Assembly (NCBI GenBank): GCA_025210965.1
Contig: JAOAQY010000192.1
Span: 1 to 53,317 of the forward strand
Source of the DNA: Tissierellales bacterium
Lineage (GTDB): Bacteria > Bacillota > Clostridia > Tissierellales > JAOAQY01
DNA: 53,317 nucleotides
Reading direction: 5' to 3'
Position numbers and translations under genes: made by a program. The first letter of the stretch is position 1. Each line of letters begins with the position of its first letter. This document shows positions 1 through 53,317 of this stretch, piece by piece. A model generated the notes under the pieces. That model was not told the origin of the DNA and did not search any database. It worked only from the letters and a program-made list of their open reading frames with translations.

Positions 1-69
1 CATAGATTCTTACCTTCTCTCACATAATATATTCGATTACATTCTATCACCATCAATATTTGCAGTCAA

Positions 70-273
70 TTATTTACTATTCCCTTGATTCCTAAATGCT
101 ATATTCCCCTCAAGGTTTGCAAGTAATAGCTTTCTTGCTACCCTATATTCATCGCCTATCATTCCAAGCCTTAGAAGCCAAGTCCTAAAAGTATATCTAA
201 AATTGTCACTGATGGTTATTTTTCTACTTGCTCTTTTAACTTCTTCCACCTTTTCATTTACTATACCGATCAA
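70..273 (-). pseudogene. C-terminal fragment of an unidentified protein
   Basis: An open frame of 67 codons runs to a stop at 70-72. An in-frame stop lies directly before the TTG codon at 273, there is no in-frame ATG near the N-terminus, and no ribosome binding site is visible, so this looks like the tail of a decayed gene rather than an intact one. The conserved-looking stretch WLLRLGMIGDEYRVARKLLL reads like a real protein C-terminus. From memory it resembles the end of amidoligase-family proteins of Firmicutes mobile elements, but I cannot verify that and the family call is weak. It sits downstream of the SNF2 gene at the left edge of the island. Confidence 0.35.
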
Positions 274-548
274 TTAATTGACCGATAATGACTTCTTATA
301 GTTTTCATTCATATAAAATCGATTTATGTTGATAATAACTTTTATGATATATGGTCTGTATGTATAATCAGAAGTTAAAGAATAAAAAATAATATTGGAT
401 TTTAGTATTACATCACATGCACTTATAATAAAACTTTGAATGTACAATATACTATTTGATTCATATTACTTTGAGACAAACTAATAATCCATTGATGATT
501 ATTTTAATATGGAAGTACACCAATTTCAAAAATAACCATATTTTTAAT
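274..548. other. Intergenic region with no gene seen
   Basis: This AT-rich stretch lies beyond the end of the SNF2 gene. I see no ORF with a ribosome binding site. The inverted repeat AATAATC...GATTATT near 482-502 could form a weak hairpin downstream of the SNF2 stop, but it has no clear T-tract on the minus strand and I do not call a terminator. Confidence 0.4.
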
Positions 549-2681
549 CTAAAGACCTAATCTCAATCTTTCTTCTCTAATTAAATTTTGCTCAATATCT
601 TTTGACAAACTTGCTTTCCCTGAATAAGATTTATCCGCAAAACTATCAAATATTTTTTGCTTCCCTTTCAATAAATGCATGATTCTCTCATCAACACTAT
701 TTTCCATAAGCAATCTATGAACTGTCACATTTCTAGTTTGCCCCATTCGGTAAACACGCGAAATTGCTTGATTTTCAATGGATGGCTTTATTTGTGGTTC
801 ACAAAATACAACAACATTTGCACTTTGGATATTTAAACCGATTCCCCCCGCTGTTACTTGACTTACTAAAACCGTTCCCGAAGGTGCATGAGTAAATTCA
901 TCAATTATTTCTTGCCTTCTTTGTGAGGAAACACTACCTGTGATTGGCTCAAGTGTCCTTTCATTTAGTAAATTATTAACCTTTTGAATTACATCTCTAA
1001 AATATGAAAATACAATAATCTTCTGATTGCTAATCTTTGCCTCTTCACAAATTTCTATTAATCGTTTTGCTTTGCTTGAATTGCTTATACTACTTGTATT
1101 CCATGATACTTGGCGCATAGACATAAAATTTCCCGACATCACGGAGTTTCGATAAGCTTCGATTTCATGTGGTGTAAACACACTCCACTCCTCTTTTTCT
1201 TGTAAATCAGGGAGTTCTGTAAGCACATCTTCACGAACTCTTCTTAGATAAACTGGAGCGACTTTTTGTCTAAATTGTGGTGCATTTGAAATATGCCTCA
1301 TAGACTGAATTTTTTTTGCTACATTAGGTTGTAAACATTTTACTAGATTGCACATTTCATCAATATTATTCTCAATTGGCGTACCTGTCATAAATAATTT
1401 CATACTTGATATCTGAGATAACTTCATTACAGCTTTTGAACGGATTGCATTAGGATTTTTTACATAATGTGCTTCATCAACTACTAGCATGTCTATTTTA
1501 TGGCTAGATGGTATATTAATACGGCTTATAGTTTCATAAGTACTGACTGCTACACCGCCATGTTTTAACCATTCTCTTAACGAATTATCTCTATCTTTCC
1601 CATATATACTAATAGCTTTTAATTCGCTATGATTTTCAACTTCACGACTCCAATTGATTAGTACACTTGCAGGGCAAACAACAAAAAAATACTTTTTCCC
1701 TTTAAGCTTTAATTCACCCATTGCAGCAATAGATTGAATCGTCTTACCAAGACCCATTTCATCCCCTAAAAGCGAATTTCTCTGATGTAGAATATATTTC
1801 GTACCAAACATTTGATAACTTCTCAGCGTAGACTTCATCAAACTTAAGTTTAGTGGGTATCGTTCAATGGAACTTATAAAATCATTGGACAAGCCACCTG
1901 TTGTCTTTTCTTTATCTAACTTTGTCCCTACAACTGATTCTAATAAGGCATAATAACGTGGTGCATTTGATTGAAAATCGTTCCAACAATAACGTCCTTT
2001 TTCAGAATTGATTTTTTTCATTTCTGCTGAAACTTGTTCAAAATCATCCTTATAGCCTGAATCTAAAATTGATTCAAGTTTTCTTAAACTTTGAAGCGCA
2101 TTCTCTTTCTTTTGCCTTGATGAGAAAAACCATTTAAACTTGCTAATAGCTCTCTGACTTTCTTTAGCATTTCTAAAAATAGCCTCATGCTCTCGCTGGT
2201 AAATCTGCTTGCATAACTCTATTATTTCCTTGCTATTTTCAACCAAATACAGTTCTTCCAATAATTTATTAGTACAATACGATTTATTCTCTGGATCAAT
2301 CTTTACTTTCACACTTTTCACAATACTATTATAAATTCTACCCACTGCAACATTTATCTTATAAGCTGATTGCTCCCCAATGTTCCTAATATTTATAAGT
2401 CGATCCCACGACATAGCATGTAATTGCTCAATATTATAGATCCCTGCATTTTTAAGAGCTGAAACTCTAATACCTAATTTATCCTTATTGATTTGCTCAA
2501 CGTCAATGCCTCTAAGAATTGAATTAATCATTTCTTTTTTCAAGTTCTCATATGCTTTTCTTATATTGCTACTGAAGTTTTTTTCCACTTCTAAAATGTT
2601 TTTTAATCGTTTATCAATAGATTCTATTTCATTTACTATTTTCTTAGCGTGTTCAAAATCATGTTTTTTAGATTTAAACAT
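549..2681 (-). CDS. SNF2-family helicase with N-terminal HhH region
   Basis: A 710-residue superfamily 2 DNA translocase. All SNF2 motifs are present: motif I GDEMGLGKT (306-314), motif II DEAH (402-405), motif III MTGTP (431-435), motif V around TAGGIGLN (610-617) and motif VI QAISRVYRMGQ (638-648). Residues 1-60 and 145-230 are charged and probably helical or coiled. Residues 72-110 (KNAGIYNIEQL...IRNIGEQSAYKI) look like tandem helix-hairpin-helix DNA-binding motifs. The protein is expected to translocate on or remodel duplex DNA using ATP. The ATG at 2681 follows a GGGGGA ribosome binding site. It is the last gene of the minus-strand locus that begins with the GHKL ATPase, separated from the preceding gene by a hairpin terminator at 2740-2769. 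SNF2 proteins recur in defence systems (DISARM DrmD, Zorya ZorD), but the order here matches neither. Confidence 0.9.
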   Translation of the reverse strand: MFKSKKHDFEHAKKIVNEIESIDKRLKNILEVEKNFSSNIRKAYENLKKEMINSILRGIDVEQINKDKLGIRVSALKNAGIYNIEQLHAMSWDRLINIRNIGEQSAYKINVAVGRIYNSIVKSVKVKIDPENKSYCTNKLLEELYLVENSKEIIELCKQIYQREHEAIFRNAKESQRAISKFKWFFSSRQKKENALQSLRKLESILDSGYKDDFEQVSAEMKKINSEKGRYCWNDFQSNAPRYYALLESVVGTKLDKEKTTGGLSNDFISSIERYPLNLSLMKSTLRSYQMFGTKYILHQRNSLLGDEMGLGKTIQSIAAMGELKLKGKKYFFVVCPASVLINWSREVENHSELKAISIYGKDRDNSLREWLKHGGVAVSTYETISRINIPSSHKIDMLVVDEAHYVKNPNAIRSKAVMKLSQISSMKLFMTGTPIENNIDEMCNLVKCLQPNVAKKIQSMRHISNAPQFRQKVAPVYLRRVREDVLTELPDLQEKEEWSVFTPHEIEAYRNSVMSGNFMSMRQVSWNTSSISNSSKAKRLIEICEEAKISNQKIIVFSYFRDVIQKVNNLLNERTLEPITGSVSSQRRQEIIDEFTHAPSGTVLVSQVTAGGIGLNIQSANVVVFCEPQIKPSIENQAISRVYRMGQTRNVTVHRLLMENSVDERIMHLLKGKQKIFDSFADKSYSGKASLSKDIEQNLIREERLRLGL

Positions 2682-2736
2682 ATGTCCCCCTATCCGCCTT
2701 TGTAAAAGATAAATCTTGTATAGTACTTCTTAGAAA

Positions 2737-2769
2737 AATAGCCGAAGTCGATTGCTCGATGCTTCGGCT
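2737..2769 (-). terminator. Hairpin terminator between the 193-aa gene and the SNF2 gene
   Basis: AGCCGAAG (2740-2747) pairs perfectly with CTTCGGCT (2762-2769). An inner TCGA/TCGA pairing extends the stem. On the minus strand the stem is followed by ATTTTTCTA, so it faces transcription coming from the upstream genes. It probably limits read-through into the SNF2 gene, setting a lower dose of helicase than of the other proteins. Confidence 0.65.
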
Positions 2770-2813
2770 TTGGTTTTACAACTTAATTACAGTATATTTC
2801 TAGAAAGTTTTCA

Positions 2814-3395
2814 TCATAAACAATTTAATTCATACCCCTTGTTTTCCATATAATGTCCTTTAATAATTGCGACCTTCAAAAGTTCTTCACAAAATTGTTT
2901 CGCAGTTGTATCAATAAATTGATTCTTATTTGTATCATATTTTCCAAAATATACTTTATTATTCTCCGAAAATCTAATTCCTTCCCTACTAATATCCATA
3001 GCCATCATATCTCGTTTAGATTTTCGTTCTTCCTTATCCATGTGCCTAGATGACAATTTAAGTGAAATTTCAAAATTTATCATACCACTTGAATACCCTT
3101 TACTCAAATTAACAGACGTCAACATTCCCTTGTTATTATAAACAAAAATTCTATAATAATTTGAAATATTTTCATAAAGTTGAATGCAAATCGGAATTTT
3201 TAAATCATCTCCAATTATTTGCAATTCTAGATCCTTGCCCAAAAAATTTTTTTCAGCTAAATCTCCATTTTGATTATTAATTGTATTCTCTATACCTTTT
3301 TTAACCACAAACTCACAGTTATTAACTGTAACCTCTCTCAATTTAGTTTTACGTAAACAATTCGAAAGATTTTCTATAGTTGAAATATTAAACAT
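2814..3395 (-). CDS. Unrecognised 193-aa protein of the GHKL/SNF2 locus
   Basis: I do not recognise a family. The protein is soluble, without signal peptide or membrane segment. Alternating hydrophobic patterns (for example LELQIIGDDLKIPICIQLYENI, about residues 55-76, and YYRIFVYNNKG after it) suggest a beta-rich N-terminal half. A lysine/arginine-rich linker (MDKEERKSKRDMMAMDISR) leads into a second strand-rich segment and a helical tail. It has an excellent ribosome binding site (AGGAGG) before ATG 3395. It follows the 186-aa gene by about 40 bases on the same strand, so co-transcription is likely, and a terminator follows it. Possible roles are a DNA- or partner-binding subunit; that is guesswork from position. 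Confidence 0.7.
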   Translation of the reverse strand: MFNISTIENLSNCLRKTKLREVTVNNCEFVVKKGIENTINNQNGDLAEKNFLGKDLELQIIGDDLKIPICIQLYENISNYYRIFVYNNKGMLTSVNLSKGYSSGMINFEISLKLSSRHMDKEERKSKRDMMAMDISREGIRFSENNKVYFGKYDTNKNQFIDTTAKQFCEELLKVAIIKGHYMENKGYELNCL

Positions 3396-3434
3396 AATAT
3401 TATCCTCCTGCAGCTAAGCTATTAACTGTACCCA

Positions 3435-3986
3435 TTAATTTTTAGTTTCTATTTTTTCGTTCTGCTCTATTCCAAAAATCTCATCAATATTTTTAATACG
3501 TACTTGAAATGTATTGTCTTTGCCACCTAGCTTATCTGCCCTTGCTGTACCATAAACATCAAAACTCCAATGACCTTTAACTAATCTAATTTTAGCACTT
3601 TGGTTCTTATATTTATCTAACCTATTTAAATCAATACATTGGAATATTTTCTCCTTAGGAACAACCGCAACCTTGCTTTTATTTAAAGATAATTTTCCGC
3701 ATACAAATACGAAGTAAAATTGCTTATCTTCTGAATCTATAGTTTTAATTTCATCAATTTGGCTTTCTGTAAATGGAAAATTCCATATACTACTGCTTTT
3801 CGCTTTATTTTCACTTGAAGGTTTTTCAGAATATTTAACATATACTCTAAAGTCACCTTTATTGGTCGTAAAATCATATATTTTTCTATTAACTTCAACT
3901 CGTTCTTCAAAAAGAGCAGGAACAATTCCATTATTCAATAAAAATGATAGAAAAGCACCACAATAAAAATCTTCTTTCTTTATCAT
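3435..3986 (-). CDS. Small protein, possible PD-(D/E)xK nuclease fold
   Basis: A 183-residue protein. I take the ATG at 3986 because AAGGGA lies 8-9 bases upstream, while the ATG at 3995 sits inside that ribosome binding site. The N-terminal half (helix, then IYDFTTNKGDFRVYVKYSEK around residues 36-55) has the outline of a restriction-endonuclease core: Glu27/28 in the first helix, Asp38 at the end of a strand and Lys51 in the x-x-K position. The usual Glu/Asp two residues before the lysine is Tyr49. The strand QFYFVFVCG and the later VAVVPKEKI pattern also resemble small REase-like proteins. The fold is therefore possible, and catalysis is doubtful. It lies upstream of the 193-aa gene and 240 bases downstream of the 243-aa gene. 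Confidence 0.6.
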   Translation of the reverse strand: MIKKEDFYCGAFLSFLLNNGIVPALFEERVEVNRKIYDFTTNKGDFRVYVKYSEKPSSENKAKSSSIWNFPFTESQIDEIKTIDSEDKQFYFVFVCGKLSLNKSKVAVVPKEKIFQCIDLNRLDKYKNQSAKIRLVKGHWSFDVYGTARADKLGGKDNTFQVRIKNIDEIFGIEQNEKIETKN

Positions 3987-4044
3987 CACTATCATCCCTT
4001 ACTTAATCATTATTAAGGCTTGAGTAATCAGCTCTATAATGTAT

Positions 4045-4155
4045 CTAAAATTCACTTATTTTAAAATCATAATTATTCAATAATTTAATAATCAAATTAC
4101 AAATAGCATTACCACTCCTAAGCAAAATTCGATAACTATTAAAATTTTACTGCCA
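4045..4155 (-). pseudogene. Possible frameshifted small ORF between two locus genes
   Basis: The gap from 3987 to 4233 holds no intact ORF, but the minus strand contains two protein-like frames that would join into one if a base were removed at the T run (plus-strand 4141-4144). One reads MAVKF from ATG 4155, then stops. The other continues NSYRILLRSGNAICNLII and so on to ISEF with a stop at 4045-4047. The amino-acid pattern looks coding, with no ribosome binding site visible before ATG 4155. It may be a decayed gene, a frameshift error or chance. I see no convincing promoter for the 186-aa gene in this gap. Confidence 0.25.
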
Positions 4156-4233
4156 TATATCGTTTTTGTGGTCTTTTTAATATGAAATCAGATTAATACT
4201 ATAGAGTTCAATTGGAATGCGGCACGAGCTTTT

Positions 4234-4965
4234 TTAATCCCAATAATAATCTAAGTACTTAAAAAACAATTCCTCCAATTCCATCTTTTCTAGCATAGGA
4301 GACATTTCTATCGGATAGTTTTTATTAAACTCAAGGAGTATTCGTCTTCCAACCCTCTCATCTTTTCCTAAATCGTCTCTGCCTTTTACTTTTGACTTCA
4401 ATATCTTTGTAAGATTAAACTCATCTATTATATCTAGAACATTAATTAAAAATTTATCATTTCTAAAAATTTCATACTTTATAATATAATTATATAAATC
4501 AAGATTATCAACAATAAGATCATAATATTTTTCTTTTTCATTTTCTATATTATCATATACATATTGAGCACCTAAAATACATTTATATATATAATTTTCC
4601 CAATCAAATTTCTTTGTCACTATATTTTTAAAATATTTTATCCCATCTACTAATTGAGGATACTCTTTAAGCAAATAATCCCTCTTATAAATACAGAGCA
4701 ATGAGTGCCAAAACAATTCATTAAAGTGAATATCTCTATCTGTATTCAAATAATACTTATCAATTACATTAAAAGCTTGTCGAAAAAGTATTTTCTTTTC
4801 ACTCGCATCTCCTTTTGCAATGTATACCGGAAAATCTGGTGCTTCATCAATATTTACTACTTCTCCCGAAAAATACTCATCATTATTTTTAATCCTATCA
4901 TTTAAAAAATCTTCATAAAATTTCTCATTATCCTTATAACCAGCCTTCAATAACTTAATTTCCAT
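4234..4965 (-). CDS. Unrecognised 243-aa helical protein of the GHKL/SNF2 locus
   Basis: I do not recognise the family. The protein is soluble, very rich in Lys, Asp, Glu and aromatic residues, and apparently all-helical from residue 60 on (for example FHEL-like HFNELFWHSLLCIYKRDYLL and YLDYYWD at the C-terminus). A short strand-rich segment ending PVYIAKGDASEKK occupies residues 35-58. Its start overlaps the end of the 283-aa gene by 11 bases, so the two are translationally coupled and probably made in fixed proportion. It is the third gene of the transcript that begins at 7834-7862. A structural or adaptor role with the GHKL ATPase is possible, but the sequence alone does not show it. Confidence 0.75.
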   Translation of the reverse strand: MEIKLLKAGYKDNEKFYEDFLNDRIKNNDEYFSGEVVNIDEAPDFPVYIAKGDASEKKILFRQAFNVIDKYYLNTDRDIHFNELFWHSLLCIYKRDYLLKEYPQLVDGIKYFKNIVTKKFDWENYIYKCILGAQYVYDNIENEKEKYYDLIVDNLDLYNYIIKYEIFRNDKFLINVLDIIDEFNLTKILKSKVKGRDDLGKDERVGRRILLEFNKNYPIEMSPMLEKMELEELFFKYLDYYWD

Positions 4966-5806
4966 TTGTATTCAATCTCCTTACTGCCGCCGTATATTTT
5001 TCTAATATTCTATCTGAAATTGAATAAATAACCTCGTCTATATTATCTACATTTAATTTATCAATCATTTTCATCTTCATAAGATTGTATAGCTTGGAAT
5101 CAATTCCTTCTAACTGATCTCCTACTTCATCAAGAAACACAATTTCGTCTTCCCCCCCATGAAGCACTATAAATCTGTACAGTGCTTTTTGAAGACCCAT
5201 GTATATATACGGACTATTTAAAATTGAACTCGATGCAAAGTCATTAAATTGTAAATTCTCTTTTTTATAATTAATAATAATTGTTTCATTTCCAAGCTCA
5301 ATTTTTACATCAGATTTAAGATTCGGATCAATTTTTTTCTCAAACAAATCCAAAGGCTTCTCATTACTTCCATCAAATACTACATTATTTGAGAACCCTA
5401 AAATTGAATTTTTAGGTACTATTATATCCCCTTTAAACTCTTCATAAAAAGAACTTAAATCACAATTATTCTCAAATGTTATTTCTCCTTTAGATTGTAT
5501 CAATAATTGGATTAATGTCTTTTTACTTAAAGACATTCTGCTTTTAGAAATTTTTATACTATTTTTATTTTTTTCTACTTCAAAAAACTTATTATCTTTT
5601 GACTGAATTACTAAAATCAATTTAGCTCTTTTTTCTTGTAACAAATTACGGATAAATTCCGACTCAATATCATAGCTTAAATCAAAAATATAATCATTTG
5701 TGTTTTCACTTAAATTTATATCTAGTATGAATCCGCAATTCATATAGCTACTCGACGTATTAGTTAACAATGGATATGGAAAATTTGCTTCCTTTTTATA
5801 AATCAT
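4955..5806 (-). CDS. Unrecognised 283-aa protein coupled to the GHKL ATPase
   Basis: I do not recognise the family. The first 190 residues alternate short strands with charged loops. The middle part, around residues 165-190 (DVKIELGNETIIINYKKENL), is clearly beta. The last 90 residues are helical: a hydrophobic helix with LQKALYRFIVLHGG, an acidic segment EDEIVFLDEVGDQLEG (219-234) and two further helices. There is no signal peptide or membrane segment. The ATG at 5806 starts one base after the stop of the GHKL gene and the gene overlaps the next ORF by 11 bases, so the three genes form a tight translational unit. This strongly suggests that its product works with the GHKL ATPase, perhaps as a clamp partner or specificity subunit. 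Confidence 0.75.
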   Translation of the reverse strand: MIYKKEANFPYPLLTNTSSSYMNCGFILDINLSENTNDYIFDLSYDIESEFIRNLLQEKRAKLILVIQSKDNKFFEVEKNKNSIKISKSRMSLSKKTLIQLLIQSKGEITFENNCDLSSFYEEFKGDIIVPKNSILGFSNNVVFDGSNEKPLDLFEKKIDPNLKSDVKIELGNETIIINYKKENLQFNDFASSSILNSPYIYMGLQKALYRFIVLHGGEDEIVFLDEVGDQLEGIDSKLYNLMKMKMIDKLNVDNIDEVIYSISDRILEKYTAAVRRLNTNGN

Positions 5807-5807
5807 T

Positions 5808-7706
5808 TTACACCTCTATGCCGTACACAAATTTTAGAGCCTTATTGAAACTTTTATTCAACTTAAGCTCAATTTGTGCAGTTCCATCTTTTATTTTTAC
5901 ATCTTTTATTAAATTTTTTTGTGTTTCGCAATGTCTTCCAGTTGACTTATCTAGAACCTCTTTATAATTATCATCTATATTAAATTGGTTAGTATACTCC
6001 ATACCCATACCATCAACAAAAGATAATGAAATATCACATATTTTCAAATTTTTAACTTCTTTACTCTCTGAAAAATTGAACCTTAAAATTTCTTTTTCAC
6101 CTAAAACTATTCTTTCTACGATATCCGGATGTATATTATACATTATTTTATCTTTTTCGCCCACTTCGCCATTTTGATCTTTTACTTTTTTTACAATTTT
6201 TTTCACATTACGCTTTGTTCCTGGTTTATCTTTGGTTGAAATATCAGATCTGGTTTTAGTCAAAATTTTCTTTTTTTTGCCTTTATTTATTTTGACTGTA
6301 CTAATAGCCTTTGAAAGATCTTTTTTAAATCGGTGTTCCACAGTATATAATAAATCCTTTGTATTTATAAATCCTTCTGTAGGATTCCTTTTCTTTATCT
6401 CTTCATCAATAATCTTTGCTATTTCTCTTGAAATATTATTAATAAACCGCTTTGCATTTTTTTGCAACTTCTGATTTTTTATATGCTCATATGAAATTTC
6501 CGTATGAGACTCATTTTCGAGCGACTTCAAAAATGCATCTTCCAAACTTGATTGTGGTATCAAAATAGCACTAAATGGTTTAGTTGCATAATTCTGAACT
6601 TTTCTATCTTCTATTTTCATACCGATAGTTCGTATAATAGCAACTCGCCCTTTAGAAATTTCCTCATCATATTTAAAATATAGTTGAAACTTATACTCTT
6701 CATTAATATCTTTTATACTTATTTCAATGGGCTCTATACTTAAATACGTGTTGAAATATAATGGCGTAAATTCCTGTTTCATTTCCATAATTTTTTGAAC
6801 ATAATATTTTTCATTCAATATATATTCTTTAATCGTATTACTAGTAATAGCATTATTGTTAACAATTACTTCTAATTTTTTTTCAATTATTGCAATAAAA
6901 AAGTTATCACAAACACTTTTTATTATTTTGTCTTCACTATTAAACTGTTCCCTCAAAAAAGGAATTATAATTTTCAATCCTCTAGTGTCTTTTGAAAACA
7001 CTTCATCAAAATTATTTTCAAATGGAAGGAACTTTGTCTCACCTACACCTATGTTTTCTAAATCTGCAAAATACCCAGTCGATCTATAACATTTTTCCTT
7101 GTATCTATGTTCTATAAGCTGTACTGTTCCACCAAGATGTTTATTTCCTAGTTCATCACAATTTGCGAAATACATAATATTTAATTCTGATGCTGCATTT
7201 GATGCTATTTTTCCTATACCATGTGAACCCCCTCGAATACTCTCTAAATCAACATCCTTATCTTCTGAATGCACTCCCTTATTATATGCATACATCCCCC
7301 ATGTATCTTCTTTCGAATTACTTTGTCCATTCCTAGCTCCAGCCAACCCTTTTGTATTAGAATCCTCAAAAGAAATATAATTCACTTCGTTTTCTTCCAT
7401 TTTATCCTTCATATGCTCTATAGTTTCTTTAGTATAAGTAGTTTTACCTTCAAGGCACAAAATTCTTTCTTTTATTTCATCAAATCCTGGTATCCGTTCT
7501 TTGCTTATTCGTCCAGTTTCTATTCTAACTACAACTGGCTTATTTTTATCCGCTAGTCTAGCATCTAACGAGTTCTGAATATTTTCTTTAACAAGTCCTA
7601 GTATTCCTAGATTATAAAACTGTTCTAGCATTTTATTAAACATTGATTCTTCTATTCCTGGAATACATGAAAATTTCCATAAACTTTTACAGTCTTCGCT
7701 ATTCAT
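5808..7706 (-). CDS. GHKL ATPase, MORC/MutL/Hsp90-like
   Basis: A 632-residue protein with a Bergerat-fold ATP site. The N box is LVKENIQNSLDA (38-49, with Glu41, Asn42/Asn45 and Asp48). The G1 box is FEDSNTKGL (113-121, with Asp115 and Gly120). The G2 lid is RGGSHGIGKIASNAA (158-172). A probable ribosomal-S5-like transducer domain follows at about 250-420, then a Lys-rich linker (about 480-525, KGKKKKILTK) and a beta-rich C-terminal domain (about 530-632). In this fold ATP drives N-terminal dimerisation into a clamp. MORC- and MutL-type versions are known in prokaryotic restriction-like systems together with helicases and nucleases. The ATG at 7706 follows GGGGAT. The gene is first in the transcript from the promoter at 7834-7862. 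I see no fused nuclease domain, so cleavage would have to come from a partner. Confidence 0.85.
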   Translation of the reverse strand: MNSEDCKSLWKFSCIPGIEESMFNKMLEQFYNLGILGLVKENIQNSLDARLADKNKPVVVRIETGRISKERIPGFDEIKERILCLEGKTTYTKETIEHMKDKMEENEVNYISFEDSNTKGLAGARNGQSNSKEDTWGMYAYNKGVHSEDKDVDLESIRGGSHGIGKIASNAASELNIMYFANCDELGNKHLGGTVQLIEHRYKEKCYRSTGYFADLENIGVGETKFLPFENNFDEVFSKDTRGLKIIIPFLREQFNSEDKIIKSVCDNFFIAIIEKKLEVIVNNNAITSNTIKEYILNEKYYVQKIMEMKQEFTPLYFNTYLSIEPIEISIKDINEEYKFQLYFKYDEEISKGRVAIIRTIGMKIEDRKVQNYATKPFSAILIPQSSLEDAFLKSLENESHTEISYEHIKNQKLQKNAKRFINNISREIAKIIDEEIKKRNPTEGFINTKDLLYTVEHRFKKDLSKAISTVKINKGKKKKILTKTRSDISTKDKPGTKRNVKKIVKKVKDQNGEVGEKDKIMYNIHPDIVERIVLGEKEILRFNFSESKEVKNLKICDISLSFVDGMGMEYTNQFNIDDNYKEVLDKSTGRHCETQKNLIKDVKIKDGTAQIELKLNKSFNKALKFVYGIEV

Positions 7707-7833
7707 AAATATCCCCTTTCTATTTTAATAATTTAACTCTCCTTTTTAATTATCAAAGCTTTATACATCTCTCTTTTGAAATTTAGTCATTATATTCTTT
7801 AGCTACTTTGTATTAAATTAAACACTCTTAATA

Positions 7834-7862
7834 ATTGTACCCTCTCTATTTTCATATGTCAA
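7834..7862 (-). promoter_or_regulatory. Strong sigma-A-type promoter of the GHKL/SNF2 locus
   Basis: Read on the minus strand, a perfect -35 TTGACA (7857-7862) is followed after exactly 17 bases by -10 TACAAT (7834-7839). Transcription would start near 7827, leaving a leader of about 120 bases before the GHKL start codon. The quality of this promoter suggests the locus is expressed constitutively or is controlled by a factor that is not obvious here. Confidence 0.75.
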
Positions 7863-7913
7863 ATTATGTATTCACTATACATGTTAATTATTTTCCCTAA
7901 TTATTCTATTTAT

Positions 7914-7953
7914 ATAAAAAAACCTTGCAAGTATTTTTATCATTCTTGCAAGG
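7914..7953 (-). terminator. Terminator after hsdR
   Basis: CCTTGCAAG (7923-7931) pairs perfectly with CTTGCAAGG (7945-7953). On the minus strand the stem is followed by a run of eight or so T residues. It lies 15 bases beyond the hsdR stop codon and separates the restriction operon from the GHKL/SNF2 promoter. Confidence 0.85.
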
Positions 7954-7968
7954 TGCTTCTATTAATTA

Positions 7969-10900
7969 TTACTTAGTAACAGAGTATTCCTCTAATTTCT
8001 CTGCAACTTTATCAAATTTATTCCTATCTTCATCTACAACATTCCCACACATCTTTTCAGCTTGTCTCATAACCACTTTCAAAGCATCTTTCACTTGATC
8101 TGGTGGATAGTCATATTTTTTTAAAAGTCTCTTAACGATTTTTCTCATACCCGCTTGAGCACTTTTTCTTATACTCCAATCAATGGTTATATTATTTCTA
8201 ATCGATAATGTAAGTTCTTGGGCAATTTTTTTAAGAACTTCATCTTCCATGAATTCTTTAACAGCATCATCAGCAGTCAAAGCGTCATAAAATGCAACTT
8301 CATCTTCCGTTAAACCAAGATCAGCTTCTTCTGCTTTAGCTTGTTTCATTTCATTCGCCATTTTAATAAGTTCTTCAATAACCTCAGCGTTTGTAATAGC
8401 CTGATTTCTATATTTGTTTAATGCTTTCTTTAATTTTTCAGAGAACCTTTCTGACTTAACAAGATTTCTCTTTTCCATCGACTTAATATTGCCTTCTAGA
8501 AGTTTTCTAAGCATTTCAACAGCTAAATTCTTATGCTTCATTTCTCTAACTTCTTCTAAAAATTCCTCAGATAATATAGATACCTCTGGTCGTTTAATAC
8601 CCATTGCATCAAATACATCGATGACCTCTTCAGAAATAATCGAACGCTCTAACATCTGGTTGACCCTAGCCTCAATTTCTTGCTTGGATTTACTTGATCC
8701 ACTCCTTGCTTTTAGCTTTGACAAACTTGCTTTCACAGCCTTGAAGTAACTTACTTCTAATGCTTTCGATTTACCTTCAGCTGTCGCTGCACATAAAGAA
8801 TGAGCTTTGGCTAGTTCAATAGCTATCTGTTTAAACTCTTTTTGCTCTTTTTCTTCCTTGCCAAGAATGAAGTCCATACCACCTGTAATAGCCCTGATAC
8901 GTTCTACTTGCGAGCTACCCATATATTTTGAATAATCGTAGCCATACATCATGTCTTGAAGTATCTCTAGTTTTTCATACATAATAGCAATAGCAACAGA
9001 TGTATCAATACCTGTATTCTTTCTATCACCATCAGTATATTGTTTCAAGGCACGTTTTAAGCTCTCTAAAATACCGATGTAATCTACAACAACGCCACCT
9101 GCTTTTTCTTTAAAAACTCGATTTACTCTGGCAATGGCTTGCATTAAATTGTGACCCTTCATCGGCTTATCAATATACATCGTGTGCATTGATGGCACAT
9201 CAAATCCTGTTAACCACATGTCACGTACTAATACGATTTTGAGTTCGTCATCGTTATCTTTCATTCTCTTTGACAGGGTATCTCTTCGCTGTTTACCACC
9301 GATATGTTTTTGAAGCTTCTCTTTATCGCCTGCGCTTCCAGTCATTACAACCTTTATTTTACCCTTATTCACATCATCGTCATGCCAATCAGGTCTAAGC
9401 TTCACAATCTCATCATAAAGGTCAACGCAAATACGTCTACTCATACATACAATCATGGCTTTACCGTCAACTGTTTTGGACTTTTCTTCATAGTGATTCA
9501 CAATATCTTCTGCAAGTTTTTTGACTCTATTAGGTGATCCTACGATAGCCTCAATACGTGACCATTTCGCTTTATTCTTCTCTCGCTCATTGTCTTCTTG
9601 GGCTTCTGTAAGATCTTCAAATTCATCATCAACTTTGTTAAGTTCCTCTTCATCTGTTTCCAGTTTAATGATTCTGTTCTCATAGTAAATCTTTACCGTT
9701 GCTTTATCTTCAACCGCCCTTGTCATATCGTATGTATCAATGCAATGACCAAATACAGATGTTGTTGAACGGTCTTCTAAATCAATAGGTGTTCCTGTAA
9801 AACCAATGAACGAAGCATTTGGTAAGGCATCACGCAAATACTTGGCATAACCGTATTTTACTGCACCTGTTTTTGAATCCGCTTTCGCTTCCAATCCATA
9901 TTGTGATCTATGAGCTTCATCGGCAATGATTATGACATTCTTACGATCTGTTAGTACAGGCATTTCACCTTCTTCAGGCTTAAACTTCTGAATCGTTGTA
10001 AAAATAATACCGCCTGATTCTCTATCGTTTAAAAGGTCGTATAGCCCATTGATTTCAACAGAATTGTCTTTCACTTTAACTGTGCTATTTGGTTTCAGTT
10101 TTCTAACGTGAGCTTGTTTTGGTGTCTGTCTCAAAATATCTTTTGACTTAGCAAATGTAGTGAACAACTGATCATCCAAATCATTTCTATCAGTAATCAC
10201 AACAATCGTTGGATTATTAAGTTCTCTTACTAAGCCAGCAGTATAGAATACCATTGAAAAACTTTTTCCTGACCCTTGAGTATGCCAAATAACACCTACT
10301 TTGCGATCACCATTTTCATCAGTCGCTTCTTGGGTTTTAACAATGGCTTTTTTTACTGCAAAATACTGATGGTAAGCAGACAGTATTTTAATAATAGATT
10401 TTTTGTCACCTAGCTTTTCACCATTTTCATCTTTATCCTCTTCGCTCGATTCTTGAAAAAGAATAAAATTACGGATGATATCAAGTAGCCTTGATTTTTC
10501 TAACATACCATTTAATAAAACTTCATACTGAGGTACTGATAAAGGCTCAATGTTTTCACCATCAACAGTACGCCAGTTCATAAAACGTTCTTCATTTGAA
10601 GTGATTGTACCTGCTTTGGCATTAATGCCATCTGATAGTATGCAAAAGACATTGTAGTTGAACAATGAAGATATATCTTGCTTATATGTTTGAATTTGAT
10701 TATAAGCTTGTTCAATACCTACATTCTCATCACTTGCTGATTTAAGCTCAATGACCACAAGTGGCAAGCCATTAATAAAGATAATAAGATCTGGTCTTCT
10801 TTCTTCATTCTCGATAATAGTAAATTGATTGACTACTAAGAACTCATTATTCTCTGGATTTTCAAAATCTACAATAAAAGCTCTCTTTGTTCTAATATTG

Positions 10901-11229
10901 CCATTTTCTTTAAAGGAAACTTCTATACCTTCAGTCAACAACTTATGAAAACTGCGGTTGTTCTCTTCCATCATTGGACTGTTAAAAGTAATCAATTGTC
11001 TATACGCTTCATCTATGGCTTCACTTGGTAAATCTCTGTTGGTTTTAAACAATCCATCCTTAATCCGTTGCTCTAAAATTACTTCTTTATAATCTTTTCT
11101 CTCAGGGTACTGTCCATCAAATGAGATATCAGGTGCAAAGACATATTCATACCCTAAACCTTTTAATATCTCAATGGCAGCTTCTTCTAATAAATCTTCT
11201 GTAAAATTCTCTAATAAGCTCAATATCAC
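7969..11229 (-). CDS. hsdR: Type I restriction enzyme R subunit
   Basis: This 1086-residue motor-nuclease subunit of a Type I restriction complex translocates DNA and cuts it at a distance from the recognition site. The N-terminal nuclease core shows [14 protein letters not shown] (Asp147) and ELK (Glu161, Lys163), the PD-(D/E)xK triad. The two RecA-like helicase domains carry Walker A TQGSGKS (317-323), the DEAH box (437-440) and a third motif FTGTPI. The C-terminal third is helical and should contact HsdM. The length is normal for the family and no frameshift is seen. It starts 12 bases after the hsdS stop and ends at a strong terminator, so it is the last gene of the hsd operon. Confidence 0.97.
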
Positions 11230-11241
11230 TTCCCCCTCTCT

Positions 11242-12492
11242 TTAATTATCCTCTAGTGGTACTCTTATTTCACCTGACATTAGTTTTGGTAATAAAGTGT
11301 CACGCATATTTATTAAACTTATATTCATCTTCATATTTAGAAGAATCGACTCAAACATCTCATTTACTGCATAATAGAATTTATTTACTAATGCCTTTTC
11401 AGGTACAATGATTTTTATTTTACTGAACTCGCCTTTGTTCAGATTTAATGTTGCACTTCCAGTTGACCCTAAAGTTCTTATATAATCAGCTAAATCATTT
11501 AACTTAAAGTATGTGTAATAAAGCATATATTCATCTTCAAGTATCATCGAATTGATTTGTTGGTTTGTTTGGCAATTTTCTGAAGCAATAGATACCAACC
11601 CTGGGGTTGCTATACAACTTATCATAAGACCATTTTTCGGTATAACCTTCTTATTATTAGCTCCTGATTCACTTAAATACTCTGATGTTTCAACTATAAA
11701 TGGATTCCCATGCATATCTGGAATTTTCACGAAAGGTACTTCTTCTCCAAAATTATCAGGATTTTTCTTGCTAGGTGTTTTACCTGTAATGATTTCCTTT
11801 GATATATCATTTAATGTTTTTATCTCCCAGCCTACAGGAATCATCCCAAGTTCATTTTCAACCATTTGACCACCACTTGATTTATATGTCACTCCATCTT
11901 CATTTGGAAATTCAAAATCTACAAACCATTGTTTGAATATTGCTTGTGCCATGTTTTCAAGAGTTTTGTTGATTTGATTGTTAGTTTCAATTTTCTTGTC
12001 TAACGTCAAAAGTATATGAGCTATAGCTTTCTGCTCTTCAATAGGTGGGATGAGCATTTTTATTTTCTCTAAAACGTCCTTTTGGGCCCTTTGTCTTCCA
12101 GAAGTCCCTGTCATAGACTTAATTGCAATGTTTCTAAACTCATCCGATATTGATAAATAATAAATATAATCATTTAAAGTTTCACCCATTTTTTCGCGCA
12201 TCACTATAAACTCTGTAGATCCAAAAGCAACTTCATCATCATTTAGAATTGAAACCTGAGCAGTCTTTCCATTTTCCAGACAAGGCGTAATTCTAGCCAA
12301 AAGAGTATCACCATTTCTAAACTTTGTTCCACTCTTAAACTCAACAATCTCATATCCACTTATTTTCCGTCTAAATGGAGTAAGCTTATCCATACCTATT
12401 TTTTTGGCAACTGTCCCTTTTTTTATTGATTCTCTTGGATTAAATTGAATCACATCCTCGAGAACCATTTCATTCCAATCACTAAAACTCAT
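11242..12492 (-). CDS. hsdS: Type I restriction enzyme S (specificity) subunit
   Basis: A 416-residue protein with the two-half layout of HsdS: target recognition domain 1 (about 1-150), a conserved helix (about 150-195, [21 protein letters not shown] then [14 protein letters not shown]), target recognition domain 2 (about 215-375) and a second helix ending [13 protein letters not shown]. It defines the bipartite DNA target for both methylation and restriction; the target itself cannot be read from the protein. The start overlaps the hsdM stop by 11 bases, giving translational coupling. Only one hsdS copy is present and I see no inverted repeats or recombinase next to it, so phase variation by inversion is not indicated. 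Confidence 0.96.
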
Positions 12493-13999
12493 ATCCTATC
12501 CCCCCAAGATTCTTCCTAATCTCATCTTCAAGGTGTCGTGACTTCGCAAATAACTCCGCTAACTCTGCTGTCATAGTATCCATTTTTTCTTCAAAAGGAA
12601 TACCATCATCTTCAACATCTTCTATACCTACATATCTACCTGGGGTAAGTACGTATTCATGTTCTATGATTTCTTCTATTTTTGCTGATTTACAGAAACC
12701 TTTTATATCTTCATATTGTCCATCTAAATTTCTCCAATTATGATATGTTTCTGCAATCTTCGATACATCATCATTTCCTAGTTCTCTATGACGACGATCC
12801 ACCATTTCACCTAAATTTCTTGCATCAATAAATAATACTTCATGTTTTCTATTTCTATATTTAGAATTGTTTTCTTTATTTCTATTTAGAATCCAAAGCG
12901 ACACTGGAATTCCTGTTGAATAAAATAGTTTATCTGGCATTGCAACAATGGAATCTACTAAATCTGCCTCAAGTAAATTCTTTCTTATTTCACCTTCGTT
13001 CGATGTATTCGAACTCAAAGAACCATTGGCAAGTACAATACCCGCACATCCATTTTGATTTAGATGATATACCATATGTTGTAACCATGCATAGTTGGCA
13101 TTACCTGCTGGCGGAGTACCATATTTCCATCTCACATCGTCTGTTAATTGGTTGCCACCCCAATCACTAATATTGAAAGGTGGATTAGCTAGTATATAAT
13201 CCGCTTTTAAAGTCTTATGCAAATCATTATGGAAAGTATCATCATGATGTGATCCTAAGTTTGAATCAAGTCCTCTTATGGCAAGGTTCATTTTACAAAG
13301 TTTCCAAGTTGTTGAATTCATTTCTTGACCATATATTGAAAGGTTCTCTACTTTTCCTTGATGGTCTTCAACGAATTTTTCACTTTGAACAAACATACCT
13401 CCTGAACCACAACAAGGATCATATACTCTACCCGAATACGGCTCAATCATTTCAACTAATGTTTTTACAACGCTTGTAGGCGTATAGAACTCTCCACCAC
13501 CTTTGCCTTCTGCACTAGCAAACTGACCTAAAAAATACTCATATACTCTACCCAATAAGTCTTTTTCATCATTGTTATGAAGTTTAATAGTTGAAATTAA
13601 ATCAATTAATTCCCCTAATCTTCTCTTATCAATTTCTGGTCTTGCATATCTCTTATCTAATACGCCTTTTAGTGTTGGGTTCTCTTTTTCAATTAATATC
13701 ATCGCATCATCAATATATTGACCTATTTTTGTATCTTTCGCATTATTTCTGATAAAGCTCCAGCGTGAATTTTTAGGAACCCAAAAGATATTCTCTGATT
13801 CATACTCATCAATGTCTTCTTCAAAACCTTCACCCTCTTCAATCAGTTCATTGTACTTTGTTTCAAATTTATCAGAAATGTACTTTAAGAAAATTAAACC
13901 TAGTACAACATGTTTATATTCTCCTGAATCCATACTTCCTCTAAGTTTATCTGCCGCTTTCCAAAGCGTTTCTTCAAATCCAATATTCGCTGTTGCCAT
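12482..13999 (-). CDS. hsdM: Type I modification methyltransferase M subunit
   Basis: A 505-residue N6-adenine DNA methyltransferase. It has an N-terminal helical HsdM domain (about 8-140), the AdoMet-binding motif DPCCGSGG (194-201) and the catalytic motif NPPF (272-275), as in gamma-type N6-adenine enzymes. The segment [12 protein letters not shown] before motif I is the usual HsdM signature. With HsdS it protects host DNA; with HsdR added it restricts unmodified DNA. It starts 19 bases after the XRE regulator stop and overlaps hsdS by 11 bases, so the three hsd genes form one operon with that regulator. Confidence 0.97.
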
Positions 14000-14018
14000 T
14001 TTACTTCCTCCCTATTAT

Positions 14019-14612
14019 TTAAAAATTGTTATCATCAAAAACTTCAAATATTTCACCTTCAAATTCTTCCTGCTCATTATCACTAACTACATGAGCAGGC
14101 AGTACTTCATAATAGTGTGCTAATGCTTCTATGGTTTTATGAAGTACTGATTCGTGTTGAACCTTCTCCATCAATTCAACTATTAATTTGTATGTATCCA
14201 TATATGGATTATTGTCTACAACGTCTATAGCCTCTTTGAAACGAGACACAAGTTTTGCCTTTTCAATATCACGCTCTATAGTATTGATTTCTTCCTTATC
14301 ATATACTGGCACATCAACAATAGCATTGATATCTCCTATATTGAATTGTTGCTCATACTCTTTTATTACTGGTTTTAAATCTAGTTTTAATTTTTCTTTC
14401 TGAACTTGAAGTTTATCAATGTCAGATAATTTTTTTGAAAAATACTCTTGATCAATACCAAATAATCCTTCAAGTACAGGGAGATATTTTTTAGGAATGT
14501 TTTGTTTTTGCTTTATCCACATATTGATATTTTGTTTTTTTATTCCTAGTTTCTCTGCTAATTCAACATGCTGAATATTATAGATTCCTAAAATGTATTC
14601 TAAACCAATCAA
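14019..14612 (-). CDS. XRE-type regulator leading the hsd operon
   Basis: About 197 residues. I choose the TTG at 14612 because GGGAGGGAG lies 6-7 bases upstream; a TTG start with such a strong site is unusual but convincing, and the open frame further upstream overlaps the ribosome binding site. Residues 1-50 form an HTH (HVELAEKLGIKKQNINMWIK), while the rest is charged and helical with an acidic C-terminus (EQEEFEGEIFEVFDD). It is the first gene of the hsd operon. In restriction-modification systems such a leader usually controls timing, letting methylase accumulate before nuclease. The palindrome at 14697-14717, just upstream of the operon promoter, is its likely binding site. Confidence 0.75.
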   Translation of the reverse strand: MIGLEYILGIYNIQHVELAEKLGIKKQNINMWIKQKQNIPKKYLPVLEGLFGIDQEYFSKKLSDIDKLQVQKEKLKLDLKPVIKEYEQQFNIGDINAIVDVPVYDKEEINTIERDIEKAKLVSRFKEAIDVVDNNPYMDTYKLIVELMEKVQHESVLHKTIEALAHYYEVLPAHVVSDNEQEEFEGEIFEVFDDNNF

Positions 14613-14657
14613 TACTCTCCCTCCCAAGCTTTCATCTTTATCATTTAATACTATTAC

Positions 14658-14686
14658 AGTTTACTCCTTTTTATTGTCTTGGTCAA
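14658..14686 (-). promoter_or_regulatory. Promoter of the hsd operon
   Basis: On the minus strand TTGACC (14681-14686) is followed after 17 bases by TAAACT (14658-14663). The -35 is near consensus and the -10 is weak, which fits a promoter that needs or tolerates regulation. The start codon of the XRE regulator lies about 45 bases downstream. Confidence 0.6.
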
Positions 14687-14696
14687 TAATTAAATT

Positions 14697-14717
14697 GAAT
14701 TAATTGGTAATTAATTC
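14697..14717. promoter_or_regulatory. Perfect palindrome, probable operator of the hsd regulator
   Basis: GAATTAATT (14697-14705) and AATTAATTC (14709-14717) form a perfect 9-3-9 inverted repeat, ten bases upstream of the -35 element of the hsd promoter. Position and symmetry suggest the binding site of a dimeric HTH protein, most simply the XRE regulator encoded first in the operon. Being upstream of -35, it could serve activation as easily as repression. Confidence 0.55.
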
Positions 14718-14976
14718 TACGTAATAAAAAAGCAACCAACGCTTCCAGTCAGATGCCTTTTATCATACCTAAATATCCTCTTATATTTCAGCCTTCATTT
14801 CAGCTTTAATATTCTTCTTTCCAATCTTATAATCTTCTAAAAAAACATACAGATAAACACTCCAAATTTAGTGAACTTCTTTCTAACATCCTTGCCTTGA
14901 TTTTACTATTCGAAACTCAATATATCAATTTGAATTTTCAAGGTTCATATAGCTTATTTTAGGTAGAATGTTTGTA
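14718..14976. other. Intergenic region between the hsd promoter and the Ntn-hydrolase-like gene
   Basis: No ORF with a ribosome binding site is seen. On the minus strand the stretch at 14728-14756 has a G+C-rich core followed by TTGCTTTTTT and may act as a poor terminator for the upstream gene, but the arms do not pair well and I do not call it. Confidence 0.35.
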
Positions 14977-15951
14977 CTATTTATCTCTAACTTTCATTAT
15001 ATTATTTTCATCCACAAATCCATCAAAGCTAATCGGCAATAACAAGTTATTATAATCAGTTATACCTTCTTTCAAATATATGTCCGTACATAAATATGCT
15101 ACCGACGAGTTCAAAGTATAATTGTAAATTATTAATCCTTCAGTGTGCTTAAATGGTTTTACTTCATAATTTTCACCATTAGTATATTGTGTTATTGTAA
15201 TCGGTGTGTCTTGTCCATTTGACGGAACTTGACCATGTACTTCATAAATTTTATCATAGTAGTATTCAAATTGTTTCCTTTGCGTATTGTAGTACACTCC
15301 GATTACTGGAGAGTCAACATCATTATAGAAACCACTATCAACAATACTTTTAAGCTCTTGCATTTTTGATTTTAATAAATCAGTATCTTGTTCTATATCA
15401 CCTACTGGTGTAAATTTTATATTTGTGATAACCTCTACAATCATTGCATCATTTCCAATATAGACAGGCTTTGAAATGTTTCTATCAACATCTAAATCAT
15501 GGAATCCTTTATAAACATCACAATTTCCTATATAACATTTGTTAACCCTACTTCCAATGGCAACATCTTTAAAAACATTTAAAACTACCTTATCATTAAT
15601 TAAAAATGCCAAAATATAATCACAGATGTGTTCTCCTTCATCATTAATGTTTTCACTGCTGTTATAAAAGTTTAAAACTTCATCATAAATATCTTCATAT
15701 GTGTTTCCACTTACGTAATAAAGTTCTCTAATCCTTTCAGCCACTTTGTCTGCATTATTTATATTGTTACCTGCAAAACAAAAAACAATTTTCCCTCCTA
15801 TAATAATAGATTTTACCATTCCATATGTTTCAATATTTTTCTTCAATTCTATTGGGACTTGACTTGGAAACCTATTTCCACCAAGTATAATTCTTGTATC
15901 TGAAATAATATAGAAACCATCTTCATCATTATTTGCTATCACGATAGACAT
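14977..15951 (-). CDS. Proteasome-like Ntn-hydrolase candidate
   Basis: A 324-residue protein whose N-terminus, MSIVIANNDEDGFYIISDTR, matches the start of proteasome beta and HslV subunits. If Met1 is removed, Ser becomes residue 1 (nucleophile position) and Asp and Arg fall at 17 and 19, the places of Asp17 and Arg19 in 20S beta subunits. Lysines (KK, 36-37 in that numbering) follow near the Lys33 position with a small insertion. The later IIIGGKIVFCFAGNNINNADKV fits the next strand and helix. The core would be about residues 1-190; the last 130 residues are extra and unrecognised. It overlaps the upstream 91-aa gene by 13 bases. Such a protein would be a peptidase or amidohydrolase, but assembly and substrate are unknown. 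Lineage with Ser in place of Thr is noteworthy. Confidence 0.6.
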   Translation of the reverse strand: MSIVIANNDEDGFYIISDTRIILGGNRFPSQVPIELKKNIETYGMVKSIIIGGKIVFCFAGNNINNADKVAERIRELYYVSGNTYEDIYDEVLNFYNSSENINDEGEHICDYILAFLINDKVVLNVFKDVAIGSRVNKCYIGNCDVYKGFHDLDVDRNISKPVYIGNDAMIVEVITNIKFTPVGDIEQDTDLLKSKMQELKSIVDSGFYNDVDSPVIGVYYNTQRKQFEYYYDKIYEVHGQVPSNGQDTPITITQYTNGENYEVKPFKHTEGLIIYNYTLNSSVAYLCTDIYLKEGITDYNNLLLPISFDGFVDENNIMKVRDK

Positions 15952-16214
15952 ACTTTTTTCTCCTCCAATATTACTTTATAGAAAATATATTCGTTGTATA
16001 TTAAAATTTCATAATAATTTCGCCATCCCTCCCCAATAATCCTAATAGCTTCCTCAATATAGGGCTTTGCAGTATGAATGTCATCAATACTCCTAATACG
16101 AATCTCTAAATCGCCAGTTCCAAAATGCCCTATATTTTTAACATTTCTGAAATTCTTTGGCATATTACTGATTTGTTCTGGATTGTATTTAAGAAACAAA
16201 TGGCATTTATTCAT
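15939..16214 (-). CDS. Small DUF5655-like protein
   Basis: A 91-residue protein. The stretch VKNIGHFGTGDLEIRIRSID (about 26-45) followed by an amphipathic helix (IHTAKPYIEEAIRIIGEGW) matches my memory of the DUF5655 domain, which usually ends longer proteins; here it stands alone. It is compact, alpha/beta and soluble. The ATG at 16214 directly abuts GGAGG, an unusually short spacing, so translation may be weak or the start may differ. The gene overlaps the Ntn-hydrolase-like gene by 13 bases and shares its promoter at 16336-16363. The function of DUF5655 is not established; being coupled to a putative peptidase suggests a partner or regulator of it. Confidence 0.6.
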   Translation of the reverse strand: MNKCHLFLKYNPEQISNMPKNFRNVKNIGHFGTGDLEIRIRSIDDIHTAKPYIEEAIRIIGEGWRNYYEILIYNEYIFYKVILEEKKVCLS

Positions 16215-16335
16215 CCTCCAACTTCTTATTTTTCAGTACTCCTTCAGTGAAATATCGTATACTTCACGGAATATTCTAGCATTTTTTAATAAAAAATATT
16301 TCTTCCATTCCACCATTAAGTTACCATACCTTCAC

Positions 16336-16363
16336 ATTATACCATATTTTCCAGTTCCAATAA
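16336..16363 (-). promoter_or_regulatory. Promoter of the DUF5655/Ntn-hydrolase pair
   Basis: On the minus strand TTATTG (16358-16363), a 16-base spacer and TATAAT (16336-16341). The TGG before TATAAT makes an extended -10 (TGnTATAAT), which compensates for the poor -35. The start codon of the 91-aa gene lies about 115 bases downstream. Confidence 0.55.
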
Positions 16364-16551
16364 CCGCGTTTTTAATTTTTTCAGTAGTTATTGGCATGGC
16401 GTTTCCCAATAAATTGATTTTTCCCAGATTATAGTGTATCATCTTTTTGTACAGTCAATAAAATATATTGTTATTTTTAAATTGAGTCGCAGATTCAGAA
16501 TTTCAAATCAAACTATTAATTTAATCAGATATAATTTCGAGGAGGATTATT

Positions 16552-16803
16552 ATGGAAAGAATAAGTAAGTATCATGATCTTTATGTTTTTCTAGAATCAA
16601 TGTCAAACGAAAAGGTAACGCTGACTTTTAGCAAAATAGAATCTTTAATTTCAAAAACTCTTCCAAAATCAGCTTATCAGTATCCAGCATGGTGGGCTAA
16701 TGGAGAGAAAAGTCACTCACATGCAAATGCATGGCAAGATGCGGGCTATAAAGTAGATGAAATCAAATTTGGAGAATATGTCGTTTTTAAACGAATCAAA
16801 TAA
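16552..16803 (+). CDS. Small DUF7662-like protein
   Basis: An 83-residue protein preceded by GAGGAGG, six to seven bases before ATG 16552. The pattern KYHDLYVFLES...VTLTFSKIESLI...LPKSAYQYPAWWANG...ANAWQDAGYKVDEI...VVFKRI fits DUF7662, a small domain common beside restriction and other defence genes, judged from memory. The conserved tryptophans (WW and AW) and the final beta strand are present. The function is not established. It is the only plus-strand gene in the island, faces away from the Ntn-hydrolase pair and is followed by hairpin terminators, so it is a single-gene unit. Confidence 0.7.
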   Translation: MERISKYHDLYVFLESMSNEKVTLTFSKIESLISKTLPKSAYQYPAWWANGEKSHSHANAWQDAGYKVDEIKFGEYVVFKRIK

Positions 16804-16816
16804 ATATTTCTATTTT

Positions 16817-16852
16817 CTAATATCCTGTAAGAAATTTCTCACAGGATATTAG
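16817..16852 (+). terminator. Terminator after the DUF7662-like gene
   Basis: CTAATATCCTGT (16817-16828) pairs perfectly with ACAGGATATTAG (16841-16852) around a loop that contains the small palindrome GAAATTTC. It begins 13 bases after the stop codon and is followed by a T-rich stretch (TGTATTTTTTAAC). Confidence 0.75.
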
Positions 16853-16900
16853 AAGTGTATTTTTTAACAAAATCAATAAGCTAACAATTTTAGCAAATAC

Positions 16901-16940
16901 AAAAAATGACAAACCATTGACAAAATAGTTTGTCATTTTT
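16901..16940. terminator. Bidirectional hairpin between convergent genes
   Basis: AAAAAATGACAAAC (16901-16914) pairs with GTTTGTCATTTTT (16928-16940). It has A/T tails on both sides and could stop transcription from either direction between the DUF7662-like and PIN genes. Confidence 0.65.
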
Positions 16941-16966
16941 GATTTCCTCCTTGAATTTTTTGTATT

Positions 16967-17008
16967 AAAAAAAAGCCTTCTCAAAATAAAAACTTACTTT
17001 GAGAAAGC
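16967..17008 (-). terminator. Terminator after the PIN gene
   Basis: On the minus strand GCTTTCTCAAA (17008-16998) pairs with TTTGAGAAGGC (16985-16975) with one mismatch and is followed by eight T residues. It lies about 27 bases beyond the PIN stop codon. Confidence 0.8.
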
Positions 17009-17034
17009 TCAATAATTACTAAATTTTTTTATAA

Positions 17035-17958
17035 TTAATGTGCAACACTGAAATTAGATTCTGTAATAATTCTATTCAATAATTCTTCTTTTGTATATAA
17101 TTTCCTAACAAGCTGAATATCCTCTTCACCCATACAATATACCTTTATATTGCCATGAGATGATGCATCTAAAATTTCCATCATCTCATTTGTACTTGTT
17201 AAAATTTGTTTTCTATGCATCTCATAAACTAATCTTGATGTAGTAAGTTGCATCGGTGCTCTTACACTATGCTGCTTTTCAATATATTGCCTAATTGAGA
17301 TTACATGGTTCCTTATTTTCAAGTCATCACTTAAAATAATGTATTTTCCAATTGGTATTTTTGTTAATATCACAATTAATATGAGTATTAATTCTTCAGC
17401 TAAGCTATCACCTTCACATTTTTGTTCCCTCGAAAACTTAAAGAATCTCTCATAATTATCCTCACTTCCAGGTGAAGAACTCAATATCTTCGATTTCAAA
17501 ATTTCAGGCAATTCTTTTATCACATTATTTATAGCAGTTTTAGATTTACTAACTTCCTTAATAGCATATCCTAATAACTTGTTTGCATCCTCTGAATTAA
17601 TATTCAGTGCCTCTTTTATTATTCCAAGAGAATTTTCCTCGTCTAACAACAGTATTGAAATACCATTCTCGTTGATTTTTCTAAAGTAATCCACTTGAAC
17701 CTGATCAATGTCACCATTATTTGAAGACAGTTCCATCAAAACAGTTCTCGTAATAATTATATTCGCCCCATGAAGTTTAATAAACTCAATTATTGAGGAA
17801 TTTGATTTAGCATTAGAATGATGTATGAATGAACACGTATCATAAAAGTAGTGTTTTTCTGATGTATAAAATTGATCTCTAATCTGACTTGCCTCGATGA
17901 TTAAGAATTGTTCTATCTCACTAAAGTTATTGGGAACTTTCTTATATACTTTACTCAT
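17035..17958 (-). CDS. PIN-like nuclease, third gene of the XRE-ImmA-PIN triad
   Basis: A 307-residue protein with the acidic residues of a PIN ribonuclease or structure-specific nuclease: Asp40 in FYDTCSF at the end of the first strand, Glu76 in VLMELSS, Asp183 and Glu187 in EGDSLAEELI, and Asp210/Asp211 in IILSDD. It is about twice as long as a VapC toxin, with a roughly 90-residue helical insert between the second and third motifs and an extra C-terminal segment of about 85 residues. The start overlaps the ImmA/IrrE-type gene by 8 bases. PIN toxins cleave tRNA, rRNA or mRNA; the target here cannot be inferred. In this arrangement it is the probable effector held in check by the two upstream proteins. 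Confidence 0.8.
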   Translation of the reverse strand: MSKVYKKVPNNFSEIEQFLIIEASQIRDQFYTSEKHYFYDTCSFIHHSNAKSNSSIIEFIKLHGANIIITRTVLMELSSNNGDIDQVQVDYFRKINENGISILLLDEENSLGIIKEALNINSEDANKLLGYAIKEVSKSKTAINNVIKELPEILKSKILSSSPGSEDNYERFFKFSREQKCEGDSLAEELILILIVILTKIPIGKYIILSDDLKIRNHVISIRQYIEKQHSVRAPMQLTTSRLVYEMHRKQILTSTNEMMEILDASSHGNIKVYCMGEEDIQLVRKLYTKEELLNRIITESNFSVAH

Positions 17959-18751
17959 CTTTAGATACCCTTATAGATGCGTATAATGTTTCTATACTTT
18001 GTAAAATATTGTTCAAATTTACTTCAGACAATAAATCTTCATTAACTAGTCTTTGACCTTCTTTTTTTAATACTTCTACAAGATATCCCATTTCATCTTT
18101 AAGCGAAGGTTCTAATATTTCTTTATCCAACCAAAGTTCATCAAATAAAGCTTCAACTTTTTCTAAATCATAATCTAACAATTCCTTGACTATACTAGAA
18201 TCTTTTAAAATTTGAAGTTCAAATAACCTAATCAAAACAGCCATAAAGGGTGAATTAAAATAGTTCATTAATTTTACAATAACATATTCAATTTTTTCAA
18301 AATCTTCAATAAACAAATTAAACATTTTTTCAAATTCTACTTCAGGCATTAATAAATTAGCTGCAAATAGATTGGCTTTACTTTCATTTTCATTAGCGAA
18401 ATATTCTTGATTAAAGTGAACCTCACGCTTCTCATTAATATAGTCTGGCGTTCCATTCAGTATATGATATACATCATGACAGAATGAAAAGTACATTTTG
18501 CTTCTTGGTTGATTTGAATTCAGAAGCAAATATTTACTATAGCTAGTAGCTAGATAACAAGCCCCAAAATCGCTGTCTTTCATCGGAATTTCTACAATAA
18601 GAGTATCTAACCTTTTACCAATTTCTCTCATAACCTTTGGAATATCTCCATCTAGAAAAACTTTGGTATTAAAGTTTTGAATTGTTTTTTTAACACCTAA
18701 TTCATATTCTCGGTTTTTTATTATTATTTCCTTAAATCTACTAAAATTCAT
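17951..18751 (-). CDS. ImmA/IrrE-type metallopeptidase with HDxxH motif
   Basis: About 266 residues, starting at ATG 18751 (GAGG about ten bases upstream); the TTG six bases earlier is less likely. Residues 80-140 carry the family core: SFCHDVYHILNG (His92, Asp93, His96) and NESKANLFAANLLMP (Glu123 as third zinc ligand). The usual catalytic Glu of HExxH is Asp93. ImmA/IrrE peptidases typically cleave an HTH repressor on receiving a signal, which releases the controlled genes. Here the repressor gene lies immediately upstream (11-base overlap) and the PIN gene downstream (8-base overlap). The Glu-to-Asp change could slow or abolish cleavage, leaving a binding role; this is inference. Confidence 0.82.
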   Translation of the reverse strand: MNFSRFKEIIIKNREYELGVKKTIQNFNTKVFLDGDIPKVMREIGKRLDTLIVEIPMKDSDFGACYLATSYSKYLLLNSNQPRSKMYFSFCHDVYHILNGTPDYINEKREVHFNQEYFANENESKANLFAANLLMPEVEFEKMFNLFIEDFEKIEYVIVKLMNYFNSPFMAVLIRLFELQILKDSSIVKELLDYDLEKVEALFDELWLDKEILEPSLKDEMGYLVEVLKKEGQRLVNEDLLSEVNLNNILQSIETLYASIRVSKDE

Positions 18752-19124
18752 AATCAAAAACCTCTAATGAATCTCGATCAATTTTCTTTTGAATGCCTAA
18801 GATTGCATCAATATGCTCTAAAAAATCAAATATTTGATTAGCTAATTCTTGTTTTGATTCATCAACTGCTCCCATATAAAACGCTATTGAAGTAGATTCT
18901 TTATACTGAGATTGTGTCAACTCAAGATTGTCTTTCATAAAAAAACTCGCTTCTTTTCCTAAGCATTTTGAAATTTTTTCCATATCTTCATACTGAATAT
19001 CCTGTTTTCCATTAAGAAGTCGTGAAAATTTATTCTTTTCAATTCCTGTAAGTTTCACAATGAAACTATTCTTAATACCATAATGCTCAATATACTTAAT
19101 AAGGTTATGAATAAACTTTGACAT
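18741..19124 (-). CDS. XRE-family repressor of the ImmA-PIN operon
   Basis: A 127-residue protein with a lambda-repressor-like HTH at about 15-60 (NSFIVKLTGIEKNKFSRLLN then YEDMEKISKCLG) and a helical C-terminal half likely to mediate dimerisation. The ATG at 19124 follows GGAGG by seven bases. It is first in a three-gene, overlapping operon. Two copies of the palindrome GTATCA-N5-TGAT(AC) lie upstream, one over the -10 region, so autorepression is likely. This layout resembles ICEBs1 ImmR/ImmA and similar toxin-antitoxin circuits where the peptidase removes the repressor. Confidence 0.85.
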   Translation of the reverse strand: MSKFIHNLIKYIEHYGIKNSFIVKLTGIEKNKFSRLLNGKQDIQYEDMEKISKCLGKEASFFMKDNLELTQSQYKESTSIAFYMGAVDESKQELANQIFDFLEHIDAILGIQKKIDRDSLEVFDYEF

Positions 19125-19146
19125 AACATCGCCTCCTCTTACTATT

Positions 19147-19166
19147 ATTGTATCATATTTTGATCT
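19147..19166 (-). promoter_or_regulatory. Promoter-proximal operator of the XRE-ImmA-PIN operon
   Basis: GTATCA-TATTT-TGATCT (19150-19166) is an inverted repeat with one end mismatch. It overlaps the likely -10 TACAAT on the minus strand (19147-19152); the -35 is not well defined. A repressor bound here would block RNA polymerase. Confidence 0.55.
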
Positions 19167-19231
19167 TTTTATCTATCTTTCTTATTTGAATTTTATTTTC
19201 CAAGAATTAAATCATTTTATTGTTAAAAAGT

Positions 19232-19248
19232 GTATCATTCATTGATAC
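19232..19248. promoter_or_regulatory. Distal operator copy, perfect palindrome
   Basis: GTATCA-TTCAT-TGATAC (19232-19248) is a perfect 6-5-6 inverted repeat with the same half-sites and spacing as the copy at 19150-19166. The centres are 82 bases apart, close to eight helical turns, which would allow cooperative binding by looping. Confidence 0.55.
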
Positions 19249-19334
19249 TCAAACCAACGCACCCTTGTCCTGTCCAAGTGTTCATTATATATTGCTATAA
19301 ATAGCTCAATCTTTGTACCAAAAATAACCACTTG

Positions 19335-19373
19335 AAAAGCCCTTGAATTCAAAAATGAATTTCAAGGGCTTTT
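19335..19373. terminator. Bidirectional hairpin terminator
   Basis: AAAAGCCCTTGAATTC (19335-19350) pairs with GAATTTCAAGGGCTTTT (19357-19373) with one bulge. It has A- and T-tails on both sides. It marks the boundary between the defence operons and the DNA to the right; the minus-strand ORF remnant at 19388 ends just before it. Confidence 0.75.
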
Positions 19374-19387
19374 GCTATCTATTATAT

Positions 19388-19669
19388 TCAATTTTCACTA
19401 AAACTATAGAAATCGCAAAAGTGATTGAACCCAAGTAATATCAACGGTTGTTGCGGTTCAGCCTCACCACACTCTCCACATGTGTGGGTTCTATCATAGG
19501 AATACACAAAATCGCCACTTTTATGTATTCCCAAGGACTTTTTTGCTGTGCAATCTTCCTCAACTTTCAAACCTGTCTTGAAAACAAAAGTTAATGAATA
19601 AGGATTCTTTATACCAGATTCATCAACCTTGCCTTCCGAAGACTGCGGTTTGATTTGGGGTATTTGAAA
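19388..19669 (-). pseudogene. Remnant ORF with a CxxC motif
   Basis: The minus-strand frame is open from a stop at 19670-19672 to the stop at 19388-19390, about 93 codons, without a clear start; the first usable start is a TTG at 19570 with no good ribosome binding site. The translation looks coding (GIKNPYSLTFVFKTGL, SGDFVYSYDRTHTCGECGE) and is less AT-rich in codon choice than neighbouring island genes. I do not recognise the family. It is most likely the 3' end of a truncated gene left at the island edge. It is followed by the hairpin at 19335-19373. Confidence 0.35.
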
Positions 19670-19748
19670 TTAATTGTTTTTTCTTTCAATCAATGAAAAA
19701 TCAAATATCAATTGATAATCTCTTAGGACTAAGTATCAAGATATTCGA

Positions 19749-19781
19749 TTGGTACAAACAGGATCTTCCGTTTGTATCCAA
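19749..19781 (+). other. Long leader hairpin upstream of the transporter gene
   Basis: TTGGTACAAAC (19749-19759) pairs with GTTTGTATCCAA (19770-19781) with a single bulged base, and the loop adds a GGA/TCC pairing. It lies about 64 bases before the start codon of the transporter gene. There is no T-tract, so it is not a terminator, and no T-box or other riboswitch signature is seen. It could be a leader structure, a protein-binding site or a mobile-element end. Confidence 0.4.
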
Positions 19782-19844
19782 CTAGTAGCACCTGTTATAT
19801 TTTAATTAGGCAATACCAAAATAAAAAAAATACGGAGGTTAACA

Positions 19845-20705
19845 ATGAAATCATTTATCAATATAGTGATTGCGATGACATTATGGGGAAGTTTAGGTAT
19901 TTTTATTAAAAATATAAATCTTCCATCAATAGAAATTGCATTCTTTAGAGCATTTATAGCAGTAATATTACTATTGCTTTCTCGTCCTATATACAAATCA
20001 AATGCTCAAACAGTTTCTACAAAATCAAGATGGTTATTAGTCTTGTCAGGTATAGCACTTGGACTAAACTGGGTTTTCCTTTTCAACGCTTATAAATACA
20101 CAACAATTACAAATGCAACTATAAGTTATTATTCTGCCCCGATATTGGTTATAGTATTTTCAGTAATTTTAGGAAAAGAAACAATGACGATTCAAAAGAT
20201 ATTCTCACTTGTTATGGCATCAATTGGACTAGTTGTAATTGTTAGTCAAACATCATCAACTCAATTAGGTATTTATAATCATGCACAAGGCATATTATCC
20301 GCATTAGCCGCTGCAATTCTCTATGCAAGTGTTATCTTAATTAATAATGACATAAAGTCTATTCCTGGATTTGAACGGACGTTGATTCAACTGATGGTGT
20401 CTACTATTACCTTACTTCCATTTGTAATATATAGGAGTAACATAATGTCAATTTCTTTAAAAAGTATTTCTTTATTAGTTGTAGTGGCTTTTTTTCACAC
20501 CTACATTCCCTATTTACTCTATTTTTCAAATATAAAGAAAGTAAAATTACATCAGGCTGCGCTTTTAAGTTACATTGATCCAGTATCTGCAATTATTTTC
20601 GGTTTGCTTATATTCTCAGAACCACTTACTTTAGGACACGCTATTGGTGGATTATTTATACTCGGCCCAGTTTTCATTAATTCTAGAGCAATAGAAGTTA
20701 ACTAG
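19845..20705 (+). CDS. EamA/DMT-superfamily transporter
   Basis: A 286-residue integral membrane protein with about ten hydrophobic segments in two repeated halves of five, the EamA layout. The first helix (NIVIAMTLWGSLGIFIKN) and the motif with Glu in IEIAFFRAFIAVILLLL are typical, as is the second-half GFERTLIQLMVS and the closing ALLSYIDPVSAIIFGLLIFSEPL. Such proteins export amino acids or other small metabolites; the substrate cannot be told. The start ATG follows GGAGG by seven bases. The OYE gene starts 52 bases downstream on the same strand with no terminator between, so they are probably co-transcribed. Confidence 0.92.
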   Translation: MKSFINIVIAMTLWGSLGIFIKNINLPSIEIAFFRAFIAVILLLLSRPIYKSNAQTVSTKSRWLLVLSGIALGLNWVFLFNAYKYTTITNATISYYSAPILVIVFSVILGKETMTIQKIFSLVMASIGLVVIVSQTSSTQLGIYNHAQGILSALAAAILYASVILINNDIKSIPGFERTLIQLMVSTITLLPFVIYRSNIMSISLKSISLLVVVAFFHTYIPYLLYFSNIKKVKLHQAALLSYIDPVSAIIFGLLIFSEPLTLGHAIGGLFILGPVFINSRAIEVN

Positions 20706-20757
20706 AAATTTCGCTATTGCTCAGAACTTATTAAATATATAATATTAGGAGGTTAAA

Positions 20758-21780
20758 ATGAAGTTATTAGAAAGTTTTAAAATTGGAAATGTTGTCATGA
20801 GAAATAGGTTGGTTATGCCACCTATGTGTATGTTTTGTGCGACTGATGGTTTTCCAGATGAGTTACATTTATCTCACTACACAACTAGAGCACTAGGTGG
20901 TGTAGGTATGATTATTGTTGAAGCAACTGGTATTGAACCTAATGGTAGAATAACAGAACAAGATCTTGGTATTTGGGATGCTGAACATATGGAAGCATTT
21001 AAGCCCATCACAAAAAATATAAAAAAGTATGGCGCAGTTCCAGCGATTCAACTATTCCATACTGGTAGAAAATGTGAAATTGAAGGCGCAACACCAATTG
21101 CACCAAGTGTAATTGAAGATTCAACTTTTGCTAAACCAATTGAAATGGATATTGATCAAATAAAAAAAGCACAGAGTATGTTCATAGATGCATCATTAAG
21201 GGCTGTCGAGGCAGGATTTGAAGCTATTGAAATTCATGGTGCACATGGATATCTAATCCATCAATTTTTATCCCCTTATACAAATCGTCGCACAGATTCT
21301 TATGGTGGTTCTATAGAAAATCGCACTCGATTCTTGAGTGAATTGCTTATGTCACTTAAAGATAAATTGCCAGAAGACTACCCTATTTTACTGCGTCTTT
21401 CTGCAATTGATTACGTTGAAGATGGTCTAAAAATTGAAGATACAATAAAAATTATAAAACTGATAGAAAATTATATAGATGCTATCCACGTTACAACAGG
21501 TGGTATATCTCCTAGTTCAGGTCCTACTAAAACATATCCTGGCTATCAATTATCTTATGCTAATGAGATTAAGAAACACTCTACTTTACCTGTTATAGCA
21601 GTCGGCTTGATAAGAAATGAAGATTTTGCTGAATCAATTGTAAATCTTAACCAGGCTGATTTAGTTGCAATAGGAAGAGAAATAGTAAAAAATCCATTTT
21701 TACCATATCAGATTGCTTCTAAACACGGCATTGAATATCCTCTTCCAAAAGGATATGAATATGTTTATCATAGAAAGTAA
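20758..21780 (+). CDS. Old Yellow Enzyme family NAD(P)H:flavin oxidoreductase, YqjM-like
   Basis: A 340-residue FMN-dependent ene-reductase of the YqjM (thermophilic-like) class. Marks are RLVMPPMCMF near residue 20 with the FMN-modulating Cys, the FMN site QLFHTGRKC (around 99-107), HGAHGYLIHQFLSPYTNRR (about 162-180, with the substrate-binding His pair and the class motif) and the C-terminal AIGREIVKNP phosphate-binding loop. The enzyme reduces activated C=C bonds with NAD(P)H; its natural substrate is unknown. The ribosome binding site is AGGAGG. It ends eight bases before the convergent LysR gene, a plausible regulator of this pair. Confidence 0.93.
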   Translation: MKLLESFKIGNVVMRNRLVMPPMCMFCATDGFPDELHLSHYTTRALGGVGMIIVEATGIEPNGRITEQDLGIWDAEHMEAFKPITKNIKKYGAVPAIQLFHTGRKCEIEGATPIAPSVIEDSTFAKPIEMDIDQIKKAQSMFIDASLRAVEAGFEAIEIHGAHGYLIHQFLSPYTNRRTDSYGGSIENRTRFLSELLMSLKDKLPEDYPILLRLSAIDYVEDGLKIEDTIKIIKLIENYIDAIHVTTGGISPSSGPTKTYPGYQLSYANEIKKHSTLPVIAVGLIRNEDFAESIVNLNQADLVAIGREIVKNPFLPYQIASKHGIEYPLPKGYEYVYHRK

Positions 21781-21787
21781 TCTAAAT

Positions 21788-22660
21788 TTAAAACAATGAT
21801 GTAAGAATCATATCAATGAATCTATTTATTGCACTTGGCATCTCTTTTACTTTTTTATATCCAATCATATATTCAATATCATATTTTGAAGAATTTAGGC
21901 TAATTGCATTAATCTGACCCAGTTTTATATCATTTTCAATACACATCTTAGGCAATATTGAATAGCCTATACCACTTGATATGAGTTTCTTTATTACTTC
22001 AATTGACCACGTTTCCATAGAAGATTCTATGGAAACGTGGTTATCATTATGAAATTCTCTCATAACAGTTTGATAAATACATCCGTTTTCAGTTATGCAA
22101 GCTGTTAAGTCATTAGATAGCTTCTCTAGTGATACAAACTCATAATTAGGTGGATATATTAAATACATTGGGCTACACCCTAATGATTGGCATTCTATAT
22201 TAGGATTTGATTCGATTTTTTTTGTAAAAACTGCTAAATCTATTTCATTCTCTATCAGTAATTTTTCATATTCTGATTCAGATTTATTGGATATTTGAAG
22301 ACTAATGTTAGGGTGTATCGCTCCATATTTCTTTATAACATCACTTAATTTATACAATAAAAATGATTCCGATGTTCCAATTTTTATAGGTCCAGTGTAG
22401 CATTTTTCTTTACCTGCTATATCAAGTAATTCATAGTAATAATCCTTTATACCAGAAAAAGTACTGATCATGCTCATTCCTTTATCTGTAAGAGTCAGAC
22501 CAGATGGCTTTCTATGAAAAAGTTTGACGCCTAATTCATCCTCTAAACTTTTTATATGAAAAGAAATCGTTGATTGAGCATAGTTTAACTTCTCAGCAGC
22601 TTTAGTAAAATTACAATATTCTGCTACTGTTATAAATGTGAGAACATGTTTTATATTCAT
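21788..22660 (-). CDS. LysR-family transcriptional regulator
   Basis: About 290 residues, starting at ATG 22660, which has GGTGGTG 7-8 bases upstream; the in-frame GTG codons before it are part of that site. The N-terminal winged HTH is classical (FTKAAEKLNYAQSTISFHIK then LEDELGVKLFHR), followed by a linker helix and an effector-binding domain of two alpha/beta lobes. It is convergent with the OYE gene with only seven bases between stops, so it does not share that promoter; control of the transporter-OYE operon is possible but unproven. The coding region contains a perfect 15-bp inverted repeat (22006-22041). A TATAAT-like -10 (22683-22688, minus strand) lies upstream. Confidence 0.92.
   Translation of the reverse strand: MNIKHVLTFITVAEYCNFTKAAEKLNYAQSTISFHIKSLEDELGVKLFHRKPSGLTLTDKGMSMISTFSGIKDYYYELLDIAGKEKCYTGPIKIGTSESFLLYKLSDVIKKYGAIHPNISLQISNKSESEYEKLLIENEIDLAVFTKKIESNPNIECQSLGCSPMYLIYPPNYEFVSLEKLSNDLTACITENGCIYQTVMREFHNDNHVSIESSMETWSIEVIKKLISSGIGYSILPKMCIENDIKLGQINAISLNSSKYDIEYMIGYKKVKEMPSAINRFIDMILTSLF
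22006..22041. repeat. Perfect long inverted repeat inside the LysR gene
   Basis: ACCACGTTTCCATAG (22006-22020) is the exact reverse complement of CTATGGAAACGTGGT (22027-22041), and the 6-base loop can pair further (AA...TT), leaving two unpaired bases. The corresponding protein segment (HVSIESSMETWSIE) stays in frame. A long exact palindrome inside a coding region is unusual and may have formed by template switching during replication. Confidence 0.8.
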
Positions 22661-22751
22661 TTTAATCACCACCTATATTCTCATTATAACATAACCCATC
22701 TCAAAACTTTATGCTGCTTACATAGATGATTGCGAACTGTTCATTATTCCC

Positions 22752-22865
22752 TTAAAAAATTGCCCTTCTCGTTCTTCTAACGAAATAACTAATTCTGCAT
22801 AATGATGGATTCTTTCTAGCATATTTGCTCTTGTTCAATATTTCATAACTGTGTTTATCCATCAT
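22752..22865 (-). CDS. Possible small basic protein, 37 codons
   Basis: The ORF starts with ATG ATG at 22865 preceded by GAGGAG with a spacing of 8-9 bases and encodes MMDKHSYEILNKSKY and then an Arg-rich tail (SYFVRRTRRAIF). The strong ribosome binding site is the only support; the sequence resembles nothing I know and no promoter is clear. It lies between the rlmD terminator and the LysR gene. It could be a small regulator or chance. Confidence 0.25.
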   Translation of the reverse strand: MMDKHSYEILNKSKYARKNPSLCRISYFVRRTRRAIF

Positions 22866-22904
22866 CTTAATCGCTCCTCGATTTGATGTTTTTTTGCAAA
22901 AACA

Positions 22905-22947
22905 AAAGAGATATGCATCTGATTTTATTATCAAATCCTATCTCTTT
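22905..22947 (-). terminator. Probable terminator after rlmD
   Basis: On the minus strand AAAGAGATA (22947-22939) pairs with TATCTCTTT (22913-22905) across a 25-base loop that contains a further GATTT/AAATC pairing, followed by TGTTTTTGC. It lies about 35 bases beyond the rlmD stop. The loop is long for a terminator. Confidence 0.5.
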
Positions 22948-22982
22948 CACTCTCTCATAAAGTTCTCTGAAATATAGCTATT

Positions 22983-24350
22983 CTAGTGATTTTTTCTTTG
23001 CAACTTTACCACCGTCTCGACATGAAGCGAATGCGGAAACATATCCACCGGCTGAATCTCCTCAGCCACATAACCCTTCTCCATCAAATACGCTATATCT
23101 CTAGCGAGTGAAGCTGGGTTACAAGAGACGTAAACCACTTTTTCTGGGTTCATTTCTACTATGGTGTCTAGTACTGCTTCGTCACAGCCTTTTCTAGGTG
23201 GGTCTACTACTACTACGTCTGCTTTTTTGCCTTCTTTGTAGAGTTTAGGGAATACCTCTTCCGCTGTCCCTAGATAGAATTCTGCGTTTTCTATGCCGTT
23301 TCGTCTAGCGTTTTCTCTAGCGTTTTCTATGGCTTGTTTTACTACTTCTATGCCGTATACTTTTTTGGCTTTTTGTGCGAGAAATAGTGATATACTTCCT
23401 ATACCGCAGTAGAGGTCGTATACTGTTTCTTCTCCAGTTAGCCCTGCTTTTTCTAGTGCTTTTTGGTATAGCACTTCTGTCTGTAGTGGGTTTACTTGGA
23501 AGAATGATTCTGGCGATATGACAAATGATAGATCTCCGATGTAGTCTATTAGTTGGTCTTCGCCGTATATCTTGACTGTTTTGTTTCCCAATATGACGTT
23601 GGTGTTTTTCTCGTTTATATTTATCTGTATGCTTTTTATCTGCTCTACTCTCTGAGTTAGTAGATCTATCAGTTCTTCGCTATGTGGTAGTTCACTACCA
23701 TTTATTACTAGTATCAGCATCACATCTCTTGTTTTAAAAGATGTCTTGGTGATTATATGTCTCACTAGACCTCTTTGATGTACTTCGTCGTATGCTGGTA
23801 TTTGATACATTTCCATGAAGAATCTGATGATATCTATTATCTTGTCGTTTATTTCATGCTGTATATAGCAGTGTTTTGTATCTACTATGTCATGGCTCTG
23901 TGGTTTGTAGAATCCTATCTCTAGTTTTCCTTTTCTCTCTCCGACTGGGAACTGTGCTTTGTTTCTATAGTAGTATGGTTCTGCCATTCCTAGAGTGTCT
24001 AATACTTCGATATGCTCTAGGTTGTTTCTTCTGAGCTCTTGTTTTACTCTCTCTTTTTTGAGTCTTAGCTGCTCTGCATAGTCTATGTTCATTATCTGAC
24101 ATCCACCGCATATGTTTGCTATAGGACAGATAGGCTCTCTTCTATGCTTAGATGGCTCTACGATTTTCATGCATCTAGCCACAGCATAGTTTTTCTTTGC
24201 CTTTATGATTTTGGCCTCTACTCTATCTCCAGGTATAGCTCCTTCTACGAATATGGTATAATTATCCTTTTTTGCTACCCCTGTAGCTTGGTGACTTAAA
24301 TCAACTATGTCCAATGTATATATTTCTTGTTTATTTACCGGTCGTTTCAT
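22983..24350 (-). CDS. rlmD: 23S rRNA uracil-C5 methyltransferase, RlmD/RlmCD type
   Basis: A 455-residue AdoMet-dependent enzyme. An N-terminal TRAM RNA-binding domain (about 5-62) is followed by four cysteines of a [4Fe-4S] cluster: Cys75, Cys81 and Cys84 in CPIANICGGC and Cys161 in KHCYIQ. The Rossmann methyltransferase domain begins near YDLYCGIGSISLFLA and includes VVDPPRKGCDEAVLD and the nucleophile Cys410 in VYVSCNPASLARD. Together these identify the TrmA/RlmC/RlmD family; Firmicutes enzymes often modify both U747 and U1939. The start ATG follows GGAGA. It is a single-gene unit with the plus-strand GerMN gene divergent from it. Confidence 0.94.
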   Translation of the reverse strand: MKRPVNKQEIYTLDIVDLSHQATGVAKKDNYTIFVEGAIPGDRVEAKIIKAKKNYAVARCMKIVEPSKHRREPICPIANICGGCQIMNIDYAEQLRLKKERVKQELRRNNLEHIEVLDTLGMAEPYYYRNKAQFPVGERKGKLEIGFYKPQSHDIVDTKHCYIQHEINDKIIDIIRFFMEMYQIPAYDEVHQRGLVRHIITKTSFKTRDVMLILVINGSELPHSEELIDLLTQRVEQIKSIQININEKNTNVILGNKTVKIYGEDQLIDYIGDLSFVISPESFFQVNPLQTEVLYQKALEKAGLTGEETVYDLYCGIGSISLFLAQKAKKVYGIEVVKQAIENARENARRNGIENAEFYLGTAEEVFPKLYKEGKKADVVVVDPPRKGCDEAVLDTIVEMNPEKVVYVSCNPASLARDIAYLMEKGYVAEEIQPVDMFPHSLHVETVVKLQRKNH

Positions 24351-24491
24351 ATAATTCTCCTCTCATTACCTCATCTTATTATACACATTTATTGCGCTCT
24401 TGAAAACTCCTGTATTTTCGCACTAAAATTGTTTAAATCTTCTCAATTTTGGGTTACAATAATAATAGGAATAATTTAAGGAGGCTACTCT

Positions 24492-25739
24492 ATGCGTACA
24501 CTTACAAATTTATTACTTATTTTCGTATTATGCTTTGCTGCATTTGGAATCAATGTTACATATGCACCACTAGCTCTGACATCAGAAAATTTCGAGACAA
24601 CGGATGATATCAGTGCTGTTAGGATTTCTACTGATTCAGACACTGAGAATTTTTCAGGTAGTTTGTCAGTGTTCTTTGAAAATCCACCATCTATTACTTA
24701 TTTCGTATCTAGCGTCGACAATTTGTTTACACTAGAGTTATTAGATGGAGAGACTTCTATATTTACAGAAGAAGTTGTCCCAGTAGAAGATGAATCTCGT
24801 CCTTATGAATATACTTTCGACAAGGAAAAGCGCTATGAGATTCCAGTCAATTATGATTTTTCTAGTTCTACTGTTTCTAATTACAAGTTAAGACTTTCTA
24901 GCAATTTTGATGAAAGTATACAGCCACTAAAGTTTGAGTTTTCTCATGATTCTCCGTATACGTATATACCATCTAAGACTGCTGAGTCTATAGAGAAGTA
25001 CATGACTGTATATGTACCAGATGCTTCATATAGCTATAGCGTTCCTATTTCTCTTCAATCTACTGAACTTTTAGATAGCTTGACTGATAGGATGAAGTTC
25101 CTTCAAAAGCCTATAAATGGTTTCAAAGGTCTTGCTCCTATTCAAGTATTAGGTGAGTTCAATTATGGAGTAGTAAAAAAGGATACTTTATATCTAGATT
25201 TGAAGAGTAGCGATCCATTGTATAATGCATCTTCTGCACCATCTATGATGAGATCTATACTAAATACTTTTGCTCTTTATTACGATGAACCTATACAGTT
25301 CTTGGTTGATTTCAACAAGAAGGGTACTTTCTTCTCTGGTCAATCTATAAGAGAACCTTTTGTTAGACAAAAGCGAAATGTGTCATATCATTTGTTGAAG
25401 GGCTCTGGCAGAGATTATCTAGTAGATGTACCTGTTTCTATAGCTCCTAATGCTATTTTAGAAGAGAAGGTAAAGGCTCTTGTCGATAATCTAAAGCAAC
25501 CTATTGACAATAGGCTCATGAATGTATTGGAAACTGATTTCACTTACAATGGTGTCGTGTTGTTAGATGGTACGCTATCATTTAATATTAGCGAACAGTC
25601 TAGTTTGTCTCCTTGGCAAGTGGATGCTATAGGTTTTACCCTACTAAGTATGCCAGAGGTCAATACAGTTGATCTTCGAAAGGGTTCTCAAACTATAAAG
25701 ATATTCAATAGAAATGAAATGATAAATACAGCCGAATAG
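24492..25739 (+). CDS. Secreted protein with GerMN-like repeats
   Basis: A 415-residue exported protein. Residues 1-26 (MRTLTNLLLIFVLCFAAFGI) form a signal peptide without a lipobox Cys. After a Ser/Glu-rich beta region (about 30-160, with an immunoglobulin-like feel) there are two repeats of about 100 residues whose form (MMRSILNTFALYYDEPIQFLV then GTFFSGQSI; and WQVDAIGFTLLSMPEVNTVDL) fits the GerMN sporulation/germination domain: a helix, a strand and a conserved loop. GerMN proteins act at the cell envelope, but their molecular role is not known. The gene starts after AAGGAGG, is divergent from rlmD and ends at a strong terminator. Confidence 0.65.
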   Translation: MRTLTNLLLIFVLCFAAFGINVTYAPLALTSENFETTDDISAVRISTDSDTENFSGSLSVFFENPPSITYFVSSVDNLFTLELLDGETSIFTEEVVPVEDESRPYEYTFDKEKRYEIPVNYDFSSSTVSNYKLRLSSNFDESIQPLKFEFSHDSPYTYIPSKTAESIEKYMTVYVPDASYSYSVPISLQSTELLDSLTDRMKFLQKPINGFKGLAPIQVLGEFNYGVVKKDTLYLDLKSSDPLYNASSAPSMMRSILNTFALYYDEPIQFLVDFNKKGTFFSGQSIREPFVRQKRNVSYHLLKGSGRDYLVDVPVSIAPNAILEEKVKALVDNLKQPIDNRLMNVLETDFTYNGVVLLDGTLSFNISEQSSLSPWQVDAIGFTLLSMPEVNTVDLRKGSQTIKIFNRNEMINTAE

Positions 25740-25748
25740 ACGTTTTAA

Positions 25749-25778
25749 AGCCACTGCCTAAAAGCAGTGGCTTTTTTT
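25749..25778 (+). terminator. Terminator after the GerMN-like gene
   Basis: AGCCACTGC (25749-25757) pairs perfectly with GCAGTGGCT (25764-25772) around a six-base loop and is followed by seven T residues. The convergent minus-strand gene ends four bases beyond. Confidence 0.92.
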
Positions 25779-25781
25779 ATT

Positions 25782-26381
25782 CTAAAGTATCAGTACTCTT
25801 TGAATAGCTCTAAGTATTATTTTAGCTGTTTCGTATTCGAGTATTACAGGACTTTTTTCATATTCACCTTTTGATTCGTTCAGTTCGTATAGCTTCACTC
25901 TCCATATGTCGTCTTGTTCGTCACTATCTATGCTAGCCCATGATATAGAGATTGTTTTCTCATCATTTAGATTGTAAATAGCCCATATATTTGATATATG
26001 ATTTGATTCTATATCTCGTATGACCATGTAGCTATCTTGACAATCGACTCTTTTTTCTTGTTTTTCCAAGCCGTATTTTTGGGCTATATCAGCAAGTTTT
26101 TCATCCTGCTTAGAATCATTTTTGCTAGAATTGCTTGTGTTAGAATTAAATTTTAGATATTCTGATTTAGCTTTTGATTTCATGTCATCGATTTTATCTA
26201 TTCCACCACATTTTTCTATGTACTTCGAAATGTCTTCACCTTCTAAAAGCTGTTCATATCCCATCTGCTGGGTGATGTTATTGTTGATGCTATGACCAAT
26301 ATCACCATTAGCTAGAGCACCTCTTCCAGCAATAATCGCTACTCCAGCTGCACAGACCATAGCCAAAGCCTTAAATTTCAT
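25782..26381 (-). CDS. Exported protein of unknown function
   Basis: 199 residues from ATG 26381, which has GGTG about eight bases upstream. The 52 extra residues of the longer frame are hydrophobic with no initiation signal and I reject them. The N-terminus MKFKALAMVCAAGVAIIAG then GALA is a clean signal peptide with an Ala-x-Ala cleavage site near residue 24. The mature part has a Ser/Asn/Lys-rich linker (NSNTSNSSKNDSKQDE) and a C-terminal alpha/beta region. No known domain is recognised. It follows the YbgC-like gene on the same strand and may be read from the same transcript, though 165 bases separate them. Confidence 0.65.
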   Translation of the reverse strand: MKFKALAMVCAAGVAIIAGRGALANGDIGHSINNNITQQMGYEQLLEGEDISKYIEKCGGIDKIDDMKSKAKSEYLKFNSNTSNSSKNDSKQDEKLADIAQKYGLEKQEKRVDCQDSYMVIRDIESNHISNIWAIYNLNDEKTISISWASIDSDEQDDIWRVKLYELNESKGEYEKSPVILEYETAKIILRAIQRVLIL

Positions 26382-26546
26382 GCAAATCACCACTCTCTCC
26401 AATATTAAAAAATTCACTGTCATTATACCATCAACAAAACTTAACAACAATACGAATTCCACAAACAGCATGAATATTGGAATAAAAAGCATTATTGGAC
26501 ACAAAAAAATCAGATTTTGGATTTCTAAGTACATCAATTCATAATT

Positions 26547-26957
26547 TTAATTTTCGCTTGCCGCTCTAAGTTTTTCATCCCACTCTCTATGTGTCCTTCT
26601 AAGCTTCACTGGTTTCATGTCTCTGTCTACAAATCCATGCACGGTGTATCCTTTTGCTATGCATTCATCGTCTCTGAGTATCTCATAATCTAGTATGAGT
26701 TTTACTCCTTTGAAGCTGCGCACGCTCGTTCTTATTGTCAATTCATCGTTGTAATACGCGCTTTTGATGTATTTGCAGTTTACTTCTGCTACTGGGAGGT
26801 ATATACCGTCTTTTTCAAGTGATCTATAGTCTACTTCTATGTGGTCAAATATCGCATCTCTACCTAGTGTGAACCAGTTGAAGTAGTTTGCATGATATAT
26901 GACTCCCATCTGATCTGTCTCGTTGTATCTTGTTTTTATTTTTATGTCTACTGTCAT
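26547..26957 (-). CDS. ybgC: YbgC/FadM-type acyl-CoA thioesterase
   Basis: A 136-residue hotdog-fold thioesterase. The active-site segment TDQMGVIYHANYFNWF (15-30) has the catalytic Asp16 and the family pattern D-x-M-G-x-x-Y-H-x-N-Y. The hydrolysis of short or medium acyl-CoA is the family activity. The ATG directly follows the stop codon of the upstream HD-GYP gene, and its ribosome binding site (GAGGT) lies inside that gene, so the two are translationally coupled. The functional link between a cyclic-di-GMP-type protein and a thioesterase is not evident. Confidence 0.9.
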   Translation of the reverse strand: MTVDIKIKTRYNETDQMGVIYHANYFNWFTLGRDAIFDHIEVDYRSLEKDGIYLPVAEVNCKYIKSAYYNDELTIRTSVRSFKGVKLILDYEILRDDECIAKGYTVHGFVDRDMKPVKLRRTHREWDEKLRAASEN

Positions 26958-28067
26958 TTAATTTACCTCGTATAGTATTTTTTCTATGGTCAAATCGTGT
27001 ACTTTCAATAAATCTATTTCTCTCTCTGTCTGACCTTCTATGTTGAGTGTTTTCACTATTGGTCTGAGAGGATAGTTTAGGTGAGAAGCTCTTACAACTG
27101 CACTCGCTCCATTCGAAAGTTTGACTAGTGTGCCCTCAGGATATGGGTTTATGTTTCTCACAAAATAGTTTGCATACTCAAAATCAAATAGCTGTCCGCC
27201 ACATGCCATGATGTATTCTATGGCTTCATTTGGAGGAACTAAATCTTCCTGATATGGGTTTGATGTCAGTCTATCGTATGTGTTCGTTATGGCTACTATC
27301 CTTGCAAATTTGTGTATATTTTCTTCTTTTGTGTGTCTAGGATAACCAAGTCCATCCCATCTTTCATGGTGCTGAAGTGCTATGATTCTAGCTCTACCGC
27401 TTAAGTTATAGTATTCTTTTAGGTAGTTATATCCAACCTCTGCATGAGTCTCATACAGTTTTTCTTCTTCTTCTGAAAGGTTCATTTTTGTAAATACTTC
27501 TGGATCTATTATTACTTTTCCAATGTCGTGAAGTATAGCTCCTACACATAGGTCTTCTAGGTCTTTTTTGTTTAATTTTAGCTGAACCCCTAGTACTAGA
27601 GACAATACTGCTACATTTAGGCTGTGCTCGTAGGTATAGCTATCCATAGTTTTTATGTCTACTAGGTTTATGAGTGTCGATGTCTTAGATAGTATCTCTT
27701 CTACTAATTGCGAAGCTAGTTTGTTCATATCCTGTATATAGTTTTCATTTCTTTTAGCTACGTTTTTTTGTTTTATGCCTTTTGCACTTTGCAGTTCTGA
27801 TTGTATGGCTACTATGGATTTTTCGTATGTCTCTCTGATAGCGCTTATGGCTTTTTGTCTGAGTTCTGGTTTTATGATGTCTTCTATTTCTCCTTGGCTG
27901 TACTCATCATTTATATAAATCATATGTATGCCGTTTTCATATATTTTCTTTAGTATACTCTCTGTCAATTTGACACCTTTTTTCAAAAGTACACTTCCTC
28001 GGGCATTGTATATGGTTTTGGCTAATTCACTCTCTGGCTTGATACTATTTATCGGTACTAATCTCAT
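26958..28067 (-). CDS. Degenerate HD-GYP domain protein
   Basis: 369 residues: an N-terminal domain (about 1-60) also seen in the paralogue at 34664-35722, a coiled linker (about 65-130) and a C-terminal HD-GYP phosphodiesterase domain. The HD pair is His180-Asp181 and the HHE-GYP stretch is HHERWDGLGYP (233-243). Where active enzymes have VADVFDALT the sequence is AITNTYDRLT, so a metal-binding Asp is Asn262, and the following Arg-x-Tyr (RVYR) is replaced by NPYQ. Cyclic-di-GMP hydrolysis is therefore doubtful and a binding or scaffold role possible. It is upstream of and abuts ybgC. The ribosome binding site is GGAGAG. Confidence 0.88.
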   Translation of the reverse strand: MRLVPINSIKPESELAKTIYNARGSVLLKKGVKLTESILKKIYENGIHMIYINDEYSQGEIEDIIKPELRQKAISAIRETYEKSIVAIQSELQSAKGIKQKNVAKRNENYIQDMNKLASQLVEEILSKTSTLINLVDIKTMDSYTYEHSLNVAVLSLVLGVQLKLNKKDLEDLCVGAILHDIGKVIIDPEVFTKMNLSEEEEKLYETHAEVGYNYLKEYYNLSGRARIIALQHHERWDGLGYPRHTKEENIHKFARIVAITNTYDRLTSNPYQEDLVPPNEAIEYIMACGGQLFDFEYANYFVRNINPYPEGTLVKLSNGASAVVRASHLNYPLRPIVKTLNIEGQTEREIDLLKVHDLTIEKILYEVN

Positions 28068-28151
28068 AATCTCTCTCCCTTGCCCTGCTTTAAGTCTTTA
28101 TTTTATTATATTATATCAAAAAAACGAATTTTTTATAGTGTTAATACAAAA

Positions 28152-28187
28152 AGAAGGTAGAACCATTCAGTATGATTCTACCCTCTT
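28152..28187 (-). terminator. Terminator after pyk
   Basis: AGAAGGTAGAA (28152-28162) pairs with TTCTACCCTCTT (28176-28187) with one mismatch. On the minus strand the second arm continues into TTCTTTTTGT. It lies 12 bases beyond the pyk stop and closes the pfkA-pyk transcript. Confidence 0.8.
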
Positions 28188-28198
28188 TTGTATATATT

Positions 28199-29953
28199 CT
28201 ATAAAATATTTGCTTTTCCTTTGAATATGAGACCTCTTTCAGTATCTACTGTTATGATATCTCCATCAGATAGTTCTTTGGTCACGTCTTTGACTCCAAC
28301 TATAACTGGTATACCTATCGTGATACCGACTACTGCTGCATGTGATGTAAGTCCACCACGTTCTGTAAGTATAGCAGCTGCTTTTTGCATATATGGTACT
28401 AGTTCTTTGTCTGTATCTCTAGCTACTAGTATGTCTCCATCTTCAAACTTAGCTTTTGCTTCTTCTGCTGTAGTCGCTATACATACTTTTCCAACGGCTG
28501 GCTTTCGTCCAAGTCCAGTACCTTTTAGTATGATATCTCCAACTACGTGTACTTTTATCATGTTTGTTCCACCAACTACCCCTACTGGAATACCAGCTGT
28601 GATTACTATTATCTCACCTTGGTGGATATATCCCGCTCTAACTGCACTTTGCACTGAACCTTCTATGGCATCATCTGTAGATGTCATTTTTTCAGTCTCT
28701 ACACTGTATACTCCCCATACAAGCGCTAATTTTCTCATTACTTCTTTAGATGGTGTTGCTGCTATGATCCAAGCATCTGGTCTATACTTTGATACCGATC
28801 TCGCTGTATAACCCGATGATGTTGCTGTAAGAATAGCATTTACGCCCAAATCTTTTGCTATAGTTCCTGTTGCATGACTTATAGCATTTGTTATCGCTAC
28901 ATTGCTAGATCGAACGTTTCTCAGCATGTTTTTATATGACTCAGAACCTTCAATTTTCAGTGCTATTCTTGCCATAGTTTCAACTGCGCCTTTTGGATAT
29001 TTACCAATTGCAGTTTCTCCTGATAGCATGATAGCATCTGTTCCATCTAGTATGGCATTGGCTACGTCTGTAACTTCCGCTCTAGTTGGTCTTGGATTCT
29101 TTATCATAGAATCTAGCATTTGAGTAGCTGTTATAACAGGTTTTCCTGCTTTGTTACATTTTTGGATAATCATTTTCTGTACCAATGGTACATCTTCTGC
29201 TGGAATCTCAACTCCTAAATCTCCACGAGCTACCATGATTCCATCAGATAATTCTATGATATCGTCTATGTTTTCCACGCCTTCGTGGTTTTCTATTTTC
29301 GATATGATGTGAATGTCGCTTGCATCGTTTTCTTCTAATACTCGACGAATTTCAATCACATCTGTTGGTTTTCTGATAAATGATGCCGCTATGAAATCTA
29401 TGCCGTTTTCTATACCAAATTTGATATCCCCTATATCTTTTGATGTAAGTGCTGGCAAGTTAATCTGTACGCTAGGTACGTTAACTCCTTTTTTGTCTTT
29501 TACTACACCTGGATTTTCTACTATACATAGTATATCCGTTTCATTGAGTATTTCTTCAACCTTTAAACCTATTAGCCCGTCGTCTATTAATATTCTATCC
29601 CCGATTTGAACATCTTGTGGCAAGTTTTTGTATGTTATACCGCAGATTTCTTTGTTTCCAAGTATATCTCTAGTAGTGATAGTATACTTCTGCCCTGCTT
29701 CAAGTGTTACTTGACCTTCTTCAAAGTTTAACGTTCGAATTTCCGGTCCCTTTGTATCTAACATGATTGCTACCGGTTCGTTCAAATCGTCACGTACTGC
29801 TTTTATCAAATCAATTTTCTGCTTATGCTCTTCATGTGTTCCATGCGAAAAGTTGATTCTCGCTACATTCATCCCCTCTTGAATTAACGATTTAAGAATA
29901 TCTTCTTGTTCCGTTGCCGGTCCAATCGTACAAACTATTTTGGTTTTTTTCAT
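28199..29953 (-). CDS. pyk: Pyruvate kinase with extra C-terminal domain
   Basis: A 584-residue enzyme converting phosphoenolpyruvate and ADP to pyruvate and ATP. The barrel carries FSHGTHEEH, IDFIAASFIRKP, SKIENHEGVENI and TATQMLDSMIKNPRPTRAEV, the last being the family signature. An allosteric C domain follows at about 355-475, then an additional domain of about 100 residues with RGGLTSHAAVVG, the PEP-utilising (phosphohistidine) module found in Bacillus-type pyruvate kinases. The His there is present but does not act in the main reaction. It starts 13 bases after the pfkA stop with AGGAGTG as the ribosome binding site and ends at a terminator. Confidence 0.98.
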   Translation of the reverse strand: MKKTKIVCTIGPATEQEDILKSLIQEGMNVARINFSHGTHEEHKQKIDLIKAVRDDLNEPVAIMLDTKGPEIRTLNFEEGQVTLEAGQKYTITTRDILGNKEICGITYKNLPQDVQIGDRILIDDGLIGLKVEEILNETDILCIVENPGVVKDKKGVNVPSVQINLPALTSKDIGDIKFGIENGIDFIAASFIRKPTDVIEIRRVLEENDASDIHIISKIENHEGVENIDDIIELSDGIMVARGDLGVEIPAEDVPLVQKMIIQKCNKAGKPVITATQMLDSMIKNPRPTRAEVTDVANAILDGTDAIMLSGETAIGKYPKGAVETMARIALKIEGSESYKNMLRNVRSSNVAITNAISHATGTIAKDLGVNAILTATSSGYTARSVSKYRPDAWIIAATPSKEVMRKLALVWGVYSVETEKMTSTDDAIEGSVQSAVRAGYIHQGEIIVITAGIPVGVVGGTNMIKVHVVGDIILKGTGLGRKPAVGKVCIATTAEEAKAKFEDGDILVARDTDKELVPYMQKAAAILTERGGLTSHAAVVGITIGIPVIVGVKDVTKELSDGDIITVDTERGLIFKGKANIL

Positions 29954-29966
29954 GAATTATTCACTC

Positions 29967-30929
29967 CTATATAGACAATATTTTAGCAAGCTCATAAATA
30001 TCTGCTCTAGGTCTTCTCTCTACTGCTAATGCTTCGTGGATTTCCATATCTGTGATTTCAATCCCTTGAACGCCGATAGCACGTGCTGACTCGCCTTCTA
30101 ATAGGAGTTTTACTGCTTTTTCTCCCATTCTACTAGCCAAAATTCTATCGTAAGCTGTAGGTGCTCCACCTCTTTGGACGTGGCCTAAAACTGTTACTCT
30201 AGTCTCTAATCCTGTCTTTTCTTCTAGTTCTTTTCCTAAGTCTAAGGCATTTTGACTAACGCCTTCAGCTAGCATAATGATATTATGCAATTTCCCACTA
30301 TTTCTACCTTTTATCAAGCCCTGACATAGTGTATCTACATCAAAACCATGTTCTGGAATAAGTACGCTCTCTGCTCCACCTGCCAAGCCCGAAAATAAAG
30401 CAAGGTCTCCACAGTGACGTCCCATAACCTCTATGATATTTGTACGTCCATGTGAACTAGACGTATCTCTAAGTTTTGTTATCAAATCCAATACAGTGTT
30501 AAGCGCTGTATCAAATCCTATAGTTTTTTCAGTGTATGCAAGGTCGTTGTCTATAGTTCCTGGTATACCAACTGTTTTGATTCCAAGATCACTTAATACT
30601 CTAGCTCCATTGAATGATCCATCTCCACCGATGACAACCAATCCTTCTATCCCAAATATATTGAGCATGTTTACAGCTTTTTTCTGACCATCTTCAGTCT
30701 TCATCTCTAAACATCTCGCTGTTTTAAGTACTGTACCACCTTTTTGAATTATATCTGATACAGATCTTGAATCCATTTCTCTTATATTTCCATTAATCAG
30801 GCCGTTGTAACCATTTTCGATTCCCATTACGCGAACTCCGTTGTATAGGGCCGTTCTTACTACGGCTCTTATGGCTGCATTCATGCCTGGAGCATCTCCT
30901 CCACTCGTTAATACTCCTATTGTTTTCAT
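29967..30929 (-). CDS. pfkA: ATP-dependent 6-phosphofructokinase
   Basis: A 320-residue glycolytic enzyme that phosphorylates fructose 6-phosphate. Visible motifs are the ATP-binding [10 protein letters not shown] (11-20), GGDGSFNGA (about 102-110), the catalytic TIDNDL (125-130) and the substrate-binding MGRHCGDLA (about 169-177). GGDGS with Gly at this place marks the ATP-dependent rather than the pyrophosphate-dependent form. Length is the bacterial norm. GGAGG lies before ATG 30929. The promoter is probably at 31041-31069, and pyk follows 13 bases downstream. Confidence 0.98.
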
Positions 30930-31040
30930 TTGTACTTCCTCCTTTTAACTCGAGATTGTTAATTTTTAGCCAAGCGCATAACACTTTTCCACTATGGATG
31001 TACACATGATTTTTCCCTTATCATTGAACAATCAAGTCTA

Positions 31041-31069
31041 ATTATATCAAAAGAAAGGCTCTTAATAAA
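31041..31069 (-). promoter_or_regulatory. Probable promoter of pfkA-pyk
   Basis: On the minus strand TTTATT (31064-31069), 17 bases and a perfect TATAAT (31041-31046). The start codon is about 105 bases downstream. The 227-base gap between dnaE and pfkA holds no gene; a possible weak hairpin near 31114-31134 may end dnaE transcripts. Confidence 0.5.
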
Positions 31070-31156
31070 GCAGTATTTATCAATTAATTTGTATACATAA
31101 AGCTCTATTTTATAAGGAAACCGATACCTTCCTCTTGTTTTGACAGATTACTCCAA

Positions 31157-34100
31157 TTAGCTAAATTTTACATTTTCTGTTCCCAATAAATTTTTTAGTT
31201 CTATAATCAAGTTTTCGTCTTCTAAATCAACAAAAAACTCGCTATCAGTTTTCACCACACGCTTTAGTTTTTCGAAATAAATGTATACAGGTGAATTTCC
31301 TCTATGCCTTTTAAGAGTCTCTTTTAGTAGCATGACTCTCTTGTCTTGTTCTATAGGTGATATTTTTACATAGAGTTTTTGCTCTGTATCGTTAACTGAT
31401 TCAAGTGGCGCTATCTTGTCACAAATGAGTTTTGCCTCATCTTCTTCGTGTATATTTAGCCTACCTGATACTATCACCAATTGATCCTCTTCTGTGTATT
31501 GTTGGTATTTGCTGTATATTTTAGGAAATACAATGCACTCTATATATCCGGTCAAATCTTCGAGGCTTACAAATGCCATCATGTTGTTGTTTTTGGTGAT
31601 TTTTTGTTTTTTAGAAGTCACTATACCTGCTAATACTACTTTTCTACCATCCCATGCGCTAGACTGTTCTTCTTCTAATGCTTCTGCTATCTCTGCTATC
31701 TGTATGCTCGCTACTTTTTCCATAGTAGCTTCGTATCTGCTAAGCGGATGACCACTTATAAATATACCGAGAACCTCCTTTTCCATATTTAATAAGCTTT
31801 GTTCGTCGAATTCTACCAAGCGAGGAATCTGGAATGTATCTACTTCTGTGGTTTCAAACATAGAAAATTGCCCTGCCACATTTCGCTTTTTAGTATTCGA
31901 TAGACTATTCATAATTTTTTCATAGGCAGACATCATCTGAGCTCTGTTGTACTTAAGTCCATCTAAAGCTCCACATCTTATAAGACTCTCTACAGCTCTT
32001 TTGTTGACTGCTGTAGTATCTACCTTTTCTATGAAATCCACTATGTCTACGAATTGTCCTTTTGTTTCTCTAGCTTTCACTATATCGGCTATAGCATTCT
32101 TGCCAACATTTTTGATTGCAGAGAGCCCAAATCTTATCCTGCCTTCATCTACAGTAAATCCGTCAAAACTCGTATTTACATTTGGAGGTAATACCTCTAT
32201 GTCCATTTTCTTACACTCTTGAATGTAGAGTGAAACGGAGCTAGTATTGCCCATAACAGAACTTAGAAGTGATGCCATGAATTCCACTGGATAATAGCAT
32301 TTAAGCCACGCTGTCTGATATGCTACCATAGCATATGCCGCCGAGTGTGATTTGTTAAATGCGTATTTGGCAAAGTCTATCATCTGATCGTAAATTTTGT
32401 TTGCAGCATTTTCGGGTATGCCATTTTCTATAGCTCCTCTGATAGGTGGCGTTTCATCTGGCTTTCCGTGTATGAAGTACTTTCGCTCTTCTTCCATGAC
32501 CTTCATTTTTTTCTTTCCCATAGCTCTTCGAACTAAGTCTGATCGGGCCATTGAAAACCCGCCAATATCTCGAACTACTTGCATAACCTGCTCTTGATAT
32601 ATCATACATCCATATGTTACTCCTAGTATAGGTTTGAGCTTGGGATGTAGATATTCTATCTGCTCTGGGTCCATTTTGTTTTGGATGAAATTTGGTATTT
32701 GATTCATAGGTCCTGGTCTATAAAGTGCATTAGCGGCTATGATATCTTCAAAACCTTTAGGCTCTAACTCCTTTATAAATACCCTCATGCCCGCGCTTTC
32801 AAACTGGAAAACTCCTAGTGTTTTTCCCTGCGCAAATAGCTTGTATACTTCTGGGTCATCGTATTTACAGTCATCAAAACTTACTTTCTTATTCTGCTGT
32901 TTTTCAACCATTTTCGCTGCATTTTGTATGACAGTTAGATTTCGAAGTCCCAAAAAGTCCATTTTCAAAAGACCGAGTTCTTCTATCTCTGTCATATTGT
33001 ATTGAGTGGTTATTACGTCTCCATTTCTAGATAATGGTACGTATTTGTCTATTGCTTCTTGAGATATAACTACACCAGCAGCATGTGTTGATGTATGACG
33101 TGGAAGGCCTTCCACAGCTTTAGCTAAATCTATGAGTTCTCTTATTCTCTCGTCGTTTTCATAAGAAGCTGCTAGTTCTTTGCTCACATCTAGTGCTTTT
33201 GATATGGTCATTCCGAGCTCCATAGGTATCTGCTTTGCAACGAAGTCTACTTCTCCATATGACAAGTCAAGAACTCGCCCAACGTCTCTTATCGCTCCTC
33301 TTGCGGCCATCGTTCCAAATGTTACTATCTGTACTACCTTATCTGTTCCGTATTTTTCTGTTACATAGTCTATTACATTTTGTCTACCACTATCTTGTAT
33401 GTCTATATCGATATCTGGCATTGACACTCTCTCTGGATTTAGAAATCTTTCAAACAGAAGGTTGTATTCGAGTGGGTCTATTTCTGTTATGTCTAGTGCA
33501 TATGATACTATGCTTCCCGCAGCACTTCCCCTACCAGGACCTACTATTATGTCTCTGTCTTTTGCGTATTTTATGAAATCCCACACTATGAGAAAATAAT
33601 CTACATAGCCCATTTTTTCTATGGTAGTCAATTCAAATTCTAGTCGTTCTTTTATTTCGTCTGTTATATTCTCATATCGCTCTTCTAAACCTCTTCTACA
33701 AAGTTCTCTTAGGTATTCCTGGTTTGTATATCCTTCTGGTACTTCGAAGTGAGGTAAGTGAAGAGTATCAAAGTCTAGCTCTACTTCACATCTATCAGCT
33801 ATATCTACTGTGTTTTGCAGTGCTTTTAGCTGATGTGGAAATAGAGATTTCATTTCATTTGGTGATTTGAGGTAGAATTCATCACTTGGAAATTTCATTC
33901 TCTCTTCGTCTTTTATTATTTTTCCAGTTTGAATGCAAAGTAGTGCATCGTGAACTTTTGCATCTGTCTTTTCTATGTAATGCACATCGTTAGTAGCTAC
34001 AAGTTCTATATCTACTTCTTCACTTAGTTCAATGAGTTTGTTGTTTACTTCTTTTTGCTCTAGCATTCCGTGGTCTTGAAGTTCTAGATAAAAATTGTCT

Positions 34101-34594
34101 TGTCCAAATATTTCCTTGTATCTAAGCGCTGATTTTTTTGCTTTTTCGTATTGTCCTTGATTAAGGTATGTCTGTACTTCTCCACCGAGACATGCGCTAA
34201 GTGCTATTATTCCTTCACTGTACTTTGCTATATATTCATGATTGACTCTAGGTTTGTAATAAAATCCATTTACATGACTCTCAGATACTATTTTCATTAG
34301 GTTTTGATAGCCAATTTCATTTTCTGCAAGTAGTACTAGATGGTATAGTGGTTTTCTAACTTTTGATGTGTTATCACCATCTACTACGTATATTTCACAA
34401 CCTAGTATTGGTTTTATACCTTGTTTCTTTGCTTCTTTATAGAAATTAACTATTCCATACATTACTCCGTGGTCTGTTATAGCTAGTGCTTTCATTCCCA
34501 GTTCTTTTGTTTTTTCTATGATTTTAGAAACTTTAGCTGAGCCGTCTAGCAAACTATATTCCGTATGTACATGCAAGTGTACAAAATCACTCAT
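31157..34594 (-). CDS. dnaE: DNA polymerase III alpha subunit, DnaE
   Basis: A 1145-residue C-family replicative polymerase. The N-terminal PHP domain starts at HVHTEYSLLDG (about 7-17). The catalytic palm contains PDIDIDIQDSGR near residue 395 with the metal-binding aspartates, and IIVGPGRGSAAGSIVSY precedes it. The fingers and beta-binding region include YGCMIYQEQVMQV and the helix-hairpin-helix near 830-850. An OB domain lies around 985-1075 (MAFVSLEDLTGYIECIVFP). There is no proofreading exonuclease insert, so it is DnaE, not PolC. In Firmicutes DnaE extends primers before PolC takes over. The ribosome binding site is GGAGG. Confidence 0.98.
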   Translation of the reverse strand: MSDFVHLHVHTEYSLLDGSAKVSKIIEKTKELGMKALAITDHGVMYGIVNFYKEAKKQGIKPILGCEIYVVDGDNTSKVRKPLYHLVLLAENEIGYQNLMKIVSESHVNGFYYKPRVNHEYIAKYSEGIIALSACLGGEVQTYLNQGQYEKAKKSALRYKEIFGQDNFYLELQDHGMLEQKEVNNKLIELSEEVDIELVATNDVHYIEKTDAKVHDALLCIQTGKIIKDEERMKFPSDEFYLKSPNEMKSLFPHQLKALQNTVDIADRCEVELDFDTLHLPHFEVPEGYTNQEYLRELCRRGLEERYENITDEIKERLEFELTTIEKMGYVDYFLIVWDFIKYAKDRDIIVGPGRGSAAGSIVSYALDITEIDPLEYNLLFERFLNPERVSMPDIDIDIQDSGRQNVIDYVTEKYGTDKVVQIVTFGTMAARGAIRDVGRVLDLSYGEVDFVAKQIPMELGMTISKALDVSKELAASYENDERIRELIDLAKAVEGLPRHTSTHAAGVVISQEAIDKYVPLSRNGDVITTQYNMTEIEELGLLKMDFLGLRNLTVIQNAAKMVEKQQNKKVSFDDCKYDDPEVYKLFAQGKTLGVFQFESAGMRVFIKELEPKGFEDIIAANALYRPGPMNQIPNFIQNKMDPEQIEYLHPKLKPILGVTYGCMIYQEQVMQVVRDIGGFSMARSDLVRRAMGKKKMKVMEEERKYFIHGKPDETPPIRGAIENGIPENAANKIYDQMIDFAKYAFNKSHSAAYAMVAYQTAWLKCYYPVEFMASLLSSVMGNTSSVSLYIQECKKMDIEVLPPNVNTSFDGFTVDEGRIRFGLSAIKNVGKNAIADIVKARETKGQFVDIVDFIEKVDTTAVNKRAVESLIRCGALDGLKYNRAQMMSAYEKIMNSLSNTKKRNVAGQFSMFETTEVDTFQIPRLVEFDEQSLLNMEKEVLGIFISGHPLSRYEATMEKVASIQIAEIAEALEEEQSSAWDGRKVVLAGIVTSKKQKITKNNNMMAFVSLEDLTGYIECIVFPKIYSKYQQYTEEDQLVIVSGRLNIHEEDEAKLICDKIAPLESVNDTEQKLYVKISPIEQDKRVMLLKETLKRHRGNSPVYIYFEKLKRVVKTDSEFFVDLEDENLIIELKNLLGTENVKFS

Positions 34595-34636
34595 TGTTTT
34601 TCCTCCATTTCAATTTGAAACAATTCTATTAATTCT

Positions 34637-34665
34637 AAAAAAAGATGCTCAAACAGGCATCTTTT
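34637..34665 (-). terminator. Terminator overlapping the stop of the HD-GYP gene
   Basis: AAAAGATGC (34640-34648) pairs perfectly with GCATCTTTT (34657-34665). On the minus strand it is followed by a T-run of seven. The stem includes part of the stop codon of the upstream gene. Despite it, dnaE begins only 70 bases on, so dnaE needs read-through or a promoter in the short gap. Confidence 0.8.
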
Positions 34666-35722
34666 AGTATACATCTTCAATATAAAGATCTTCATAATCT
34701 ATTAGTCTTAGTAAATATGGGCTGACTTCTCTTCGTAAGCTTTTGCCATGTGTTACTAAAACCATAGGTTTTGCCAGATCTCTTCTATCACTTATGATTA
34801 CATATCCTCTTCTCCCATCGGTTAATTTGATGCGTTTACCAGATGGATAGAGTGCTAAATTCGAACAAAATGCATTTACTATGCGCTCTTCGAATTGTAT
34901 GCCCTTCATTGAGTGTAAATAGTCTGCAACCATATATGTTTCCATTTTTTTTCGGTATACTCGATCAGATGTAAGTGCGTCAAATACATCTGCAACCGAA
35001 ACTATTTTCGCGAGCTCCGGGATAGCATCTCCCCTTGTTTCGTAAGGATAGCCAGTTCCATCTACTCTTTCATGGTGAAAAAGCGCTATATTTGCTATCT
35101 CAGGTTCTAAACCAGGTATTCTCTTGAGTACTTCGTAACCTTTTATAGTGTGATTTTTCATTGCTTCAAATTCTTCTTTTGTGAGCTTAGTAGGTTTGTT
35201 TAGTATGTTTTCATCTACTCTAGCTTTTCCTACATCGTGCAAAAGCGCACCCATTCCTAGTATTTTGAGTTGTTCTGCTCCATACCCGAGACTCATACCT
35301 ATCACTATAGACCAGATAGAAACATTTATGCAATGCGCTGTTGTGTAGTCATCGGCAGCTTTCACATCTATAAATCGCTCTAATAGTTTATCTTGATCTA
35401 CTAGGTCTTCTATTATATCATCCATCAATGCTCTCAGCAAAACTAAGTCCATTTCGTCAGATAACGCTAAATTGGACATGGCATCGTGCATTGCCTTATT
35501 CACTTGATTTCTGGTTTCTTCCAAAATCATTTCTTTAGGTTCTATAGATTCCGTTAATTGTGATTCTATATATATTTCATCAATACCTAATTTTTCGAGT
35601 TTATGAATAAATGTCTTTTTAAGCTCTGTTCCCTTGCCCAAGACAACTGATCCATCTACTCTAAATATGGTTTTGGAAACAACCATCCCCTCTTTTAGGC
35701 TTGCTACCTTGATCAGTTCCAT
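34664..35722 (-). CDS. HD-GYP domain phosphodiesterase
   Basis: 352 residues. The N-terminal domain (1-60, MELIKVASLKEGMVVSKTIF) is homologous to that of the paralogue at 26958-28067. The C-terminal HD-GYP domain is intact: HD at His162-Asp163, HHERVDGTGYP (216-226) and VADVFDALTSDRVYR (243-257). This domain hydrolyses cyclic-di-GMP or related dinucleotides, so the protein probably lowers a second messenger that controls motility or envelope. Its stop overlaps a terminator and a TATACT promoter sits upstream at 35756-35784, which makes it a single-gene unit. Confidence 0.93.
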   Translation of the reverse strand: MELIKVASLKEGMVVSKTIFRVDGSVVLGKGTELKKTFIHKLEKLGIDEIYIESQLTESIEPKEMILEETRNQVNKAMHDAMSNLALSDEMDLVLLRALMDDIIEDLVDQDKLLERFIDVKAADDYTTAHCINVSIWSIVIGMSLGYGAEQLKILGMGALLHDVGKARVDENILNKPTKLTKEEFEAMKNHTIKGYEVLKRIPGLEPEIANIALFHHERVDGTGYPYETRGDAIPELAKIVSVADVFDALTSDRVYRKKMETYMVADYLHSMKGIQFEERIVNAFCSNLALYPSGKRIKLTDGRRGYVIISDRRDLAKPMVLVTHGKSLRREVSPYLLRLIDYEDLYIEDVY

Positions 35723-35755
35723 ACGATTCCACCTTTTTTAAATATCCCCAATTTC

Positions 35756-35784
35756 AGTATAATACATATTTGACAAAATTTTAA
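35756..35784 (-). promoter_or_regulatory. Promoter of the intact HD-GYP gene
   Basis: On the minus strand TTAAAA (35779-35784), 17 bases and TATACT (35756-35761), about 30 bases before the start codon. The -35 matches consensus at four of six positions. Confidence 0.5.
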
Positions 35785-35931
35785 GACATATTTTACATAC
35801 CGAAACCATTAGCTGGCATTTCATTTGATTATCCAAACATTATATCGTATGTTCAATCATTTTTTTTCTACATCTCGTTGTTTGACTTATGTTCACTTTA
35901 CTTAGTTTCCTCTATAATCTCTAATTTTTAA

Positions 35932-36882
35932 TCACGATTTACCTCTCAGTTCATCAGCAATTTTGTCAATTTTTCTAAGTCTGTGATTTACGCCAGATTT
36001 ACCAAGTGGTATAGTCAGCATTTCTCCAAGTTCTTTGAGCGATGCTTCTTGGTTTTCTATTCTAAGCCTCGCCACTTCTCTAAGGTTTGGCGGTAATTTC
36101 TCTATACCTATCATGCTCTCTATTATTTGTATATTTTCACATTGTCTGATAGCTGCATCTATCGTTTTGGATAGATTTGCTGTCTCACAATTTACTATTC
36201 TATTTATGTTGTTTCTCATGCCTTTCATAACTCTTATGTTTTCTACTTCTAATAGTGCGTTGTGTGCACCCATTATATTCAATAGATCAACAATTTGCTC
36301 TGACTCTTTGAGATATACGATATAGTTTTCCTTTCGCTTTACTATCTTAGAGTTTAGATCAAATGAGTTTATGATTTCAGATAAATCTCTAGCGTGAATG
36401 TGGTTGTGAGATACGAATTCTAAGTGGTAGTTTTTTTCTGGATCATTTATAGATCCTCCACCCAAAAATGAACCTCGAATATAGGCACGCATAAGTTCTG
36501 TATTATCTATAAGTTCTTCTGGAACTACATAGTCCATGTTAAATACATCCGCTAATTCAAATATCATACCCGAGTCTTTCAATATCTGAATCGCAACGTC
36601 AGAATCCTCTACTCTAACTACGTATAAATTCTTTTTCTTCAGTTGCCTATTTTTGCGCACAACAACCTCGGTATGTATTCTGTATAGATTTTTCAATATT
36701 GAAAATATTCTTCTAGCTATAGCTGCATTTTCTGTAGCAAATTTTAGTTTTAGTTTATTTAATCCAACAAGTTTTACTGTAGCGTTCATTCTAACAAATG
36801 CTGCTAATTCAGTTCTTCTAGTTATTTCGTCTTCGAATTCTAATCTCGCCAAACTATTTTTTGTTTTAAATGAAAATGACAT
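35932..36882 (-). CDS. whiA: WhiA-family protein
   Basis: A 316-residue protein with a LAGLIDADG homing-endonuclease-like core (about 85-215, including AYIRGSFLGGGSINDPEKNYHLEF) and a C-terminal HTH (about 260-316, LKELGEMLTIPLGKSGVNHRL). The endonuclease residues are not conserved in WhiA, which acts as a DNA-binding protein: it controls sporulation in actinomycetes and affects cell division and chromosome segregation in Firmicutes. It starts three bases after the NUDIX stop, with GAGGAG overlapping that gene. Neighbours yvcK and rapZ are the usual ones. Confidence 0.96.
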   Translation of the reverse strand: MSFSFKTKNSLARLEFEDEITRRTELAAFVRMNATVKLVGLNKLKLKFATENAAIARRIFSILKNLYRIHTEVVVRKNRQLKKKNLYVVRVEDSDVAIQILKDSGMIFELADVFNMDYVVPEELIDNTELMRAYIRGSFLGGGSINDPEKNYHLEFVSHNHIHARDLSEIINSFDLNSKIVKRKENYIVYLKESEQIVDLLNIMGAHNALLEVENIRVMKGMRNNINRIVNCETANLSKTIDAAIRQCENIQIIESMIGIEKLPPNLREVARLRIENQEASLKELGEMLTIPLGKSGVNHRLRKIDKIADELRGKS

Positions 36883-36885
36883 AGT

Positions 36886-37302
36886 CTACTCCTCTTTTAT
36901 CTTTTTCAATGCTCGTTTTATAATTTTTCTTTCATCCGTATATTTCATTTTTCTGAGAACTTTGTCCATATGAATGAATTTTGCCTCTACGAATCCCTCT
37001 TTGTTCAAAGGTGCACATTGCATGTTTTTAGCATGCATCAAATACCAATGCACCGTTTTATATATTATCTCACTATCTATATCTCGTCCATTTTTGAATT
37101 GATAGTGAACTTTACCTAGGTATTCAACTAGTTCTGCTTTCACTTTGGTTTCTTCGTAAACCTCTCTGAGTGCAGTCTCAAAAAGTTCTTCACCAATCTC
37201 TACTCTGCCTTTAGGGAGAACCCAATCTCCATTGTATTTTTTCAAAAGTAATATTGTATTTCCAAAAACTACAACGCCTCCCGCGCTCACTTCTGTCTTC
37301 AT
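36886..37302 (-). CDS. NUDIX hydrolase
   Basis: A 138-residue protein. The NUDIX box is GRVEIGEELFETALREVYEE followed by TK, in the G-x5-E-x7-REUxEE form, with the final hydrophobic residues slightly varied. The fold hydrolyses nucleoside diphosphates linked to another group; the closest general types are Ap4A or dNTP sanitisers, but the substrate cannot be assigned. It lies between yvcK (75 bases upstream on the transcript) and whiA (3 bases downstream), probably in the same operon. Confidence 0.9.
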   Translation of the reverse strand: MKTEVSAGGVVVFGNTILLLKKYNGDWVLPKGRVEIGEELFETALREVYEETKVKAELVEYLGKVHYQFKNGRDIDSEIIYKTVHWYLMHAKNMQCAPLNKEGFVEAKFIHMDKVLRKMKYTDERKIIKRALKKIKEE

Positions 37303-37377
37303 ATAATCACTCCAAGAAACCTTTTTAATCCCTATTTAATATTATAATCTAATAGGGGCTTATTGGCTATTGCCAAT

Positions 37378-38358
37378 TTATATTCTTTTCTTTATAATCT
37401 CGCTAAGTTTAAGTGCATCGTGTCGAATGTATCCTTTGTTTACTTCTATGAATTCCGCTTCGATTATCTCTATATTGCATTGCTTCAATGATTGTTTTTG
37501 TTTTTCATCTAGTAATACCTGATTTGCTCCTTCTAATATATATTGTTCCAATACATCGTCTGGTATCAATTCACTATTTACTATGATTTCATCAATTAAT
37601 TCTAATCCAGTATGTCTCTCTATAGCCTTGATATGGTCTACTACATCATAACCCGTAGTTTCTCCAGGCTGAGTCATGACATTTGGAAGATATATACATT
37701 TCGCTTTAGAATCTATTATGGCTTCTTTTATGCCTTCTACCAGTAAATTAGGTATCACACTCGTGTACAAACTACCTGGACCTAATATTACTATGTCTGC
37801 ATTTTTTATAGCATCTAATGATTCGCTTAATGGTTTTACCTGTGTGGGTTGCAAAAATATTTCTTCTATCTCGCTATCAAAAACCATAGCTCCATGTGGT
37901 ATCTTAGATTCTCCATTGACTATCATACCATTTTTCAGCTTTGCGCTCAAATCGACAGTTTCAATGGTCATAGGCAATACTTGTCCTGTGACTGCTAGTA
38001 CATTGGCCATTTCTTTTACTGCATTTTCGAAGTTGCCACATATTCCATTCATTGCTGCTAAAAATAAGTTTCCAAAACTCTGCCCCTTAAGTTCTCCTTC
38101 TCCAAATCTATACTGTAATAGTTTTTCCATAATCGGTTCGGTGTTAGCAAGTGATAGTATACAGCTTCTAATATCCCCTGGTGGTAGCATGCCAAGGTCT
38201 TCTCTTAATTTGCCTGACCCACCGCCATCATCAGCCATAGTCACTATAGCTGTTATATTCGGTGTAATGTTCTTTAGTCCTCTAAGAACTACTGAAAGTC
38301 CTGTTCCACCACCGATTATGACTATATTCTGCTCTACATCTACGGTCTTTTTAGCCAT
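37378..38358 (-). CDS. yvcK: YvcK/GlmR family gluconeogenesis and cell-wall regulator
   Basis: A 326-residue CofD-like Rossmann protein. Marks are IVIIGGGTGLSVVLRGLK (about 12-29), the MADDGGGSGKLREDLGMLPPGD segment (about 41-62, the family hallmark) and ADIVILGPGSLYTSVIPNLL (about 188-207). In Bacillus it binds UDP-GlcNAc, works with GlmS and is needed for wall synthesis on gluconeogenic carbon sources. It starts eight bases after the rapZ stop, with AGGAGA as the ribosome binding site, as in other Firmicutes. Confidence 0.97.
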   Translation of the reverse strand: MAKKTVDVEQNIVIIGGGTGLSVVLRGLKNITPNITAIVTMADDGGGSGKLREDLGMLPPGDIRSCILSLANTEPIMEKLLQYRFGEGELKGQSFGNLFLAAMNGICGNFENAVKEMANVLAVTGQVLPMTIETVDLSAKLKNGMIVNGESKIPHGAMVFDSEIEEIFLQPTQVKPLSESLDAIKNADIVILGPGSLYTSVIPNLLVEGIKEAIIDSKAKCIYLPNVMTQPGETTGYDVVDHIKAIERHTGLELIDEIIVNSELIPDDVLEQYILEGANQVLLDEKQKQSLKQCNIEIIEAEFIEVNKGYIRHDALKLSEIIKKRI

Positions 38359-38366
38359 ATCTTCTC

Positions 38367-39224
38367 CTATTTTCTATAACAATCTCTATGGTTTATAACT
38401 ACTCTGTATTGTTCTGATTTTAGTGTATCGTACAATTCATTTGCAATTGTAACTGATCTATGTCTTCCGCCAGTACATCCTATAGCTACTATAAGTTGTA
38501 CCTTTCCCTCTTTTTCGTATTGAGGTATCAAGAAGCTTATCATTTCTGATAACATTTTTTTTAATACTTTTGCTTCTTCCCACTGCATGACATAGTCTCT
38601 TATTTCTTGATCGTTTCCACTAAGTGGCTTGAGTTCTTCTATATAGTATGGATTTGGTAAAAATCTGACATCAAAAACCAAGTCAGCATCTAATGGTATC
38701 CCGTGCTTGAATCCAAATGAAAGCACTGATATGTTTATTCTCTGCTTTTCACCTTCTCCTGTAACTATATCCCTTATAGTTTCTTTTAGCATGCTTAGTG
38801 TATAATTGCTCGTATCTATTATATGATCAGCTCTGGTTTTGATATAGCTTAGTTTTACTCTCTCCATCTCTATACCGTTTATAACTCTACCGCCTTCACA
38901 TAGAGGATGAGGACGTCTCTGCTCTTTGTATCTTTTGACTATGACTTGATCCGATGCGTCTAGAAATAGTATTTTGTAACTATGTCCTTTTCTCTTTATC
39001 TCGTCTAAGTTGTCAAATAAGTCATCAAAGAATTCTCCACCTCTTATGTCTATCGCAAAAGCAACTTTATCAATATCTCCTTTTGACTGTATTATTAAAT
39101 CAGCAAATTGAGGCAATAATGACGGTGGTAAATTGTCTATACTATAATATCCACTATCTTCTAATACCTTTACAGTTTGACTTCTTCCTGCTCCTGATAG
39201 TCCTGTTACTATGACAAATTCCAT
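38367..39224 (-). CDS. rapZ: RapZ-family RNase adapter / nucleotide-binding protein
   Basis: A 285-residue P-loop protein. The Walker A is GLSGAGRSQTVK (8-19), where family members have G-x-S-G-A-G-K/R-S. The C-terminal half has the conserved GCTGGRHRSV (about 256-265), part of the RNA and metabolite-binding domain. In enterobacteria RapZ guides RNase E to GlmZ; in Firmicutes (YvcJ) the protein has NTPase activity and links to competence and wall metabolism. It lies between murB and yvcK with gaps of 15 and 8 bases, an old conserved cluster. Confidence 0.96.
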   Translation of the reverse strand: MEFVIVTGLSGAGRSQTVKVLEDSGYYSIDNLPPSLLPQFADLIIQSKGDIDKVAFAIDIRGGEFFDDLFDNLDEIKRKGHSYKILFLDASDQVIVKRYKEQRRPHPLCEGGRVINGIEMERVKLSYIKTRADHIIDTSNYTLSMLKETIRDIVTGEGEKQRINISVLSFGFKHGIPLDADLVFDVRFLPNPYYIEELKPLSGNDQEIRDYVMQWEEAKVLKKMLSEMISFLIPQYEKEGKVQLIVAIGCTGGRHRSVTIANELYDTLKSEQYRVVINHRDCYRK

Positions 39225-39239
39225 TTTGCTCCACCTTTC

Positions 39240-40154
39240 TTATTTTTCTCCTATGACTTTAACTTCTGGTTCTAAGTCATATCCTGTCTGGTCTTTGACT
39301 ACTTTTTGAATAAATTCTATAAGTTGTACTACTTCTGAACAAGTAGCGTTGTTTTTATTCACTACAAATCCACTGTGTTTAGCTGATACCTGTGCTCCTC
39401 TAAAACTAACACCTTTCAGTCCGCTTACTTCTATAAGTCTAGATGCATAATCTCCATCTGGTCTTTTGAATGTACTTCCAGCACTAGGCATGTCTAGTGG
39501 TTGTTTTTGTCTCCTCTTTTCATTCAATTCTTGCATTCTAGATGCTATGATGTCTCTATCGCCTTTTTCAAGTTTAAATATAGCTCCTAGCGCTATGAGG
39601 TGCTGTTTTTGTATCCGACTATTTCTATAAGCAAATAGCATTTCTTCATTATCATATACCCTAATTTCACCTTCTGAATTAATGCATCTAACGCTCTTAA
39701 CTATGTCTTTCATTTCCCCGCCATAAGCTCCCGCGTTCATTGTAAGTGCTCCACCGACTGCACCTGGTATCCCACTTGCAAATTCAAATCCTGTAAGTTC
39801 ATTTGCAAGTGCACTTTGAGCTACTTCGCTTAGTGAGCATCCTGCACCAGCTATTATATTTTCTCCGTCAATATCTATGTGTTCAAATGCATCTCCAATT
39901 TTTATGACTACGTCTCTTATACCCTTGTCTGATACTAAAAGGTTTGTCCCATTTCCGAGTACAAAGTAATCTTTATTAAATTCATTTAGTAATTTTATGA
40001 GTTTACTGAGTTCTTCTTCTGTTCTAGGTTCTATCATAAAATCAGCTGCTCCACCTATTTTAAAATATGTGTGTTTTGACATTTTTTCATTTATATAAAT
40101 ATAATTTCCATCTATTATATCGTATAGTCTATCTTCAAAACATTCATGTGACAT
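39240..40154 (-). CDS. murB: UDP-N-acetylenolpyruvoylglucosamine reductase MurB
   Basis: About 304 residues. I take the ATG at 40154, eight bases after AGGAG; the GTG codon nine bases earlier overlaps that site. The FAD-binding region includes YFVLGNGTNLLVSDKGI and GAYGGEMKD, the conserved IPGAVGGALTMNAGA and the catalytic serine in MPSAGSTFKRPDGDYA (about 230). This is a type II MurB as expected for Firmicutes. It reduces UDP-GlcNAc-enolpyruvate to UDP-MurNAc with NADPH. It leads the murB-rapZ-yvcK-nudix-whiA operon. Confidence 0.97.
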   Translation of the reverse strand: MSHECFEDRLYDIIDGNYIYINEKMSKHTYFKIGGAADFMIEPRTEEELSKLIKLLNEFNKDYFVLGNGTNLLVSDKGIRDVVIKIGDAFEHIDIDGENIIAGAGCSLSEVAQSALANELTGFEFASGIPGAVGGALTMNAGAYGGEMKDIVKSVRCINSEGEIRVYDNEEMLFAYRNSRIQKQHLIALGAIFKLEKGDRDIIASRMQELNEKRRQKQPLDMPSAGSTFKRPDGDYASRLIEVSGLKGVSFRGAQVSAKHSGFVVNKNNATCSEVVQLIEFIQKVVKDQTGYDLEPEVKVIGEK

Positions 40155-40189
40155 ATACCTCACTCCTAGCTATTTTATCTCTATATTAA

Positions 40190-40218
40190 ATTATAACACA
40201 ACGAAGGAATGCTATAAA
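40190..40218 (-). promoter_or_regulatory. Promoter of the murB operon
   Basis: On the minus strand TTTATA (40213-40218), 17 bases, then TATAAT (40190-40195). It lies about 35 bases before the murB start codon and just downstream of the nifJ terminator, so it drives murB and the genes after it. Confidence 0.6.
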
Positions 40219-40286
40219 TATCTTTTACACTATACGCTACTAAGGTTATTGACTTTAGCCGTCAGAATGGCATTAATTTAATACAA

Positions 40287-40319
40287 TAAAAAAAGACCAC
40301 TCACTAGGTGAGTGGTCTT
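40287..40319 (-). terminator. Terminator after nifJ
   Basis: AAGACCACTCAC (40293-40304) pairs perfectly with GTGAGTGGTCTT (40308-40319) around a three-base loop. On the minus strand a T-run of seven follows. It begins 15 bases beyond the nifJ stop and isolates nifJ from the murB operon. Confidence 0.92.
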
Positions 40320-40333
40320 GAGATTTCAGTATA

Positions 40334-43300
40334 TTAGTACTGCATCTCTGCCATACGCTTGTAAGACTCATAACGATCTTTAGCGTCTTCTTCTGCTTTT
40401 TCAAACAATTGCTCTGCAATCTCTGGGAATGTCTTAGCAAGTGAAGTGTAACGAACTTCTCCTTGTAAGAATTCTTGGAAGCTTGCGCTTGGCTCTTTAG
40501 AATCCATAACAAATGGGTTCTTGCCTTCTGCTTTAAGCAATGGATTGTATCTGTATAAATGCCAGTATCCAGCATCTACAGCTTGTTTTTCTCTATGTTG
40601 AGTTTTACCCATACCATCTTTAAGTCCGTGGTTGATACATGGAGCGTAAGCGATGATTAGTGATGGTCCTTGGTAGCTTTCTGCTTCAATCAATGCTTTC
40701 ATGAATTGATTTTTGTTAGCTCCCATAGCAACCTGTGCTACATATACGTATCCGTAGTTTGTAGCCATTAAGCCAAGATCTTTCTTCTTAACTTTCTTAC
40801 CTGATGCAGCAAATTTAGCTACAGCAGCTGTTGGAGTAGCTTTAGAAGATTGTCCACCAGTATTTGAGTAAACTTCTGTATCAAATACCATTACGTTAAC
40901 GTCTTCATTTGAAGCCAATACGTGATCCAATCCACCGTAACCGATGTCATATGACCAACCGTCTCCACCGAAGATCCAAACTGATTTCTTAACTAAGAAT
41001 TGCTCTTTTTCTTTAAGTTCAGCTAAGATTTCTTTTGCTTTGCCATCAACAGCAGTTGCTAATAAGCCTCTTACTGTCTCTGCAACAACTTTATTTTTCG
41101 CACCATTGTCTTTAGTGTCTAACCACTCTTGAGCAGCTGCTTTAAGCTCTGCTGGTACGTCTAATCCTACTAATTCTGTTAATAGATCTGCGATTCTAGC
41201 TCTCATTTGTTTGATAGCTAAGAACATTCCGTAACCATACTCTGCGTTATCTTCGAACAATGAGTTAGCCCAAGCTGGACCTCTACCATCTTTGTTCTTG
41301 CAGTATGGTGTTGCAGGAGCTGATCCACCCCAGATTGAAGAACAACCTGTAGCATTAGCGATCATCATTCTGTCACCATATAATTGAGTGATAACTTTAG
41401 CGTATGGAGTCTCTCCACAACCAGCACAAGCTCCAGAGAACTCGAATAATGGTTGAGCAAATTGAGATCCTTTAACGTTTTCTAATGTCATCTTGTCGTC
41501 TTTTACACTTACTTCTTCAGTCATGTAAGTCCAACGATCGATTTCTTCTGTTTGTGTTTCAAGAGGCTTCATTTCTAAAGCTTTTACTGGACAGATGTCA
41601 GCACAGTTACCACAACCAGTACAGTCAAGTGTAGAAACTTGGATTTTGTATTTCAATCCTTCTAAGCCTTTGCCTTTAGCGTCCAATAATGGAGCGTCGC
41701 CAGCTTTAGCTGCTTCTTCGTCATCTAATAAGAATGGTCTGATAGCAGCGTGTGGACAAACGAATGAACATTGGTTACATTGGATACATTTGTCTGTTTG
41801 CCACTCTGGTACATTAACAGCGATACCACGTTTTTCGTAAGCAGCTGTTCCTTGTGGGAATGTACCATCTTCGATACCTTTGAATGTAGATACTGGTAAT
41901 TTGTCTCCAGCTTGTCCATTCATTGGCATTACAACGTTTTTGATGAAGTCAGGAGCATCAACAGAAGCTACTGCTTCGTCAGTAAGGTTAGCCCACTCAG
42001 CAGGGATGTCAATCTTAACCAAAGCGTCGATTCCTTTATCAACTGCTTCGTTGTTCATGTTAACGATCTTGTCACCTTTTTTACCGTAAGCTTTTTTGAT
42101 TGAATCTTTTAAGTAGCCTACAGCTTCTTCCATAGGAATAACTTCAGCTAATTTAAAGAATGCTGATTGCATGATCATGTTAGTTCTATGACCTAAACCA
42201 ATTTCTGCAGCAATCTTTGTAGCGTTGATTGTGTAGAATTGGATGTCGTTTTCAGCCATGTAACGCTTCATGCTAGCTGGTAACTTCTCTGCAACTTCTT
42301 CTGGAGTCCAGATAGTGTTTAACAAGAATGCTCCACCTTTTTTCAAGCCTTCTAGTAAATTGTATTGATTTACGTAAGCTTGCTTAGAACATGAAATGAA
42401 GTCTGCATTAGAAATCAAGTATGTTGAAGTAATTCTGTTTTTACCAAATCTTAAGTGAGAGATAGTTACTCCACCAGATTTTTTACTATCATATGAGAAA
42501 TATCCTTGAGCATACATATCTGTATGGTCACCGATGATTTTGATAGCTTGTTTGTTAGCTCCAACTGTACCGTCTGATCCAAGACCCCAGAATTTACATC
42601 TGATTGTTCCTTCAGGAGCAGTAACGATTTCTTCTTTAACTTCTAGTGAAGTATTTGTTACATCATCATTGATACCTACTGTGAAACGATCTTTTGGCTC
42701 TGCAGCGTTTAAGTTGTCGTATACAGCTTTGATTTGTGATGGTGTAGTGTCTTTTGAACCAAGACCATAACGTCCGCCTACGATAAGAGGTCTAACGTCT
42801 TCGTTGTAGTACATAGTTTTGATGTCTTGGAATAATGGTTCACCGATTGAACCTGGTTCTTTTGTTCTATCTAAAACAGCGATTCTTTTCACTGTGCTTG
42901 GTAATACATCAAAGTAGAATTTAGGCTCGAATGGTCTGTATAAGTGAACTTTAACTAAACCAACTTTTTCACCTTTTTTCATCAAGTAATCAACAGTTTC
43001 TTCAATAGCTTCTGTAACAGAACCCATAGCGATGATTACATTTTCTGCATCTTCTGCACCATAGTAGTTAAATGGCTTGTATTCTCTACCACATACTTTA
43101 GAGATTTTCTCTAAGTAGTCAGCAACGATATCGCCTAATCCATCATAGAATGGGTTAGAAGCTTCTTTTGCTTGGAAGAAAATATCTGGGTTTTGTGCTG
43201 TACCTCTAGTTACAGGTGATTCTGGGTTTAATGCATTCTTTCTGAAAGCAGTAACCGCTTCGAAGTCTGTTAATTTTGCATACTCTTCGTAATCGATTAA

Positions 43301-43852
43301 TTCGATTTTTTGGATTTCGTGTGATGTTCTAAATCCATCAAAGAAGTGTACAAATGGTACTCTAGATTTAATTGATGCCAAGTGAGCAACTGCTCCGATA
43401 TCCGCTACTTCCTGAACTGAACCAGAAGCTAATAATGCGAAACCAGTTTGTCTAGTTGCCATAACATCTGAATGATCTCCAAATATTGATAATGCATGAC
43501 CAGCAATAGCACGTGCACTTACGTGGAATACTCCTGGTAACAATTCACCTGCAATTTTATACATGTTTGGAACCATTAATAAAAGTCCCTGTGAAGCTGT
43601 AAAAGTTGTTGTTAACGCCCCTGCTGCTAATGATCCGTGAACGGCACCTGCTGCTCCCGCCTCAGATTGCATTTCAGTTACTTGAACAGTTTGTCCAAAA
43701 ACATTTTTTTGTCCATTTGCAGCCCATACATCTACATATTCAGCCATTGGTGATGATGGTGTGATAGGGAATATTGCTGCTACATCAGTAAACGCATATG
43801 CTACGTAAGCCGCTGCAGTATTACCATCCATCGTCTTCATAATCTTAGCCAT
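40334..43852 (-). CDS. nifJ: Pyruvate:ferredoxin (flavodoxin) oxidoreductase
   Basis: A single-chain enzyme of 1172 residues that converts pyruvate and CoA to acetyl-CoA and CO2 with ferredoxin as acceptor. The start is ATG 43852, six to seven bases after GGAGGT; the ATG at 43867 overlaps that site. Domains in order are the pyruvate-binding domain I (FPITPSSPM near residue 30), domain II, the CoA-binding and gamma domain, two [4Fe-4S] ferredoxin clusters (CIQCNQCSFVCP and CTGCGNCADICP, about 690-770), then the TPP-binding domain (GACAGCGE and GGDGWSYDIGYGGLDHVL). Codon choice looks that of a highly expressed gene. It has its own promoter and terminator and sits between hprK and murB. Confidence 0.98.
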   Translation of the reverse strand: MAKIMKTMDGNTAAAYVAYAFTDVAAIFPITPSSPMAEYVDVWAANGQKNVFGQTVQVTEMQSEAGAAGAVHGSLAAGALTTTFTASQGLLLMVPNMYKIAGELLPGVFHVSARAIAGHALSIFGDHSDVMATRQTGFALLASGSVQEVADIGAVAHLASIKSRVPFVHFFDGFRTSHEIQKIELIDYEEYAKLTDFEAVTAFRKNALNPESPVTRGTAQNPDIFFQAKEASNPFYDGLGDIVADYLEKISKVCGREYKPFNYYGAEDAENVIIAMGSVTEAIEETVDYLMKKGEKVGLVKVHLYRPFEPKFYFDVLPSTVKRIAVLDRTKEPGSIGEPLFQDIKTMYYNEDVRPLIVGGRYGLGSKDTTPSQIKAVYDNLNAAEPKDRFTVGINDDVTNTSLEVKEEIVTAPEGTIRCKFWGLGSDGTVGANKQAIKIIGDHTDMYAQGYFSYDSKKSGGVTISHLRFGKNRITSTYLISNADFISCSKQAYVNQYNLLEGLKKGGAFLLNTIWTPEEVAEKLPASMKRYMAENDIQFYTINATKIAAEIGLGHRTNMIMQSAFFKLAEVIPMEEAVGYLKDSIKKAYGKKGDKIVNMNNEAVDKGIDALVKIDIPAEWANLTDEAVASVDAPDFIKNVVMPMNGQAGDKLPVSTFKGIEDGTFPQGTAAYEKRGIAVNVPEWQTDKCIQCNQCSFVCPHAAIRPFLLDDEEAAKAGDAPLLDAKGKGLEGLKYKIQVSTLDCTGCGNCADICPVKALEMKPLETQTEEIDRWTYMTEEVSVKDDKMTLENVKGSQFAQPLFEFSGACAGCGETPYAKVITQLYGDRMMIANATGCSSIWGGSAPATPYCKNKDGRGPAWANSLFEDNAEYGYGMFLAIKQMRARIADLLTELVGLDVPAELKAAAQEWLDTKDNGAKNKVVAETVRGLLATAVDGKAKEILAELKEKEQFLVKKSVWIFGGDGWSYDIGYGGLDHVLASNEDVNVMVFDTEVYSNTGGQSSKATPTAAVAKFAASGKKVKKKDLGLMATNYGYVYVAQVAMGANKNQFMKALIEAESYQGPSLIIAYAPCINHGLKDGMGKTQHREKQAVDAGYWHLYRYNPLLKAEGKNPFVMDSKEPSASFQEFLQGEVRYTSLAKTFPEIAEQLFEKAEEDAKDRYESYKRMAEMQY

Positions 43853-43890
43853 ATGTATTACCTCCATTTCATATATTTAATTTTACCCAA

Positions 43891-43911
43891 TTAGCACTCC
43901 TTAGAGTGTAA
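43891..43911 (-). promoter_or_regulatory. CIRCE-like inverted repeat in the nifJ leader
   Basis: On the plus strand TTAGCACTC (43891-43899) equals one arm of the CIRCE operator; GAGTGTAA (43904-43911) resembles the other, with a spacing of four instead of the canonical nine bases. It sits between the nifJ start site and ribosome binding site, so it could form a leader hairpin. HrcA binding is doubtful because of the spacing. Confidence 0.3.
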
Positions 43912-43923
43912 CCTACAGTATCA

Positions 43924-43952
43924 AGTATATTCAACTTTGTATACAAAGTCAA
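43924..43952 (-). promoter_or_regulatory. nifJ promoter with embedded perfect palindrome
   Basis: On the minus strand TTGACT (43947-43952), 17 bases and TATACT (43924-43929). Within it ACTTTGTATACAAAGT (43934-43949) is a perfect 16-base palindrome that covers the spacer and the inner half of the -35. TTGTATACAA cores are typical of GntR-family operators, so a repressor that senses a carbon or acid metabolite is possible. The palindrome is at the right place to block RNA polymerase. Confidence 0.7.
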
Positions 43953-44070
43953 CTCTTTGCTACTTTTTTAGATGACTTAAAATTTTAGTTGAAATTGTCA
44001 ATAATTCTACAATCAAATTTAGAAACAAAACACGAACATTTACGAGTTTTATTCCCCTTTTTAGTATTTG

Positions 44071-45000
44071 TTAATCGTCACTTTTTTGCATGGTTTTCAT
44101 CATCAATTTTTCGTTTAAAACCTTAGCTGCATTGTATCCCATTCTCTTCTGTCTGTAGTTTTTAGCTGCAACTTCAATGATCATAGCTAAATCTCTACCC
44201 GGTCTAACAGGAATAGTGAGCCTAGTTACTTTTACTCCCAGCACTTCCATATATTCCTCATCTAATCCCAATCGATCATACGCCTTTCTAGAATCCCACT
44301 CTTCGAGTTCTACTATGAGTTCTATTTCTTTTGTATTGCTTATAGCACCCATACCATATAATCTTTTGATATCTATTATTCCAATTCCTCTAAGTTCCAT
44401 ATAGTGCCTGATAATTTCTGGAGCAGTTCCGCGGAGCACATTGTTGTCAACTCTTCTAATTTCTACTGCATCATCAGCAACTAATCTATGCCCCCTTTCT
44501 ATCAAATCTAATGCAGTCTCACTTTTTCCCACACCACTTTTACCCATTATTAGAGTTCCTATACCAAAAATATCTACAAGTACACCATGTAATGTAGTAC
44601 TTGGCGCTAGGCATTCATTTAGATAATCCGATAATTTACTCAAAAACTTCGTAGTTGCCCTACTAGTTCTAAGTATTGTTCTTCCATTTTCTCTCGCATG
44701 TTTTATAGCTATATCCGAGACTTCCAAATCTCTAGTTACTATCAAAACAGGAATAGGGTATTTAAAAAACTTTGCAAGTCTTCGTTCTTTTTCTTCATTT
44801 GGTAGAGTTCTCAAATAGTGCCACTCCGCGTTTCCTATAATCTGTATTCTAGCTGGCACGAAAAAATCGTAATATCCTCCTAGTTGTAACCCTGGTCTAT
44901 TTATGTCTGTCAATGTTATCTTTGATGTCTGATTCTCTGGTTGGTATACTACCTCTAATTTAAGATCTTTTACCAATTGCTTAATCGTCAATGATTTCAT
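44071..45000 (-). CDS. hprK: HPr kinase/phosphorylase
   Basis: A 309-residue bifunctional enzyme that phosphorylates or dephosphorylates Ser46 of HPr for carbon catabolite control. The Walker A is GKSGVGKSETALDL (about 154-167) and the following RGHRLVADDAVEIRR carries the catalytic Asp. The signature LNPGRDLA-type region reads IPVRPGRDLAMIIEVAAKN (about 262-280). The N-terminal domain (1-130) is of the MurF-like type. It starts seven bases after the uvrC stop, so both are read together. No terminator is seen before the nifJ promoter, although nifJ has its own. Confidence 0.97.
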   Translation of the reverse strand: MKSLTIKQLVKDLKLEVVYQPENQTSKITLTDINRPGLQLGGYYDFFVPARIQIIGNAEWHYLRTLPNEEKERRLAKFFKYPIPVLIVTRDLEVSDIAIKHARENGRTILRTSRATTKFLSKLSDYLNECLAPSTTLHGVLVDIFGIGTLIMGKSGVGKSETALDLIERGHRLVADDAVEIRRVDNNVLRGTAPEIIRHYMELRGIGIIDIKRLYGMGAISNTKEIELIVELEEWDSRKAYDRLGLDEEYMEVLGVKVTRLTIPVRPGRDLAMIIEVAAKNYRQKRMGYNAAKVLNEKLMMKTMQKSDD

Positions 45001-45007
45001 AATGCAC

Positions 45008-46846
45008 CTACTTTCTAAAATATCTATAAACAGCTTCTGCTGATTTTTTGTTCATTCCATCCACTTCACTAAGTGATTCTATTGATTGTTTTTTCATGTT
45101 GCTAAGTGTCTTAAACTCTTTAAATAGAGCTTTCTTTCTCTTTGGTCCTATTCCTTCTATATTATCAAGCTCAGATTTGACCATATTTTTATCTCTCAAA
45201 CTCCTGTGGTAGCTTATTGCAAATCTATGCACTTCATCTTGTATTCTAGTTATGAGTTTGAATGCCTCACTGTGCTTATCTATCGTTATTTCTTCATTTT
45301 TGTAGATGATTCCTCTAGTTCTATGTTTATTATCCTTTACAAGCCCACAGATTTTTATATCGAGACCAAGCTGTGATATGATTCCTTCTGCAATATTAAT
45401 CTGCCCTTTACCACCATCCATCATTATCAAATCTGGTAGTGCTGAGAATTTATCGTTTTTTTCTATATAGTTTCTAAATCTTCTGTACAATACCTCTTGC
45501 ATACTCCCATAATCATCAGAGCCTTCTACTGTTCGAATCTTAAATCTTCTATAATCACTTTGCTTTTTCGTGCCATTTTCAAATACCACTAGCGCTCCTA
45601 CTGAATTTGTGCCTTGTGTATTTGATATATCATAGGCTTCTATCCTTTTTAGATCTACTTCATCAATTTTTAAAATATCAGCTAAGGATTTTATTCCATT
45701 TTTAGCTAATGCAGCTTGTTTTTTATGTCTATCTAAATGTTTATTTAGAGTTTCAAGTGCATTTAAGTGCACTAGTTTTATCAGATTATTTTTTATACCC
45801 TTTTGAGGCACTTTCAATTTTACTTTTCTTTCTTTTTTCGTTCTAAGCCACTCTTCTATTGTGTCTTGATCGTCCATAGGCTCTTCTGAATAAATCTCCA
45901 ATGGAATGTAAGCTTCTCCTGCATAAAATTGTTTTATAAATGCAGACATTATAGAACTTCTATCCTCACTTTCTACCTCAGTGAACATAAAGTGTTCTCT
46001 CCCTACTATCTTTCCTTGTCTCACAAAAAATATCTGAACACATGCATCAGTTTGACCCTTTGCTAGACCTATGACATCTTGGTCTTTCCCTGCAAGCTGA
46101 GTTGCTTTCTGTTCTTCTTTTAGTGTTTCTATCGCCTTTATCTGATCTCTATATTCGGCAGCTTTTTCAAAATCTAATTTCATTGATGCTTCTTTCATGG
46201 ACTGCATAAGCTTTTTGATGATTCCATCTTCTTTCCCTTCCAAGAACATTCTGATATCGTCAACTATTTTTCTGTAATCTTCGACATCTATATTCCCCTG
46301 ACAAGGGCCTAGGCATCTTCCGATATGGTAGTTTAGACACGGTCTCTCCAAAACTTTTTCTCCATTTAATCTAAGTTTACAAGTTCTTAGAGGATATGTC
46401 TTTCTAATCATTTCCAAAATATCGTTTACTGCCTTACCACTAGGATATGGTCCATAGTACTTTGCACCATCTTTTTTTATCTCTCGAGTTTTAAACACCC
46501 TCGGATATTTTTCTTTTACAGATATCTTTATATAGGGGTATTGCTTATCGTCTTTTAGCAATATATTATAAGTCGGTTGATGCTTTTTTATTAGATTTGC
46601 TTCTAATATCAAGGCTTCTACTTCATTGTCTGTTATAATATATTCGAATTCATCTATTCGTTCAGCCAGTGCTTTTACTTTTGAATTGCTTTTTTGATTA
46701 GATGCTTGAAAATATTGCCTAACTCTATTTTTTAATGAAATGGCTTTCCCAACATAAATAACCTGCCCATGATTATCTTTCATGATATACACGCCAGGTT
46801 TTTGAGGAAGTTTCTTCAATTCTTCACTTATATCAAATTGTCCCAT
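45008..46846 (-). CDS. uvrC: UvrABC excinuclease subunit C
   Basis: A 612-residue repair nuclease that makes both incisions around a lesion. The N-terminal GIY-YIG domain (PGVYIMKDNHGQVIYVGKAI, 17-36) makes the 3' cut. A UVR motif that binds UvrB lies around 205-240 (KLMQSMKEASMKLDFEKAAE). The RNase H-like domain with DISNTQGTNSVGALVVF (about 405-421) makes the 5' cut. Two helix-hairpin-helix motifs near 555-610 (IEGIGPKRKKALFKEF) bind DNA. Length is normal. It is followed by hprK after seven bases. Confidence 0.97.
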   Translation of the reverse strand: MGQFDISEELKKLPQKPGVYIMKDNHGQVIYVGKAISLKNRVRQYFQASNQKSNSKVKALAERIDEFEYIITDNEVEALILEANLIKKHQPTYNILLKDDKQYPYIKISVKEKYPRVFKTREIKKDGAKYYGPYPSGKAVNDILEMIRKTYPLRTCKLRLNGEKVLERPCLNYHIGRCLGPCQGNIDVEDYRKIVDDIRMFLEGKEDGIIKKLMQSMKEASMKLDFEKAAEYRDQIKAIETLKEEQKATQLAGKDQDVIGLAKGQTDACVQIFFVRQGKIVGREHFMFTEVESEDRSSIMSAFIKQFYAGEAYIPLEIYSEEPMDDQDTIEEWLRTKKERKVKLKVPQKGIKNNLIKLVHLNALETLNKHLDRHKKQAALAKNGIKSLADILKIDEVDLKRIEAYDISNTQGTNSVGALVVFENGTKKQSDYRRFKIRTVEGSDDYGSMQEVLYRRFRNYIEKNDKFSALPDLIMMDGGKGQINIAEGIISQLGLDIKICGLVKDNKHRTRGIIYKNEEITIDKHSEAFKLITRIQDEVHRFAISYHRSLRDKNMVKSELDNIEGIGPKRKKALFKEFKTLSNMKKQSIESLSEVDGMNKKSAEAVYRYFRK

Positions 46847-46934
46847 CTAACTCACTCCAATTTCAAAGATTTCCGTCCTGATAAACTGGATAATCTACTA
46901 AATTTCGACTATAATTAATAAAGGAGTGCTCAAT

Positions 46935-46976
46935 ATGGCTAAAACTCCAACACTTTTTATTATATATTACTCATAG
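46935..46976 (+). CDS. Possible 13-codon leader ORF
   Basis: ATG 46935 is preceded by AAGGAG with eight bases between, and a TATAAT (46910-46915) lies just upstream. The reading frame is MAKTPTLFIIYYS and stops 40 bases before the membrane protein gene. Such a short peptide could be a leader that controls downstream expression, with the palindrome CATAGTACTATG at its end. No direct evidence beyond these signals. Confidence 0.25.
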   Translation: MAKTPTLFIIYYS

Positions 46977-47016
46977 TACTATGTCGAATAGTATGTATTA
47001 ATTTCAGGAGGTTTTT

Positions 47017-47691
47017 ATGAAAAGTTCTAAAAAAATTATTTTATTTTCATCTGCTTTTTTTATAAGTTTAACGTTTTTGATGCTTATATCAAATATTTTT
47101 AGGTTTATAAATCCAGTACTAAATCCAATAACTGTTTGGGCTATATATAGTTTTACTTTCTTTTTCTTTATATGGTGCTACTCATTTTTGAGACACAACA
47201 CTTTAAAAAGGTCATTAGCTGGTAAAACGGTCTACGCAACTGCTAATCTAAGTACTTTTACATTTCGAGAAAAATCTTGGCTATATTTATTTCCGATTTT
47301 GATATATTTTTTGCCATCAATGATGAACCGCTCTATCAAATACATTAGTCTTTCTATGATTGTTATGTTTGTTTTCACTATGGTGATTTTAGAGCTTTTT
47401 ATTCGTCTTTCTCAAAATTCAATGAAAATTTATTTCACAAACGAGGGTATATTGATAAATGGCATAGATTTGAGATTGCCAGTCCCTAGAATATACGGCT
47501 CTGTTTTTCACAATGATTCAGGATTCCATGAGTATAGTGAATTTAAGGAATATTTTCCGCTTCCAAACCAAGTGGATATATACAGACCTTATGATTTAGG
47601 TGCTATCCATGTGTTAACTAGTGGTGACAGCGCAAAACAAATACAAGGTATTTTGTCAAAAAATAAATTAAAGATAAAAAAATTTAAGTAA
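47017..47691 (+). CDS. Membrane protein of unknown function
   Basis: A 224-residue protein with four hydrophobic segments at about 7-30, 37-58, 88-106 and 110-131, then a hydrophilic C-terminal domain of about 90 residues (KIYFTNEGILINGIDLRLP), which looks PH-like or bPH2-like with short strands. No family is recognised with confidence. The ribosome binding site is AGGAGG. It is followed after 26 bases by the phosphodiesterase gene and is likely co-transcribed with it, so a role in envelope lipids is possible. Confidence 0.7.
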   Translation: MKSSKKIILFSSAFFISLTFLMLISNIFRFINPVLNPITVWAIYSFTFFFFIWCYSFLRHNTLKRSLAGKTVYATANLSTFTFREKSWLYLFPILIYFLPSMMNRSIKYISLSMIVMFVFTMVILELFIRLSQNSMKIYFTNEGILINGIDLRLPVPRIYGSVFHNDSGFHEYSEFKEYFPLPNQVDIYRPYDLGAIHVLTSGDSAKQIQGILSKNKLKIKKFK

Positions 47692-47717
47692 ATTTATATT
47701 TTAAGGAGATGTTTAGC

Positions 47718-48458
47718 ATGTGTCCAACAAAGATAATGGCTCATAGAGGAGCTTCAGGCTATGCACCTGAAAATACATTAGAGGCTTTCAAACTAGCATA
47801 TGAGCAGCAAGCTGACTGTATCGAATTAGATGTTCATGTTTGTAAATCAGGAGAATTAGTAGTCTGCCACGATGATACTGTAGATAGAACTACTGATGGT
47901 TCTGGTTTCATAAAAGATCTTACTCTAGACGAATTAAAGTCTCTAGACGCTAGTGCTAAATTTAATTCTGGATACAAAAATTGTAAAATTCCGACATTAG
48001 AAGAAGTGTTTGAGTGGATATCTCCTCTCAATCTCGAATTAAATATTGAACTTAAAAATGCTCCCATATTGTATGAAAATCTAGAGGAAAAATTAGTATC
48101 TATGATTCATAATTACAATTTGGAACAAAGGGTCATTCTTTCTTCATTCAATCACTATGGTTTAGCTAAGTGTAAATCATTAGATCCAAATATAAAAACT
48201 GGGCTTTTGTACATGGCTGGTCTATACGAGCCTTGGAACTATTGTACAGCTGCACATGCAAATGCAATTCACCCTATGTTTTTAGGAGTATTGCCTGAAA
48301 TGATTACTGAATGCAAATCAAAAGGCATAGCAATAAATGCGTGGACTGTAAACGACGAACCTTCAATGCAAAAATTGATTTCACTAAATGTAGATGGTTT
48401 GATAACAAATTACCCTGACAAAGCTCGTAAGATACTCACGGAAATATCAGGCAATTAA
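47718..48458 (+). CDS. Glycerophosphodiester phosphodiesterase
   Basis: About 246 residues. The ATG at 47718 has AAGGAG nine bases upstream; the ATG at 47709 touches that site and is less likely. The GDPD signature is clear: MAHRGASGYAPENT with His-Arg and Glu-Asn, ADCIELDVHVCKSGELVVCHD with the metal-binding Glu and Asp and the second His, then ELNIELK and AWTVND. The enzyme splits glycerophosphodiesters to glycerol 3-phosphate and an alcohol. No signal peptide, so it is cytoplasmic. A bidirectional terminator separates it from uvrA. Confidence 0.94.
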   Translation: MCPTKIMAHRGASGYAPENTLEAFKLAYEQQADCIELDVHVCKSGELVVCHDDTVDRTTDGSGFIKDLTLDELKSLDASAKFNSGYKNCKIPTLEEVFEWISPLNLELNIELKNAPILYENLEEKLVSMIHNYNLEQRVILSSFNHYGLAKCKSLDPNIKTGLLYMAGLYEPWNYCTAAHANAIHPMFLGVLPEMITECKSKGIAINAWTVNDEPSMQKLISLNVDGLITNYPDKARKILTEISGN

Positions 48459-48496
48459 AGTTTATTCTGTTTTTCTAGGTTGTTAATCTAAAAGCA

Positions 48497-48545
48497 ATGC
48501 CTTAGTCCAATACTTCATTGTGAATGAAATGTTGAACTAAGGCAT
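48497..48545. terminator. Bidirectional terminator between GDPD and uvrA
   Basis: ATGCCTTAGTCCAA (48497-48510) pairs with TTGAACTAAGGCAT (48532-48545) with one mismatch, and the loop holds TTCATT/AATGAA. T-rich sequence follows on both strands. Confidence 0.85.
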
Positions 48546-48561
48546 ATTTTTATATTTAAAT

Positions 48562-51384
48562 CTATACTCCCATTTTTTTCAGGTACTGCCCTGTATATGA
48601 TTTTTTGTTCTTTGCTATCTCTTCTGGAGTTCCCTCGGCGATTATCATTCCGCCGCCACTTCCGCCTTCTGGTCCTAAATCTATTATGTGATCAGCTCTT
48701 TTTATTACATCTAAGTTGTGTTCTATAACTATTACTGTGTTTCCACCTTCAACCAATCGCTCTAATATTTTTATGAGTTTTGACACATCTTCCATATGAA
48801 GACCTGTAGTTGGTTCATCTAGTATATATACAGTCTTTCCTGTACTTCTCTTGCTAAGTTCCGTAGCGAGTTTTATTCTCTGAGCTTCTCCACCAGATAA
48901 TTGAGTAGATGGCTGTCCTAATTTGATATATCCAAGTCCTACATCAAACAATGTCTGTAGTTTTCTTTTGATTTTCGGTATCTTATCAAAAAATTCTAAT
49001 GCTTCTTCTACATTCATCTCCAATACATCCGCTATGCTCTTACCTTTGTATTTTACTTGAAGCGTTTCTCTATTGTATCTATGACCTTTACATACTTCGC
49101 AAGGAACATATACATCTGGCAAAAAGTGCATCTCTATCTTGATGATTCCATCGCCTCTACACGATTCGCATCTACCACCCTTTACATTAAAACTAAATCT
49201 ACCTTTTTTGTAACCTCTAGCCTTGGCTTCTGGTGTCATGGCGAACAAATCTCTTATGTGATCAAATACGCCTGTATACGTGGCTGGATTGGATCGAGGA
49301 GTTCTTCCAATCGGAGACTGGTCTATATCTATTACTTTATCTATATGTTCTATGCCTATTATCTCTTCGTGCTTTCCAGGTTTAACCTTAGTAGCTCTCA
49401 TCTTTTTTATCATGCCCTTGTAAAGAACTTCATTCACCAAACTGCTCTTTCCAGAACCTGATACACCAGTAACACATGTCCAAAGTCCAAGTGGAAATTT
49501 GACATTTATGTTCTGTAAATTATTTTCACTTGCTTTTTTTATCTCTATATTTTTTTCGCCAAAAGCTTTTCTCTCTTTTGGTATTTCTATATATTTTTCT
49601 CCAGATAAATATTTTCCTGTTATAGACGCTTTGTTTTGTTTTATTTCATCAAGTGTCCCCTGTGCGACTACTTCTCCGCCGTGAATTCCAGCTCCTGGTC
49701 CAATATCTACGATATGATCCGCCTGTCTTATAGTATCTTCATCGTGTTCTACAACGATTAATGTATTACCTAGATCCGTCAAATGTCTAAGGGTTTTTAG
49801 CAATCTGTCATTATCTCTTTGATGAAGTCCTATACTCGGCTCATCAAGTACATACAATACCCCAACTAATGCTGAACCTATTTGTGTTGCTAGTCTGATT
49901 CTCTGTGATTCTCCACCTGAAAGTGTTCCAGATGCTCTATCTAGAGTGAGGTATGTAAGTCCTACATCTCTCAAAAATCCCAATCTTGAATAAATTTCTT
50001 TTAATATTTGCTCTGCTATAAAACTTTCGCGCTCTGTCAAATTCAAGTTGTCAAAGAAGTTAAGACTCTCAGATATGGATTTTTCAGTGAGCTCGATTAT
50101 ATTTATATCATCTATAAACACACTTAGACTCTCTTTTCTAAGTCTCTTGCCCTTACAAGATTCGCAAGGTATATCGCTCATGTATTCTTCTATTTTACCT
50201 CTCATATAATCTGAATTCGTCTCTGAGTATCTTCTCTCTAAATTTTTTATAACACCTTCAAACGGTTCGTTGAATGTTCTAGTTCCGCTATAGTGGCTTT
50301 CGAATACGAATTCAAGTTCTCGATCTCCTGTCCCATACAATAATTCTTCTATAAATTTCTCTGGAGCTTCACTAAGTGGCTGATCTACTGCTACACCATG
50401 ATCAGCCGCCAATGTTTTAAACATTCTATAATAGTAAGTTTCTTTATTAGCTGTGCTAAATGGATCTACGGCACCTTCTTGCAATGACAAGTTCATATTA
50501 GGCAGTACTAGCTGAGGATCGATTCTCTTGTGAACTCCCAATCCATTACACACAGGGCACATTCCAAAAGGGCTATTAAATGAAAACATACGTGTAGAAA
50601 TTTCATCTATCGCTATTCCACAATCTATGCAGGCAAATTTTTGGCTCATAAGTAGCTCGCCTTTGCCTATTTCATCTATTATTACAAGTCCTTCACCTAG
50701 TTTCAATGCTGTCTCTAGTGAGTCGGTAAGTCTACCTTCTATATCTGGTTTTACTATGATTCTATCTATTACTACCTCTATATTATGTTTTTTGTTTTTC
50801 TCAAGTTCCGGAGCTTCTGCTAAATCATAAACTTCACCGTCTATTCTAACTCTCACATAACCTTCTTTTTTTATCTCTTCTAATAATTTTTTATGCTGCC
50901 CCTTTTTCCCTCGAACCACAGGAGATAGTATTTGTATTTTCGCCCTCTCCTCATAGCTCATAACTTGATCTACCATTTGATCTATTGATTGCGATTCTAT
51001 TGGTTTTCCACATTTTGGGCAATGAGGCTTTCCAATTCTTGCAAACAATAGTCTATAATAATCATATATTTCAGTAACTGTACCAACTGTAGATCTAGGA
51101 TTCTTGCTAGTAGTTTTTTGATCTATTGATATAGCAGGTGAAAGACCTTCTATATACTCGACATTTGGTTTCTCCATCTGTCCCAAGAATTGTCTAGCAT
51201 ATGATGATAAACTCTCTACATATCTTCTCTGTCCCTCTGCATATATTGTGTCAAATGCAAGTGAAGATTTACCTGAACCACTAAGACCTGTGAATACTAT
51301 CAATTCATTTCTCGGCAGTGTTATGTCTACATTTTTCAAATTGTGCTCCCTAGCACCTTTAACTATGATCTGATTTTTTTCCAT
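48562..51384 (-). CDS. uvrA: UvrABC excinuclease subunit A
   Basis: About 940 residues from ATG 51384, whose ribosome binding site AGGTGA lies inside the uvrB end; the frame upstream to GTG 51396 overlaps uvrB. Two ABC ATPase halves are seen: the first Walker [15 protein letters not shown] (about 30-43) and second [15 protein letters not shown], each followed by an LSGGE signature ([10 protein letters not shown] and [10 protein letters not shown]). Zinc-binding motifs include [16 protein letters not shown] with CPVCNGLG, and CESCRGDG with CEVCKGH. UvrA finds DNA damage and loads UvrB. It is one base downstream of the uvrB stop. Confidence 0.98.
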
Positions 51385-51385
51385 A

Positions 51386-53317
51386 CTACACTTCACCTTT
51401 CAGTTCTTTTATTCTATCTCTAAGTTCTGCCGCTCTTTCAAATTGCAATGATTCCGCAGCTAAGAACATTTCGCCCTCTAATTTCTTTATTAAATGTTTC
51501 TTTTCATCTTCTGTATATTTTTGAATCTTGTCGCTACCATATTTTTCTCCATCTTCAGCTATCTTAGATGCTTCTATCACATCTCTAACGGATTTCTTTA
51601 TAGTAGTAGGCGTTATTCCATGTAACTCGTTGAACTCTTCTTGTAATTTTCTACGTCTCATCGTCTCCATTATTGCTTTTTCCATGGATTTCGTTATTCT
51701 ATCTGCATACATTATTACTTTACCCTCTGAGTTTCTAGCTGCTCTACCTATTGTCTGAATCATCGACGTCTCCGATCGCAAGAAACCTTCTTTGTCTGCA
51801 TCGAGTATCGTTACCAATGAAACTTCTGGCAAGTCTAGTCCCTCTCTCAATAGGTTTATTCCTATAAGTACATCAAATTTACCAAGTCGCAAATCTCTTA
51901 TTATTTCCATTCTCTCAATAGTAGCTATATCCGAATGCATGTATCTTACTTTGATACCCATATCTTCAAGATATTGAGTCAAATCCTCTGACATCTTTTT
52001 CGTAAGTGTTGTCACCAATACTCTTTCGTTTTTGGCCGTTCGCTTATTGATTTCTTTTATCAAATCATCAATTTGCCCTTCTGTTTCTCTTACTTCTATT
52101 ATCGGATCTAGAAGTCCCGTTGGTCTGATAATTTGTTCTACAGTGTTTTCTGTAAGTCCTAGTTCATACGGTCCTGGAGTTGCACTTACATATACTATTT
52201 GATTTATAAGTTTTTCAAATTCTTGAAATTGTAGAGGTCTGTTGTCCATAGCCGATGGTAATCTAAATCCATAGTCTACTAATGTCTGCTTTCTAGATCT
52301 ATCGCCTGCATACATAGCTCTTATCTGTGGAATAGTAACGTGCGCTTCATCTATAATCATAAGATAATCATCTGGAAAGTAGTCCAGCAATGTATATGGT
52401 CTACTGCCTTCTGCTCTACCACTTATATGCCTTGAATAGTTCTCTATCCCACTGCAAAAACCCATCTCGCTTAACATCTCTATGTCATATCTCGTTCTCT
52501 GCTCTAACCTTTGTGCTTCTACTAATTTCTCTTCATCACGCAATTCTTTAAGTCTCTCGTCTAGTTCTTGTTCTATATTTTGTATAGCTCTCTTTATTTT
52601 GTCATCTGAAGTAGCAAAGTGAGATGCTGGATAAATAGAGATATGATTTCTTTCACTCAAAATCTCTCCTGTAATCGTATTAATTTCGGTTATTCTATCT
52701 ATTTCATCTCCAAAAAACTCTACTCTCACAGCATATTCTGATGAAGATGACGGGAATACCTCTAGAACATCCCCTCTGACTCTAAATGTTCCTCGAATGA
52801 AATTTATATCATTTCTAACGTACTGGATATCTATCAGTTTTCTAATTATATCATCTCTATCCTTTATCATGCCCGGTCTGAGTGATACTACCAAGTCTTC
52901 ATAATCTGAAGGATCTCCAAGTCCATATATGCAAGATACACTAGCTACTATTATTACATCTTTTCTCTCAAAAAGAGACATAGTCGCCGAGTGCCTTAAT
53001 TTATCTATCTCGTCATTTATAGATGCATCTTTTTCTATAAATGTATCTGAAGAAGGTACATATGCTTCTGGTTGATAGTAATCATAATAACTTACAAAAT
53101 ACTCAACTGAACTATCTGGAAAAAATTCTTTAAATTCCGATGTCAATTGGGCTGCCAATGTCTTATTGTGAGCTATTACTATGGTTGGTTTTTGAACTCT
53201 CTCTATTACATTTGCCATGGTAAATGTTTTACCTGATCCCGTTACGCCTAGTAATATCTGATGCTTTTTATCATCGTTTAAGCCATCAACTAGACTGTCT
53301 ATGGCTTGAGGCTGATC
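51386..53317 (-). CDS. uvrB: UvrABC excinuclease subunit B, partial (5' end beyond the window)
   Basis: The open frame continues to the right edge, so the start codon lies outside; 643 codons are present. The first residues visible are [10 protein letters not shown] with Walker [17 protein letters not shown] soon after, typical of the UvrB N-terminus, so only about 15-25 residues are missing. Further marks are the beta-hairpin region [12 protein letters not shown], the helicase motifs ending with TIGRAARN, and a C-terminal UVR motif ([19 protein letters not shown]) that contacts UvrC. UvrB verifies damage and hands it to UvrC. uvrA follows at once. Confidence 0.97.

Follow-up and report, generated by a model that had tools for sequence, protein, structure and literature searches.

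Six neighbouring genes, encoding a GHKL-type ATPase, proteins of 283, 243, 186 and 193 amino acids and a SNF2 protein, raise the question of whether they work together as one undescribed defence system, as a first-pass annotation had proposed, or whether a smaller unit lies among them. The window analysed is a stretch of 53,317 nucleotides from a Tissierellales bacterium (contig JAOAQY010000192.1). The six open reading frames are present in it as described, in this order and all on the minus strand: gene A, encoding the GHKL protein (632 aa, positions 5808-7706), gene B (283 aa, 4955-5806), gene C (243 aa, 4234-4965), the 186-aa gene (3435-3995), the 193-aa gene (2814-3395) and the SNF2 gene (710 aa, 549-2681). 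The first three genes do overlap or abut, with a spacing of 1 nt between A and B and an overlap of 11 nt between B and C. Further along, gaps of 238, 39 and 132 nt separate C from the 186-aa gene, the 186-aa from the 193-aa gene, and the 193-aa from the SNF2 gene, respectively.

The transcription signals set the upstream border of this group. A type I restriction operon adjoins gene A, as had been noted, and its HsdR, HsdS and HsdM proteins were identified. An intrinsic terminator on the minus strand at 7953-7916, consisting of a 10-bp stem and a run of seven T residues, has a folding energy of -14.6 kcal/mol (z -4.4, 0/200 shuffles). Since this hairpin with its T-run closes the upstream hsdMSR operon, A-B-C is most likely a transcription unit of its own that starts with the GHKL gene. 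The predicted consensus promoter, TTGACA-17-TACAAT, was located on the same strand at 7862-7834 and is the sole 11/12 match within 8.3 kb, a length for which about 0.75 such matches are expected after shuffling; within the 262-nt intergenic region upstream of A, however, a match by chance is unlikely, as only 2% of its shuffles contain an 11/12 match. Elsewhere in the window, the proposed XRE-ImmA-PIN module stands in part: XRE and ImmA (Peptidase_M78, 17951-18757) were confirmed, but the supposed PIN gene at 17035-17958 has no Pfam or PADLOC match. In addition, a 91-aa open reading frame at 15939-16214 matches residues 266-332 of the PADLOC candidate PDC-S18 (365 positions) with 55 bits and is possibly a fragment of another defence gene.

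Relatives of A were collected by scanning bacterial and archaeal genomes with an alignment as query, and the best 80 of 373 were kept; a single-protein scan of genome contigs gave no close relatives, which the alignment query did find. The first 21 of these 80 are 44-63% identical to A and come nearly all from Bacillota, and the remainder are 30% or less identical. In all 21 close relatives, A is followed by adjacent B and C genes. The 186-aa, 193-aa and SNF2 genes are present in none of the 21, within the DNA retrieved around A-B-C (in L029, the contig ends within C and leaves no DNA beyond, and in L026 only about 2 kb lies beyond C). When more distant loci from other genomes are counted too, B is found in 88 of 90 GHKL loci and C in 87, the exceptions being a remote GHKL protein (L020) and two incomplete or truncated loci (L045 and L075). 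On a mobilizable Enterococcus faecalis plasmid, A-B-C occurs by itself, with an AIPR gene before it and a recombinase after it.

Bases 4234-7706 very probably hold a three-gene operon that stands alone and forms a divergent sister branch of the PADLOC candidate PDC-M33, with a paraMORC2-type ATPase. The view of all six genes as one unit fails on the absence of the last three genes from the close relatives. It is very improbable that all six genes nevertheless function together as a single new system of this lineage, in which the SNF2, 193-aa and 186-aa genes would have joined the GHKL core and supply DNA translocation and targeting. Such a system could draw on the single strand, on the lack of a terminator between C and the 186-aa gene in a sequence scan, on the different SF2 helicases downstream of C in L025, L026, L027 and L030, and on the SF2 helicases that lie beside most MORC operons according to Iyer et al. 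(PMC2292703). However, besides the missing genes in the relatives, the 238-nt gap after C speaks against it, as do the 186-aa homologues that accompany unrelated restriction-modification (RM) systems. As a separate observation, seven viral contigs from IMG/VR (L144-L150) contain relatives of A, most followed by B- and C-sized genes, which indicates that phages or prophages carry the trio.

The three downstream genes each have their own relations. A homologue of the 186-aa protein with 71-72% identity lies next to an EcoRII restriction gene with its C5 methylase (L140:7415-7978), others precede HsdM-HsdS fusions (L141:7216-7731 and L142:7213-7713), and one is found near a NERD-UvrD helicase in L074, a canonical M33 locus. 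This family of small accessory proteins, as yet unnamed, recurs next to restriction systems of different kinds. The 193-aa protein was found in one of 398 genomes of the phylum, namely its own. It is 31% identical over 135 aa to residues 1-138 of a Hymenobacter HNH protein of 236 aa, and the gene ends at the point that corresponds to the start of the HNH part; no HNH remnant was seen in three frames between this gene and the SNF2 gene. By sequence, the protein is similar to an HNH endonuclease in its N-terminal domain, with the HNH part absent. For the SNF2 protein, the SNF2 domain (Pfam, 133.8 bits) and an N-terminal HhH-type (RNA_pol_A_CTD-like) motif were confirmed as annotated, and its best PADLOC scores are to the DrmD (467.7 bits) and DpdE (416.4 bits) models. 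Relatives of this protein occur on plasmids and in L046; they have a longer N-terminus and about 916-919 aa, and their neighbours include a GmrSD_C protein in Rhodococcus and a large restriction-type gene in Aerococcus. Single-protein scans of viral contigs gave no close relatives of the SNF2 or the 193-aa protein. The proposed role of the SNF2 protein as the helicase of a GHKL system does not agree with a separately distributed family that is missing beside the GHKL gene in 21/21 close relatives. The first-pass annotation had itself named separate occurrence of the two genes as counting against their unity, and across genomes they were found apart, both in defence-type surroundings. The simplest reading is that the 186-aa, 193-aa and SNF2 genes each reached this one island separately.

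Within the trio, gene A carries the intact ATP-binding motifs of a GHKL protein: an N-box (E41-x2-QNSLDA), a G1 motif (D115-SNTKG) and a G2 motif (GGSHGIGK, 159-166), followed by an ExxxH motif (E397-H401). Residues E41, N45, D48, D115, G120, G163 and G165 are invariant in 50 A relatives, and so are E397 and H401. The N-box is in register with a MutL profile and the G2 glycine loop with an HtpG profile, both at low overall probability. No model in Pfam, NCBIfam or PHROGs recognises A, and nothing meaningful came from PDB sequence profiles. The annotation of A as a GHKL ATPase is upheld at the motif level, since the assignment rests on motifs that are intact and invariant. In PADLOC, A matches PDC-M33A with 186 bits (E 2.6e-55). 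ExxxH, placed in the S5-fold domain behind the GHKL domain, is the signature assigned to paraMORC2, whose members occur in Gram-positives and cyanobacteria within restriction-type operons (Iyer, Abhiman and Aravind 2008, PMC2292703). The A locus combines the GHKL motifs, ExxxH and a restriction-type neighbourhood, and on its GHKL motifs and ExxxH sequence A fits a paraMORC2-like protein.

Gene B matches PDC-M33B in PADLOC with 49 bits (E 1.2e-13). Its predicted model (pLDDT 87) consists of an N-terminal beta-sandwich (about residues 11-148) and a helical C-terminal half, with an Ig/Fn3-like arrangement (Z up to 6.8, 3.2 A, 96 aligned). Foldseek pointed to cytokine-receptor Fn3 domains, at a TM under 0.3 of the query; this candidate was rejected, as the similarity reflects no more than a widespread beta-sandwich arrangement. 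A search of PDB sequence profiles with B likewise returned nothing meaningful.

Gene C is the third gene at the same position in all 22 loci of the window clade (defined below). In the canonical relatives, where PADLOC names A, B and C as PDC-M33, C is recognised as PDC-M33C and corresponds to Pfam DUF6339. The C protein of the window matches nothing in PADLOC, including its own M33C models, at E up to 1, and that of L022 has no match at E up to 0.1. Since the M33C models miss it, the trio is a divergent variant rather than a plain member of PDC-M33. A comparison with hhalign between a profile of the window-clade C proteins and a profile of 65 canonical C proteins, two sets without any common member, gave E 8.6e-7 and a probability of 91.5, which links the window C to PDC-M33C and DUF6339 as a divergent relative. 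The predicted model of C is mostly helical (pLDDT 95) and has no PDB structure match below E 0.5. PDB sequence profiles gave no meaningful match apart from a de novo helical repeat (E 0.0015), which was judged a helical-repeat coincidence.

Canonical C proteins have a conserved E-R-x-W...H pattern, of which R and H are absent in the window clade. An assignment of C as HEPN, considered for the R-x6-H of canonical members, was dropped as these residues are not retained in the window clade; the paper that connects HEPN with paraMORCs concerns a fusion, not gene C. The same pattern bears on an abortive-infection or toxin-type module, in which A would sense infection and release C (or B) as a toxic effector. 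A three-gene sensor/effector layout, a compact helical C that keeps E-R-x-W...H in canonical members, and AbiJ and AIPR genes beside some copies are in keeping with this alternative. However, it is doubtful, as the conserved R and H are lost in the window clade and no PDB fold match of C names a toxin.

The stand-alone trio can be placed more precisely with a maximum-likelihood tree of 87 A proteins, in which the window falls in a 22-member clade with 100/100 support. The stem of this clade is 2.8 changes per site in a tree that has long branches elsewhere too and whose rooting serves drawing only. PDC-M33 is a candidate of PADLOC-DB 2.0 that reportedly comes from the guilt-by-embedding preprint of Payne et al. 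(2024). No mention of PDC-M33 or DUF6339, and no demonstration of anti-phage activity of the module, was found in the literature searched. The trio is therefore already catalogued as a defence candidate and, as far as that literature shows, uncharacterised. The claim of an undescribed system does not hold for this core, which corresponds to PDC-M33 and has an ATPase that fits a family published in 2008. The claim of a probable defence module does, with a GHKL/MORC-like gene within a defence island.

A C5 cytosine methylase is present in 41 of 67 canonical M33 islands, in 33 of them within two genes and sometimes together with Vsr, and near none of the 22 window-clade A-B-C loci. The methylase label changes at least 11 times on the tree, indicating that the association comes and goes. 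Some methylases of canonical loci are found together with a nicking endonuclease or right next to MZA genes, and the C5 methylases may be part of nearby type II RM systems and not of M33. These data also bear on the alternative of A-B-C as the restriction part of a system with a C5 methylase; in the window clade, this methylase would have been lost, or the adjacent type I methylase would be used. The frequency and closeness of the methylase in canonical loci agree with it, and so does the position of the window A-B-C directly after hsdMSR. Against this, the methylase is missing throughout the window clade, most members of which are without type I RM adjacency, and the adjacent methylases, among them type II enzymes next to a nicking endonuclease, are possibly independent systems; this alternative is rather unlikely. 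In L046, L057, L074, L079, L081 and L097, C5 methylase genes flank A-B-C on both sides, followed in L046 by MzaB and MzaC.

The trio resides in restriction and defence islands. Neighbours in the window clade include type I RM, type IV HKD-helicase nucleases, GmrSD-type, McrB-like and AbiJ genes, and across A-B-C loci also type IV REase, Z1/MZA and AIPR. HKD/PLD-type SF2 helicase genes occur downstream of C at L026:3798-5765, L027:4908-7418, L025:9544-11787 and L030:13735-16977. Those of L026 and L027 directly adjoin C and are of the HKD-type mREase_IV, that of L025 is of the same type at 1 kb distance, and that of L030 is an HKD+SNF2 gene; these helicase families of the window clade differ from the SNF2 of the window. 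They offer hints of a recurrent helicase-nuclease partner for the window-clade trio. In 19 canonical M33 loci, and never in the window clade, a protein of 72-105 aa is encoded directly upstream of A (L045:9750-9968, L016:8242-8481, L018:9011-9241 and 16 other canonical loci). It has a conserved core, MSETKKERFKRIAGARTNKLL...LLGNCSNTGNYEYT, and no Pfam or PADLOC match, and could be a fourth subunit or a regulator.

For the function of A-B-C, an ATP-driven DNA-clamping restriction-type module is likely by analogy. An ATP-gated DNA clamp is favoured because of the DNA looping that Iyer et al. (PMC2292703) proposed for paraMORCs from the analogy with MutL, MORC and topoisomerase ATPases. Like other GHKL proteins, A would dimerise upon ATP binding and close as a clamp. 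B, with its beta-sandwich and helices, and the helical C would bind A and serve as substrate-recognition and coupling subunits. The complex may then trap or loop incoming phage DNA and either block it or pass it to a nuclease. In canonical relatives, the neighbouring C5 methylase may mark self DNA; as the window branch has no C5 methylase nearby, its discrimination between self and non-self would have to work in another way. No recognisable nuclease motif was found in A-B-C, and the models of B and C show no nuclease fold and point to no function; for lack of such a motif, the effector step is a guess. This clamp mechanism is tentative, at slightly below even confidence. A stricter version, in which a GHKL clamp and two non-catalytic partners stop phages through ATP-driven DNA trapping or compaction with neither nuclease nor methylase, seems unlikely; if true, it would be a bacterial counterpart of eukaryotic MORC silencing. 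The best overall explanation, a stand-alone PDC-M33-like trio whose paraMORC2-type ATPase acts as a DNA clamp, is held with modest confidence, somewhat above even.

With these results, a false six-gene system is replaced by a well-bounded, clonable three-gene one. The paraMORC2 ATPase family of 2008 is joined with PDC-M33 of PADLOC, a link not found in the literature searched, and a deep branch is marked whose C proteins escape the current PADLOC models and which is without the methylase association of its sister. Should such a MORC-like defence module without a nuclease prove active, it would bear directly on the silencing of foreign DNA by MORC ATPases.

Several known systems can be compared with the trio. 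The first-pass annotation had set the locus apart from DISARM, Zorya and MZA, and profile searches bear this out, as the defining partners of these systems are not matched among the six proteins. DrmA, DrmB and DrmC of DISARM are absent and only the SNF2 protein matches DISARM models; for Zorya, there is no ZorA/ZorB motor pair or ZorC match among the six. MZA occurs in similar islands, and a canonical M33 directly adjoins an MZA cluster in L046, but none of the six window proteins matches Mza (MzaB/MzaC) or Z1. WonAB (PMC12137116) was set aside as an unrelated OLD-ABC ATPase. The paraMORC3 Shedu protein VcSduA uses an N-terminal GHKL ATPase in phage defence (PMC12137116); unlike window A, in which no DUF4263 nuclease domain was detected with Pfam, it has this nuclease at the C-terminus of the same protein. 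Closer is paraMORC2, with common GHKL motifs, ExxxH, a Gram-positive and cyanobacterial distribution and a restriction context, although the partners B and C are not described in the available part of PMC2292703. As for PDC-M33, the window clade differs from it as a deep sister branch with a C protein missed by PADLOC and no C5 methylase in 22/22 loci, and shares with it the A-B-C order, homologous proteins and the defence-island setting.
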